From Polytrichum commune (taxonomy: Eukaryota; Streptophyta; Polytrichopsida; Polytrichales; Polytrichaceae): 64,000 nucleotides of DNA. Under the pieces are notes generated by a model. It made no database searches, was not told the DNA's origin, and saw only the letters and a list, made by a program, of their open reading frames with translations. The stretch lies in assembly GCA_950295325.1 (NCBI GenBank), contig OX485809.1:40455081-40519080 (forward strand), written 5' to 3'. Positions 1 to 64,000 of the stretch are shown piece after piece. Each line of letters starts with the position of its first letter. Within the stretch, counting starts at the first letter, position 1. Made by a program: the position numbers and the translations under genes.

Positions 1-2949
1 GATTTCTCTCCTTTCAATTTCCATCTTCTTCGTTGGCTTACCTTTGCTTGCAACCAGAGAGAGATCTCCGCCGCCTCCGACGCTGCAGCTAGAGCTTACA
101 AGGATGAGACTCCGGCCGATCAGAATGAGAAGTATGTGGCCATTGCCAACTCCGAGAATACCGACGCCTTCTTTGATGAGGTGCTCCTCTTCATCTTCTC
201 TTCTCCTTCGATTTGTCCTTCATGATTTCTTCTCGATTTTGCTAACTCACCTCCAATTTCCTCATCTAGATCAATCGGCACTTCTCGGTGAACACAGTCC
301 CGGACATGACCATCGAGAAGCTTTCTAAGGTGGCCAACACTCATGTCCCGTGTCATTTCAAGGCGAAATGGCTCCGTTGGTGGAATTCCACCATGACTGT
401 CCGAACCGGCAACAAATTCCCTTCCATTGTGCCCCTTAAGGAGAGGGTCCTCGAATCCTGGCTTCATAAGGCCTCTTTCTGGGCTCAGGTGAATCTCTCC
501 CCTCCTTTGGATTGATTGTTTTCTCTACGGTTGTCTTCCTCATTTCTTGTTTTTCATTCTATGACTACAGTTGGAGGACAGGGTTGATTTGGAGTTCAAG
601 TCCTTAGAGGCTAGCCTTGGTCGCGCCATCAATTGGGATGTGCAAGGGGGTGTGTTACGTCCACCAAAGTTCGTGGATGGATGGAGGATCCTTCTCTGGG
701 ACCACGCCTTCCCGCATTACTTTGAGGAGAAGTCAAACACGAAGTTCCTCAAGGGCACGAACCTCACTGAGATTGAAGATGGTATCAAGATCATTCACCG
801 TGTCCTTTATAGGTATTTCTTCCTCCTCTCCACTTGTCCTTCATTTTCTTTGCAACACTCGAACTTCTCTCATTTTTTCCCATGTCTTTTGCTTTAGGTA
901 CATCTATCACGAGCTTATTCCGAAAGAAGCTCTTTCTGCCTCCTTTCTTCCGGTCTATGTCGAGGAGTGGGTTCTGGACTCCTCCCCGAATTTCATGTAC
1001 ACTAACGAGCACGATGTTTACCCATTTGCTCACCTCAAGCATGCAGGGTGGTATTTGGACTGTTCGAAGGGGTTCGTTCCTCCCTCGGAGGTTCATTTGT
1101 TCACCTCTTTGAATGCTGAGGCACCCGCTGATGTTGTCTTTCACGAGCCCGTGGTCCCCGAGGAGTCGGTGAAGGGTACGAAGGCATCGAAGGTTGTTAA
1201 GGAAATCAAAAGCAAGAAGGTGAAGGCGGTCTCGGGTACTCAAGCTTCCCAAGCCACTGTGTCTACTCGTTCTGCTACGAAGGCCGCCGCCGAGGCTTCT
1301 GCTGCACCTGCTGCCACCTTTGTAGGTAGCCCATCCCTCCCTCTTGCCTTGCATGCCCCCGCTCCTTCTCACAGCACAGCCACTGCCCCCTCTTTGACTC
1401 GCAAGAGGAAGGCATTCGCAGCAGCAACGAGTGCTACATCCTCTGAGACTGCTTCTACCTACAGTCTCATTGAGAATGTAGACATCGGAGTGCTCATGGA
1501 CCACTACACGAAGACCAACTCCCACCAAGCGGCCTACCTTCGCATCGAAGAATTCATTGTCAAGGTAGGAGTCCACTTCTTTTTTCATTCTTGCATTCAT
1601 TTCTATCTTGTGAAGCATTCCTCTTCTCTTCTCAACCTTCTTCTTTGCTCTACAGGTTGGTGTCGGTCGGACTCGCCTTAACAGGAATCCCAAGTCCCAT
1701 TCCGGTATCGACCTTCTCCTTGTCGATGTACCGGACAATCTCCCGATGCCCGCCATCTCGACTTCGCCATCCGACATTCCAGCGTGGAACCGCCGGGGTC
1801 CGAGTTTCTTTGATGATGTCTTTACTTTCGTAGAGGACAACCTCCATGACAACGGTGTCCTCGTCATCATGCACCCCGATGCCCCCAAGATGCACGACGA
1901 CATTCGTGATTGGGCCTTGGAATGTCACTTTACTATCGCCAGGGACTGGTGGGGCGTGAATGATCTTCACCTTACGTCCGCACAAGATCCCAAGATGTTT
2001 GTAAGTATTTCTTCTCCTCCTCTTCATTTACTTCAAGTTGTACATTTTTCTTTTTGTCACTAACTATGCAATTTTCTTTGTAGACAAAACGCTTCTTCAT
2101 CAAGGTTCTTGTGCCCCTCGGCTCCACTCTCTCCGTTTACGAGGCGGAGGACTATTCGAAGTTGGGCTTCTCATTGGAGAAGGATTCCCTTCTCCACAAT
2201 TTCACGGATGAGGAGAGCCAGCTCATGAAGGATGGCAAGGTGCCATGGAGAGGGGCTCGAGAGAAGAGCATGGAATTCTTAAGCATTGTTATCCAGACGC
2301 TCACGAGGAAGCACGACATTGTCATGGATTGGCAATGTGGCACAGGTTTCTCTTTGCCCTCCTATACTTTGTCTTTGAGTTTCATTTCTTGCTTTTGCAT
2401 TTTTAATTTTTTTCTCTACCTCACTCAATTTCTTTTCATTTAGGTGCATCCATCACTGCGTGTCGTATGGCTGAGCGCCACATTGTGGTGCTCGAGCGAG
2501 ACTCGGAGATCTTCGAGGCCGTCTTGCTGCCTATGCGGGACTCTGTACCTCCGGCCGAACCCGTTGTCGCACATCCGGACCCCTCTTGTACTGAACCTCG
2601 GCAAAAGCTCCTGAGGCGTCACAGAAAGTGTGCGTAAGTCTGATTTCTAACTTAGCACCTCTTTCATTGGTTTTTTTTTCATTTCTTTTCTTGCTTTAGC
2701 TTATGCATTCTAGTATGTTGCTTTGTGTGCAGAGTTCCACGGGAGAGCCCTATCCGTGTCCTCAACCCGGACATGTTTCGAAGCCCTCCACGGGCGTTCG
2801 AACTACCTTCGTATGCTGGTGGGCTTGCCCATCAGTTCGCGGTCGCACCATCTCCACCTATTACTCGCGCTCATCCTGTTGATAGGCGTGTGTTGGAATA
2901 TTTAGATGTAGAGGCCAGGCAGGGAATGGAAAGTGATAGAGATGACTAG
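1..2949 (+). CDS. Multi-exon protein with a degenerate DNA-methyltransferase-like C-terminal half (5' partial)
   Basis: Eight exons fit one open frame: <58-180, 270-488, 571-812, 898-1564, 1656-2000, 2084-2345, 2444-2633, 2733-2949. They give about 754 residues, all junction phases agree, introns are 81-99 nt with GT/AG ends, and the stop is TAG. The 5' end lies outside the window; 1-57 looks like pyrimidine-rich intron but is also open. The middle (about residues 240-390) is Ala/Ser/Pro/Lys-rich linker. Residues ~420-660 follow the motif order of beta-class DNA aminomethyltransferases: a DPPY-like place reading VDVPD (~440), a GVLVIM strand, a KSMEFL helix, then DWQCGTG (~614) where DPFxGSG is expected, followed by a strand ending VVLERD. 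Both catalytic signatures are altered, so activity is doubtful. The family assignment rests on motif order read by eye. It could be a host gene or a gene captured by a transposon; the N-terminal half is not recognised. Confidence 0.6.
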
Positions 2950-5900
2950 GCGTTTTTTAAACTATGAATAGCATTATAACACAAAAAAAATATGTTTTCT
3001 TGCCTCCAAACACCCGTGGGGCGTTTGGTTATGTTAAAGGGCACATGCGTCTCTAAAGTGATGCTTGGAATGGTTGGAGCTCGATGTTCTTCCTTTGTCA
3101 TATAATTTCTTATATGAAGTAGTAAAAGCCCTTGACATAGTAATTGTTTCCATTCCCCACACATCATATAAGCTTTATATCTAGGTGGGGGAGGGAATTA
3201 TTGCATACGAACGTATTTATCACTCGTCCACCGTGAAAACCCTAGAATAGTATGTAACTTTGAGTACTATTGTTTCTTATTAATTTGACATCAAAATTTG
3301 AGGCCAATCAACCTAAAGAATATTCACTTGTTGGATTGTATAAACTTCGCCATTTAAATTATTGTTTCGAGGATGCCCGCATCTAAATGATGAAGCCAGC
3401 CCTAATTACGCCCTTAGCCTTAAACACTAAAACAAATTTGTGAATTAATTAAAACACAATTTCATTTCAACCTTGAACGGTCCTCATTTAAATCACCCTT
3501 TCATTTAAATGATGACGTCAGCCCTAATTTCACTATATATATAATAACAAAAATTTGCAGTAGGACCCCCTTCCATGGATTTGGGGTACTCTTTTCCCTT
3601 AAAATATACATTTACAATTTTGTCCGGACCAAATTCAGTGGTAATAGGATCCTTATGTTTCAATAAATTTTTGAAAAGCGAGCGGAGAAATTCACGAAAA
3701 CATGACGCTCACCGCTCTACGCTCATGCTGTAACTTTCCCCATGAGAACCCTTAGATTGCAATGGTCACGGGCCTTCAGACCTGTGTGTGAAGTGGCCCT
3801 TAGTCCCCTGTCATGATTCTTCGTCCGGTTCCCCCGTCTCCGTCATTACTAAAGCAACTATCTTTTAAGCTAGACATTTAGTGCAAATAAACAAGTCGCC
3901 TGTTTACAAATTTGTAAACGGAGCGCATTTACTTGAGCTTTGTTGCTAGATCAACCTTCTTCCTTGACAGATGCTTCACGGGCTTTGGAAAAAGGAGTGG
4001 CAGTCTCTACCAAAACTGTTGTGATACTATAAATAAAGAAAGCTTGGCGAAACATAGGCTTAAGTATAGAGGAGGTTGCAACTCTGGTAAAACAAAAACT
4101 AGTAAGGTCAACCAAAGAACCTGTTGGTACTATAAGAACTGGGCAATATTTATCCCATAAGCGTCACAATGACTACAATTGGTCGTGGGGGGTAGGGGAC
4201 ATGCAGTAGTAAGAGGGTTGCTTTGGGGGTAAGTTAGAAATAACATAACCCGTTAACCGCCCTCTAGCCGTGCACCTAGACCGTTGTCATAATGGTGAAG
4301 TGCCATTTCTAAAACAGATCATGGCTTAGCGGCAACTTCAATGCGTGTACGCTTAGTATTGCCAATGGGAGTCCAGTGTTGATGTACTCATCAGGTAACC
4401 GATTTAGGCAATGTTCTGTATGGAAATGCGGATTACCGTGTTCGGTGTAGGGAGAATCTAGTGAACGAGTAGAGGGTTGGACAACTTTCCACTTTGAAAA
4501 ATTGTAGCATTTTTTGTATAAGGCAGAAAAAATATGAAACAACTTGGATTCTCCATGAATCCTTCTCGTCTATCTTGCAATGGAAAATTATCTCATGATT
4601 GTCAAACCAAAGCTTCAATGCGAATCACCTTATTTTCACGGGTTATGGTATTTCTATCTTATAGTTTGCCTTTTGTAAGTGTTGCTCCCATAAGTGTTAA
4701 CATTTCTAATACGAGGTAAGTTTTTAGAAAAGACTACTATGGCTAAAAGAAAGGAAGAGGTTTTCATCTTGCTAATTTCTTTTTCTTATCTTTTTTTTTT
4801 TTTTGGGGGGGGGGGGGAGGGTGTGGGGGGTGGTGCCACATATGAGCACACTCAACCAGCCTTCCCAACCAAATTGTAAGAGCTCCATAGCAGTTGTCTT
4901 TGTTGTGCTTTATATATGAATAAATAGACTCCCATAACGAGCCGTTGGAGTTTTTGTTTGTAGAATTAGAGTTTGACAAGACCATGCTATTGCAAACCAC
5001 AATGGGTGTCATGATAAGGGGGAAGGCCTATCTTATGGTGGACACATTTCTCAAAACATGTGCATTGATATGTGCAATTAGATTGCCTTCGGAAATAGGT
5101 TACCTATAAGCTATTTATCATGCAAATTTCCTTAGATCAAAATCAAATCACAAAAACTTATATTTTTTTATTCATATGTATAGGAACCACAATAAGAAGA
5201 CATAATTATTTTATTTTGTTAATGTGTAATAACCTTTTCTAAATAGTGTGGGAGGGCGATAACTTAGAGTGGAGTAACCTAATTGCATATATCAATATAT
5301 GTTTAGAAATGAGGGAGTTGCACACCTCATTGTGTGATTAAATTTACATTTTGGGGCCACATAACTATCCAGAGTGGGAAGTGCTAAAAGCCTCAAACTC
5401 AATGTAGTTAAAATGCAAATAAATAACATAAAAAAATAACATAATGCCTTCATTTTTTACATGAAATAAAAGATGTACATAGTATTCTTAAAGACTACAT
5501 GATGGGATTAAGTTGGAGGGGCCATTTTGGATCATAGAAGGTTGACAACCAAAAGCCATGGAAAATTTCTAGGAACCCCCCCCCCCCTTCCCCCCATGCG
5601 ACCCTTAGGTTTCAACACATATAATTGAGGAGTCATGCACATTAGGTGGTTGTAGGGTAACTATGTCAAGTATTGTTGGGTGACATGAGAGCCATCAAGG
5701 GGGAAATTAACCATAGGCTCTTCTGAAGGAGAAGACCTCTCCTTCACTGAAGTTTCAACTAAAACATGCAACTAAAGGTCCAACTCACAAATTGGAAACC
5801 AATGTGCCATATCTTCAATATAATTTGAGTAAGCATTTTCAATTTGAAGTTGAGGCTTAGGAGGAACTACTTAGATCGAGAATGGAGAATTGGTTGTTAT

Positions 5901-7014
5901 AGATCCTAATTTGGGAGATGCATACAAAGAAACTACTTGTGAGAAACACTTGAGGTGGAGTAAAATTTCACTTATTCCTTAAAATGTCTTAGAAGCCATA
6001 AACCGGTGCAAATATTTTCCAAAGAGATTTTTCTCAACACTAAGTTATTCCACCTTGGTCAAGTTGCCAAGCCACATTCTCACATATTGACAGGGAGCTT
6101 GCCAAATTTGCACTCAACCCCAAGTTAGCAACCAAATTCGTAATCCCCACAACCATAGCAGGTGGAGTGTGTCAATAGAACTTGGTGGGAACTAGTTGAG
6201 AGGGCATTATACTTATAGCAACTCTTAGAGCCTCCCCCATGAATATCACTATGTCCACTATGTGGATTCCCAAAACTTATTAGGTTTTTTAATGCTACAT
6301 ATCAACTTAATGTGTATACGTCATTTCAAGGCCTTCATGATGCATATCATTTTCTTTCAATAGTTGCTTTATGTAGGATTGAATGCATGAATTATTAAAC
6401 CCTACTCTCTATTATCGAAGTAGCACTTTTGAAAGGGTGGGTGGGGATGCAAAAACGAAACCTTTTCTGCTCAATGCAATTTGTGGAAATAAACGGCACA
6501 TGTAACTACTTCTGAGTCAAAAAATTGATCAAAAATCACAAAGACCTATTGTTTTTTATCTATTTAAGGATCACAAATATGCTTAACAAAAAAATTTAAC
6601 CATGCACAACATATTGCATAAAAACTTTGAGAAGAAAAATAAATCTTTAGATTGATTTCAAGAAGTTTTCTTTCAAAAATTCTTACTTCCTAGCCTTGTA
6701 ACCTTCTATTCACAGAAAACGAACATTTGTACATTACTATGCAACCACTGCTCGGAGCTTTAGAAGTTAAAACTCCATGATTGTATGGTTCAACTCTTTC
6801 TAATGTTTGCAAATGAAGTACATGTCGCACAATCATGTGCAAACATCAAGACAAACCCAACAAATAGAATCCTTCCTCTTCCTCTCATATTTATCCATGA
6901 TGATCACAACAAATAATACAAAGAGGAAGTTTATAGAAGCTAGAGAAGTAGTCTGTCTACATATGAGAAGTCCTAGAGTATGAGTACAGTGTAAGACCTT
7001 GTGACATAAATTTA
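2950..7014. other. Intergenic, no gene recognised
   Basis: A+T-rich DNA with no frame that looks coding. It holds a G13 run at 4805-4817, a C12 run at 5576-5587, a near-duplicate AAATGATG..CAGCCCTAATT pair around 3390 and 3510, and one dispersed repeat (separate entry). Confidence 0.6.
3745..3815 (+). repeat. Dispersed repeat, partner at 59449-59520
   Basis: The sequence around GTGTGTGAAGTGGCCCTTAG recurs, with the same upstream ATTGCAATGGTCA-type stretch slightly changed, at 59449-59520 in the same orientation. Function and full borders are unknown; it is probably a fragment of a mobile element. Confidence 0.55.
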
Positions 7015-7248
7015 GGGGATTGTTAAATCGACCACATAGTTCGTTAAAACGCCCACAAAGTCACATCACAGTCACATAACCTGTCAAAAAATTAATATCC
7101 CATCACACACATGAAGAGGAGCAAGGTATCCACTGTGTTAGAAGTAAACAAACTTGGTCTACTAAATGAATTAAACGACTCAGCCAAAGATTTTGTATGT
7201 GTCTCTATGTGGTCGTTTTAACCAATATGTGGTCCATTTAACAATCCC
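7015..7248. mobile_element. Tourist/Harbinger-type MITE, 234 bp
   Basis: The ends are imperfect inverted repeats of about 45 bp, beginning GGGGATTGTTAAAT on the left and ending ATTTAACAATCCC on the right. The trinucleotide TTA flanks both sides (7012-7014 and 7249-7251). A TWA-type 3-bp target duplication with G-rich tips is typical of PIF/Harbinger MITEs. There is no internal ORF. Confidence 0.65.
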
Positions 7249-7758
7249 TTAAATTTATAGGGAGTACCATTTTGGAGTGTCCATATACATTTAGGAAAGT
7301 CTTCCCCTTGCTGCAATTAGCCAAATTGGTTTCTTAAGTGAAAGAGAAAACATTCTCCATACTCACACAAATCTGCAGACTCAGCTGATAGAGGGCAAAA
7401 ATGAAGGACCAGTGTTACAATTCTCCACCTGGATAGACGATTCGACCACCACACAACTTTTGGAGCTACCGCACCTGCTGCAAAACTCTACTGATGCTTA
7501 TAGCATCCACTTCGAACAGATACTAAACACACCCCTAGACTTGGCAGTTGGTAAGAATACGTACAGCTACACATACCAAGCAGAACCCTGTTCTCTGCAT
7601 GCTTCACAAAAGCCATCTGTGCTCTTGTTGCACAGTGTTTGACAGTATGATGTACATCTTGACGAGTACAAGACAAGTCAATGAGTGGAAACCACCTCAA
7701 ATCCTGGGATTTGGTGTGAAATTATTGTGCAAGAAACTGATGAAGTGGCTGATTTGGT
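7249..7758. other. Downstream flank of transporter gene
   Basis: 510 bp of intergenic sequence immediately 3' of the minus-strand transporter. Short open stretches around 7412-7642 lack recognisable protein features and I see no element in it. Confidence 0.5.
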
Positions 7759-10700
7759 TCAATGTGTGATTGAAAGGAGAAATATTCCAGCAAGCACAAC
7801 GATGTCTGCGGCCCAGAAGGTGACCAACGCATTACCACTCAGTTCCTCAAAGTAGAGCATCCCCCAAATCCCAGCTATGATGATGCCACATTGGAAACTG
7901 CACAAACAAGTGCCACAGCTCAGTGATACAAGTGTATAAGAATTTCTGAACACATTGCACGTTTAAAAAAACCTCCATCCTCATGAGAAAGAAGGTTTAA
8001 GTTGACAAGGTAGACTGAACTCACAGAGGATAAGCCACTGAGTAGCCGACATAGAAGATGGCCATGATGCTCAGTATGTTACCTGAAGAAAGCAAAGCAT
8101 GCCTGATTTTGTGAGTAAGCAGTACCAACCCATTTCAAATGAAACCTCTGCAACTTCACACAACAGCCTGAAGGAGGTGATCATGAAATCAGTGTTGGGA
8201 ACACCTACTCACCCACATTCCATACAATGCCGGAGAGCATCCCAGGGACAGCTGCAACCTGGGCAGCGAAGTCAGGGATCTCACATGATCCCGAGATGTA
8301 TGGTAGCGCCGTCGCAATTGGCGTAAAAATTGCCACAGCAATTCCAAATGATGGCAAGAATGCATTTCCCTGGCAAGGAAGTTTTTCATTTCCTTATACA
8401 TTCATGGGCAGATCATTGGAATTTGTTGATAGAATCACAATACCAAGTTGTCGACAAAACCATGAAAGCACATCATGAGATTCTAATAAATAAACTCTCA
8501 CCTGAGCACCACCGGGTGCCTGGATAGCTGGTATCTGCAAGTGAGTCACCCAAGTATCAGAAACACAATAGAACAAGGAGCATATCCAATAGCAAAGCTT
8601 CCCAAACATGTGCATGAATCAAATTCCAAGATTGCATTATCTACTGCATCATCAATGACCATCGTACCATAACTAATCCGCCCAGTACTCCAGCAAGGAC
8701 TGCTGAGAAAACACCAGCTGGAAAGCTTCGTGAAGCAGCAGGCTCTCCTGTCAATACCTGCATATAATATAGGTGAAGTAAAACGTCATGGGTGTCAGAA
8801 AATGATACAGTAGAGTTCACTTCAAGTAATTTGGCAATGACGCCCTACCAGTGCAGAGAGCATTGTGCGAATCTGTCCACCTCACAGATGGCAAAGAAGG
8901 GGTGGGGGAGGTGATTGCATGAGAAAATCATGGATCTCACATTTTTGTGTTTTTCAGCCCACTTGCTGTTCTCTCCAACGTTTGAAGGCCTGCGGTGTTG
9001 AACCCAGCCCGCAAAGGAAGGCTGCAAAACCACTGGGCTCTAAAGGCTTATAACCCTTGCTCTAAAAACGTGTCGACCCCGGAAATTGTTATGTGAACAC
9101 AAAGCAGATTAACCAGCTCATGGCGGAATCACATTGTTACACAAGTGCTAGGCTGTAGGGGGATAAGTGTGATCTTCACTAGTACCTGAGATTGAATGAG
9201 CGACTGCGTGTGCTCATCATCATCATAGGCATCTTGAGGATTCCAACCCATGTGGCCTGCCAATGCAACTCCCACTGCCAACCCAGGAACATAAGAGCAA
9301 AACTGGGTCAAATACTTCTCAAGATGAGCTTAATACATGCAGAGGTTCATTTCTCAATTTCTCCCTATTTATGCAGTGGTATGTTTCACTTCTGATTATA
9401 AATCACTATACAAACCATGCCCAACAAAGGTGTGAAAACGTGTCCAAATTGTGGTCAATTGCGCAGTGAAGAGAGTGAATACCAATGCCAATAATGGTGA
9501 TTAAAATGGAAAGTCCTGCGAAGAAAAAGCTCTTTGTGGCACCCTCCACCACTTCTCGAGCCACAAATGAAACTGCGATTGACACACTTATATCAGGAAA
9601 GCGTTGAAGGTATTAATGTACCAGGTGGAGTAATTTTCATCTCAAGGAGTAAGAAAATGAGGATAAGCACTATCTAACATCCATAACCTTCACTCTCTTC
9701 AATTCAAGAGGTGAAGAACTGAGATCTATGTGATTATTTGATGCAAAATTTTCTCACAATTTGTAACTTTCCCAATTCAACCCTCCACCTCAGAGCTAAC
9801 TTGGGATATAATGCAGTAGTCTGAGCTTCAGAGACTTCTTACCCAGTCCTGCAACTCCAGCCCAAATGCCATACGCAACTGCAAACCAAGCCACCAAGAA
9901 AAACCCCTTCAATAAAGCATTAAGGTTAGGGTGATTGGAACAAATTCAGTCATAGAGAAAGCACTGACTCATGCCAAAAATGACTTAACAAATCGATGAG
10001 CATCCTGGCAATTCCATACAAGCCATAGAATCACTACACCATTAAACAGATTGATTCAAGATGTGAGACTTTAGCTATCAACAACACAGAACTGAAGGAA
10101 CTAGGAAAAGGTGACCAACGCCCCACCTTGCAATCTTGTATAGAATTTCTCCCCCAAGGAGATGAGAAGGTTACACCCATCACTTTTGAAGGTTACTTTT
10201 ATTGTAACAATTGTATTGAGAGCTGTGTAGATCACCTGAGACACCGAGAAGCCGAACTGCCCTGAAGACATTGATGAAGGACAGAACGAAGAATAGGCCA
10301 CTGAGAATCCCCTCCAAAGCAAACACAAATCTGAACTTGACCAGCACCAGGAAGCTGCTAACCACCACTCCCAAGCTGCTCCACATGAAAGGTCACTTCA
10401 TCAGGCACACCAACAATCCCCGACGAAGATCTCAATCTGCAACGAACTCCTAAATTTCCAACTCGTGCATTAATCTGTTTTTACAATTTGCATACTCTGC
10501 TCTGTGAAGAAGAACGTCGTCACTTCCTGGCGAAAAGCATTGGAGACTACTCCAAAGTGAGCAAGTCCTAGCACGTGGAGAAACACTTTGTATACTAAAA
10601 TAGTTTGGTCAAAAACTTTAACCTAAAATGACAGCCCCACGGGATTTCCAACAGGGAGTGCACAGAGAGGTTGAAACCGCTTTGAATAAGATGTCTATGC

Positions 10701-11415
10701 ACTTGCACTGGCTACCAAACATTTAGGGTTCCCGACATGCCCGGACTTCAAATATAGCCTCTTCTTTATACAATCAAGATTTAGATGTTTAGCTTCCATG
10801 CTTTCTCCGAATGAAGAAACTAGAGGAACTTCTGAGAAGTACAATGGAACTGAAAACCTTCAATCGTCACGGATTGACTCTCTTGTTATTCTTCTTGAGT
10901 CTGGGATGACTGCTACAAACTCTTGTAGGTGCTGGTACCACCAATTCTTCCAACAGTCACTTGACAAGTGCTCCTTTACACACTCGTACTCTTAACCTAG
11001 AGACGATAAAAATGAAGCATAGGCTCCGAGATTGCCACTCTGTCGGTAGCAACTCCAAATAGTCGAATTCTGCTTATGAAATCACCTGGAAAGCTACAGG
11101 TGAGATCGAATTTGGAAAGCAACGGGTGGAATCGAATTAAACCCTGAGGTTCCGTGGAACTGAAAGATAGGAATAGAGTGGCAAGACTAACCAAGCCCAG
11201 AAGTTGAAGATGAGGGGCGACACATGAGCGCGTCGCATGGAGCGAGTCTTGGATAACACTGCAAAGCTGCCGTTGGCAAGTGCGGAGAGGATGGCCAACA
11301 CCACTCCAATGGCGATGGCCCTGCCCCCGCCCTCCGCTAGAAACGTCTCCCCATCGCCATGTGCCACCTCCAAGATGGACCCGGTCAATCCCAGCGCACT
11401 ACTCCCTCCTCTCAT
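7759..11415 (-). CDS. Ten-TM drug/metabolite-superfamily transporter (TMEM144/GRP/ureide-permease-like)
   Basis: Ten minus-strand exons join without any phase conflict: 11415-11192, 10375-10236, 9878-9843, 9572-9483, 9274-9186, 8757-8674, 8534-8502, 8369-8213, 8082-8025, 7897-7759. Together they are 1050 nt, 349 aa, from ATG to TGA. The protein alternates hydrophobic helices with short loops, about ten in all. Family-like signatures are SVAYGIWAGVAGLVSF in the first half, and PGMLSGIVWNVGN followed by YVGYSVAYPLFQCG in the second. A charged loop rich in D/E (around AYDDDEHTQ) separates the halves. This is the organisation of small-molecule (sugar, ureide or nucleotide-sugar) carriers of the DMT superfamily, acting in a membrane. 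The substrate cannot be read from sequence. Most exons are too short to stand out as ORFs, so the gene is easily missed. Every intron has GT and AG ends. Confidence 0.85.
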
Positions 11416-13149
11416 CGCCTCCGCCCCCGCCCTGCCCCGCCTGCAACTCTCTCCTTCCCTCAGCAGCAGCTGCCTTTCCGATTACTACAAACGCAAATAG
11501 TACCTCCTCATCAACACATCGACCACCGTCGCAACTCCTCCAGAACTCAAACAAACCTCCCAAAGTCGCTCTCACTCGATCCAACAGAGTTTAGAATCTT
11601 CACTCCTGGTCCCACTCCACCTGCCCAGCCACATCCAACTCCAAGTCAATAACTGCTGAACACCGGATCTCTCCACGATTCCAACGAGTATCAACTCTTA
11701 CTCAACTCAATGCTCAAAACTCGGAAAAAATACTTCCCAAACCGAGTCAGTCAGTCAGTCTCGCAGTTCACAGAACTCGGTCCCACAGCCACAAAAAAGT
11801 ACAGCCTCAGCATTGACTGGAACCATAACTCAAAACTTTGCTCTGTGCAACCCACCTCGCTTGCAACTCAAACCTTGGCCTTGTTCCTCCCCGTAGACGC
11901 CTTAAATTCATTAACATCTACTAATTTTACCCCAGAACTCAAAAATTCGTTGTGCAATTTACCCCAACCCACTTCACACTTCACAACAGCGCAAGACTAG
12001 GAGCGCGAAGTCCAATGCACGGCTAAAATCCGCTAAAATAAGTCTGGGATTTGGCTATGATTCACTCTTAATCGACTCAAAGCTCTTTGCCAACTCAATA
12101 AGATTCCACAAAAAAAGTCTCAAATCGATCTAAATCTCCAAAATCGGGGTCGGTCACTCACTTCAATCCACCTCACCCCAACTCTCCAGTTTCTCAAACC
12201 TTGGTCCCACAGCCACAAAAACTGCCCCAACTACAACTTGAACTGGAAAAACTCTAATGTGTCCTCACTGCGATCCACTGCCTTACCCCTGCACTCAAAT
12301 TTCGGCCACACTCCTCGCCATACCCAGCCACATCAAGCTCCCCCGGGAACTCAACTTTCAATTTTCTGCTTTCCACCTTGAAACCTCTGCTCACCTGAGT
12401 TCCTTGCAACAGCGCACGACGAGGAGCTCGAATTTCAACGTAATGGCCGAAATTGGGTAGTATAATTCTTCAACCTGCCTATGATTGTAGACTAATTTTA
12501 GACTTGAGTCGGAATTTTAGCGGAAGATCGCTTTGCATGGCTCGGGATGAAGGAGATGCTTCATTCATCTGGCGATGGCATTTGGCGGAGCGCCGGCACC
12601 GTGACGCGCTGCCAGTTCTGAGGAGACGCGTCTACGTGGCGATATGCCACGAGGGCACTCCTGACACGTGTCCCCGGGCAGAGGAAATTCGCTGGCTGGT
12701 AAGAGGATAAATTGCCATTTTGTCTCCTTCTTTAAGCTGACTGGGTTGCGGGTCACCCTGGTCTTCAACTTTGTTAGTAAGGTTAACGTATTTTGGTGTT
12801 ATTTGGTTCATTTTTCATGTTCTCCAACTTCTACCAATTAGGTTTACACAACACAACTCGTGTTCAAACATCCGCAAAAACCATATTCAAAATTGTGTTA
12901 TGGCTATTGGATGCGCATGTATGTTGATTTCTTAACTGGATACATAGGTCCCCCCTCCCCCCCCCCCCCCAAAGTGTGTTCACTATCGAGTGTAGAGTAG
13001 TTATTAATCTTCGAATGCATAGTCCAATATCCTTGAAATGTGTGTCTTTGTGATTTTTGCTCTCTGATCCTCACCGAACCACATACCAATCAAATCTAAG
13101 GATCCGATTAAGAAAACAAACCAACCTCGTAAGATCCATCTACCTTGAT
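11416..13149. other. Upstream region of the transporter gene, no coding sequence recognised
   Basis: From 11.4 to 12.4 kb the plus strand is rich in CA and AAC(T) words and holds several short frames without protein character. It probably includes the 5' UTR and promoter of the minus-strand transporter. A C14 run lies at 12957-12970. Confidence 0.45.
12633..12672. promoter_or_regulatory. G-box/ABRE-like cluster
   Basis: TACGTGGC (12633-12640) and the palindrome GACACGTGTC (12663-12672) lie in a short GC-rich patch about 1.2 kb upstream of the transporter start. ACGT-core elements are bZIP/bHLH sites in plant promoters. Which gene they serve is unknown; the call is motif-based only. Confidence 0.25.
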
Positions 13150-13326
13150 TGACCAAGATCCCAGTGTTTCGAAGTCCAACTGGTTACATGTTGACATCTT
13201 TCGATTTTTCTTTATTAATGTGGGATATGTTCTCTAAACTCCTCTAAAATCCTGAAGCCTTGAACTTCAACCAATTATTTCTCAAACTCAATCGGTTCAT
13301 CTGTAACTAGCGGTCGGTTCTCCCGT
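13150..13326 (-). repeat. SINE-like dispersed repeat, copy 1 (reverse)
   Basis: Reverse complement of the roughly 170-220 bp family also found at 18745, 25201, 52693 and 57770. In sense orientation it starts CGGGAGAACCGACCGC, carries a Pol III B-box-like GTTCAAGGC about 45 nt further on, and ends near GGACTTCGAAACACTGGGA. Confidence 0.65.
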
Positions 13327-15314
13327 TCATTGCACAAAGGGCATAAGGTATGTATACCATAGCACAAGGGTGAAGGCGTGGCCGGATCATATAAGGGGTC
13401 AAACTGGGGGGGTTATATGAGTGAATTCCTTCACAAAAACAAGCTTGAAAACCCCCCCATTCCCACATGCCAAGTGGCGGCTCGAGAATGGCCAATGACA
13501 ACATGGCAAACATGTGTCGGGTAGTATGGTTTGTTCTAACAATATATTCATGACGAGGCAGTGTGTCATCATCCAACGAACCTCCTAGGAGACTTTCAAG
13601 TAGACCATCTATGGAATCAACATACGTGTTTGGTTGATCGTGTGTAAGGTAGAACAAGAGTTGTACATGTTTATGTGCATCTTGTGTACCTTCAAGTGCT
13701 CATTTGTAAGGTGTCCGTATGTTTCTCGAGAGGGGAAGAGAAGGGCCCCATACCATCAAACCTTAGAAGGTTTTTTTGTTTGGAATTAGTGGAGTCAAAA
13801 TGGAAGTCCCACATAAAAAGTTTCTATTGTCCTAGACAAAGCGATGGAAAAAAGAAGAAGCTTACAACGCATTACAAAACGCTCTTAGTGGATGCCAAAA
13901 ACTACATGTTGACTTCAATGTTGAAGATCAATATGTCAATGTAAGCTCTTAGGAGGTCTTATTGTTCTCAACGGCACATGGCACGTCACTATCATAGTAT
14001 CTTTGTCCTTGTGTTTGAATGATTGATTGTTTAATGTGTTAAAATGGGTTTGGCAAGGAGTTTGTTTGATCCTTCTATTTTGATAAGTTATTGTCAATAA
14101 CAAACCATGATGACCAACTGTATTGAAGGCATCATAACATTTGATGGCCTTGTAATAGTCTATATGAGCTCCCTACTATTGAGTATTAGGTGAAGTTTTT
14201 TTTAGGTTTTTCCAAATAGAGTTTACAACAAAGAAACTAGGAGATTGGGAGAATTTGGGAGACTTGGAGGACCCCTTTGGATTTTGGGCATTGACATAAT
14301 TCATCTTTATACATGCAAGAATATTTTCATTTTCTTTGTCACCTATATCCACATATCTTATCTAGATACTCTTTGCTCCTCTCACCAATTGTGTGTTCCC
14401 CAAACTCAAGCAAACTTGAGAATGGAATTCAAAAGTTTCTCAAAGTCTTGTAGACTCAAAATAGAAGCAAAATAGACTCCAATTATGTTTAGTCAGCGAC
14501 ATGGATTTAAAAAATGGAAATATGGGAAATGATTCCAAAAGTGGGATTATAGTCCCCTCATCTGGTGATTGTACTATAAACTTTTAGGCAACTTATTGCC
14601 AAGAAAGCGCAAAAATACAATCATATGTCCCAACAATCACAAGACATAAGTTGTGTGTATTTGAATATGATAGTTCATTAATATGAGCCCAAATCCCTAA
14701 ATATGTTAACTCACTTGTATGTTTGTTATGATTGGAGAATGCAATTAATATATGAAATAAACTAAGGTGGAGCTATTTTAAATCTAGTATTGACTTTGGG
14801 GTTGATCATGGTCTAACACACATGAAGAGTTGATTTCGGTGCATCAGATGAAAACATTAACACATTTGGGCATCTTGTCAAGTATTTAGTTTGTGACAAA
14901 CACGCCTACATTGCACATTGCACAGTATGTGAGAAATGAAGGCATGACTCAGTAGAGTGTTCTTCTTTTGCTTTCTTGTCAATGATATTGCTAAAAAAAA
15001 ATTCAAACAATTTAAGTAATAAGATGGTTCTTTGTCTAGTGCAAGATAATAATATATGCATGTTTGCAAAATTTAAAATTATCTAAGCTAGGACACTCGG
15101 TTGTTAACTTTGCAAACTCGCCAACTTGCGGCCATGTAGGACCCTCCACATTCTTGCTTCTTCACATCCCACATGAACTACTTGTAGGGTTTTGTTTTCC
15201 TTCTCTTCTTCATCGTATTGACATGCGCGAGCTTTGCTCCACTTCTTCATCATTTTCCTTTGTTCTAAAATCTTCGTGTTCTTCTTGTTTTTTGCTCCCC
15301 AAAACCAATTAAAG
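13327..15314. other. Intergenic, no gene recognised
   Basis: A+T-rich DNA with several short open frames (for example 13675-13944 and 14245-14475) that have no recognisable domain or splice context. Nothing else stands out. Confidence 0.5.
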
Positions 15315-18190
15315 AAGCCTTACAACAAGCTAAAATCTTCTTCCCAACCCTCAACACAACCGATAGCCACAGTCCACCACAAGAACAAACGCATATTCTA
15401 AACACATCAGAAAACAAATACATCTCATCACTAACACCAAAAATTACATCTTGCAAATATAAATGGGGAGCCCAAGCCATCAAGAAATCCTACCTATGCC
15501 AATGGAACACAACTCCAATCATCACCAAATGGGTAGGAGAATCCAAACTTCTCCACACAAACAACATCACCTTAGACCACAACCTATTCCTACTTCATAA
15601 ATTTACACAAGAAACATACAATTAAAAAAGCACACTAGCCACCTTTGATTTATGTATCAATTTCTTCCAACCTAAAGATCAAGATTCGTCAAACCCCCTA
15701 TAGAAGCCCCACACTTAACCCTAAACATTAAAGAATCCAACATGGATAAAGACATCCATGTATCTCAACCAACTATCCAAATCCAAAGACCCGATGCACA
15801 CAAATTTAACCACATAGGAACATACATCGTATCCATCCCACTCACAAAAATCCTGTGGATGTGGGAGAGAATCAAACAAAACACGTCATATGGCCAATTT
15901 TCTCCAGCCACCCCCAATGACTTTGCCACCAAAATATATTGGCTGACTCAAAGATTCGTCATAACTTTACCAAAGAAGAAACCAAAAAAATTACAACCTC
16001 AACAACAACAACCAAACACTCCACCCATCTACATTAATCATACCAATAGAGACCTACCAGATCGTACAATTGTACTACTCCTCACCACTCACATGCCCAA
16101 CATAACTTACACAATCACAACATAATCTTAAATTCATTTGAATTAGCAAAATCCTCTGAATGGATGGATGTCATAATAGCCCACCCACGAGAATAGAAAT
16201 CCACCACAGAAGCTATCCATTGGGCAAGAATGGCCACCAAAGAAAACCCCTCCACCACAACCATAATCATATGCAACCACCATGCCCATAAAATCTCATA
16301 AATACACAAAGATATGCACCCAATCCTCAGCATCCCCTTAAACACCTTAGAATATAACCCCAAACCCGAATGGCTCCAGCACGAAAACCAATTCAACATC
16401 AATAATATGCATTCACAATGAAAGACCCCCCCACCCCCCCCCCCCCCCCCCGGGTCCCAAGAAAACCAACAACTAATTCAAAACCTCACAACCAACATTT
16501 TGGAACTTTACAACACATATGTGGAAACCAACCCACACAATCCACAACCATAGAATACAAAGTCAAATTTACAAGACTGTGGTGAGCAACCTCCAAAACC
16601 ATCCCATCAACCTTACATAGCTATACAACCCCCCTCCCTAACATGTTCTACCACATAGATACCCCCAAATACAACCCACAACAATGCATATAATAGATGG
16701 TTCCTTCATACCGCCATACAACACATAGCATAGGAAATATTGTTGGCTTAGGAGTATATAGTCCAAATAATGACCTCCGTATTGCAAAAGCACTCCATGG
16801 ACTACCAAACATACCTACGTGCATAACTCTACGCCCTATTTATTGGCCTCACCGCCACAAAAGGATACACTAACATCCTCAATAACATATATCTCATCAA
16901 CAAATACATTCGCCACCTCTCATCCAGCACAACCACCCCGACAAAATACTTATCTCAACTATATTCCACCAAATTCTATGGTACAAACACAACATAACAA
17001 TACAAATAGTTAGAGCACACCTCGCAATCTCGGGCAACAAAATCACATACCAACTAGCAAATGAAGGAACCACCCGCAACACCCCACACCCCACACCCCA
17101 CAAACACATCACATACACCATACCTTATTGGCTCAATGGAATCCCAACAAGTGTATATCACGGAGAAATCCGCAACCTCCAGACATACATAAACAAATAT
17201 CACCTGCGAACAAGAACTTTGAATCGCAAAATCCATGTTTGCATACATTGACAAATGGGTGTTTAATGAGCAAAATTGATAAAATAAAAAACTCTCAAAC
17301 CACTTTTGGAAAGCCTCATGCATATTTGATACACAAATTACACAAACCTTAAAATTCCGATAAATCCAATACATGGGAAACCACCGAAAGAACATCTTAT
17401 GGCCACTAACATATCCCAACCCCAGTTGCACACTTTGCCCAAACCACAAAATCGACACGTGGCCACACCTACTCTCCACTTGCACCCAGCCACACATAAA
17501 AAGCCTTCACATGGCCCAACAAAGAAGAAATACTAATCCTGATGGGATCCATAGCCCAACACAACAAAGTAGTACACCAAATAGCCCACACATTTCAATC
17601 CAACAAACATACAAGGTGCTATACCCTAATAAATGTCGGTAACCAACACAACCAACCAACCTTGAGACATCACAATCCCATAATGGTTAATACAATGCAC
17701 ATGCCTCCCCAACACATGCATGGGCCGGCTAAGACACGACATATTATTTCTACTATGAACCCCCATAGATAGCTATACACCCATCCCTCCAACCCCATCA
17801 AACACCATACAATTCATAGAATTCACCTACTATCATGATACATTCTCAAATATTGCCATAAGAGAAAAGCCAAACAAATATGAACCCCTTACTCATATGT
17901 TATAAACAGTGGGAATGGAATGTTAATGTTACCCTTATTACCATCACAACAAGGGTACAAGGAGCCGTGCACAAACAATCACTCAAAGCATTAGAAAAAC
18001 TCCAAATACCTCTTTGAGAAGTCAAAAAACTCATGAAACATGTACATCAAATAGCCATAAAATATCTTACATATCTTGCCTTAGATAAAAGAAAGCTTGT
18101 CAACAACCAAGCCCTTGTTGAACCCAAACACCCACACCTAATTCGCCAAAAACTCATAAACAACACCCCCCCCCCCTAACTCTATTAATT
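15315..18190 (+). pseudogene. Degenerate non-LTR retrotransposon (LINE), C-terminal half of ORF2
   Basis: Read across frames on the plus strand, this stretch gives successive pieces of a LINE polyprotein. An RNase H-like part around 16820-16950 includes YALFIGLTATKGYTN and LINKYIRHLS. Then come remnants of the spacer. A gag-like zinc knuckle near 17400-17500 reads NPSCTLCPNHKIDTWPHLL with STC. A C-terminal tail near 17790-18130 reads IEFTYYHD and then KYLTYLALDKRKL. Many stops and shifts break the frame, so it is dead. The plus strand is strikingly rich in A and C, partly family codon use and possibly partly decay. C runs lie at 16434-16451 and near 18168. No 5' end or poly(A)-flanked target duplication was found. 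Confidence 0.65.
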
Positions 18191-18744
18191 AAAAGTGCTC
18201 ATCTCCTGGAAGGTAGGAAATATGCTACCCTATGACCTAGTAAAACAAGATCAAGGTAAGAAAGAACGGGTTCCCATTCACGTCAGTGCAAATAAAAAGT
18301 ACTGATTTTATTTATATTTTATTTATTTCTTATACATCAAATATATTCCTAAAACCAATATGTATTTGATGATAATGTATTTCTCCATAGTTCTCCCCTC
18401 TATCATCATCTCCTCAAGGTTTTGCACCCAAAAGGAACGCCCTACAGTAAAGTTGTAGAATAGGAAACCTTGGTATGTGGGCTCCATATCTCAACACATA
18501 CTTGAGAAAGCCTTGTCAGTATGTGTGCATTGAGGATTCGTACAAATTGTCACTGTTGTATTGAATATAACACACTCTTGTCCATTAAGGTACAAAAAAA
18601 GGTCTTATGTCATGTCATAGCATGCAATCCGCATCATATTTAAAGTGATTTGGTATCAATGTATGAGGTTATCTTGGTACATGCAATGAATGTTATTAAT
18701 AAAGTTCATCTAAATTTTTTTAATGTACAATTCTTCAATGAACA
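18191..18744. other. Intergenic, no gene recognised
   Basis: A+T-rich sequence between the LINE remnant and a SINE-like repeat; no frame or motif of note. Confidence 0.5.
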
Positions 18745-18960
18745 GGGAGAACCGACCACTAGTTACAGATGAACCGGTAGAGTTTGAGGAATGATCGGTC
18801 AAAGTTCAAGACTTCAGGAAAATTACCGATTGTTTTGAAGGAATTTATGGAATATACCCCAATTTGTAAAGAGAAACCGAAAGATATCAACATGTAAAAA
18901 GTTGGACTTGGAAACACTAGGATTTCAACCGATTATGCCCGAACATCTTCCCAGACACTG
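18745..18960 (+). repeat. SINE-like dispersed repeat, copy 2
   Basis: Starts AGGGAGAACCGACCACTAG and carries AGTTCAAGACTT (match to the Pol III B-box pattern GWTCRANNC). It shares the 3' block CTTCCCA..CACTG with the 25201 copy. With that copy it defines the longest form, about 216 bp. Confidence 0.65.
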
Positions 18961-19341
18961 CAATGCTAACATACATGTCTGCACACTAGTATCACTTCAA
19001 ATAAAATGTTGATTCCAAGTGCCAAATTTACATTGTTTGGTCATGTCAGTGACCTGCAAAATCCTCTAATGTCTACCTAGAATCCAAGTGAACTAAAATT
19101 GTATCTGCATAGCCTACACACAAAACCATGGTGCGAATCATGAAGAAACATGTTTGAGCAAGAAGAAATGCATCAAAAAATGGTTCTTGTCGACTCAGTT
19201 ACATGTACAGCGTCAGAATTCTAGTCGTATCTTGACCATTGGTTATTGAAACAGTAGCATCCATTGTGGGGATGGTTCTCATTATCATCCTGCTAGAATA
19301 TACAATATATATTTGCGAGAACACAGTGCTACATTACAATT
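18961..19341. other. Intergenic, no gene recognised
   Basis: 381 bp between a SINE-like repeat and the RING-tail tandem array; nothing recognisable. Confidence 0.45.
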
Positions 19342-20160
19342 CAAAAAGATTCCGGTGAAAAATTCGATGTAGTGGTTGCTACCTCGAACAGATTGTCTGT
19401 ACTCACGTCATCTCTGGCGCATGCCGGTGTCTTTCATGATATTTCTCTGTTTTCAAGATCATTCTAAAGAACTCCTGCACATCGGATATGTCGTGGTACC
19501 CTCATCCACGACCACCACCACAAACTCGGGCCGGTGGAAGGCGTCCAAAAAGATTCCGGTGGAAATTCGATGTAGTCGCTACGTCAAACATTTTTGACCC
19601 ACAGAGCGAAACAAACATGCCCCAGACGTGATATGAACGTCATCTCTGGCACATGCCGGTGTTTAACATATTAACCCTCTGGTTTGAGATCATTCTAAGG
19701 AACTCCTGTACATCGGATATTTCGTGTTACCCGTCATTCACCACCATGGCAAACTGCGGCCGGGTGGGAGGCGTCCAAATGATTCCGGTAGAAAAATTGG
19801 ATGTAGTCGCTACCTCAAACATTTTTGAGGCACAGACCAAAACAAACGTGCCCCAAACGTGATATGAACGTCACCTCTGACACATGCCGGTGTCTTCCGT
19901 ATTAAACCTCTGGTTTGAGATCATTCTAAGGAACTCCTGCACATCGGCCATGTCGTGTTACGCCTCATCCACCACAGGTAGGTAACAAACTCCGGCTAGG
20001 TGGGAGGCGTCCAAAAAGATTCCGGTGGAAAATTTGATGTAGTCGCTACCTCGAACATTTATGCTGCACAGAACGAAACGAACGTGCCCCAAACGTGATA
20101 TGAACGTCATCTCTGGCACATGCCGGTGTCTTTCATAATAAACATCTGGTTTGAGATCAT
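19342..20160 (-). repeat. Tandem array of decayed RING-gene 3' ends (about 205-235 bp units)
   Basis: Units begin near 19342, 19546, 19776 and 20011, each opening AAGATTCCGGTGGAAA or a variant (plus strand). On the minus strand each unit contains a relic of the neighbouring RING gene's last exon part: GCCTTCCACCGG (AFHR), a diverged stretch, then CCGATGTGCAGG-type sequence (PMCR), SSLE and the stop, followed by the same 3' flank. The second RING cysteine pair and most spacing are lost, so the units cannot encode a RING. The array abuts the intact gene and shares its stop region, so it looks like serial duplication of the 3' end. Confidence 0.7.
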
Positions 20161-21287
20161 TCTAAGGAATTCCTGCACATCGGACAGGTCATGTTACCCC
20201 GTAACCTCCATGCCATAACGCACTCACGGTGGAAAGCATGTTGGCATTTGAGAGTGCATTGCGAGGAAGAGGCTTTGAAATCCTCATGACAAATCGGACA
20301 CTCCCCATTGCCATGAAAAGCCTTCATGTTGCTTCTGCTTGGTAGCTTCTTGGTTGTGATGATCAAACTACTCCACTCTGCAGTGGCCCGATCTGCACCT
20401 TCATCGAACCTTTCATAGTTTCTCCCAGCCACCATCCACTGACTGGCCACATCAACGCTGCCAATGCCTGTCTTCCGCCCCTCAAACATCCACAAACACT
20501 TCCTGAACCCACAGGTCACAGCTCGGATGGCAACTTTACAGAGCGGACAATGGATTTCATCCTGCTCCAAATTAAATGCTGTGAACTGCAGGTTGCAAAT
20601 CACCAGTTCACGGTATGCTTCGCATCCTTCGTTCCAGCACTCTCCTTCCAGGCTCAGGCCTTCTTCGGAGACTCTCCACGCAGGTGCATCTTTCGCATTC
20701 AGATGAATTTTGCGCAAGAGTGAGGTGTTCTCCATATCCACAAACCCTACCGGATGTGGAAAATCGGGAGCTCCGCACGAAATACCACCACCTCGCAGCC
20801 TCCCAACGAGGTACACCGTGCATCCCGGTTGTAGTGCGCACTGCCGCAATGTGGAGAAATCCTTGTCTAACTGCTTCCCGGAGTATGTTAAGACGATCTG
20901 GTCAAGAGAAATGCCCTCGTAGCCCTGGATCGCTTCTTTGAGCTCCAGTACAGTGCTGTCCAGGCTGTGAAGCATCACCTGGAATGTCTTCCGGTTTAAG
21001 TTTAAGACGTTCACGCTCACCCCACCCTGTATTGCGCGAGGACGAACTCGGGTGTGGATTGCGAAGCGGGGAGGTCCAATTAGGAGGTCAGGAAGGAGTT
21101 TCTCCAGTTGGCGAGCGTCGTCCAAGGGGACACCCCGATACAGCAAGGCTATGACGGAGAGATTTTGCTGAATACTTATGGATTTCTTGAGGTCGCCTAC
21201 TGTGACACAGTCTTCAATCTTCACCTCCAAAGTGCTATGATACCTTCTTCTTTGAAGGTTGGTGAGTTGCAGAGGCGGTCGAGGCAT
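20157..21287 (-). CDS. Two-ubiquitin-like-domain RING-H2 E3 ubiquitin ligase (intronless)
   Basis: A single 376-aa exon starts at ATG 21287. Residues ~15-82 and ~88-167 are two ubiquitin-like folds; the second ends GRLRGG, as mature ubiquitin does, and the chain then runs on into further sequence. Residues ~168-312 form a cysteine-rich module with C-x4-C (217/222), CPLC (247-250) and TCGFRKC (259-264), probably zinc-binding. A YERFD..AEW stretch follows. The C-terminal RING-H2 has C330, C333, C348, H350, H353, C356, C368 and C371, all eight ligands in C3H2C3 order. The expected role is E2-dependent ubiquitin transfer, with the ubiquitin-like domains as docking or regulatory parts. No neighbour suggests a pathway. 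The stop lies inside the tandem array that follows. Substrate unknown. Confidence 0.85.
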   Translation of the reverse strand: MPRPPLQLTNLQRRRYHSTLEVKIEDCVTVGDLKKSISIQQNLSVIALLYRGVPLDDARQLEKLLPDLLIGPPRFAIHTRVRPRAIQGGVSVNVLNLNRKTFQVMLHSLDSTVLELKEAIQGYEGISLDQIVLTYSGKQLDKDFSTLRQCALQPGCTVYLVGRLRGGGISCGAPDFPHPVGFVDMENTSLLRKIHLNAKDAPAWRVSEEGLSLEGECWNEGCEAYRELVICNLQFTAFNLEQDEIHCPLCKVAIRAVTCGFRKCLWMFEGRKTGIGSVDVASQWMVAGRNYERFDEGADRATAEWSSLIITTKKLPSRSNMKAFHGNGECPICHEDFKASSSQCTLKCQHAFHRECVMAWRLRGNMTCPMCRNSLE

Positions 21288-23159
21288 CTTCAGGGGGATT
21301 AATTTACTCTTTTCTTTTCTGCACGATCACAAAAAGAACATCACTCATAACCTTCACTCTGACTCCGACTTGACTACTTTGCAACAAATATCTTGATTGC
21401 TGATAACAGCAGAGCGTGCAAGATTCTCTTTAGAGCAATTGACATTTGCAAAATTGCACCCTATACTCCGACAATGCGGAGTTTATCGTGAGTATAGTTG
21501 ACATTGACATCACCGCTCTGTAACTAAGTTAATGTAGAAGCTCCAGTGGAGCAAAGCAGCAACAGACGTAGGAGCTATAATGGAGATTCCACCCACATGC
21601 TTCAGGAACAAACTACCCGTGAAAAACACAGATGCATGTAGCTTACGAAGAGCACACCTGATTTTGGACTTAGAAGGTAGCGGTTTACGCTGGACACAGC
21701 TTCTAGTTTGAAAAAGCTTCATCTTTTTCCAAGATTGTTGCTGGGAGGAGTTTAAGCTTGTAGAATTTCACCAAGCTCGATCAATCACCGGCGACCTGCA
21801 GACCTATAATTACGTACCTTGAAACAGGTGGTAAGTAACACTCGTGCGGTCGAGACACATGACGCAGTCACAAAACTGACAAAGAATGCTTCTCAAGCCG
21901 CCTCTGCGAATGCAAATCTGCTCCAAGTCGTCTACAAATGCAGACAAGCGGTCAATGAAGATTTATGATTAGCACATCGACATGCGATTAACTTTGCAGT
22001 ATCACATTAATGAGGCTAAGATGCACGCCTGACTCTTGAGGTGATTGCAATCCTGCCATCAGCCCAGACACTAAAGTCTGAAATGATTTTGCAGCAAGTC
22101 GACATTGTACTGAATTGTAAGTCGACATTGAGGTTTCCAATCTTGTCGCATGAATTCTCAGTTGCAAGTGTCTAACTTGGTGAACCTGGCCATAATATCA
22201 CTACACCAAATTACCCTATCCCCTAGCTTGTTGCTCGCTCCGCCCCCAATCGACAACTTCCCAGACACAAATATGTACGTCTCACCATCTTTCTGGAATC
22301 CGTGTGCCTTGATGCGTACCACGTTTGAATTTCGGCTCCAACATTACTTCCTTTATGAGACAGTATTTGGAAAATGGCGGCGTCTCATGAATCCACGCTA
22401 TTGGAAGCACCTATGACACCTAGCTACAATGTAGATTGTTTGTTGGTATAATGATGAAGAGGAGGCGGAAGTGGAGATGGAGGCTTGCTAATAAGATTAC
22501 CTTATCCTACATACCTAAGGTAGATGGGTCTTAAATGGTTACTGAAACACATAGAATTTTATAGGGAATATCGCACAACCTCATAAATCTGGTAATCTAT
22601 CAAGATGAACACGTAGCCGCACTGCACCGCACCTGCCACACCGCACTCGATACACCACACTGGCTGCACCGCACCGACCATAAGAAATCTTGAAGCCCTC
22701 GACTCCCACAGAAGTGAAGTGACCATCAACTGAGACTCGGCTCCATCTCATGAAACAGTCAAGCTCACAGGTAAGACCAAAAGAAATGAAAAAGCTCCCT
22801 GCACAGAACAATGAGACTCACGAGCTTCATCCTCACACCACGCCTTTGCAAGCAAGTCACAACTTTATTCTCTAAAAGACAATATATGATCCCCAAGCTT
22901 CAAGTTTATTTCCTATCATATCAAAGACCTGAGTTGTCGGAGGGAAAGAACGAGTGAAAAAAAGATGGTAGAGACAATGCGGGGCATGCATGCCATTAAT
23001 AGAGTCCGGAGCCGCTTCTTGGCATCAACCAACTAGTGGGCATATGTAGTGACAATTGTTACTCCAAGCAAAGTAACAATCCACAAGATTGGCCGGATGG
23101 GTGTACTACTCTAGTGCCTCCAAGCAATGATCTTCTAATTCCCATAATGTAGGAGACCA
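21288..23159. other. Intergenic upstream of the RING gene, no gene recognised
   Basis: Presumed promoter and 5' UTR of the minus-strand RING gene just above 21287. Further up, 22441-22540 matches part of a dispersed repeat whose fuller copy is at 37430-37900. No convincing coding frame. Confidence 0.5.
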
Positions 23160-23690
23160 ATGTAGGGTCTGATATAGAGGATTAATGCCGAACACTGCTG
23201 CATAAGACGCATGACACTATTATATGACACGCATGATATTATTACATGAGACGCATGACATTATTGCATGACACGCAAGACATTATTGTATAACACGCAG
23301 GACACTACTGCATAACATGCAGCACAAGATCATAGAGCACGAATGCAGAATATTGATATAGAAGGCTAATGCAAAACAGTAGCGCAAGTCTAACACGAAA
23401 CCTAATGCAGAGGAATAATACCGAACATAGTGCATGAGAGTAATGTAGAAGTTGATGCAGGAAACTAATGCAGTGTCTGATATAGAATCTACTGCAGGGG
23501 ACTAATATGAAGGGTTAATGCAGCGGACTGATGTAGAACGTAATACAAAAGTTTAATATAAGAGATTAATGCAGGAACTAATGCAGAACGTAATGCAGGA
23601 GACTAAGATAGAAGATTATTGCAGAGGTCTGATCTAACAATAATGTAAAGGCTAACACATAAACTAGTGTATAGACTAAGGCAAGAACTA
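23160..23690. repeat. Degenerate minisatellite
   Basis: The first part repeats a roughly 25-bp unit like GACACGCATGACATTATTGC five or six times. The second part, to about 23690, consists of loosely repeated 11-13-bp words around CTAATGCAGAA and AACGTAATGCAG. No protein or RNA function is apparent. Confidence 0.6.
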
Positions 23691-24259
23691 CTGGAAGGAA
23701 AGATTAAGTAACATCCAATAATTTAGGAGATCAAACTAATGCAATTAGACAATAACACATCTCTTCAATAGGGTTCAAAACGATGTTATTCAGCATTCAT
23801 AAGGTTCAAAAACCATGTTATTCAACATTCACAGGTTCAAAAACTATTTTTTCCATCAATCATATTTCTATATTTCAACAACTAATTGCATCTACCTACA
23901 TGAAGAGGGGCAAAGAGAAGAGTCGTGCTAACCACAAGAATGAGAGAGAGGTCTAGTCCTAACCACTAGAATGAGAGAGTGAGAATGAGCCCTTGCACTC
24001 CCTTTGGAGGACTATTCCTTCCAACCACCAAGTCTTCTTAGCCGTAGATCAAGTCATACCTACATCTAACGGTTGGCCTTCACAGCCACCACTACCTTAG
24101 CCGCCATTATCTAAACCCCTAGATCCAACGGTCTTGGTTTTCCAACCGTTGATCCAACGGCCTTCATCCGTTCAACATCTCATCGGTTGACATCATCCTC
24201 CGTTCGTTGTTGTCCTACATTTACGCCTTCATCCGCTCGACTTCTCATCTGTTTAATAT

Positions 24260-24510
24260 ATTTCTTTGTTCGTTGTTGTCCTACGTCCAACGTCGTCCTG
24301 CGCTGTCATTAATTCATTCGACGTCGTCTTACGCTATCATTCATCCCTTCCGGGTCGTCTTACGTTGTCTTTCATTCATTTGACGTCGTCCTACACTGTC
24401 ATTCATCCCTTCGACGTTGTCTTTCGCTGTCTTTCATCCATTCGGCGTCGTCTTACACTGTCATTCATCCCTTCAACGTGGTCTTTCGTTGTCCTTCATT
24501 CATTGTCTAA
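24260..24510. repeat. Minisatellite of about 36 bp
   Basis: Imperfect head-to-tail repeats alternate CATTCATTCGACGTCGTC with TACGCTGTCATTCATCCC, about six units. One plus-strand frame stays open through it but the translation is just the repeat. Confidence 0.65.
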
Positions 24511-24754
24511 ATTTCTTCATACTAACTAATTAATCTAAATCTAATTTCTATTTATTGACTTCCTTTCTACTTAGGCCACAAATGTTAATCCAACCGCGAG
24601 CGGTTTGATTACTTCACGTGGGTAAATAATAACATGTTTCTAAAAGATAAAAACTACTTGAGAAGGTTCTACGCACAACCGCGTAGTAACACCTTCTCTA
24701 TATCCGCCTATAGATTATTCATGTTTTATCACTAGCTCAATTTGGGATAGCACC

Positions 24755-24840
24755 AGTCAATGTAACCAACCGGATTCAAACCCAGGTTGGTCCAGACCTA
24801 ATACCAGTCTCTTAGACAATTCGCATCCACAGGCGGATGT
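24755..24840 (-). repeat. tRNA-like SINE head (possible)
   Basis: On the minus strand, GTCTAAGAGACTGG is followed some 30 nt on by GGGTTTGAATCC, one base off a perfect Pol III B box. The layout recalls a tRNA-Leu arm. It does not fold as a complete tRNA and has no clear tail, so it is best taken as a SINE fragment. Confidence 0.35.
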
Positions 24841-25200
24841 CTCAAAAACTAACAATCACCTATATATTGACTAATTCTAACCACTAACTTCTTCTTTTTT
24901 GTAGATTGTGGGCCTTAATTCAACCCGTGAGCGGTTTGAGTGGCTCACATCATAACTTGCTCACATTCTTGGTAATAAGGAGGTAGGGGTGAGAAGTCGT
25001 GGTTTCCCCCTTAAAGAAGAGGTAATCTTGGAGTGAGAGGGGGGGAAGAAGGGAAAAGTAAAAGAAACTAACAAGCATAAAAGTAAAAAGAAAGTGGTAA
25101 AAAACTAGGGATATCATTATGTTTTTTTATTAGCCCACTTCTCGCAAGATACGAACCACATGATTAGAACAAGATCGTTAGCAAATTGAAATCAATGGAT

Positions 25201-25417
25201 GGGGAGAACCGACCGCTAGTTACAGATGAACCGGTTGAGTTTGAAGAATACCTGGTTGAAGATCAAGACTTTGGAAAATTATCGATCATTTTAGAAGAAT
25301 CTATGGAATAAATCTAAAATTAATTAAGAAAAACCGGAAGATCACAATATGTAACCGGATGGAATTGGAAACAATAGGATTTAGACCGGTTACACCCAAA
25401 AGTCTTCCCATGCACTG
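25201..25417 (+). repeat. SINE-like dispersed repeat, copy 3, with an in-window empty site
   Basis: Starts GGGGAGAACCGACCGCTAG and carries AGATCAAGACTT (B-box pattern). It splits another repeat: flanks 25132-25200 and 25430-25500 continue uninterrupted at 37560-37715, where GCAAAATCCAAATCAAG runs straight into GCCATAGTCG. That shows the roughly 220-bp unit was inserted as a discrete element. Confidence 0.75.
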
Positions 25418-25524
25418 ATCCACGTCCATGCCATAGTCACTTTCCTTTAAAAAAAAATGGATCTCGTATAAATATCTTATTATTATCAAGTGAAGATTCT
25501 CATGTAGGTTGTTTGTTGGTTTAA

Positions 25525-26415
25525 GGGTTAGTTCACATCATGGACTATGAAGTCGGACCATGGAAGGTGGCCTTTTTCTCATGGTCCGACTTGATGGTCC
25601 AATTTCCATGGTCCGATATATATATATATATATATAATATCAAATTATAAAGTCTTTGGGCTTCTCACTACACTAAATAGGATATTTAGTGTTTGATACA
25701 CTAAATACAAACGCATATACTAAATATCAATAACCATGTGAAAGTAAGTAACACTAAATGTAAATTCAAACACTAAATATCAACTATGGTAATATGTGGA
25801 AGTTACATGTTTGAATTTAGTGCTATGAAAAAAATTAACAACGATAAAAGAATAATTCCAACATATATTCTAACACTAATTGTAAAAAAATTGAAAATTA
25901 GTGTTGAGCAGGGTAGGGTGGTAACAACATTAAATATCATCAAATACTAAATATCCTATTTAGTGTAGGTGTAAACCGAACATGGACCAAAAGGAATGAC
26001 TATGCACCAAAATGTGAATGTGTTGAGTTTTTAAATATATGTCCCAAAAGGAAAGTTTGAAAAACAAAAATCAATTTTGACCATTCTCTTGTCTTCTCTT
26101 GTCTTCTCTTGTCTTCATCTTCTCTTCCCCAAAAAAAATTTCATTCAAAAATTACTATAACAACATTTCTTGTCATGGGCCCTTGCCTTTTTCTACCATA
26201 GCACCTTTTTTGCCTCACTCACTGCAAAACATGTTGGACCATATCAATTTATGATGTAGGCCTTAAAATTTGTCTTTTGAGGATCTCGAACTTCATGGTC
26301 ACTTTGGCATTTTTCCTTGGTGTAAACCAAAATGGTCCCGGGATGAATTCAATAACCAATCACAGATGTTACAAGGCCTTGGGATGACTTCATGGTCCAT
26401 GGTGTAAACAACCCC
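25525..26415. mobile_element. Harbinger-like non-autonomous element, 891 bp, TAA target duplication
   Basis: Inverted ends of about 30 bp: the left begins GGGTTAGTTCACATCATGG, the right reads (in complement) GGGGTTGTTTACACCATGG, and both continue into A(C/T)(T/C)ATGAAGTC. TAA flanks both sides (25522-25524, 26416-26418). There is no transposase ORF inside. A TA microsatellite and a nested MITE lie within, plus a TCTCTTGTCT minisatellite near 26090. Confidence 0.65.
25668..25968. mobile_element. Nested MITE, about 300 bp
   Basis: Inverted termini of about 30 bp: CTACACTAAATAGGATATTT on the left, and AAATATCCTATTTAGTGTAG closing the right. The interior is A+T-rich with further ACTAAAT words. 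The target duplication is unclear. It lies inside the 891-bp Harbinger-like element. Confidence 0.55.
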
Positions 26416-26547
26416 TAAGGTAGATGAGGCTAATTCGGTTAGCCTCCTTAATTGGACACTTATATTTGGCTCGTTATCGGTAGTATAATTGCTTTAATTT
26501 GGTGGGTGAGTAGTACATGGTGCTTTAATTTCCGCCTTGAAGATATT

Positions 26548-26830
26548 CCCTAACATTACCCAACCCAACAGTCATAATTGCATTCCGGTTCTCGAGGCTC
26601 GACAGAGGGGTGTCAGGGGTACTATGTGGGCAACCTGCTCCCAGGCCGGGCCAGCGCCCCAGCATGCAGCCCCGTGCGCCACACTGGCACCGGTTGCCCC
26701 TGTCTCCACGCTGGCACCGGTGCCACGCTGTCTCCCAGTTGCAACGTGTCGCCGGCCGCGCCACGTCCCCATGCCCATCCTCGAGGGTCGCCCATGCTAT
26801 GGCCTCGGGCGCGCCATGGCCTTCAACCAC
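26548..26830 (+). repeat. MULE left terminal inverted repeat
   Basis: GC-rich and complementary to the right end. It contains two copies of a roughly 27-bp unit around CTGGCACCGGTTGCCCC; the right end carries about two more units, so the TIRs differ in length by about 50 bp. Confidence 0.85.
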
Positions 26831-28344
26831 CCATTCATTCAGCCACCTGTTGTGTGTAACCTGCTGCTGCGATGGAGACTCGAAGCTTTTGCCGCAAATT
26901 CTTCTTTGTTTAGGGTACATGCGATTCGAAGGTGATGCTGCTTGCAGGGAAGTTGGTGGTGGTGCTGCTGATCGCACCCAAACTGCGGCTTTTCGAAGAG
27001 CGTGTAACAATCAAGGTGAGTTTGGCCACTTCGAATTCCAAACCCCCGCTTCCCTGTCATTGCAACTTTTGAGTGCGCCGCAAGTTGAATGTGTTTTTGC
27101 AACTTTTGTTTGAGCCGCATGTTGATGATGTGTGCGTTTAGGGATCTGATGTTTTGCTTTAGGCCACCCACTCAGTGTACTTTGTTTTGGGCTTTTTTTG
27201 GGTTTAGGCCAGTCATGTTACACAAGGCATAAATGCATTGTGTATATTGTCATTGCCGCAATCACATACACGTCAATATGATTGTGTGCTCATGTTTTGC
27301 TTTGTTGCCAGGCAGGAGCGACGCCGACCACCAGGGTGCCGCACAAGATTCCTAGCTGGTTTAGGAGCGCAACGTCGAAGGCACGTGGTTACAAGGACCA
27401 TCGAACATCCAAGCATCACGTGGCATAATGTAACATGCCTTTCCTATCTTTATGTTGCAGTTTTCCCTTATTTACCTTTTCTATATGGCAATGTTTTGTG
27501 TTTGGCTAGGGTTTGTTAGGCAGAGTTTCTGGTCTGCTTGTTAGTGCAGTGCTTGTGGTCTGCAAAGTTCAGATCTGTGGCAATCGATCGACCAAATGTT
27601 GTTAGGGGTGTAGTTAGTCTCCGAAGTTAGTCTCCTACGGGTTAGGGTTTGGTGCGGCATGGGTTGTCGCTGTCGCCACGTTGTTTGGGGTGGTCTTCTG
27701 AATGTGACCAACATCTCTATCGCCATGGCCATCTAGTACCATTAAACTTACAGACTCCAGATCTGTGGCAATCGATCGCCCTAAACCTGTTAGGGGCGAC
27801 GTTAGTCTCCGAGTTCAGAAGTCAAGTACTGCAGGTCTACTCTGTGTGCTTCGCGTGTGAGTGCTTCCGAGTCTGCAATGTGCAGAGGTTTAGGGTCATG
27901 AGGTCCAGAGCAGATCTTGCTGCTTTGCTATGCTATGTTGTGCTCTGTGTGGGCGAATCTTACCTGCAAAAATTTTGAGCTTCGAAGGGGTTTAGGGGTG
28001 GGCTGGTAGTTGGAGCGGCCGTTGTTTTTCCACGCAGCCTTGGCCAAGGTTGTGAGGGAGAGTCGGAGAAGGTGAGGAGTTTGAGTCTACCGTGGTGGTC
28101 TTACTTCGTGCTGGTTTAGGGTTTCTGCGGAGGCTTACTTTGAAGGAGTCTTTAGGGTTGGGGAGGTTCACTTGGGGCTGTCAAGGAGGTCGGCAAGGAG
28201 AGGAGTTTGGGGAAGCAGGAATCAGGGTTCAGCTGAGTTCCATCCGACCATAGCATTCTAGTACTCGGGAGCGGGAGATTGCTGAACATTGTGAAGGAGG
28301 CACAGAAGCCGGGGAGATTGGTCAGGGTTTACAAGGAACTGCTT
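26831..28344. other. MULE 5' non-coding region
   Basis: No reliable coding frame. It holds two TGTAACATG motifs (27214-27222 reverse, 27429-27437) and a direct repeat of about 50 bp around GATCTGTGGCAATCGATCG (27572 and 27760). It may contain leader exons of the plus-strand gene. Confidence 0.5.
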
Positions 28345-28391
28345 GGGTAATGTTAGGGAATCCAATTAGGGTAATGTTAGGGTAATGTTAG
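28345..28391 (+). repeat. Internal copies of the MULE terminal tip
   Basis: GGGTAATGTTAG occurs three times (28345-28356, 28369-28380, 28380-28391). It is the exact reverse complement of the left-end tip (CTAACATTACCC), just upstream of the plus-strand gene. Confidence 0.7.
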
Positions 28392-28660
28392 ACAATAATG
28401 TTAGAGCTGCTTCAGCAATGCGCTTGGCATGAAGGCAGAACAGTTTACGGTCAGGAGACTTCAAAGTCACAAGAGTTCACAGTCAGGATAGTTTAGGGGC
28501 AGCATACATCATGTTGGATGTCACAGCACGCAGTCAGAGCAAGGGAATATGAATCTGCAATGACTGCTGCTGATTTTAGTATTGTTTGTAGTGATGTTTA
28601 GGTAAATCATACAGAAGGTTTAACAAAATTTCCTTGGCGCATATTCTGAGTTTGTTGGCC

Positions 28661-31600
28661 ATGGCCGTTGGGGCAGTTGTTCCCCAGGGACACAACTATC
28701 AACACAAGCGCACCTTCATGTCTCTTCCCTGCGCCTCAAACTGCCACCCCAATTCCTTCATGATGGCGCCTCAGTATGCTCTGTTTCGTGCCATTGACCT
28801 CCATTGTGTTGTGCAGACTATGGAAGCCGCTGCAGAGGCAGCGTTTCGTGAAGTGGATGAGGTCACATATTTTGTGAACAGAGACTCGCAAGGTTGGGTG
28901 CAGCAGACTGTCAAGAGGCGGGTGTACATCGAGCTCAAGCTCGAATGTACACGCAATCGATGTCGAGATGGGCATAAGTCGAGGGACGTCTGGTTGTGTG
29001 TCTACTGCAGGTCATATTTCCCAAGCAAGTTGCGCTTGACGGATCATAGGGTGGGGGGTTGCCCATGTGGACCCGTTGACCCAAATGGCGCAAAGTTGGA
29101 GCTCCCGGTCTACCCCAAACTCAAGACAGCAAAGCAAGGTAAAGACCTGAAATCAGCAATCGAACGAGGTGAGCGTTCGGTTTGGGACAATTTGCAAGAT
29201 AATTCAATGTGGCTCGAGCTAAACCCAGAGCTAATGGAGGTAACGTACCCTCCCGCTGGAGCGAGAGTGCAGGTGCGGCGGTTCATGGAGCGCTCCATCG
29301 ACCGATTGAGAGCTTCACATCCAAGGCCGGAGGGTGGGTCGCAATCGGCCCCTAGAGCAGATCGGTCTCCCATACGACGTACCCCACCACCCCCCCTGGA
29401 AGAGGTTGTGGACGTAGGGGATGACGCCACCGATGAGGGGGAACCTCCACTTTCTCGGCCCAAGAAACGAAGTCACGCACGGATGGAGGAGGGCCATCGG
29501 GTTTTCACCTCCACCCGCCAATGGAAGTCTGTGCCAAGGAGACACCACCCGACTCCGCCTCCACAACCTGCCCAACCTGCACCTGCACCGCCTCCCCACC
29601 CCATTAGTGTGAAGCCAATCGCTTCTCGCAGCCCAACCCCAGAGAGGAGGATCATCTTGGCTCCTCCTTCGCCCATTCCACAGGCTGCCCCTACGCCACC
29701 TGTTACCCCTGTTCCCCCCATGCAGGCCGCAAGAGGTGAGCCTGATATTGCAAGTCCTGTTCCCCCCATGCAGGCCTCAAGAAGTGAGCCTGATATTGCA
29801 ACGGTGTTGAAGAAGGAGCGGCAATTCTTCTATGTGCAAGCAGCAGCTGCAGCCCGTGGATCTGTGAGGATGGAAGTCCCCAAACCAGCGTTGAGGCCCC
29901 CAATTCAACCCCCAAGCTTGTTTCATTTAATACCATGTGGTTTGTTGAAATTTGACCTCGAGTGCGGCGACTACCATGCGTTTCAGGAGGAGATTGACAA
30001 TTGGAGGAATGACCCGGCGTATATGGATCGGTTGTTCGCTGCCTATGGTAGATTTTCCTGGCACAAGCATCAGGTAAATGTTCTGTCTTCTCCTAACCTG
30101 GCGCATTGGCTTCAAAGTATATGCGTTGTAACATGCTTCAGGCTATTGTACATGGAAATTTTGAATCTGAAATGGGGTTGTGGTATGGTTTAGGGTGGCC
30201 ACGGTAGTTTGAGCCAGGAAATCAGCAAGTATAGGGCCCTGTAAACTGAATTCTGCCTGAGCTAAGCTTTCAATCAACGTTCACTAGCATTCAAGTAGAT
30301 TTCGTGCTTGCTTATGGTCTTCTAAGATAATGGTCTGTCACACAGCACATGGCTGTAGCATAATAAGTTTGTAACATGGGTTCTATATGTTGACGCAGGC
30401 TAAACCACATGTAACGCCACTAATCACAAAGATCGTCAACGTAGCAATGAGCCAGGTAGATGACGAGGCCGCGCTTCAGTCCGAGATTGGTGGCCTATGC
30501 CACTACGTCCAACACACAGTTGAGGCACGCGAGGTCAACAAACAACGCAAACTGTGGGAGGAAGAGCGGCATGCGAAGATTAACGACATCGTTTCAGGGG
30601 CCATGAAAGAGTGGGACAATGTGCACTACCCCCGTTTACTGGAGGCCACATGGGGGTGGCACCCTTTCTATGCCGCATTCGTTTCTAACCCTTTGAGCCA
30701 AAACTTCAGACCCTCCTACCCTTTGTACCATTCAGTCGTTGAGGGTTTAGGAGTGCATGCGTCCCTCTTGCAACAATCCCATGTTGAGAGAGCTTACCAT
30801 GTGCCTTGGTCCGTGCTTCTCCTTCGTTGCTTCTTGAAATTCTATATCATGGTGCCCCCTCCCCTCTCTCACCCACACAGCGGTGGATCTGTCGGCAACG
30901 TTACGGAGTGGTTGAAGCTCGCCGAAGAAAGCAATGGAGAGGGTGCACGTGCGTGGTATTTGGCCAGATGTTACTTGAAAAATGAGGGTTTCCTTGTGTT
31001 TGCAGATGCCAGGTTTGGGGATTCGTGGCAAGAGTAGGTTGCAGCCGTGGAAGCAGCCTGGATTGAAAAATCCCACACCTCAGTGGTGGGCAGATTTCCG
31101 TAGGTGGTGCAACTCCATCCAGTTCAGGGCATTGCAAGACATGGCGTTTCACTCCAAGTCAGAATGGCTGAACACTTGGGTGATTCGAGATCGTCCCAAC
31201 ACTCACTTACCCCCCCTTGCATGTTACGAGAGTTGGTTACATCATCGGGAAGACTTGGACATTGGCTATGTTCTTGGAAACCCAAGTATTTTGCTGACAT
31301 TTCAACCTTGTAACATATTAATGCACCGCCTTCAACATTCATGTACCCAGCCCCATTAAGCAATTGCATGTGTGCACTCCTTCGCAGATGTCCTCGTCCC
31401 CTCGTTGGAGCGACCCGAGTACATGGAGGAGCTTCGCAACATTGGCAACAACTTTGTGAAAGAGCGTTTGGAGCACTCGGAGGTGCTACCACCAGCCCAT
31501 GCCACACCAGCGCGGGAATCTACGTCTTGCGGCGCGTCCCAGCCATCGTCCCAGCCATGTCCTCAAAGCCCAGCGCATGTTGGGCCGGCATTTCACATCC

Positions 31601-31884
31601 CCATGACCCAGGGAAAGAGCCTGGAGGACTTGCCGAGCCAACTCGATTTTGAGTGGCAAGATTCCGTGTCCCCTAACTCTACAGCTGCCCATGTTACAGC
31701 ACGTAGTCTTGGCGGAGAGTTGGACGTCGTGGGCACTCCCCAGCCTCCCGTTGGAGCATGCGAGGTGGATGTAAACACATTTGGCCAGGTTTCCCAGATT
31801 GCCCGCGAGGCCTGCGTGGATGCCACCAGTCAGCCACATTCTGCCACGACTACGGATGGCATTTCGGATGCATCGCAGATTTAG
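28661..31884 (+). CDS. MULE accessory gene, unknown function (zinc-finger-like, proline-rich)
   Basis: Visible exons: 28661-30073, 30399-~30980, 31006-31309 (or a donor near 31290) and 31388-31884, with GTAAAT and GT donors and AG acceptors. The frame change between the second and third exon (30980-31006) is not resolved: either a splice site I cannot place or a one-base shift. The first exon has CTRNRC, then a CVYC..H..C finger-like cluster within the first ~140 residues. A long proline/arginine-rich linker follows, in which PPMQA(A/S)R(G/S)EPDIA is duplicated. Later exons are acidic and aromatic (EATWGWHPFYAAF, PTPQWWADFRRWC), and the C-terminal exon is Ser/Thr/Pro-rich. No known family was recognised. 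The location inside the MULE, opposite the transposase, suggests a transposition or anti-silencing factor; that is inference. The upstream start is uncertain; ATG 28661 is the first in frame. Confidence 0.55.
30127..30378 (+). promoter_or_regulatory. Two TGTAACATG motifs in the accessory-gene intron
   Basis: Exact 9-mers at 30127-30135 and 30370-30378 inside the 325-nt intron 30074-30398. They belong to the ten-member set spread over the MULE (27214r, 27429, 30127, 30370, 31690r, 32062, 32345, 32935, 34402, 35320r). Confidence 0.5.
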
Positions 31885-32413
31885 GCTTAGGTTACTGTTG
31901 CAATTGCTGCAAGAGACTTAGGGCATGCGTGTGTGTATTCCAGGTTGATGTTTAGCACGGGATGGAAGAAAAACTAAGGATAAGCTATGTTGCAAACTCT
32001 CTGCAAACCATCCAAGCTACGGGTCCCTTGTGATGTAATATGCCGATTGATGTGTAAAAGTTGTAACATGGAATAACATTTCCCCCTTTTATTCACCCAA
32101 TCCCAATACAAAATGCGTTGTTTGTGAAGCATGAAAAGATGTAAAGTATGTTGAAAATGTGTTGCGATGCTCCCGCAGAATGGGAACCCACGTGCACGTC
32201 TAACATGTACTTCCAACTCGCATACACATCAGAACATATACAACAGAACAGGTTACAAGACAAGTCATGCATCAGAACAAGTCATGCACGAAACAAAATG
32301 TGTTTATTAAGCCTACGTTTGAAACTGCGTGAACATATTGGCGATGTAACATGCATGCACACACTACGGGGCCCACACATGCCTGTAAACCTTAATCGGC
32401 CGCTGGTAAGCCT
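31885..32413. other. Intergenic space between convergent MULE genes
   Basis: Holds two TGTAACATG motifs (32062-32070, 32345-32353) and presumed 3' UTRs of the two convergent genes. No coding frame. Confidence 0.5.
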
Positions 32414-32737
32414 TTAGAGGTCCTTGCGGGGGGGGGGTGTGACGATTGGAGCTGGGGTAACCAGCTGCCGCACAACCTCTGCATGTCGGCGCCGCAGTCG
32501 AGCAGTCTGCGCCGGCGAGAGCAACTTTGGAACGGCGCCTGCTGTGGGTGTGAAGACCGAATCCGATCGCTTGGAGGTGTCCACATGGTGCTCTTTGGTG
32601 TAACGCCCTGGCGTCGTTGGAGGCGTGAAGAATTTGTCGTCGCTTGAACCATCTTCAATGGGTCCGATGGCATCGGGGCATCTACAAAGCCATTTCCAAA
32701 CAGACTGGCCAACTTGCGCGACGTCAAAACGGGCCAT
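32414..32737 (-). CDS. Small MULE-encoded protein, 107 aa, unknown
   Basis: The ATG lies in a CCATGG context at 32735-32737; the stop is near 32414. The protein begins MARFDVAQVGQSVWKWL, then a CRCPDAIG stretch, a Thr/Pro/Ser-rich centre, and an Arg-rich helix (AQTARLRRRHAEVVRQL) suited to nucleic-acid or protein contact. A TATA-like box on the same strand (32869-32875) lies about 130 bp upstream. It sits between the accessory gene and the transposase. No family recognised; it could also be a 3' exon of the transposase unit. Confidence 0.45.
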   Translation of the reverse strand: MARFDVAQVGQSVWKWLCRCPDAIGPIEDGSSDDKFFTPPTTPGRYTKEHHVDTSKRSDSVFTPTAGAVPKLLSPAQTARLRRRHAEVVRQLVTPAPIVTPPPRKDL

Positions 32738-32868
32738 GGATGCGGGAAAGTGGGGTATAAAAGAGGAGGGAGATGGTGGAGAGTGCTAATGCTAATGCAA
32801 CCTCTTGCCTAACCATACGAAACTAAAGCGGACGAATGGAACCTGTCTCCTTGAGGGCTGGTCGTGAC

Positions 32869-32875
32869 CTTATAT
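32869..32875 (-). promoter_or_regulatory. TATA-like box
   Basis: TATATAA on the minus strand in the context GGGTATATAAGGTC, about 130 bp before the small MULE gene. Another A+T box, TATAAAAG on the plus strand, lies near 32757. The call is by position and motif only. Confidence 0.35.
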
Positions 32876-32980
32876 ACCCTAGACCTCAACACGTGAACAC
32901 ACGTGTGGCATGTGTCGTAACGTGCATGCCATGTTGTAACATGCCAGTGTTACGACACGTGGTTGACTATCACTAGTTAG

Positions 32981-35787
32981 TTACCGACGTTTGGCCAGAA
33001 AGTCTTTCTTGCGCTTGAGGGACATGTTGCTGCCATCGTTGATGGGCAAGAAATGCAAGTCCACTTGGGAGGGCTCAACCAACCCATGTTTGATCTGAGC
33101 CAACAATGTCTGTTGCTTCCCCCTTACAACGTGCAGGTCTGCCAGGAGGTGCTTCAGCAGGAAAGTATCACCCGTGGCCGCGTCCAAGAACTGTGCTGCG
33201 AGGTTGCAAACATGGGATTCGATGTCTTCATGAGATGGTTGGACACGTTGGTTGCCACTAGCAAGAATGGGTGTGGAGGTGGGCACTGCTGATCCAGTGT
33301 CGTAACAAGCATCTGGAAAATGCACAACAGGGTCCAACATGTTACCACGGCCGCCCTCGGTTGTGCCTGCAAGGGACCCACAGTAACGTGTGATGGTTCC
33401 TTCGGCCAGGCTAGGATGGAGCATCATCAGTACTTTGATCTGATATTTGCAAATGTTTCCCTTGAGCGCCCACACGCAGTCACAACAACCCCACTCACAG
33501 TCTGGGTTGTACACAAAGTACCGTTTAGCTGAGTTTGTCTTGGAGGTTACAATGGCTGGGGCGTCATCCGCAATGGGGAGAGTGACACAACTGTCTGGAA
33601 TTTCTCTCGCTTTCAAAACCGCATTGATAACGAATTGCTCCTGTTTTAAGTTGGGGACGAACCCATGTTGTTTCCTCATTGGCCTGGTACCAATAGTGGG
33701 AGAGGATTTCCTCCGTCAACTCGTATATGACCCAGTCTAGACGACGTCCATACGCTCTTCCTTTTGAGGTACGCAAGGTGGCTTTAAGGTTAGAGTGGTA
33801 GCTATCGATTGCCGCATTTGTGTCCTGCCCAGCATAAGGCAGGTTACGATGCCCCACAATCCACATATTGGTCTTGTCAGCCCATTGTTTGTTGAAATAC
33901 GCCCAAAAATTGGTCACAATGGGGAAGCTATCCATGAGAGCGGAGAGTTGGCGAAGAGCCCAAGGCCCCATTTCATCTCCCTGGGGGCACTTTGTATCGT
34001 ACATAATACGACCCAATCCTTTCAGCACACCAGCCCGGATAGCATGGTCCTTAATTTTTGCCACCGCCTGTTTCAACCATGCACGACGAACATGCCAAAG
34101 GCAAAGAAAGACTTTCACTCCGGGCCATACTGACTGCAACCCTCCGATCTCAGCCTGCGCACAATCTATGATGAAAACATTCAGCATCCAATCCGATTGC
34201 ACTGACACCAATTTCGTCTTGAGCGCCGTCATCCATGGTTCAAGATCGGGTTGCTTGGAACTCGATGTAATAATGTATGTCACGGGCACTCCGTTCAGCC
34301 AGTCATCAAACATCATCAAGGTGTAGAGCGGAAACTGCAATAACAAGGAAAAATAATAACATTACATGCTGGGGGATGGTAGATGTTACAGATAACATCG
34401 TTGTAACATGGAATCTGGCAAAGCAAGTACCTCTAACAGTCTGTAACTTGAGAGTTCATGGAGCATGATAGCAACAAACCTTGTTTTCATTTGTTGCAAA
34501 TGTGGCATCAATGGAGACAGCCTTTTTATGTCCGTGCTTGACCATCATATCTTGTTGCCACGCAGTTTGGATACCTATCGTGAATGGAATGTTGTCGCGT
34601 GTAATAGCGCCGCGAACATGCACGCCAAATTCTTTGTAGTAGAAAACGAGTTGGGGATGTTCTTGCACCCACATGCGAACAAATTTTGCATCGTTGTTGT
34701 CGCGTTTGAAGATCTCTATTGCCAGGCGGTCAGCGACGTTACGGATGTCTTGGTCAGAAATGAAGAAGTCCCTTGTGAGCTCTTCCCCCCTTTCACACAC
34801 CTCAAGGAAGCGTTTCCTATGCTTTGCCATTATTTGCGGGATGGACAAACCCAAACGTAGATGAATCATGATGAATTCCCGAACATGCGGTGAGAGATGG
34901 CTAGAGAATCTGCTTTTATGGCCACTCTTTGTAACGCCATGGCAGAAGATTCCTTCCAAGTTGACATGTTGCATCTGATGGTACGTTACTTCTGCAATCG
35001 AGGGCTCAAGGTATAGTCGTTTGACAACAAAACCACATTGGCAACCCCTTCGTTGCCCAAATCCTCGCATCCTCGCAGACGTGCGAGGACCTAAGTGTCC
35101 CTTTCCATTTAGAACATATTTGCCCTTGGAGTCGAGTTTTCTTTTTTTCTGGTACATTTCCTTTGTAACAACTGGAATGTGCGAGGCATTGTCATTTGGC
35201 CCATACTGGCAGTGATACATGTGGCAGACAACAAGTGCGGCAAGGGAGTATCAGGCACCAAACGCCCATATAAGTTTTTGTGTTGTAACATTGCAACGGG
35301 GAAAATGGAATTGGAATTGCATGTTACAAACACACCTGATGATGTCAGAATAGCTATTCCAACGGGGGAATGCTAGTTTCCCTTGTATGTTCGATGGAGT
35401 GCCTTGGCAAACGAATTTGCAGGGAGCATCAGGGCGGGCCTCCTCACCTTTGAGAAAATCCTGCACTCTTGCCCAAGGTATGTACGCAACCGAAGTTGCT
35501 GCATGAGTCCTGGGGTCACTCCTCCTCCCTTTCAGGCGGATTTGCCTTGCCCACGATAGGTCACTGTGCATGAAGGCTCCCGCTTGAGGTCTCTGGACCA
35601 AACTGAGGAGCCGCTGAAACTCCCCTTTGTGTGCCTCCCGGTATGTAGACTCATAGGAGGGATCCACGGCCAACGGAGTGCGAAGTGTGCGTTCAGTGGC
35701 ATGGTCTCCATCTCGGATAACATCTAGTGCAGTTGACAATTCAGCACAGGATCCCGTTGACGTTGTCTTCTGGAGCACTTCGAGCAC
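32981..35787 (-). pseudogene. MULE transposase (DDE, SWIM zinc finger), interrupted
   Basis: Exon A (35787-34480) opens after a TAG acceptor and ends AACAAG|GTTTGT. Exon B (34334-32981) starts after TTGCAG, and both phases are 0. Exon A has a Cys/His-rich N-terminal zinc domain (CHMYHC..RGCQC..HQMQH) and the first catalytic Asp in SIDATFAT. Exon B has FIIDCAQAE with CLWHVRRAW, the second Asp region of MULE transposases, then TNAAIDSYHSNLK, then a SWIM-like CDC..CKYQ in which the usual His is Tyr. Breaks: an in-frame TGA at 35251-35253 (perhaps in an unannotated intron, since TGTAACATG lies there), and a one-base frame change near 33680, just before the ATGAGGAAACAAC stretch. Expected role: cut-and-paste transposition by binding the terminal repeats. 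Upstream exons beyond 35787 are likely. Confidence 0.75.
34402..34410 (+). promoter_or_regulatory. TGTAACATG motif in the transposase intron
   Basis: Exact 9-mer inside the 145-nt intron 34335-34479 of the transposase gene. Confidence 0.5.
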
Positions 35788-35989
35788 CTACAGCTGGTCG
35801 TGCATGTAACGACGTCCTAACCCAAGTGAGGAGTGACCAAAAAATGAGAAGCAGTGAGGAGAATCCTAAAGCTGGCACAAGGTGGGGAGTGACCAGAAAA
35901 TGGATAGGTTACAGTCAAACAGGCGCGATGGTGTACTGCAGATCTAATATCATATATGGAAAGCACAATGAGTGAGGGCGATTGTTGGG
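35788..35989. other. MULE region upstream of transposase exon A
   Basis: Contains a diverged direct repeat around GAGTGACCA(A/G)AAAATG (35830 and 35888). Probably promoter or leader exons of the transposase gene. Confidence 0.4.
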
Positions 35990-36240
35990 TTCGTCTGCGA
36001 GGATGCAATACAGGAGCAGATTTGCGTTGGGGTCACATCAGTGGCTGCAATAGATGAGCAGATGTGTGTTGGGTTCACATCATTACATGCAAGACAGGAG
36101 CAGATCTGCATTGTTGAGTGCAGATCTGATGAAAGCACAATGTCGACATATACCTTGTCATTACATGCAAGACAGGAGCAGATCTGCATTATTGAGTGCA
36201 GATCTGATGAAAGCACAATGATCTACTTGTCGACATATAC
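35990..36240. repeat. Subterminal tandem repeats of the MULE
   Basis: A unit of about 75 bp, with AAGACAGGAGCAGATCTGCA and GAGTGCAGATCTGATGAAAG, occurs twice in full (36090-36165, 36166-36240). Two shorter variants start near 36000. They lie 300-550 bp inside the right TIR. Confidence 0.65.
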
Positions 36241-36544
36241 CTTCAGTACAAGAAAAGGGAGAGGTCGCATCATTACATTCAAGAGAATCCAGTGCTACAG
36301 AAATGCAGATTGTTTAGTGAATGGGCATGTTGCGATTAATCAGAAGCATGAAAGCAAAGGAACCCCGAAAAGAAACTAGCAATGAGGTGATCTTGTCCTA
36401 AACCCTTGTGCGCATCATTGCTCAAGTGTATCACTCTCCATTGCAGCAAAATTTTGCAGTCTCCACAGAATGAGCAGGTTATAGACAAACATCATGAGTG
36501 GTTCATTGTATGTTTGAAAATACGCGCTCCCCGAGGGCGGCTGG

Positions 36545-36904
36545 ATGACCAGTAGGGATGGGGGTGTAGGCCATGGCCATACCGAGGCCCATGCCATGAT
36601 GAGGCGCAAGGGCATGGGCGACCCTCAAGGATGGGCATGGGGACGTGGCGCGGCCGGCGACACGTTGCAACTAGGAGACAGCGTGGCACCGGTGCCAGCG
36701 TGGAGACAGGGGCAACCGGTGCCAGCATGGAGGCAGGGGCGACCGGTGCCAGCGTGGGCGACGGCCAGCGTGGCGCACGGGGCTGCATGCTGGGGCGCCG
36801 GCCCGGCCTGGGAGTAGGTCGCCCACATAGTACCCCTGACACCCCTCTGTCGAGCCTCGAGAACCGGAATGCAATTATGACTGTTGGGTTGGGTAATATT
36901 AGGG
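36545..36904 (-). repeat. MULE right terminal inverted repeat
   Basis: Reverse complement of the left end, ending GGGTAATATTAGGG at 36904. It includes about four copies of the 24-27-bp unit around CTGGCACCGGT, which makes it longer than the left TIR. Confidence 0.85.
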
Positions 36905-36913
36905 GAAGATATT

Positions 36914-37429
36914 TGGGTTAGTCACCTTTGCAAAAGTCAAACTACACCCACCATCCTCCCTAATGAGGAGTGCTATCTACCAAGCTATGACATGCTTGAT
37001 TTTCGTGCCCGAGGTGGGGCAAATTAGGAAGGGGCATGTGGTTGTGAGGTGCCAAACCAACATGTATTGTGGGGTACTCTGTAATGAAAAAACAGTTCGG
37101 CAATATTTTATCTTCCATGTGACCACTTTAGAGACATGACACAACCAATATTGGCATTAAACTCGGTTATCATTGGCAAATGACGCATGTAGAATCCACT
37201 AATGATGTTGTCCACTTACACAACATACAACGATAAAAGAATTCCTCCCTATAACACCACGTTGGGAATTAGAAATGTTTGATTATAGAGCCTAGATCAA
37301 CACCTTCATCAACTCCGATTTCAACAATTTCAAATTCTTTGGTCGTGATTTTCCATTGGTAATATGCTCAAGCTTCCAATGCTCGAATCCATCGTTTGGA
37401 TGATTCCATAGATTTGGAGGTGTGCACAT
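36914..37429. other. Flank of the MULE, no gene recognised
   Basis: A+T-rich sequence with no coding frame or repeat noticed. Confidence 0.45.
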
Positions 37430-37900
37430 TAGCCTCATCTACCTTAATATTGACAAGGATGTGGAAGTGGTGGTGAACACCACTTGCTAAGATTACCTTG
37501 GCTAACACACTTAAATGTTACTTTCTTAAATGGGTAGATGGGTCGTAAATAGTCACATTCTGCGATTAGCCACTTCTCCCAAGATATGAACCATGTGATC
37601 AATATGAGATGGTTAGCAAAATCCAAATCAAGGCCATAGTCGTTTTCCTCATAATTTTTAGAGTTCACATGAACATCATATTTATTATCAAAGTGAAGAT
37701 TTTGGTGCTCATTAAATGGTCATATAGGTCCCCCAACTAGGTGTACTAGTGAGCCTAGAACAGTTATCATATTTTGAGAGCACAATCCAATCTCCTTTCA
37801 ACTAATGTATTCTTGGAACCACAACAAACCACATACAAGTTGATATATAGGTGCCCAATTAAGACGTGTGACTGAATTAGGCACATCTATCATTCCGTGC
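37430..37900 (+). repeat. Fullest copy of a mosaic dispersed repeat
   Basis: Its left part (GCTAAGATTACCTTGGCT, GGGTAGATGGGTC) recurs at 22441-22540. Its centre (CCACTTCTCCCAAGATATGAA) recurs at 25132-25200 and 25430-25500. Its right part (CATATAGGTCCCCCAACT, AATTAGGC) recurs at 51505-51680. Borders and class unknown. Confidence 0.6.
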
Positions 37901-37912
37901 AAGAATTTGATG

Positions 37913-38095
37913 ATTACATGAAAGGAAGGTGGCTAGCCAAGTGAAATATTAGAGGCGGTTCGAATCCCGGCTGTGAAATCTCCTCTCTACTTGACGGAAA
38001 ACTTGCGAGGTGGTCAACTGCCTCCTGTGCTTTGGCGATGGCCTGTCGGCCTTCTGTCTCAACCAAAAAGAAGAAGAAGAAGAAGAAGTCAAACC
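37913..38095 (+). mobile_element. tRNA-derived SINE
   Basis: A tRNA-like head with an A-box-like GGTGGCTAGCCAAGTG is followed by a perfect B box GGTTCGAATCCC. A unique body and a 3' tail of AACC(A)5 then (GAA)6 complete the SINE layout. It lacks a foldable acceptor stem, so it is not a tRNA gene. No clear target duplication. Confidence 0.6.
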
Positions 38096-40599
38096 ACCTA
38101 TTCTTGATCAAGACCCCGTCGGGAATCTATAGGGTGTCATAATTTTGATCAAGCTAGGATTGATTTTGGTAATTTCTTTTTGTGAGTGGTTAAAACAAGG
38201 TTCTATGTTTTGTGGTTTTGAAGGGTTAGTATCCATGTACGCCGCTACGCCAAGTAGAATCTACATTTCCATTGGAATTTGGTGGGCGAAGTGGCCTACA
38301 TGGATACTAACCCTGAGTCTCAAACCTCAATTATAGTATCACAAGAGAATCGATAATGCCATGACAAATGTCTGTGATTTTGATTACTAAAATGAGGAGG
38401 AATTTGTCTTCAAATGAGTTGTTATGGTAAATTATAGACATTGTTGGTGTGTGTGGGCCAACTTTTGACTTCAAAACCTCACATTAATTTTAATTCAAGA
38501 AATAAAATTACCAATTTTTTGTAGTCCCTTACTTTCTATCTCCATACACATGAAAAAATTGCACCACCTTTATTTCTCCAAATTTGGTGCAAAATCTCTT
38601 AAGTGATTGATTATGGGCGCCTCTGCTCTAATCTTTGTAAACTTCCCAAGAAATCACTTTAATTGTTGGATTGTTTCTACCCTACATTAACCCCACCCAA
38701 CGCATTCATCTCCCGTCTAAATTACCCTAAACATCAAACCAACATGGTTCTTTACCCATAGATACTTGACATGTGTGCAATTTGGATATTCTAGAACATG
38801 TAAAAATGAATTAAAATGGAAGAGGTAATGTTTTTGTTGTGCAAGCTCATGTTAGGGTGTTGACTTCAATTAATGGTTGTTGTTTGAATGCAAACTTTAG
38901 ATGAACGGCAATGATGTTTGTTTGGTAGAAGCAATATTTTTTGTTATTTTTTCTTGAAATATGGCCTTTGTGCTTACATTAACCATTTAGTTTAAGTTTT
39001 AGATACTTTGATTTAAGATTTTTTTTGCATAAATGTAGTTAGAAACATGGGATAATTTACATAATGCAGTTGCAAGGTGGCTAGCCCATTGTGGCCTAAA
39101 CATTTGTGGAGGTACTCAATTATTGAGTTGTTCCCATCCAATAGATCACACATGCAATTCACTCATTTCCCAAGTGAATTCATTTGGTCAAAGATAAGTT
39201 TTTTGCGGGCTAAAACATGACGTTGCCATGTGCACCCCTTTCTTCAAATGTCATAAGTTGAGATTCCAAAGGGTAGTTCAAGCCTATTGTTTCCTTGGAA
39301 ATAGTTCATCTTCCATGTTTCGAGAACCTAAGGATATATCCCACTTTGACCTCGATTGTTTTCCTTGAAATTCTCACAACCAACATTGAGTGAAATACAA
39401 TCAAAACAACCATGTCATATGCTTGGGAAGTTAGGGATTAGTGATGTAACTTAAGTGAAAATGGCTTACTTGAAATGCAAAAATTATGGACCTTTAACCC
39501 CTAAATCCCTAAGAGGCCAATCAAAGGGGTTAACATGTACAAGGGGGGGGGGGTTTACCTTATGTAGTCCATACTACATTGATTATCCCAATCAATGTGT
39601 GTGACTATTTGTAGTTACACAATGCTATAACAAGTTAATGAGAATGTAATATTCTACCAAGCAAAGTCCATCTATGTTATATAATGTTCAAACAACTATT
39701 GATCTTCCGTTAGTAAAAAGTGAACTCATGAGTAAGACATTTACTGCACTACATAACTCCGGATAATACACACACTAATTGGGATAATCATTGTTAGCTA
39801 GGGAACATTTACCAAATACTACTTGCTTTGCAAGTTCCCTTGCAAGACCTTCATAACTATAAGGCGCCTAGGCTACCTAGGGAATTGCATAGGCCACTTA
39901 GGGATAAGCTTATTTTAGGCACGTACCCTAACATATCTTACATAGGATCCAACCTACAAATTTTTTGGGTTGCCCCAAACAACTTTAAAGTAGCTCAAAA
40001 GTTATGGACTGTTAAGTAGAAAAAAGTAGAAAATTAAAAGAGGAAATTATTCATCTTGAGAAAAACTCGTATTATTTTCAAGGATATTATTCCATTCATC
40101 ATGGACGTTGATAGGTCGTCAACTTTGACAACCTCTAAAAGGCCATTATATAAATAGTTTTGCATCTTTCCTTTTTCACTATGTAAGTTTTGGAAATTTG
40201 TAGCGTTCCAAATTAAAAACTATATTGTGTATGAACTAGAAGACACCCCATCCTTAATCATTGTTAAGTGCTTCTCCTATAAGGGTTAAAGGACTATGCG
40301 TAGGGACGATTTAAAACCTTGATTCATGTGACCAAATATCAATGATGTTACTTTGGGTCCTCATCTTTCTAAAAGCTTAGATGACATGCATAAGTATCAC
40401 TAACAAAAATTGGATATTCTTTAATTTTAAAGCAATATCTAATAGCTTATTGTTTGTGTCCATCTTTCTGATGACTTAGGTGACACATGCATAAGAGATA
40501 TAAAAATGAAGTTGATACCAACTCAACAATAGCTTTTGCGAGGATTAATGAAAAACTTGGGAGGCAAGTGGTTACTTGCACCCCCTTACTTACTAGGTG
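38096..40599. other. Intergenic, no gene recognised
   Basis: A+T-rich. 38535-38635 is a copy of the repeat at 57638-57768 (shared AAATCTCTTAAGTGAT and ATTATGGGCGCCTC). A GTTAGTATCCATGTA word near 38225 is mirrored near 38298, a small foldback. A G11 run lies at 39543. No coding frame. Confidence 0.5.
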
Positions 40600-41110
40600 T
40601 TGTGAATTATCTAGTTCTATCTAGAGTGTTATCAAAGAACAATCTCATTCCATTCAGCGTGCATTGTAAAATACAATTCCATACAAAATTTAATTTACTT
40701 TTATTTTTGATGAAAATTATTGATAAAAGGAGGGCATTGTTGCTTATAAACTGTGGATGGAAAAAACAATACATTTTTTCAAAAGTAAAAAGTAAAAAGA
40801 GAAGAAGACATAAAGATTTGACATGTGTGTGTACAAAAATCGAAATTAAACTTGAAAAGAGAGGAGGATGTCGCTATCAAACATACCTTTGATAAACTCA
40901 AATCTAAAGCTCCCTTCCCCATCCATAGGGTTCTCATTATCTAAGAAAAATCCCATGCCATGCTATGCCGTGCATGTATGGATGGTATTGTGATGAATCC
41001 ATATGGAAATTAATTTAATTTTAATGAAAAACGTATTGAGGAAAGGGAGGCATTTTTACATGGAATTTGTAGATGAAAAAACAATTATACAAAACAAAGA
41101 AAACGGTAGA

Positions 41111-41759
41111 ACCGTGAGGCTCTGACCTTTACTATGAAAGACTAATTATAGTTGTCCACTTTGCTCATGCCAATCCATGGTTATTTACTATACCAAACCT
41201 TTCTTGGATTTTGTGCACCTTCTCAAATGCGGGTCAAGGATTGAAGCTGCTCATTTATCACCCGAAAATTTTAAAATAAATAATCAAGAACTGCCAAAAT
41301 AACTATAGTTAACTAGATTTCTTTCAATGCATTTTAGGGAGCAATTATAGCTCTCTCTCTCTCTCTCTCTCTAAACTATAGTTAACATCCACATTAAATA
41401 AAGTGGACCAAAAATAACAAGAACAAGTAACGTCCAAGTGTGAACGCAAAGTGGTTAGGAAATTTGCTCTTGAAACGAAGAAGTTGATGCATAGTCTCTA
41501 TCCTACAGACAGAGCCAATATAATTGCACCAGCGGTTCAATTTCTTCACCTGGCACCTATGATTGTTTCTTGAGTTATGCAATGAATAAACTTCACGCAT
41601 ATAATACATTGTCATTTTTGTCACATTCAAAGGAAGCACGCACGGAAGAATCACTAATGATTAGGGTTTGGAGAACTGGAGAACGGCACAGGGGAATCCA
41701 AACCCTAATTATCCCTGCTTGTTAGATGCAATTTTGGCTTGTTGGGATCCCCGGTGGGG
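41111..41759. other. Non-coding flank 3' of the U2 gene
   Basis: Includes a (CT)11 microsatellite at 41351-41372. No reading frame with protein character. Confidence 0.5.
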
Positions 41760-41953
41760 AAGGGTTGCGCCTGCCAAGGAAGTAGTGCAATACCAAGGCG
41801 ACACTCGCGAGTTCTAGCAGCAAGCTGTCAAATGAATCCGCACCCGAAAAGAATTAGATTAATATCGTGAGACTCGTTGAGCCTCGTATCAGATATTAAA
41901 CTGATAAGAACAGATACTACACTTGATCTTAGCCAAAAGGCCGAGAAAGGTAT
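41760..41953 (-). ncRNA. U2: U2 spliceosomal snRNA
   Basis: The minus strand starts ATACCTTTCTCGGCC at 41953 and runs through the invariant TTTTGGCTAAGATCAAG and the branch-site-pairing GTGTAGTATCTGTTC. TTATCAGTTTAATATCTGAT (stem IIa) and a short stem IIb (GAGGCTC/GAGTCTC) follow. The 3' part has TTGCACTAC, the loop that binds U2B'', inside a GTCGCCTTGG..GGCGC stem, and ends GCGCAACCCT. Length about 194 nt is close to plant U2. The Sm site after stem II is weak: AATTCTTTTCGG where AUUUUUG-like is usual. The first 70 nt look perfect; a functional gene is likely but a variant or pseudogene is possible because of the Sm region and promoter. Confidence 0.9.
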
Positions 41954-43089
41954 GCATCTTCCTCCCATCCTTCTCATTCTTGTACCTCCCTTCGGCTTGG
42001 TCTCTTCGCAGTCACTATGGGACCAAACCCTATCTTTACACTCCTCTGCTCTGCAATTCCCTTGGTATGGCCTTTTCTAGAAATTTGAGAAGGGTGTTAT
42101 CCTGTCATGTGCGAAGTAAAAATGTGTTGAATCACGCAGGATCGGTCACTGAAAGTGCAACATCCACGCTCATAATTTAACGTTGAACAACGGATCTCTC
42201 TCTTTCTCTGTCCATGCATCTCGTATGGATTACCGCATGATTGAAGGTCTTCATGGTCAACATTAACAGGGGGCAACCTGATGCTCAATGAAGGGACTGT
42301 CGTCATTCTCTGAATTTTGCTGAATGCTTTCGAGTGAGGTTCTCAAGCATGTGACCTGATTTCGTATGCATATAATGAAACCGTGGTGCAAGGTCAGGTA
42401 GATGTATGACAGCTCATCAGACACGTAGTCCAAGTCTCAATTCGTCCACCGATGTCCAGGACACCGGAATTGGATTAGTTCGTGGAGAATCTCCGAACAT
42501 GCTTCGTATTAAGGAACCAAATTGAACTAGCAAGATCCTACATTCAACAATATCTCTGGTCTTTGTGAATGTTGGAAACTGTTGATTTATTTAGAATGCA
42601 GCACTGCCATCTTCATATGAAGGTGGTGATCTCACACCAATGATGTAGCATATCAGGTACATGAGTGTTAAGTGGCTTTTTTTTTTCCCATGTTCTCCAA
42701 CTTCTACCGATTCTATTTACACAACAAATCTTGTGTTGGCACTAACAAGACTATGATGAAATATCACCAAAAATCGGAGCTCCTTTGATTTAGTACTGAT
42801 ATTGAAAATGCATTTGAATGTGTTGATTCTTTGAGCGAATAGCTAGGTCTCGTTATGTAACCTGATGTTGAGTTTGTATACGAGCTCAATCCATGCCTAA
42901 AGGTGAACGTGTCTCTCAGTTCTATCAACTCGTCTCTGAATCACTTTCTCTTTTTCATGGTGTGTGAATTCACAAGTTCTTGCTTACTTAGTATTTGCCT
43001 CACAAATAATTTGCATGCGTAGTTAGCCTTTACCTCCATTTCCCAATACAAAACATCAAAGTGGTCTCTTTAAAAATAAAATAAAACAA
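41954..43089. other. Region upstream of U2, no gene recognised
   Basis: Less A+T-rich than its surroundings from 42100 to 42500 but without a recognisable RNA or protein. Checked for rRNA, U3, U5, U6 and snoRNA boxes without a convincing match. Confidence 0.45.
42013..42023 (-). promoter_or_regulatory. Possible upstream sequence element (USE) of the U2 gene
   Basis: GTCCCATAGTG lies 60-70 bp upstream of the U2 start, where plant snRNA genes carry RTCCCACATCG. Only the first six bases match well. No good TATA box is seen at -30 (nearest GTACAAGAA). Confidence 0.35.
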
Positions 43090-43506
43090 AGTATAACTCA
43101 TGCAACAGAATGGGAAGAACAAGAATAAAAGAGAAGAAGACGTGAAGCCTTGACACGTGTAGGTAAAAATAAAAATAAAAAGTGAGGGAGACATAGCTAT
43201 CAAACATAATCCTAGATAAATTTAGAGCTCCCTTCCCAACCACATGGTTCTAGTTTTTCTCTAAATTTATCTAGAATGTTGTCAAAGAAAAATCTCATGT
43301 CATGTATGCATATCTACATACACAAAACAATACAATTCAATGCAAATTTTATAATTTACTCTGATTTTTGGCAAAAATAATTGATGAAGGAGGAAATTTT
43401 TGCATGGAAATTGTGGATGGAAAAACAATTATACAAAAATGATCAAAGAAAAAAAGAAAAAAGAAAAAGGAAGATGTGGTTCACAATTCTTGATAAATCT
43501 AGAGCT

Positions 43507-43528
43507 CCCTAAACCCTAAACCCTAAAC
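43507..43528 (+). repeat. Short interstitial telomere-type repeat
   Basis: About three CCCTAAA units (plant telomere type) at the end of one satellite copy. Too short to imply a former chromosome end. Confidence 0.6.
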
Positions 43529-45000
43529 CATTTGGGTTGGGGATGTTAGCATTGTTACACACCCTAAGATTTCATTTGCATGTTTGGAGTCATTGTCCAA
43601 AGCTTAGGCTCTTTGATTTTTCTGTGCTGATAGCATGTTTTCAAGAGCTTTTCTATAATTTGTTTCTAGAATATGTATCATGACAACAATTTTTTGAGAC
43701 CTCCATCAACAAGTGAAGAGACCTGACAGTTACTTTGTTACCTTGACCTTGACCCTTAGTTACAACACTATAGTAATGGTTTTCAAACTTTCCCTTGACA
43801 ATCTTAACCATCAAAAACCATTTGCAATTATTCAATTACCATCAATACAAGCCCTTGTTATCACTAATCCATGCTCTAATCAAAGTAATATTTGGCAATC
43901 ATCCCCACATTTACATAGAGGCCAAAGCTGTGAACCGTGAAACCTCATTTGAAACACCTACAAAACAAAATTTCAAAATCAGTCCCAATTTGATGGAAAT
44001 TACAATACCTTGTAGACTAAACAATGGGTCTTGATTGGAATTAAGCTCCTTTACTTTACACACTGCTAATAACGTGGTAGGTATTGGCCCTGGGCACCAG
44101 CCACCGGCAGGCTGTCATCCACATGGCGGATGGGCAGAGCCGGGCAATAGGCTTGGCAAGTCAACTTCCCCTTACCTTAACTGACATGCTCTCACATTCA
44201 GTCTGAGTGATGGGGAATATCCGGATCCTGGACAAGATACGGGAATACTACATGGAATAATGTCAGTCCCACATAACAACTGTGTGTATATGACTAATGT
44301 TTTGTTTCATGGCCATGGGGTTCTTCTCTAGATTATTCTAGAATGCTATTTGAAAAAAAATGTCATGCATACATACATGCACAGTCTAGTATGTTCCATA
44401 TGATATGATATTTTATTTTATTTTATTTTGATGAAAAATAATTGACGAGAGGAGGGCATTTTTTCATGAAATTTGTGGATGAAAAACAATCATACTGAAT
44501 AAATTCGATGAAATGTAAACAAAGAAGAAGACATAAAGCCTTGAATTTTGTGGGTAAAATCCAAAATAAAAACAAAAAGGAAAGGAAGAAGTGGCTATTA
44601 AACATAACTCTTGATAAAACTAGAGCTTTCTTACCCAATCATGGAATCCTAGTAGCCAACAAAAAATCTCATGCCATACATACCGTACATGCAAGATACA
44701 ATATGATTCCATACATAATTTATTTTTTACATTTATTTTTTGATGGAAAATAATTGATGAATGGAGTGCATTTTTGTATGGAATTTGTATATAGAAAAAA
44801 ATCATGTACTTTTAAAAATTAAAAGGTAAAAAAGAAGACGTGAAGGCTTGACATGTGTGGGTTTCATGTGAGGAAAATTGTCCATCGTTTCCTTGTTTAC
44901 AATTTAACGTTTAGATGTGGTTTAGAGTTTAGAATTTGGTGGTTGAACATGACACAAGTCTAGATAAACCTAGAGCTCCCTTTCCCGGCCATGGTGTTCT

Positions 45001-45571
45001 AGTTGGATTCGAATAGGTAGGTAGATATACTAATAAGTTAGCCTTGTACAGTAACCTTTCGCCAGAAAAGTAACCATGGTTAGGTTAGGGTTTCCCGAGG
45101 GTTTTAGGGTTCTCAACTAATTCACATGAAATTAATGTGATCATGAACGTTGCATCTCCGGACCTCTTCACAGGCGGGAAAGATGCAGGGTACAATCCGC
45201 AAATCAGAAGTTTCCTGAAGAAATAGGAAAGAGGTTAAGCTGAACATCCAATGCTAGGTCCATGACTTCAATCAACCTCTAATTTGTGCATCAGAAGAAT
45301 CCTCAGTGCTTTGTACACACCTATGAATTCGGTGAAGAAGCAGGCATCATGGTACGTTCTGGATGTCAGTACTTGATTATATTGTGTCCTGAAGTTCATG
45401 ATGTTGATGGATGTGTTTTATGGTTGTCAAACCGGAATTGTTGGGCATTTGAGAAACTTTGAGGCTTGGTGATTCTTTGCTTGACACCTCTCTTATGTGG
45501 CTTCAATGCAGGTTTTAAGCACTAGAGTTCACAACATCACCCTGTAGTTGAATATCTTTCTCCGACCAAAA
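45001..45571. other. Presumed promoter and 5' UTR of the GRC3 gene
   Basis: No recognised frame. TTAGGTTAGGGTTTCCCG near 45080 is followed by a region of mixed composition leading into the first coding exon. Confidence 0.4.
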
Positions 45572-48500
45572 ATGAGAGGTTTTTTGCTCAAGGGTTTCTT
45601 CAGGTGTAAGGCCCTCACCCCTGGTGGACACAATCATGGCTGGTCTCGGAAGAGGAGGAAATTGCTTCCACTTCCTGCATTGAAGCGCAGAAAAATTACA
45701 GAATCGGATGTGGAACCATCCTTTGTTGAGCCAGATGTTGCTCTCAACGTTGATGCAAATCCTCTGGCTATGCATGAAGAAGAAGAAGAAGAAGAAGAGG
45801 TGGACATGCAATCTGAGGAAAGCAGTGGCAATGAGTCCGAGGAAGGCGAAATTTTAAGACCAGAAGAAGTTTTAGGTGTTCAAAGTGCACCACTGGAAAG
45901 AGAACAGCCCAATTTGTATCCGTAGGCGACTAAACCTCTTAAGAATATGGAGTTAGGATTTAGCCGCTATTTTTTGGTTGGGACCCTTGCATTCCACGGC
46001 ATTTGGTCAGGACTCTCGAATCCTCTGCTTCTTTCTCCACGCTATTTTGAACAGAATCCCTTTTAAATGGAATGCAAATTAGGTTTGAGGGCGAGCTGAT
46101 GATGGATATGCATGGCTGCTTTCTTGCAGATTGGTAGTCTACGAAGGAAAGGCATGCACGATTAGTCTCGGCGTTGGCCAGGTTCGTATCTTTTCCTGAA
46201 TGCCCTGTTTGAAATGACTTAGGAGTTCTCTAGGGCTGACGTTGAGGTCTTTGTTAATTGTCTTGTGTTCATAGGGTTGCTTTCTTTGACACAAGAAATA
46301 ACTACAACGGCATGTTTAGCCAGCTTCTATTTGATCTGCATTGCTGTTTCCTAGACACTAAACTTGAAGGGAATTTCCGTGACACCTGATTGGTTAACTC
46401 AGGTGGTCATTCTGGACGGATGTGCAATGGTACAAGTGATTGATGGCCAAGCTTCCATGCTTGGTTATTTTCTACCTTGTGGTGTGGACGTCCTTGTATC
46501 CTCCAGCTCGAGGCTCGCTGAAGCTGTTTCAATTGAAGCTCGGCACACTCATCATGCAGTGGGAGATGTCAATATGGCAGGTGAAAGTGACAAAATAACA
46601 GGAGAGGATGTTCTGGGCTGTGTATTGAGATTCACCTCCCACGTTCTTGGTAAACAGACATTGACAAGTGATTCAGCTTCTGATGGAACGCTTTCCTTCA
46701 AACTGGTACTGCACTTTGTTCACAGTTGACTCAGCTGCCTTTCATGAAAACACTGTTTTATCATTTTTATGTGAGTGGTATTTTAGGTCCTTGCAGTCAA
46801 ATGAGCAGGCACTATTGTCCTCAATTTTTAATCCCGTTGGAGAAGCCTTCACAGAAGGGAGCTGAAGTTTAAGCCCATTCTGCTGTCCTCTCCAGTCCAC
46901 CAGTATGATACAGATACAAATTTTGTGACTACGTCACATGATGCTGTGATAGTGCAGGATTTTATCGGGCTGCGGGGAAGATGTCTTCCGAGGAAAAGAG
47001 GTAGAGATGATTTTGAGGACCAAAATCCTCTGGGCAATCAAGAATGGTCTAGTGATGAAGAAGAAAACGACTTGGATGCAGAAGTCAGTTCCTCCTCCTC
47101 ATCTGATGAAGATGGGAGAGATGATGTGGAGAAAGTAGGAACGCCATTGAATTCCAGAGTCCTTAAAAAGAGGAAAAGCACTGAAGCATCAATATCGAAT
47201 GCAAAAAGACAACAGTTGCCATTGTCAGGCAGCAATTCTTCTGCTGCAACAATCTTGCCACAGGCATGGAGGGATGCTGTGGACTCAATTATGCTTGAAA
47301 GTGGCACTCAGATTACGACTGTTGGCAAGAATTGGCTCTCAAGCTGCTCCCGTGCTCCAGTAGTTGCCATTTGTGGTGCTAGGAATGTGGGAAAGTCCAC
47401 GTTTGCACGGTTTCTGGTCAATTCGCTTTTGAACAGGTATTTAGAATGTCCTATATATTGGATATTGGTCTGTGATTAACATTAAAGTTTTGGAAAGTCT
47501 GACCATCAATGCACCAATACAGAATGTGCTTCATTCAAACCTCCACACTACTGTCATTTGGCATGTCAAGAGGTGCTAAAATGAGTTTAGGCCCTCAATG
47601 AACCTCACGGAATAGGTTGATATTCATTCACATTGAAACACTACCTCCAACTAAGCATGCACCACAAGTGGAAGGAAATTGAAGATATTGTATGCAAAAC
47701 AACCAATTGAAAATCATAGTGGACCAACTTCCGATGAAAAGTCCCATAGAATTAAAGGATAACTTTAATGCTGAATAAGTTCTTGTAGCCAGTTTTTTTC
47801 TGAGTACCAAGCTTAATTAATTGGTACATTTGTTTATCCAGGCACAAGCAGGTTGCATATTTGGATACAGATATAGGGCAACCAGAATTTACTGTTCCTG
47901 GGTGTATCTCCCTGCATGTCCTTAACTGCCCGATAGTAGGTATGTTTTGCGACATTGCTAGAAGAGTGTCTACACTGACACTGGGTTATTTATCAGAATT
48001 GAAGTTCTTGATCAATTTGGATTATCCAGGTGATTTTATTGTTTGCAGAGAAAAGGCAAATTTTGATCGATCTGTGGTCTAGTTTTTGTTGTATTTCTCA
48101 TTCAGCAGTTTCAAAATGGTGTGCACCACTCATGAACGTAGTTACACTTAGTGAAGAGGTCTCATTTTTATGAAATCAGATTGTTCTTTGTGCCAGGTCC
48201 ACCAGCAATGCACCTCCGGACACCAGAGAGGTACACATAGAGATTCCCAGCAATGACTCAATAATTTCATCCCTATCATGTAGGGTTTCCATGTAGAGTA
48301 AAAACTGTGTTTTTGAAAATGGATTCATAGTTTTACATTGTTCTGCTTGCAATTCTTCTCCATCTGGTGATCTGTCATTTACCTGATCTTGTATATTTGC
48401 AGTCCAAATCATCACAAGTGATGGCGCATGTAATGATTCATGTATAACTTGGTTGATGAATTTAGGTGCTTCTTTTATGGAGACATTTCTCCTAAAAGTG

Positions 48501-51500
48501 ACCCGATTCGTTATGGTCAGAATGTTGCTGACCTGTACACCCATTTTCAACACCAGTATTGCAACGATGGCAGGACTAAAATGCCACTGGTTATCAACAC
48601 ACATGGATGGGTGAAAGGTACTTGGCAGTACTCTGTCTCCTCATTTAATGCAAATTGATACATGATATCTAACAAGGTTTAGTGCTGGTTTGATGGCTTT
48701 GGTGAACCACAGCTTTGGGCATCACACTTTAGTTCTCAATGGAAATAAAATCAGCAGACAAAAGATATATGGAGTGGTGATCCACAGAAAGTATGCTTTT
48801 GTTTTGTATCAACATGTACATGAGGTGTCAAAGTTCCAGCTATAAGAACACAGTTGAAGTTGATTCTGATCTGCGGTGTCTGTAGGGTGCTTATCTTGAG
48901 GTAATAGAGTTACCCGTTAATTCCATAAGTTGTTTGGTGGGGAGCTGGTTGTTTTGCATACAACACCTTCCATGTCCTGTACGTTTTCAGTGCATGTTTG
49001 GAGGTAGTGTGGAGGTTTGAATGAAGCACATTCTGTATTGGTGCATTGATGGTCAGACTCATTTTGGCATGCCAAGAGGTGCTAAATTGAGTTTAGCCTT
49101 CAAAATAGGTTGCTCTTCATTCAAATTCAGACACCACCTCTGAGCATGGACCACATGTGGAAAAATATTAATCATACCGTATGCAAAAGAACCGATGGAA
49201 AATCATATGGGACCTACTCCTGACGAAGAGTCCCTTTGAATTAAAGGATAACTTTAATATGAACTGATTTATAAAATTGGTGTATTATCTTGCAGGCATT
49301 GGATTTGATGTAGTAGCTGATATCCTGAGATGTACCTCTCCAACGCATGTGGTGCAGCTGTTGACGAATTCATGGAAAAGAAACCTCCCTTTCGGCAAAT
49401 TCTGGGATGAATCTAGTGAAGCAAAGACATTGTATATTGAAAGTGCTATTGAGAACCTAGCCACGTAAGCAGCTTGATCAGTAGACTTGACCAATATTCA
49501 ACCTCAATTTTAAAATTGAAAGATTCTGAACAGCAGATTCTCAAATGAATGAGCAGATAGCTTGCTATTAGTACTCTTACTAATTACTGGTTGCATTTGA
49601 AATAGGCGCAGAAGTGGACGGGCGGCACATCATTTACGGGCTGCTCGAGTGCTGGCTTACTTTCAACAGTGTTCAGGTGACAATCCAGCTCCCTTTCCTT
49701 ACCGGGAAGCCAAGCTATTTGCAAAAACGGCCATTTCACTTGCAAATGAAGCTCCATACCAAGTGCCAATTACAGCACTCACCATCAAGCACCTCCACTC
49801 TGAGGTCTGTGCTAGGTTCTTTCCCGAACTCGAGTCAAGATGGGACATGGTCCTCTTGGTTTTTTTTGGAATTAAGCAATATCAGGGTTATCCTTAAAGT
49901 CTCTCAAAAACTCATGTTTTGGTACAGAGTTTTGCCCAATTTTTGACGATTTATTATGTTCAAGAAATGTTCAAGTGAATCGGAACCCCCAAATTGGTGA
50001 AATTAAAGGGATGCGTTTGACTCTGGCCAAAAGTCGGCTCTGTAAAAATGAATTTCTTGGCAAACATTTGAAGGCACAAAGAGCTTTGAAGTACTCTTGA
50101 AGTCTAGTAGTTAGTTGCATGACTAGTTCTGTTTGTTGTGCTTTGCTGTTTCAAGAGTCTATTTCTGTTGTCAACAGGTATGGTGTTCAATATATTTGTA
50201 GGAGCTTGGATATAAGTTTCATGAATGTTTATGTCTAGACCAAATTCAGAAACTTAGCATCTGTAAAACAGGGGCAATGTGTTGGCAGAAAAGAGTTGAA
50301 GCAAATGTATTAGGCAGTGAATTTTGGGATTGCTTTGGTAGTCTTGCATTGTAAGCTCGCTATGTGTACAAGCTACAACTACTTCAATCCAAGAAGTTTG
50401 AAATGGAGGCATACTTATGAGCCAAGTATCAAGTGCTCTTCAGGTGATATGTAAATGTGAACTGTCAACTAATATTACACCTTATATTTCTCTATAAGAT
50501 ATATCTTTAATTTTGTTGCTTGATATCGGTTCGCCTTGCAGGTGCCACCTTCAGAGAGTCTGCGGGCAATCAATGCTTCGCTTGTTGGGTTAGCAGTAAG
50601 TTTTAGTGATAAGCAAACCACAGGAGAATCACTGCCACTGTGCATAGGCATTGGTAAGAACTTCAAATTTGTGTTACTAGTGGACTTTGATGAACTTGAG
50701 TTTCTCAATATGTACAAGGCCTATTTTCAGATTTTTCTTTCCTCAATGCAGGTTGTTTTGCTGCTTGGATACTGTGTGGTGTTTAACCCTTAAGCCTCTA
50801 AGAGGTCCCCTCCATGCACAAGAAATACATGTATTTGAGCTACATATTTTCATTTTAAGCTAATTGTGTCAAAAGTGACCCCATCTATAATAATTCATTC
50901 TTCAAGTGCACTTTTCAAAGTGGTTGAATGCCTAAATGTTAATGAAGGTTTGTGTTCAAGTACACAGCTTGGGTGCCCTTCAATGAAAATACATACTTTA
51001 TCTCCAATGTCACAATTGAGTATTTTTTAAGTTTTATTTCTTGACATAAGATAATGTACTTAGTGTCAAACCCTAATTATATAAAAGATTTGGTGAGGCT
51101 TTCAGAAATTGTGTGTATATATGTCATACATGAACCTTTGTGTCCTTCAAGGGTTAAATTACCAATATCGTGACTTGGACCATGGTGCAGGAATTGTGAA
51201 GGCTGTTGATGTGCAGAAAGGCATTTTCTATATTTGCACACCTGTGCCCATGGATCAACTCCAGAAGGTTACCACATTGCTTCAAGGGCGGATTGAGACT
51301 CCAATTCCCCTTTTGATGGTAAGTTTGACAAGCCTATTTCAGTTACTTTTTTTGGTGTGCCACCTTATACTACTTGAATTTACAAGGTTGAAAATTCTGT
51401 GAGGTTGCAAATGTATCTGAAGAAGCCAGGATCAATCTTTGAAATTTTTTGAGCTCATCTTGAATTCTTACAATTTATCAAAGTCCACTGACAGCGCGCC

Positions 51501-51935
51501 ATAAGACCACATAGGTCCCCCAATTGTGTTACCTATTGAGCCTAGAATGAACAAGTTTGATCATGTAGTCCAATCTCTTTCGATGTCTCTACTTAGAGCT
51601 GCACCTAACCACCCACCATTAAAAATATAGGTGTCCGGCTAAGATAAGTAAGCAAATTAGGCCCACTTACCTCAGTTGACCTATTCCCCACTTTCTTGCT
51701 GCCAGAATTTCTGTAGTTTGTTTACCAAGTTCTTAAAAATAAAAGAGACATGCTATTCTATCTATGTTGGGTTGGTGTTATTCTCTGCTTAAGTGATGAT
51801 GACAATGTTTTTGGGGCTTTTGATTTGCAGGCTAAAGGTCACAGCTGCCCTTACTTCTGTAGAGAATCCCTCATTGTGGAAGGCGTTGGTGCAGCTGCAA
51901 TGAAAAGTACGTGGAAAGTGGGGGTGAAAAAGTGA
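45572..51935 (+). CDS. NOL9: Polynucleotide 5'-hydroxyl-kinase GRC3/NOL9 homologue
   Basis: Exons that join in phase: 45572-45915, 46130-46181, 46403-46705, then (start unresolved, about 46850-46870)-47436, 47842-47939, 48197-48230, 48466-48617, 49296-49464, 49606-49804, 50542-50653, 51191-51318, 51831-51935. The N-terminus is basic then Glu-rich (low complexity near 45775-45800). The core has a Walker A loop GARNVGKS in exon 4, then YLDTDIGQPEFT, TPERCFFYGD and PLVINTHGWVKG. The C-terminal domain has HLHSEVPPSES and GIVKAVDVQKGIFYICTPVP. These match the Clp1/Grc3 kinase family. NOL9/Grc3 acts with LAS1 in the nucleolus, phosphorylating the 5'-OH left at the ITS2 cut during 25S/28S rRNA maturation. 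The exon 3/4 junction cannot be closed in frame: two frames overlap at 46790-46880, so a missed micro-exon or a one-base shift is likely there. Confidence 0.85.
47498..47773 (+). repeat. Intronic repeat A of the GRC3 gene
   Basis: About 276 bp within the intron after the Walker A exon. Its main part (GGCATGTCAAGAGGTGCTAA through TAAAGGATAACTTTAAT) matches 49060-49262 in direct orientation. Its first 53 bp (CTGACCATCAATGCACC...) match 49003-49055 in inverted orientation. Confidence 0.7.
49003..49262 (+). repeat. Intronic repeat B of the GRC3 gene
   Basis: Partner of 47498-47773, in the intron before the exon starting at 49296. The left 53 bp are flipped relative to copy A while the rest is collinear. 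Confidence 0.7.
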
Positions 51936-53500
51936 CATAGTACATTGCTTACTAACGGTACTGCATCATATTACGTGACAATATGCAACCTCTTTCATAC
52001 CTACATATTACAGTTTTCCTCACATCTCCATAGGGGTTAGCAAAAAGCAAGAAAACAAAACTTCAAGGGCTGATGGAACAAAATTATGAGGCAAGCCCTA
52101 GGAGAACCAGGAAGCAAAAACTGAGTAGCGGACATACACTCCTTTCACCAAGTTATTTGTTGAAGGCCGAATACCAAACATCTCACAAGCTGAATGCTCA
52201 GATGGGTTTTTGAACTTTAAAGGTAGTTCTAACCTCTTGCTTAGACACTACAGGATGGGAATTTTCCCGCAGGCAGTAGTTTGGTTACAGTTGTAAATGG
52301 GGTGGTGGCCCATAAATCATTGAGATTTAATCAGATTTTCGCATCTACACAATTGTTGATAGCAATTTGTTATATATTGCTGGTCTACCTGTCTGCACTG
52401 TTGGGCAACTTTTCGAATTTTGTGAGATTATATATTACTGTATTCAGAACATTTTGCCTCAAAGTACTAAGGAAGAGCACCTGATTGCCTGAGAAACCTA
52501 TGAACAGCTGAATTCTACTTCGATGCTTCTGTGATTATAGTAGATCTGGAATGATATTATGAAGCTGAATTTGTGGCTGATCAAATTTGAGGCTGGTCAA
52601 TGACTTTGAAGTGCAGTGTGCATAGATACAGGTCATTGAATGATGCTACCATGCAGTGTCTGGAGAGATTTCTGGGCTCAATCAGTCAGAATCCTAGCAT
52701 TTCCAAGTCCAGCTGCTTACATGTTGTGATCTTTCGGATTTTCTTTATTAATTTCAGTTATATTCCATAGATTCCTCTAAAATGCTTGGTAATTTTCCTG
52801 AAGTTTTGAACTTCAACTGGTTTGTCTATAACTAACGGTCGATTCTCCCTCTTCATTGCTACCATGGCCACATTCCTGTTTTTTCTTGGCATTCTAAATA
52901 TTAACCAAAAATTAATGGACATTAGTAATATGTCAAGCATCTGTCGAGCGTGTGCATGATGTGATAGATTGAAGGACAAAAACCAATAAACATTCACCAA
53001 TCTTATTATAGCACTACTGTAGTGTGCTATAATATCAATATCTGGCATTGACATCTATTAATATCAATTGAAAAGAAGGAAAGAATTTTTTTAGGTAGTA
53101 TAGTTTCAGGTGACCTGCATTGCAGTACTGGTCATACCATCCATTTTGATTCTGCTAAGCAGCTTGAAAATTGGTCTGCTCTACCCTAAGTATATGTAAT
53201 TACAAGCCAACTAATTGAGTTTATTCTAAACTTCAAAACTAGAGCAAGGTCACCCCAGCTTGAGAAACGGTACGACAGTGGAGAATGACATACCATATTC
53301 AAGGGTAATACAAATTCCAATAGTTACCCCAGCAGTAAGGAATAACCCCTCGAATATAAAGCTGATCGAATATTAAAAAAATTTCAATTCAGATGTAAAG
53401 GAATTGAACATGCTAATTGCACAGTCCACTGCAGTGTTCCTGTCTAACTTAACTCTTAACCTAAAAGCGTTCAAAACATTTCAAGAATTTGTGTGCGTCT
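51936..53500. other. Intergenic between convergent genes
   Basis: 3' flanks of the GRC3 gene and of the kinase-jacalin gene. It holds one SINE-like repeat (52693-52850, reverse); otherwise no coding frame. Confidence 0.5.
52693..52850 (-). repeat. SINE-like dispersed repeat, copy 4 (reverse)
   Basis: Sense strand begins AGGGAGAATCGACCGTTAG, has AGTTCAAAACTT at the B-box place, and ends around GGACTTGGAAATGCTAGG. It lacks about 15 bp between the head and the B box compared with copy 3. Confidence 0.6.
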
Positions 53501-56500
53501 TCAAGTGCAGACATCTTGATCTCCACCAATTACAATGAATGCCCCAATTTGGTCCAGGGTCAACCCACACTTCCCATAGAAACCCACAATCTTACCAATC
53601 CCAGATGTGTACACTTGAGCAGACTCAAAGCCATATGGTCCATAAACTCTCTCCATACTGGTCCAGAACTTAATTGACGTTATACCAGTTACTCTCCGAG
53701 TGCCTTGAATGTACGGAGTATCACCAACAGTGACCTCCATTTGTGTGAAAATCTCACCAGGGTCTCGTATAGTAATCTGCAGTCACAGTATGATATTTAT
53801 ATATTAGTCATCTGAATGTGTACCTGTCAGACTGGTAATTTACAATTGGGTGATGTCTGACTCGACACAAAACACTTTGTTTTGGAATAATCCTACTGCG
53901 TGTCATATTCATATTGGTCAAGTCACTAATGAATTCCACGTGGAAAGCACCTAATGCCATGAAACAGAGCACACTCTCCAGTACAACGCTGCACAGAAGC
54001 TACTCAGCATATATGCATTGTCTGAGATAGAGGCAGATTCTAGCAAGATCCACAGTTTGATTTCTATCTGTTCATCTCGAGGTTTTCTTACTGGGTGGAT
54101 ATATGTGAAGGGAAGTTATATTAACCTCATATGGGTTATTGCTGCTGTCACGACTTTCAACCCCGTGGCTTGATATGCATTTTTTCCCATTGATTTCGGA
54201 TTCCACCTCAAAATAGCATATGCACTCTTCACGCCCAATATTATTGACTGTACATCTCACTTTGATCCGTTTGATGGATGCGACAATGCCGGTGCAGAAA
54301 TCACCACCACCAGGCCCTCCCCAAGGACCTCTGGTCTGTTAATCAAAGGGATCAATACCAAGCATGCAATACCAAGCATATCGTGATGTTCAAAATCATG
54401 CCAGTGTTGAGAGTTAGATTCCCTCCCGATCGGTACGGATGCATGTACATGATATTCGCTGGTGTTTTCAATTCACTTTCTCACATTGCTGAATCTTGGC
54501 TGCTTGTTCACTTAGTAATCCTCCTCTTGGAAATTGAATTGTAAATTGTTATATGCTGTTTTCGCCTCTGATGGAGAAGTATTATACATGCTAGAATAGA
54601 AGCATTGTGCTGTCACTAAAACTGTGATTGGCAACCTGCCTCTCGCACATGCAACAACAACAAACCCAACTAATTGCCTATGTAATTCACAGATAAGAAC
54701 ACCTTCTCATGTGCAGGAATTTGCATCAAACAAAAACGCATCAATTTAATAGAAATCCAAACAAGACGGGGGTTGACGCTTATCCAGGTACGTTAATGTT
54801 CACCTGAAAGAGAAGGAAATCGAAAGGTTTACCTGCACTCCTATGGTAACACCGGTGTCTTGATCAATTTCATTCAATGCTGCAGTGTCTCCTGCAAGTG
54901 AAACACCAAATAGGTAGATCCGATGGCCGATCAGGATTACAAGAGGAACTTAGGCCACCTTTACACTAGAGCTCGGATTGAGAGCTTCAACTTGCAATTT
55001 TTGAGTTGACAGGCTTTCATCAGAGGTCAAACTATTGAGAGCTCGTACTTTGAGCATGTGTAAACTGTCCATGCCCAAAGTGAGATATCGAGGGGGGAAC
55101 GGTTTTAACCTATGGTGTATTTATGACAAGCCAAAGAATGCTTGAAAGACCATAATTTGGCTTAGGGCTCATAAACCAATAGCTCAAACTATCGATTTTC
55201 CTAAGGTAGCTTAGGATTTGACAGAAAGCTTGTCGTAGTCGTTCCTTTCACATGGGATCCATCAGGGCGCCATCTTATAAACTCTGAAGTTAAAAGCTAC
55301 AGGGTAAAGTGGACTTGAGTGAACAAGCTGCATGCGTAAGAGGCTCCTTTCTTGGACCTCTCAACCTCTCTAGTAAAGGGGGAACTTAAATATACCAAAT
55401 TGCCAGAAACCCCCTACTAAAACCCGAAACCAGCATATATCACAGATTTCTTGGATTGTCCTGCATTCGCTGAGGATGACCTAATCGTGTTCACTAGCTA
55501 TAAATATGTTAGGTTATAATTCATCAACCGTAGCTGAGCACCTAATCACAAAGATGGCTGAAATATATATGCACTGGGGAATGTGGAGAACCATTAGTCT
55601 CGGTTTGCAAGCTGGTTGTGGAGTGCTAACCTCGGAGGAGGAGGGCTTTGATGTATCGGAGCTGTTGGCAAATGTCGGGGAAGGGGGGTCGCTCCCGAGG
55701 ATTCCCACTCCAACATCGCTTGATGAGGACATCCAACCTCTTTGGAAGATAGTCTGGCAGCTTAGGCCGCTCGCCATCTCTCAACCGCTTATGGAGATTA
55801 TTCGTATTCAGCCATGGCTCCTCTCCAGTCAGGATTTCGAAGCACACAATGCCGAAACTGTATGCATCCGTCTTTCTGGGCTGAGCCGTCGATGGCTCCT
55901 CGCCCGGTAGGAATGGGAACACCTCCGGCGCCTTCCACATGCGGGTGCCCACCTGCGAAGTCTGATGACTATAGGCGGTGATAGAGTTCTTGGTTGACGA
56001 TGTACCGAAATCGGCGATTTTGGCGATGTATGGCTGCCTAATTTTCATGGTTGAATCAGGCGAGGAATTAAAAGGAGCACGGGTCATGAGAATATTGGGT
56101 GACTTGACATCGCGGTGAGCAAGGCGTTTGCTGTGGACGTATTTCAGCCCTTCAGCGACTTGAAGCATGAGGTCTACACTTTGGATGAGTGTGAAGGGAG
56201 CCTGCTGCTGCTTATGTTCCTTCTCTTTTGCCAGGACAACACTCAGGTCCTGCTCTTCCATGAACTCCATGAGCAGTGCACCCTTCTCGTTGTCGTTCTC
56301 AGAGCAACACATGACGCGAGCTATATGAGGATGGTTCAACCCTTCAAGAACTTCGCGCTCTTGCTCCCATAGAAATTTTTCTCTAAAATTCTTCAGGGCG
56401 AACTTTTCATTCCTCCAACTAATTTCTGCCACCTTCCCGGATGCGCCTGAGTTAATTTTGCGTCCCTTGGTAATATGTCGCATGTCTATCTCTAAGTAGG

Positions 56501-57131
56501 CATGAAGAGGCTGGGACGAACCCGACCTGCGGCTACCCTCCGCTTCAGCAGTTTTGACGACGGCAGACTGTAACACCTTCCGCAGTTTGAGTGACAGACA
56601 GTGGTCACAGCCACCTCCACCGTCACATTCTTGACCCTCTATAGTCTCGGTCAGACGACTTATGAGTGCACGTTTGTCCGCCTGCGCCGCTGCCGACAGA
56701 GAGAACGAGTCAAGCGGATCCAGTTTCCCATCGCAGAATGCCGGGTCGACTTGTTGGACGCTGCATAACACTTGCATGCACCATCGCAGATCATATACAA
56801 TCTCAGCAAATGTCTCCTGCATGTCGCCTTGCTTGATCACTGCTGTGAGCCATTGGTGGCTGTCTTCGCAGCAGCAATCGGCTATTAACGCCCTGGCACT
56901 ATTTACTACCCCATGGAGTTCTTCGGCGGGTAGAGCCCAACCTGAATCTGTAGATCCGCTTCCGCTTTCTCTGCCGCGCACTTGGACGTCTTGAAATTGG
57001 TCCAGCGTTTCCCGGGTGTTGCGAAGCTTCTTCTTCAAAAACTCACATTGCTGGACGTTGATCTGCAGACTATCTACATCATTCGTTGCTTCTATTGTTG
57101 CTTTACAAGCTTCAAGAATCTGGTCTGCCAT
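53501..57131 (-). CDS. Four-helix/coil - TKL protein kinase - jacalin lectin fusion protein
   Basis: Exons: 57131-55632 plus one base (55631), 54891-54833, 54335-54126, 53776-53501. The kinase exon ends CGA G|GTTAGC in phase 1 and the next exon begins with two bases, so GGA forms. The later junctions are phase 0, giving 681 aa. Residues 1-~210 are mostly helical with Cys-rich patches, reminiscent of the N-terminal bundle of plant MLKL-like proteins. The kinase core has an SGASGKV loop, K247 (FALK), HRD 339-341 (HRDVKSPN), DFG 374-376 and APE 401-403, so it looks catalytically competent. The C-terminal ~160 residues are jacalin-like: RGPWGGPGGGDF, DPGEIF, VYGPYGFES and VGFYGKCGLTLDQIGAFI. Jacalin domains bind mannose- or galactose-type glycans. 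A role as a glycan-linked immune or cell-death kinase is inference. If the kinase exon is read through instead, a 501-aa lectin-less form ends at TAG 55626-55628. Confidence 0.8.
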
Positions 57132-57637
57132 GGCGAACACTTGAGATGACGATTGGCCAGTTAGGAGTTGGCTTGGTTCCAGAACATGCCACTAGAGTAA
57201 TTAATGGCTCAAAGGTTCGACTGCCGAGTCCCGTAGGAGCGTGTACCTAAAACAATGAAACTTAGACTACTGTTACAATCAAACCTCACAAACTCATGCA
57301 GCAATTGAGTACTATCGAATTTGTGCCTCTCACATGGCAGGCGTCTCGAAGACTACTGTAGTCCAAGGATTTCCTAGGTCTCATGTACAGGACTTCATTC
57401 ACCAGTAATTTTGAAGAAGAAGAAGAAGGAGAAGAGCTCCAGCCTCGAAGAACAGAGTGAATAGAATGTTTGTTCGTAGAACATTCCTGCTCACGCTCAA
57501 AGCGCAATACCGGAGTGAATAGAGTGTCTGTTCGTAAAATATCCTTTGCTCACGCTCAAAGTGCAATGACGTTAGATGCCGACACTACACTGGTAATCGG
57601 GGAAGTAGCAAAAATTCACCATTACACTTTAGAAATA
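57132..57637. other. Promoter region of the kinase-jacalin gene
   Basis: No coding frame of note. A roughly 45-bp direct repeat (GAATAGA(A/G)TGT(T/C)TGTTCGTA...GCTCACGCTCAAAG) lies at 57461 and 57517. Confidence 0.45.
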
Positions 57638-57768
57638 AAATTACCAGAAAATTTGCAACCCTCCCTATTTCTATCATCCTACATGGGGAAATTTGCACCG
57701 CCTCATACTTCTCCAGATTTGGCGTAGAATCTCTTAAGTGATCGATTATGGGCGCCTCATCTTTAGCA
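57638..57768 (+). repeat. Dispersed repeat, partner at 38510-38640
   Basis: Shares TTTGCACC(G)CCT, CTCCA(G/A)ATTTGG and TCTCTTAAGTGAT with 38510-38640. Copy 5 of the SINE-like family begins right at its right-hand end. Confidence 0.55.
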
Positions 57769-57769
57769 T

Positions 57770-57937
57770 GGGGAGATCCAACCGTTATTTACAGATGGGC
57801 CGGTTGACTTTGAGAAATAGCCAGATTAAGTTCAAGACTTTAGGCAAATTGCCGATCATTCTAGAGGAGTCTATAGAACATACCTTAAATAGATTAATAA
57901 AGGAAAATTGACTGATATCAACATGTCACCGGTTGTA
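57770..57937 (+). repeat. SINE-like dispersed repeat, copy 5
   Basis: Begins GGGGAGATCCAACCGTTA, carries AGTTCAAGACTTT (B-box pattern), and ends near ATATCAACATGTCACCGG. It lacks the 3' block present in copies 2 and 3. Confidence 0.6.
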
Positions 57938-58510
57938 GGGTTTGCTTGAGAGTTTACTTTTTAGGGTTGCTTGTGGGTTTGCTTGTGGGTTTGCTTGTAG
58001 GGCTTGCTTGAGAGTTTGCCATCCCGGGTTTGTAAGCTGGTCTACAGGTTGTTGGTGTTGTTGTTGTCGTTGCAAAGATTGAGTTGTGTTGCTGTTGCGA
58101 AGAGTGCAGCGGAGCAAATAAGGTGGTCGGAGTCTTTTGACGATTACAGACAAAGTTTTGATTCTTTGAAGTTTTTGGAATGTGAGTCAAGTGGTGTGCT
58201 TTCGGAGATTTTTTACGATGTTGAGCGGGATCAAAGTACAGGGGTCCATGGAGGTCTGGATCTCAAATTGTATTCTCACATTCAAACATTTCTCTCCTTA
58301 CGATCATGTCATAGGGCTAGAAGCGTGTCTGGTCACGTCCAGGCTTTAGTTTTTAAATCAGTGGGGTTTAGGTCGTAGATTTTGATGGATTCTCCAGAAC
58401 ATGATTGTTGGTCAATAAGCAGGTAAATAATCCAGGGAAGGTTAGAGCTCAAAATGTTGAGATTCTTATCACAAACTTATCTTCATCATCATCATGAAAA
58501 GTTAGTATGA
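57938..58510. other. Unrecognised stretch with GGGTTTGCTTGT repeats
   Basis: 57940-58030 repeats GGGTTTGCTTGTG-type words. An open frame at 58004-58378 (124 aa) follows but shows no known domain and its start lies in the repeat. Coding status unknown. Confidence 0.35.
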
Positions 58511-58705
58511 TCTCCATTTGCCACTCAGACTGGTCTGAATGCAAAAATGGAGTGGTGGGTTGCCATCAATCTCTCAAGTCGAGAGCTCGCTTGCCCTATT
58601 CCTCTCTCTTTCTCCACTCTCACCTCCCTGGAGTACATGAATCTGAAGAACAACAACTTCACAAGCAATATTCCATCATGGCTGGGCAACCTCACCGGTT
58701 CTTAA
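58511..58705 (+). pseudogene. Leucine-rich-repeat fragment (LRR receptor-like)
   Basis: One frame reads VAINLSSRELACPIPLSFS, then TLTSLEYMNLKNNNFTSNIP and SWLGNLTGS before TAA at 58703-58705. This is one and a half plant extracellular LRR repeats of the NLS..L.G.IP type. There is no signal peptide, no further repeats and no kinase nearby, so it is a scrap of an LRR receptor-like gene or a lone exon. The best start, if any, is ATG 58547. Confidence 0.6.
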
Positions 58706-59857
58706 CAACCAAAACCTGAGAGAGAGGTACATGGATATAAATGTTTTATTTGAGATCTTTGTTGGTATATTTTCTCATGTTTGATATAATTCTAACAAGT
58801 TTATGATGAAATATATTGTATATTGAAATATATTTGAAGTATATTGTCATGGATGATTGATTTTTGGTAGAAGAATCACTTTGTAAGTCACAATAATTGC
58901 AACATAGTAAAATTATAATCCCTCCCAAAAATAACGAGGAATGACAAATAATGTTGGGTTAACATTTAGTGTTGGTAACACCACACCGCAGTTTACAATT
59001 AGTATTGAGCAAGACAATTAGAAGTGGGTGCCAGTAAATATCATATTTAGAGCCGCTTCACACTATAGCCGTCCAAGTCGAGAGGCTATGGGATTGAATG
59101 ACCAAACTTTGTTGAGAGTCCAAAGATATGGGCCAAAAATAGCCAATAAATTATATGAATTGGAGCCTTCAGCTGGGCATGGTGTGAAGCCTCCAAAGGT
59201 CAAGCCCAAAGTTCAAAGGAAGAGGAGCATCCCACTTTATTCCTTGCCCAAAACAACCCCTCCACTCTAACAGTCAAGATCTTGTCAGTTTGACGCAAAT
59301 TCCGGAGGTGGGTCTGACGTAAATTCCGGTAGGCCATGCACCCTTATCCACAACTTGCCATGTAGGACTCCATGTAGACTTTTCATCCACGAACTTTTCT
59401 TTTGGGCCTTTGGCCTTCACCTCCTAGTGTGAAGTGAACGCCTTTTCGACCAATGAGAGCTCTTACATTGCCATGGTCAGGAGCCTTTAACCTTGTGTGT
59501 GAAGTGGCCCTTAGTGTAGCTCATTTCTTAAAACAACTATGCAAATTTCTGCAGGTTACGTATGAATTTTTATTTTTATTTTTTAAAATGATTTGTAGAC
59601 TCTTTGTAATTTTGCAGATCTACCATATTTGTGTGAAAAGTTTCCAAGCTATTCAACTTATCTGAAAAGTAAAAGTTTCCAAAGGAAGTGTCCCAACTAA
59701 GTAGCATTCTTCGAGATTCAACAAGGTGAGGTTAGTAATACATGAATAATGGCAGCAATTTGATTGTAACAATTATAGAAACCACCCTAAGTACCAGGAC
59801 AAGGTATACTTATGAAACTTCTAGAGTCCAGAAAATAAACCCAGCAAGCATATTTTA
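58706..59857. other. Intergenic, no gene recognised
   Basis: Contains the 59449-59520 partner of the repeat at 3745. The frame 59028-59270 (80 aa, basic, Pro/Lys-rich) has no recognisable family. Confidence 0.45.
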
Positions 59858-60775
59858 TTGCATTGAAATGTGCATCAACGGGAATCCTACTCGTAAACTA
59901 ATATTCAAACTTCCACTCCAAGTGTCTGGATCGGTATCCATGACAAGAGGACGTCGGTAACTATAAGAAGCCAATCTTGACTGCCTTCTATGTTTATAAA
60001 TGCAAGTGGGTATGGCTTGTGGGCATTCTATGAGGGTTTTTTTTTTTTTTTTTTTTCTTGCATTGAAATGTGCATCAACGGGAATCCTACTCGTAAACTT
60101 ATATTTAAACTTCCACTCCAAGAGTCTAGATTGGTATCCATGAGAGCATCCTCAGTTGGTCTAGGTAAAGCTCACTGCAAACCAAAACCTATCTTTTGAC
60201 TGACCTAAAATTAGAAACTGAAATTACCATCATTAGAAGCACACCTAAATAAACGTGAGATATTTCTCAAGAAAAAAGAATTGTAAAAATTTGACGTAGG
60301 TGAAATCCCTCATTGAAAACACCACATTTTCAAAATTTAGAGGGAGTGCACCAAATCTTGCTTAAAAATGGAAAGATCCTCCCACACTCCCTCCAAATTT
60401 TTGACATTTAGAGGGAGTGTGGGAGGATCTTTCCATTTTAAAGCAAGATTTGGTGCACTCCCTCTAAATTTTGAGCAATTTTAAGCAAGATAGGTTTTGG
60501 TTTGCAGTGAGCTTTACCTAGATCGACTGAGGATGCTCTGACAAGAGGACGTGCAATACCTATAATTTCCCAATCTTGCCTCCATTCTATATTTACAAGT
60601 GCAAGCGGGTACGGCTTGCATTTTATATTTACAAGTGCAAGTGGGTACGGCTTGCATTTTATATTTACAAGTGCAAGTGGGTACGGCTTGCATTTTATAT
60701 TTACAAGTGCAAGTGGGTATGGCTTGTAGGCATTCTATGAGGGTTTTAATTTATTGTATTCTTTATTCTTTCCTC
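59858..60775 (+). repeat. Tandem duplication, second unit split by a MITE
   Basis: Unit 1 (59858-60055) and unit 2 (60058-60775) share GCATTGAAATGTGCATCAAC, CAAACTTCCACTCCAAG, GGTATCCATGA, CAAGAGGACG and GGCATTCTATGAGGGTT in the same order. Unit 2 holds a 395-bp insertion and a 36-bp minisatellite (TTACAAGTGCAAGTGGGTA..., four copies, 60593-60728) where unit 1 has one copy. A T20 run separates the units. Confidence 0.75.
60144..60538. mobile_element. Harbinger/Tourist-type foldback MITE, 395 bp
   Basis: Inverted ends of about 50 bp begin GAGCATCCTCAGTTGGTC and end GGATGCTC. TGA flanks both sides (60141-60143, 60539-60541). The empty site is preserved in the neighbouring duplicate, where TATCCATGACAAGAGG is uninterrupted near 59935-59950. 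The interior (60330-60475) is itself a near-perfect inverted repeat around AGGGAGTGTGGGAGGATC, so the element can fold into a long hairpin. Confidence 0.85.
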
Positions 60776-61555
60776 CGAATCAAATGGCAATGTCTATTAG
60801 TAACCAAAGTTTGTCACATGGTGAACGTTAAACATTCCCTCACGAACTTTCGGGGGTGTTAGATCTAGGGTGGAGCAACCCTCCAGGTAAATTTCTGAAC
60901 CCGACCCAAAACTGCTGTCCACCCCGCCCAACTTCAAAAAAAATATTGCCCTTGCATTTTCGAAGGTTGCTTGATTACAAATCCCGAATTGACTACACTT
61001 CACCTTCAAGGTCTACAATCCTATATATATATATATATATGTGTGCACTTCCAATTAGGAAATAAGCAATTGATTGGGATTTCATTCCTGAAGTGAAACT
61101 ATCAATGGAGCATGTAATTAACTTGGAGGTCAAAACATTATAAAATCCTCATTACCATTGAAGTTATATCCAAGGTATTGATAATGAGCATCAACAACAA
61201 TATCAAAGAACCTATATGTCGATATCAAAATCGTAGGATTAGTACCAATCAAATATTGATAGTTGAGTATCTCATGATAAGAGGACCTTTGTAAACCTGA
61301 CTCATCATTTGGATCAATATCTTTCAAAACCATATTGATTTGAGGACAATTTTGCTTAACTATAAAAGTTTTTTCATTGTATATAGACTCCAATGGTATT
61401 GAAAATCCAATACTGTCACAAAACCCATACCAAATTGATGTTTCAAAAATATGATTAAAATCCCCTCATTATGGATACCCATAATGATATAGAAAAGAAG
61501 ACGATAACATACCAACGTTGATAACCATCGCTGCTAGACTGAAATTCCATGTTTT
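60776..61555. other. Intergenic, no gene recognised
   Basis: A short TA/TATG microsatellite near 61025. The minus-strand frame 61130-61393 has no recognisable protein features. Confidence 0.45.
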
Positions 61556-61659
61556 CACTACTAGAAATGTGATAGTTTCACGCACGAGTCGGGCTTGTCT
61601 CATTTTAGTCAGTTCGTGTCGAATGGTCGTCTCATGAAACTACCACATTTCTAGTAGTG
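61556..61659. mobile_element. CACTA-type mini-MITE, 104 bp
   Basis: Begins CACTACTAGAAATGTG and ends CACATTTCTAGTAGTG, an inverted repeat of about 25 bp continuing into (A/G)TAGTTTCA. TTT lies on both sides (61553-61555, 61660-61662). CACTA tips plus a 3-bp duplication fit the CMC/En-Spm superfamily. Confidence 0.75.
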
Positions 61660-61997
61660 TTTGGCCTCACAGTGAGCTTAGACATCAACACACAAGTTGC
61701 AGGGGATGTGCATACCATGATCCAAAAAACTCCACAGCAGTAAAATGTCGGTTAATATTCTGGAAAATCTGTATGTAAAATCTGCTGTAATTGAGACCTT
61801 GTTCTCTGCAGTAGTGAACCCCACGTGCAATTCGGGTGGAAATTCTGCAACTTGTGGGAGGGAATTCCTCAAGTCTTGTGGGGAAGCAAGTCTTGTGGGG
61901 AACAAGATCATGAACGGACTTGCAGCCAAATGAGTTCTCCACTGTCGGTACAGGTGAGTTTATTATTGAGCGGCAGTCATTTGACGTAATTGATGCC
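61660..61997. other. Presumed promoter and 5' UTR of the three-pass membrane protein gene
   Basis: Frames remain open through parts of it (for example 61920-61997, in frame with the next gene), so an upstream start is possible, but ATG 61998 is preferred. Confidence 0.4.
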
Positions 61998-62949
61998 ATG
62001 GCGAGCGATGATTATGTGACGGGCAAGGGGCAGGACTTGGAGTGCGGGGACAAGAATTTCTTGAAAAACCTGGTGTGGATCCAAGACAATAGATACCCTC
62101 GAGAGGCTTTGGCGGAGTGGGAGCGGCGGTATAAGGTGGACAATCAGTCGGCCGGGCAGAGAGAGAACCGGTGCCAAGACCTGACCAATCAGGTGTACAA
62201 TCTGGTGGGTTTCTTCAGTGTGTTCCAAGGAGTGGTCCTGACGGCTGTGACGCAGCTCACGGGCTCCACCCAGCCTCCCAGGCCGCTCTGTGGGAAGGTC
62301 TGGTTCCCTGTTCTTCTCTCAGGGCTTGCTGCCATCGCCACCAGCGTCGGCATCTGCCTCAAGTTTAAGGACCTCTACGAACAGAAACTGTTCTTGCGAA
62401 GAGACAAGCTTGCGTGTAGGGTATGCTTCGAACGTCGCTTTCCATGTCGCAACTTTCTAAGAATAACTAATATTAATCAGTACTAAAAGCCGAAGCAGGG
62501 AGCACTGATTCTATGGTACATAAATCATCTTGGATCAGGTTCATGATGGATGTAGGTGGAGGAGTGCGTAGCAGGTAGTTGGTGGCTACTCCAAAGTCAT
62601 ATTCTCATACTGGCATGCATACTGGGTTGGTACGTAGGTGATAGTAGGATCTGAGGTTTTTGAACTCATGTTTAGTGCGCACTTAATGTTTCACAATTTA
62701 CATGATCTGATGCAGAAATCCTTGACCAAAGCCGATAATCTACGGTGTGAGGGGATAAATTTCAACGTCCAGGAAGCCCCTGGTAAGACCCAAGAAGGGC
62801 AAGAAAGGCAAGAGGCAGCAATAAGGGCAGAGGAGATCCTCAAGGCAGTGGTCGTCATCGGGGGAGTGCTAATATTTTCAGTGATTTTTGTTTTGTCATA
62901 TTTTTCGATCTTGTGTGATAAGTGGGTCATTCCGGGCTGGAGCCCTTAG
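61998..62949 (+). CDS. Three-pass membrane protein of unknown function
   Basis: Two exons, 61998-62420 and 62716-62949, join in phase 0 (AGG|GTATGC donor, GATGCAG acceptor) and give 218 aa. ATG 61998 lies in a CCATGG context. The N-terminal ~60 residues are soluble and charged (WERRYKVDNQSAGQRENR). Two membrane helices follow: NLVGFFSVFQGVVLTAVTQL and, after a short Cys-containing loop, VWFPVLLSGLAAIATSVGIC. Exon 2 encodes a charged coil-like stretch (EGQERQEAAIRAEE) and a third helix VVVIGGVLIFSVIFVLSYF, with a short tail. I do not recognise a named family. Its neighbour downstream is a small soluble protein on the same strand 132 bp later. Confidence 0.75.
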
Positions 62950-63081
62950 TAATTCGCCCCCAGTAATATTCAGTTGTAATACTAATAGTGAATGGTCAGG
63001 ACTTGCTTTTGTTTCGTTTCCTCGGTCTACGCTTTCTGTTAGATATTATAGGTAGTTGGACGGTCAGTGAGGTAGTTCATA

Positions 63082-63381
63082 ATGAGTTCCACAGTCACGG
63101 AGTTGAAAAATGAGACAGAGAGAAACATCCACGTCGCTATAGGATCAAAGGGAGGGGAATATCGAGAAACCAAGGTTCTTAGAAATGGAGAAACATACAA
63201 AATCAAATTCCGCCCAAAGGAGACGTATACTTCGTATTCTGTAGCTATGGATCCTTGTCCCGCAGAAGACCCAGTGCAAAAAATCAGACTCAGCTCTGAG
63301 GATTTGGAAAACTACAAGAAAGTAACTTTCTACATGGATTCAGATCGTAACTTGAAGCACAAGACTGAACCCAGGCTTTGA
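63082..63381 (+). CDS. Small hypothetical protein, 99 aa
   Basis: An intronless frame from ATG 63082 to TGA. The protein is hydrophilic with alternating strands (NIHVAIGSKGGEYRETKV, NGETYKIKFRP, YSVAMDP) suggesting a small beta fold. It ends in a basic tail (DRNLKHKTEPRL). No signal peptide, membrane segment or metal motif. It lies 132 bp after the membrane-protein gene in the same orientation. Coding is supported by length, sensible codon use and the absence of a better frame. No function assigned. Confidence 0.55.
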   Translation: MSSTVTELKNETERNIHVAIGSKGGEYRETKVLRNGETYKIKFRPKETYTSYSVAMDPCPAEDPVQKIRLSSEDLENYKKVTFYMDSDRNLKHKTEPRL

Positions 63382-64000
63382 GGCTCGACATCAGCAACCT
63401 CTTTAACCAGGTCCCAATTTTAAACTTCATAGTCTTGCTTCCATATGTGCTTTGTAGCAGAAAATTACTTGTTGATATATAATTAATTCGATAATCTACA
63501 CATGTGACCTCTTTTATACGCAGCTATAATATCCTTGCCCAAACTTGTGCAGTGCAACTGACACCTTTGCGTTTCTAAAATGAACCTATCCAGTAATTAA
63601 CCCATGATCTAGTGATATCAAGCAAACTGGTCCGACCAAGCTTCAATCAATCACTTGTTTTGTTGGGATTTTGTTAAGTTTACAAGAGTGACATATTAAG
63701 AGAGTTGCGGTTTAATACAGAGACTAGAATCTGTTTTAGTTGATATCCAATGTAGCATTAATTAACTGCAATACTCTCAGTGATTTGTAGTGTAGTCAAT
63801 AAACTGCAGTCCACTAGCTTAATCAATTCATTTTTTTGCCAAAACATGAATGTTCTGTCTGGTAACAATTAGCTGTCAGACGTCACTAATGTGTAGATCG
63901 TCAGATTTGAAATTATTGGTCTTAATGTTGGCTGCAGAATATTGATGAAGATTTAGAGGCCAACAAGACTGCGCCAACAGCAGTGCCGTTAACAAACGAT
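63382..64000. other. Right-hand flank, no gene recognised
   Basis: A+T-rich, presumed 3' UTR then intergenic. No frame or repeat of note before the window ends. Confidence 0.45.

Follow-up and report, generated by a model that had tools for sequence, protein, structure and literature searches.

Why does one 9-mer, TGTAACATG, recur so often within a single MULE, and what might read it? The window (the whole 64-kb stretch of DNA analyzed here) contains a MULE copy of 10,357 bp (26548-36904), designated W and assigned to a family called F1. MULE membership is indicated by a transposase domain (PF10551, 7.3e-7, above its cut-off), by terminal inverted repeats (TIRs) whose arms are 94-96% complementary, with outer ends CCCTAACATTACCC / CCCTAATATTACCC, and by a flanking target-site duplication (TSD), GAAGATATT, whose 9 bp lie within the 8-11 bp range of MULEs. 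The genes of W are broken: accessory exon 2 has an in-frame stop near 31034 plus a frame change, and the frame of transposase exon C changes where two matches meet, at about 33645-33680. The features of the element are:

26539 to 26547, no strand: left target-site duplication GAAGATATT
26548 to 36904, no strand: MULE copy W (family F1), with complementary arms, ends CCCTAACATTACCC / CCCTAATATTACCC and 9-bp duplication
26548 to 26797, no strand: left terminal inverted repeat, 0 exact and 0 relaxed motif copies inside
28661 to 30072, plus: accessory gene exon 1, encoding a C2HC zinc finger (aa 113-134) and a proline-rich part; an ORF, ends from splice signals by inspection
30400 to 31280, plus: accessory gene exon 2, ends approximate, broken in W
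31387 to 31884, plus: accessory gene exon 3, start by inspection
32414 to 32737, minus: 107-aa gene, in all 15 fetched sister copies
32984 to 34334, minus: transposase exon C, frame change in W
34480 to 35217, minus: transposase exon B, ends by inspection
35335 to 35787, minus: transposase exon A, start not fixed
36612 to 36904, no strand: right terminal inverted repeat, 0 exact and 0 relaxed motif copies inside
36905 to 36913, no strand: right target-site duplication GAAGATATT

Exactly ten copies of TGTAACATG were found in the window, all of them within W:

27214 to 27222, minus: left non-coding region
27429 to 27437, plus: left non-coding region
30127 to 30135, plus: accessory intron 1
30370 to 30378, plus: accessory intron 1
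31690 to 31698, minus: accessory exon 3, the only coding copy in W
32062 to 32070, plus: between accessory and 107-aa gene
32345 to 32353, plus: between accessory and 107-aa gene
32935 to 32943, plus: between 107-aa gene and transposase 3' end
34402 to 34410, plus: transposase intron 2
35320 to 35328, minus: transposase intron 1, just inside the donor, in a block invariant in 16/16 copies

The preliminary description had listed these ten positions and strands correctly, and no eleventh copy is present in the 64 kb. It had also noticed none elsewhere in the window, in agreement with the 0 exact copies in the 53.4 kb outside the element, and had placed most copies in introns or intergenic DNA, which holds for nine of the ten (the exception being the exonic copy at 31690). 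Its expectation of 0.1 copies was slightly low, the figure from an order-2 Markov model fitted to the element being 0.23. Dinucleotide shuffling of the window, repeated 100 times, gave 1.0 copies on average and 4 at most. Compared by eye, the 20-base flanks of these sites do not resemble each other.

The enrichment is family-wide. In W plus 15 fetched sister copies (172 kb in total), TGTAACATG occurs 140 times, where 4.3 would be expected and the reversed control occurs 3 times; no other 9-mer has as high a minimum copy number over these 16 copies. Conservation in sister copies and concentration in the family were the two checks named at the outset, and neither refuted the proposal: each of the 15 fetched sisters carries 5-15 sites, and the 10-mer TTGTAACATG is found 2707 times in the 407.8-Mb genome (reversed control, 1624), with 82 occurrences in the 16 copies (172 kb). 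Among the first 100 genome matches listed (C1, 0.29-14.57 Mb), groups of at least three sites within 10 kb occur only at two F1 copies. Variants define the family consensus YGTAACVTG, and single-base variants are graded, as in a protein site.

Non-coding DNA holds most of these sites. Introns and intergenic DNA contain 133 of the 140 exact sites (55 in introns, 46 between genes and 32 in leaders), a density of 1.58 per kb compared with 0.08 in coding DNA, where 7 exact and 59 relaxed matches are located. TIRs were found in W and in 11 of the 15 sister stretches (none by this method in copies H, I, K and L) and have 1 exact site in 10.2 kb (10,214 bp), together with 11 relaxed matches, or about 1.1 per kb versus 2.5 in non-coding DNA. 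Many sites lie at homologous places among copies; CATGTTACAA in transposase intron 1 is unchanged in 16/16 copies, and GTAACATG is present in transposase intron 2 of every copy, in either of two positions. Regarding orientation, the accessory introns have 24 exact sites, 23 of them sense, 15 of 31 in transposase introns are antisense, and between the accessory and 107-aa genes 21 are plus and 15 minus. The motif is dispersed in W, and three of the seven copies scanned (L, R and F) have tandem arrays carrying GTAAC, the array of copy L comprising 9.8 units of 29 bp with motif variants.

The sites have also been under selection. In four non-overlapping pairs of diverged F1 copies, 24 of 50 sites are identical, compared with about 6.2 expected from neighboring non-coding DNA. 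Further diverged pairs, which overlap in membership with those four, gave 5/10 (W-D), 4/10 (B-E), 5/13 (G-H) and 2/11 (F-N) with control fractions of 0.10, 0.09, 0.10 and 0.13, respectively, the excess being little in F-N. Three close pairs showed no excess (D-E 10/13, I-J 9/13 and O-R 7/12; control fractions 0.75, 0.80 and 0.57), which we read as decay of dead copies. When all 11 pairs were pooled, 66 of 132 sites were exact against 37.9 expected; sites with an unaligned neighborhood were left out (W-B 1/10, F-G 6/18, H-I 2/15, M-P 0/16, F-N 7/18 and G-H 1/14). Since sites are conserved between diverged but not near-identical copies, selection acted while the lineages were active.

Related MULE clans have motifs of their own. 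The exact F1 motif is absent from ten loci of such clans, and two of the clans, F2 and F4, carry CARTGTCAC and TGAAKGACA, respectively. These clan motifs were confirmed at loci chosen by transposase alone and unused in discovery (L038 for F2; L040 and L041 for F4), and over 26 loci the correspondence between the F1, F2 and F4 motifs and their clans is near-diagonal. F3 is less clean, its repeats overlapping the F2 motif. It consists of a single lineage of two copies about 95% alike (L029 and L032, covered from TIR to TIR), each with 12 AGTGTTMC and 5 AGTGTCAC; four of the 12 AGTGTTMC sites per copy lie in or by TIRs, and several are tandem. Given the similarity of the two copies, the TIR and tandem sites and the presence of AGTGTCAC, AGTGTTMC is kept only as a lead to a fourth clan motif.

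A candidate reader suggested by the sequence is the large accessory protein with its N-terminal zinc finger. F1, F2 and F4 each encode a convergent accessory protein with a single C2HC-type finger, which is near-constant inside a clan and different among the three clans. The residues C, C, H and C are present in 16/16 F1 copies, and the finger was read at two of three F2 and four of five F4 loci, the others being L030, whose upstream stretch is all N, and L039, where the stretch was not fetched. Exon 2 sequence is common to the accessory genes of the three clans (3.8e-5 and 1.8e-3); by profile, the fingers of F1 and F2 match only weakly (0.011), and nothing was found for exon 3 in the cross-clan comparison. 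The accessory gene diverges faster than the transposase, and exon 1 of the sisters is 54-81% identical to that of W, the motif being stable nonetheless; the 107-aa gene, present in 15/15 fetched sisters, is 47-79% identical. The F4 accessory gene at L034 ends in a Ulp1-like Peptidase_C48 domain (4.6e-7), for which the F1 accessory exons scanned gave no match. Pfam matches to the accessory exons were sub-threshold only (zf-C2H2_4, zf-MYST, HSA at 0.0041 and others) and did not include DUF1985 in F1; a genome search for DUF1985 (PF09331) found no match, and control genomes gave none either. PDB-profile matches to a ZNF423 zinc finger (E 0.58) and ribosomal L20 (E 0.08-0.88) were set aside as weak, and an AlphaFold model of the finger region, built with no alignment, had a pLDDT of 34 and was left unused.

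In the explanation that we prefer, the motif would be an address tag of F1. The accessory protein would bind the tags via its N-terminal C2HC finger and perhaps other parts too; a point against this is that a single zinc finger usually reads 3-4 bp. Occupying a dozen or so tags over the introns, leaders and intergenic DNA of the element, it would keep or make the DNA open, so that activation is confined to the element and its relatives, and sister clans may work likewise, each with its own tag and its own finger. We infer that the binder is the accessory protein; a host factor, the transposase and the 107-aa protein would be the other candidates. The outcome of binding would be loss of silencing. 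That the accessory protein recognizes the F1 motif, thereby marking its own element and lifting its silencing, has, in our estimation, an even chance of being right. Confidence is lowered by F3, in which F1 profiles and F2/F4 accessory queries detected no accessory gene at L029 or L032; at L030, which has the F2 motif, the 10 kb that can be read gave no accessory match. For F3 and L030, the gene would have to have been lost, or its product be supplied in trans. The coding matches, the weak F1-F2 finger match, and the absent or small excess of conservation in the close pairs and in F-N also count against the explanation.

The motif might instead be bound by the transposase that the element encodes, at internal or subterminal sites serving transposition or self-regulation. 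Clans differ in their transposase as well, and the correlation with motifs therefore fails to single out the accessory protein; F3 has dispersed repeats, some of them in TIRs, with no accessory gene found, and maize MURA is reported, in excerpts of PMC10398659, to lower TIR methylation. In F1 TIRs, relaxed matches (11 in 10.2 kb) are reduced only some two-fold relative to non-coding DNA, which counts against the accessory-protein explanation. The exact sites, however, nearly avoid the TIRs and fill the interior introns and intergenic DNA, disfavoring transposase-binding TIR sites as the main reading, and we consider the transposase unlikely to be the binder. A host transcription-factor or insulator site exploited by the element for expression would suit the transcription-factor-like consensus and the 32 sites in leaders. 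Nevertheless, introns and between-gene DNA are as rich in sites as leaders, the motifs differ among clans of one host, and groups of sites mark F1 copies only, among the matches listed; such a host site is distinctly unlikely.

The motif might also act in element transcripts, as a splicing, PUF-type or stability element. The sense bias in accessory introns points this way, as do the intron-1 site adjoining the donor and UGUAACAU, which resembles PUF sites. On the other hand, the mixed strands in transposase introns and in the accessory-to-107-aa interval make an RNA-level signal very unlikely, and a branch-point or splice signal was rejected, the intron-1 site being near the donor yet the intron-2 sites antisense and many others intergenic. 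Finally, the copies could be a neutral relic of internal duplication, common only by descent, as the homologous places of many sites, the tandem arrays with motif variants (e.g. in copy L) and the close pairs without excess conservation would allow. For diverged copies, neutral sharing by descent is ruled out by site conservation far above that of neighboring non-coding DNA, and the relic reading is thereby largely refuted. Moreover, the flanks of the copies in W differ, the intron-2 site occupies alternative places yet persists in all 16 copies, and F2 and F4 repeat the pattern with other motifs. We regard it as highly improbable.

The accessory-protein explanation invites comparison with the VANC proteins of Arabidopsis VANDAL elements (VANDAL21/Hi and VANDAL6), a well-worked case of sequence-specific self-desilencing by a transposon. 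According to excerpts of PMC5735166, these elements likewise combine a MULE transposase with a fast-evolving accessory protein and have short motifs in their own non-coding DNA (YAGTATTAY for VANC21; AGTTGTCC/AGTTGTAC for VANC6), which differ among related families. At the sequence level, the proposal of a VANC-like system was borne out for the family-specific short motif, its non-coding spread, selection, clan differences and the fast-diverging accessory gene, and not for DUF1985, which was undetected in F1, or for the TIRs. Unlike VANDALs, with their absent or degenerate TIRs and tandem repeats, the F1 element has clear TIRs and a TSD, a mostly dispersed motif that is stable across copies with divergent accessory exon 1, and a candidate reader with a C2HC finger. 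Judging from these sequences, the F1 system is likely independent of VANC. In other plant MULEs, DUF1985 is found together with Ulp1 domains, and with the Ulp1-like domain of F4 this association leaves room for a deep common origin.

No comparable report outside Arabidopsis appeared among the matches listed from the open-access literature, in which most subscription papers are missing. If true, the existence of another such system, built on a different reader, would point to sequence-specific anti-silencing as a strategy that recurs. As finger and motif co-vary among clans, they offer natural pairs for studying how a small protein gains a new address, and possibly a tool for directing demethylation. 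A broader reading is that zinc-finger accessory proteins (with a Ulp1-like tail in at least one clan) read the clan tag and lift silencing, that reader and tag co-diversified into at least three specificities with the accessory-less F3 riding on a related tag, and that this is a second, separately built and previously undescribed VANC-type solution with a sequence-readable finger-to-motif code. We consider it somewhat less likely than not.

Other transposons share parts of this design. Maize MuDR (mudrA/mudrB) is also a TIR MULE with a 9-bp TSD and two convergent genes; F1 would be set apart by its dispersed internal motif and finger-bearing accessory protein. The function of mudrB is given as unknown in excerpts of PMC6446971. 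TnpA of maize Spm, which belongs to another superfamily, binds a short repeated motif at subterminal sites, whereas exact F1 sites fill the interior. Excerpts of PMC10398659 tie TnpA, a transposon-encoded protein, to methylation loss, and F1 may resemble Spm in this. Plant MULEs with Ulp1-like genes, Kaonashi among them, have a likeness in the Peptidase_C48 end of the F4 accessory protein at L034. The F1 accessory exons scanned differ from them in having no such domain, and F4 differs in its dispersed motif and its N-terminal finger.

The window copy of the F1 family (W) is a MULE whose inverted arms show 94-96% complementarity, with ends of the form CCCTAA(C/T)ATTACCC and a 9-bp target duplication (GAAGATATT) on both flanks. 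Its transposase gene (Pfam MULE, 7.3e-7) lies on the minus strand and is convergent with a three-exon accessory gene on the plus strand, and a 107-aa gene is located between the two.

26548-36904: MULE copy W, delimited by TIR arms, end sequences and the 9-bp duplication
32414-32737, minus strand: 107-aa gene, present in all 15 fetched sister copies (47-79% identity)

Copy W is broken, as accessory exon 2 carries one stop and one frame change and transposase exon C a frame change; exon 2 has an intact reading frame in some sisters, B, I, J, M and P among them. At 28345-28391, upstream of the accessory gene, a degenerate 11-bp tandem repeat (GGGTAATGTTA) reuses the TIR-terminal sequence CTAACATTACCC and has TAACAT in common with the F1 motif. 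A minisatellite of 31-bp units (24279-24535) lies a short way outside the element.

The preliminary description had reported ten exact copies of the 9-mer TGTAACATG (hereafter the motif) in this element, and all ten were confirmed in place. One hundred shuffles of the window gave a maximum of 4 copies, and the flanks of the ten are dissimilar by eye. We searched the genome (407.8 Mb, 64 contigs) for relatives: a transposase exon gave at least 147 matches and accessory exon 1 at least 90, and reading both match lists together paired them at about three dozen places. Fifteen paired copies, selected for completeness, were fetched, two of which (H and O) had already appeared as motif clusters in the genome-wide site list. 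Relative to the window, they are 79-91% identical in the transposase exon and 54-81% in accessory exon 1. As the reading in the preliminary description requires, the motif is retained among sister copies, being present in all 15.

Exact motif copies per sister element
B 5, D 11, E 9, F 15, G 10, H 12, I 7, J 6
K 7, L 6, M 9, N 9, O 8, P 9, R 7

Together with the window's 10, the 16 F1 copies hold 140 motifs in 172 kb, compared with 4.3 expected under an order-2 model, and the enrichment is significant in each copy individually (largest Poisson p 3e-6). Ranked by minimum count over the 16 copies, the motif is the top 9-mer (5; the runner-up, overlapping words, reaches 3). Counting all its single-base variants gave a graded profile, in which T exceeds C at position 1, GTAAC is almost fixed, position 7 prefers A over C over G, position 8 is T, and G exceeds A at position 9. 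A genome-wide count gave 2707 occurrences of TTGTAACATG and 1624 of its reversed control. Among the 100 TTGTAACATG sites listed (contig C1, 0.29-14.57 Mb), groups of at least three within 10 kb occur only at two F1 copies (2.08 and 14.56 Mb).

The sites are concentrated in non-coding sequence. With trimmed exon models, under which coding and non-coding lengths are almost equal, non-coding DNA holds 133 of the 140 exact sites, a density of 1.58 per kb, and coding DNA the other 7, a density of 0.08 per kb. The non-coding sites comprise 26 in left and 6 in right leaders, 24 in accessory introns, 31 in transposase introns and 46 in intergenic parts. For the relaxed consensus YGTAACVTG the contrast is weaker, at 2.54 per kb for the 214 non-coding sites and 0.67 per kb for the 59 coding ones. 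Exact sites in transposase introns face both ways (15 plus, 16 minus), and those in accessory introns are 23 plus and 1 minus.

These sites carry evidence of selection. In transposase intron 1, CATGTTACAA is unchanged in 16/16 copies; in intron 2, GTAACATG is found in 16/16, at two alternative places with 8 copies each. Across four non-overlapping diverged pairs, 24 of 50 alignable non-coding YGTAACVTG sites are identical (W-B 5/9, M-P 9/16, F-G 5/12, H-I 5/13), compared with about 6.2 expected from random non-coding 9-mers, 9-16% of which are identical (binomial p ~1e-9 at 0.125). Three near-identical pairs show no conservation excess at motif sites.

We then turned to ten further loci picked by transposase similarity (37-48% identical), which belong to the related clans F2, F3 and F4. 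The exact F1 motif is absent from all ten, and the relaxed form has one match, in L029. An enrichment search on the first six gave CARTGTCAC for F2 (L030 9, L031 17) and TGAAKGACA for F4 (L033 13, L034 10). For F3, AGTGTTMC is a candidate motif, with 12 copies in each of L029 and L032 (~95% alike), partly tandem and partly within or adjoining TIRs. Outside the discovery set, the F2 motif was confirmed in L038 (9) and the F4 motif in L040 (13) and L041 (8); L039 has 13 F4 sites but is a 99% copy of L033. In non-matching clans, counts are near expectation with few exceptions, namely AGTGTTMC, with 6 copies in L030 and 4 in each of L031 and the F1 elements O and R. In addition, against 0.2-0.4 expected, L029 and L032 have two F2 sites apiece and P has two F4 sites. 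AGTGTCAC occurs five times in each of L029 and L032. Genome-wide, GCAGTGTCAC has 585 occurrences (control 190); among the 100 listed (C1, to 54.75 Mb), three groups fall within 10 kb, at L038 (2.92 Mb), at a 45% transposase match (41.95 Mb) and at a place without known match (4.35 Mb).

The accessory gene is a candidate source of the motif reader. Pfam gave nothing above cut-off on the F1 accessory exons. Exon 1 encodes a finger of the form C-X2-C-X12-H-X4-C; 16/16 copies keep its zinc ligands and have FPSKLRLTDH or a single change from it. The exon 2 profile matches accessory genes of F2 (L031, 3.8e-5) and F4 (L033, 1.8e-3), the exon 1 profile weakly matches the F2 finger (0.011), and the exon 3 profile has no match. 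After adding upstream ends of the loci (L039 left out), fingers of this kind were read in F2 (L031, L038: FFVC..CG.N.FSNKMMLNRHRFIDGC) and F4 (L033, L034, L040, L041: FSC..CKE.HKDKN.TSYHRMF.LC). None was read in L039, L029, L032 or L030, the last having upstream sequence all N and no accessory match in its readable part. The L034 accessory gene ends in a C-terminal Ulp1-type protease domain (Peptidase_C48, 4.6e-7; 7674-8420), and ORFs similar by eye were seen in L040, L041 and L031.

The Arabidopsis VANC/VANDAL system is described as having a family-specific, mainly non-coding, selected motif that differs in related families, and an accessory protein diverging faster than the transposase (PMC5735166, PMC10398659). 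F1 is alike in each of these respects, and we therefore infer that its accessory protein may bind the motif and, once bound, would counter silencing. The transposase as reader is disfavoured by the TIRs, from which exact sites are nearly missing (1 exact and 11 relaxed in 10.2 kb, by a scan that detected no TIR in copies H, I, K or L and took in inner repeats in O and R). Reading by a host factor is argued against by motifs that differ within one host.

The strongest result against accessory proteins as readers is F3, which has dispersed repeats and, in L029 and L032, both covered from TIR to TIR, no accessory gene found with F1 profiles or F2/F4 queries; there, the accessory reading needs service in trans or gene loss. 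In these F3 elements (L029 1991-9300, L032 2186-9998), AGTGTT repeats are both dispersed and tandem. The F1 system should not be classed as VANC, because its TIRs are not degenerate and DUF1985 was not found, in a search run without a positive control. Among the literature matches listed, sequence-specific anti-silencing by MULEs comes from Arabidopsis work only.

Tandem arrays whose units contain GTAAC-type motif variants were seen in copy L (L018 5867-6151) and copy R (L027 822-1629), and resemble the tandem targets of VANC. A telobox-like word, CCCTAAAC, has 96 occurrences across the 16 F1 copies (4.6 expected) and is present in every one of them; in the six copies inspected, most lie to the left of the accessory gene, e.g. 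in the left leader at window 26900-28500. Words of the CCCTAAA type are likewise highly ranked at some other loci.
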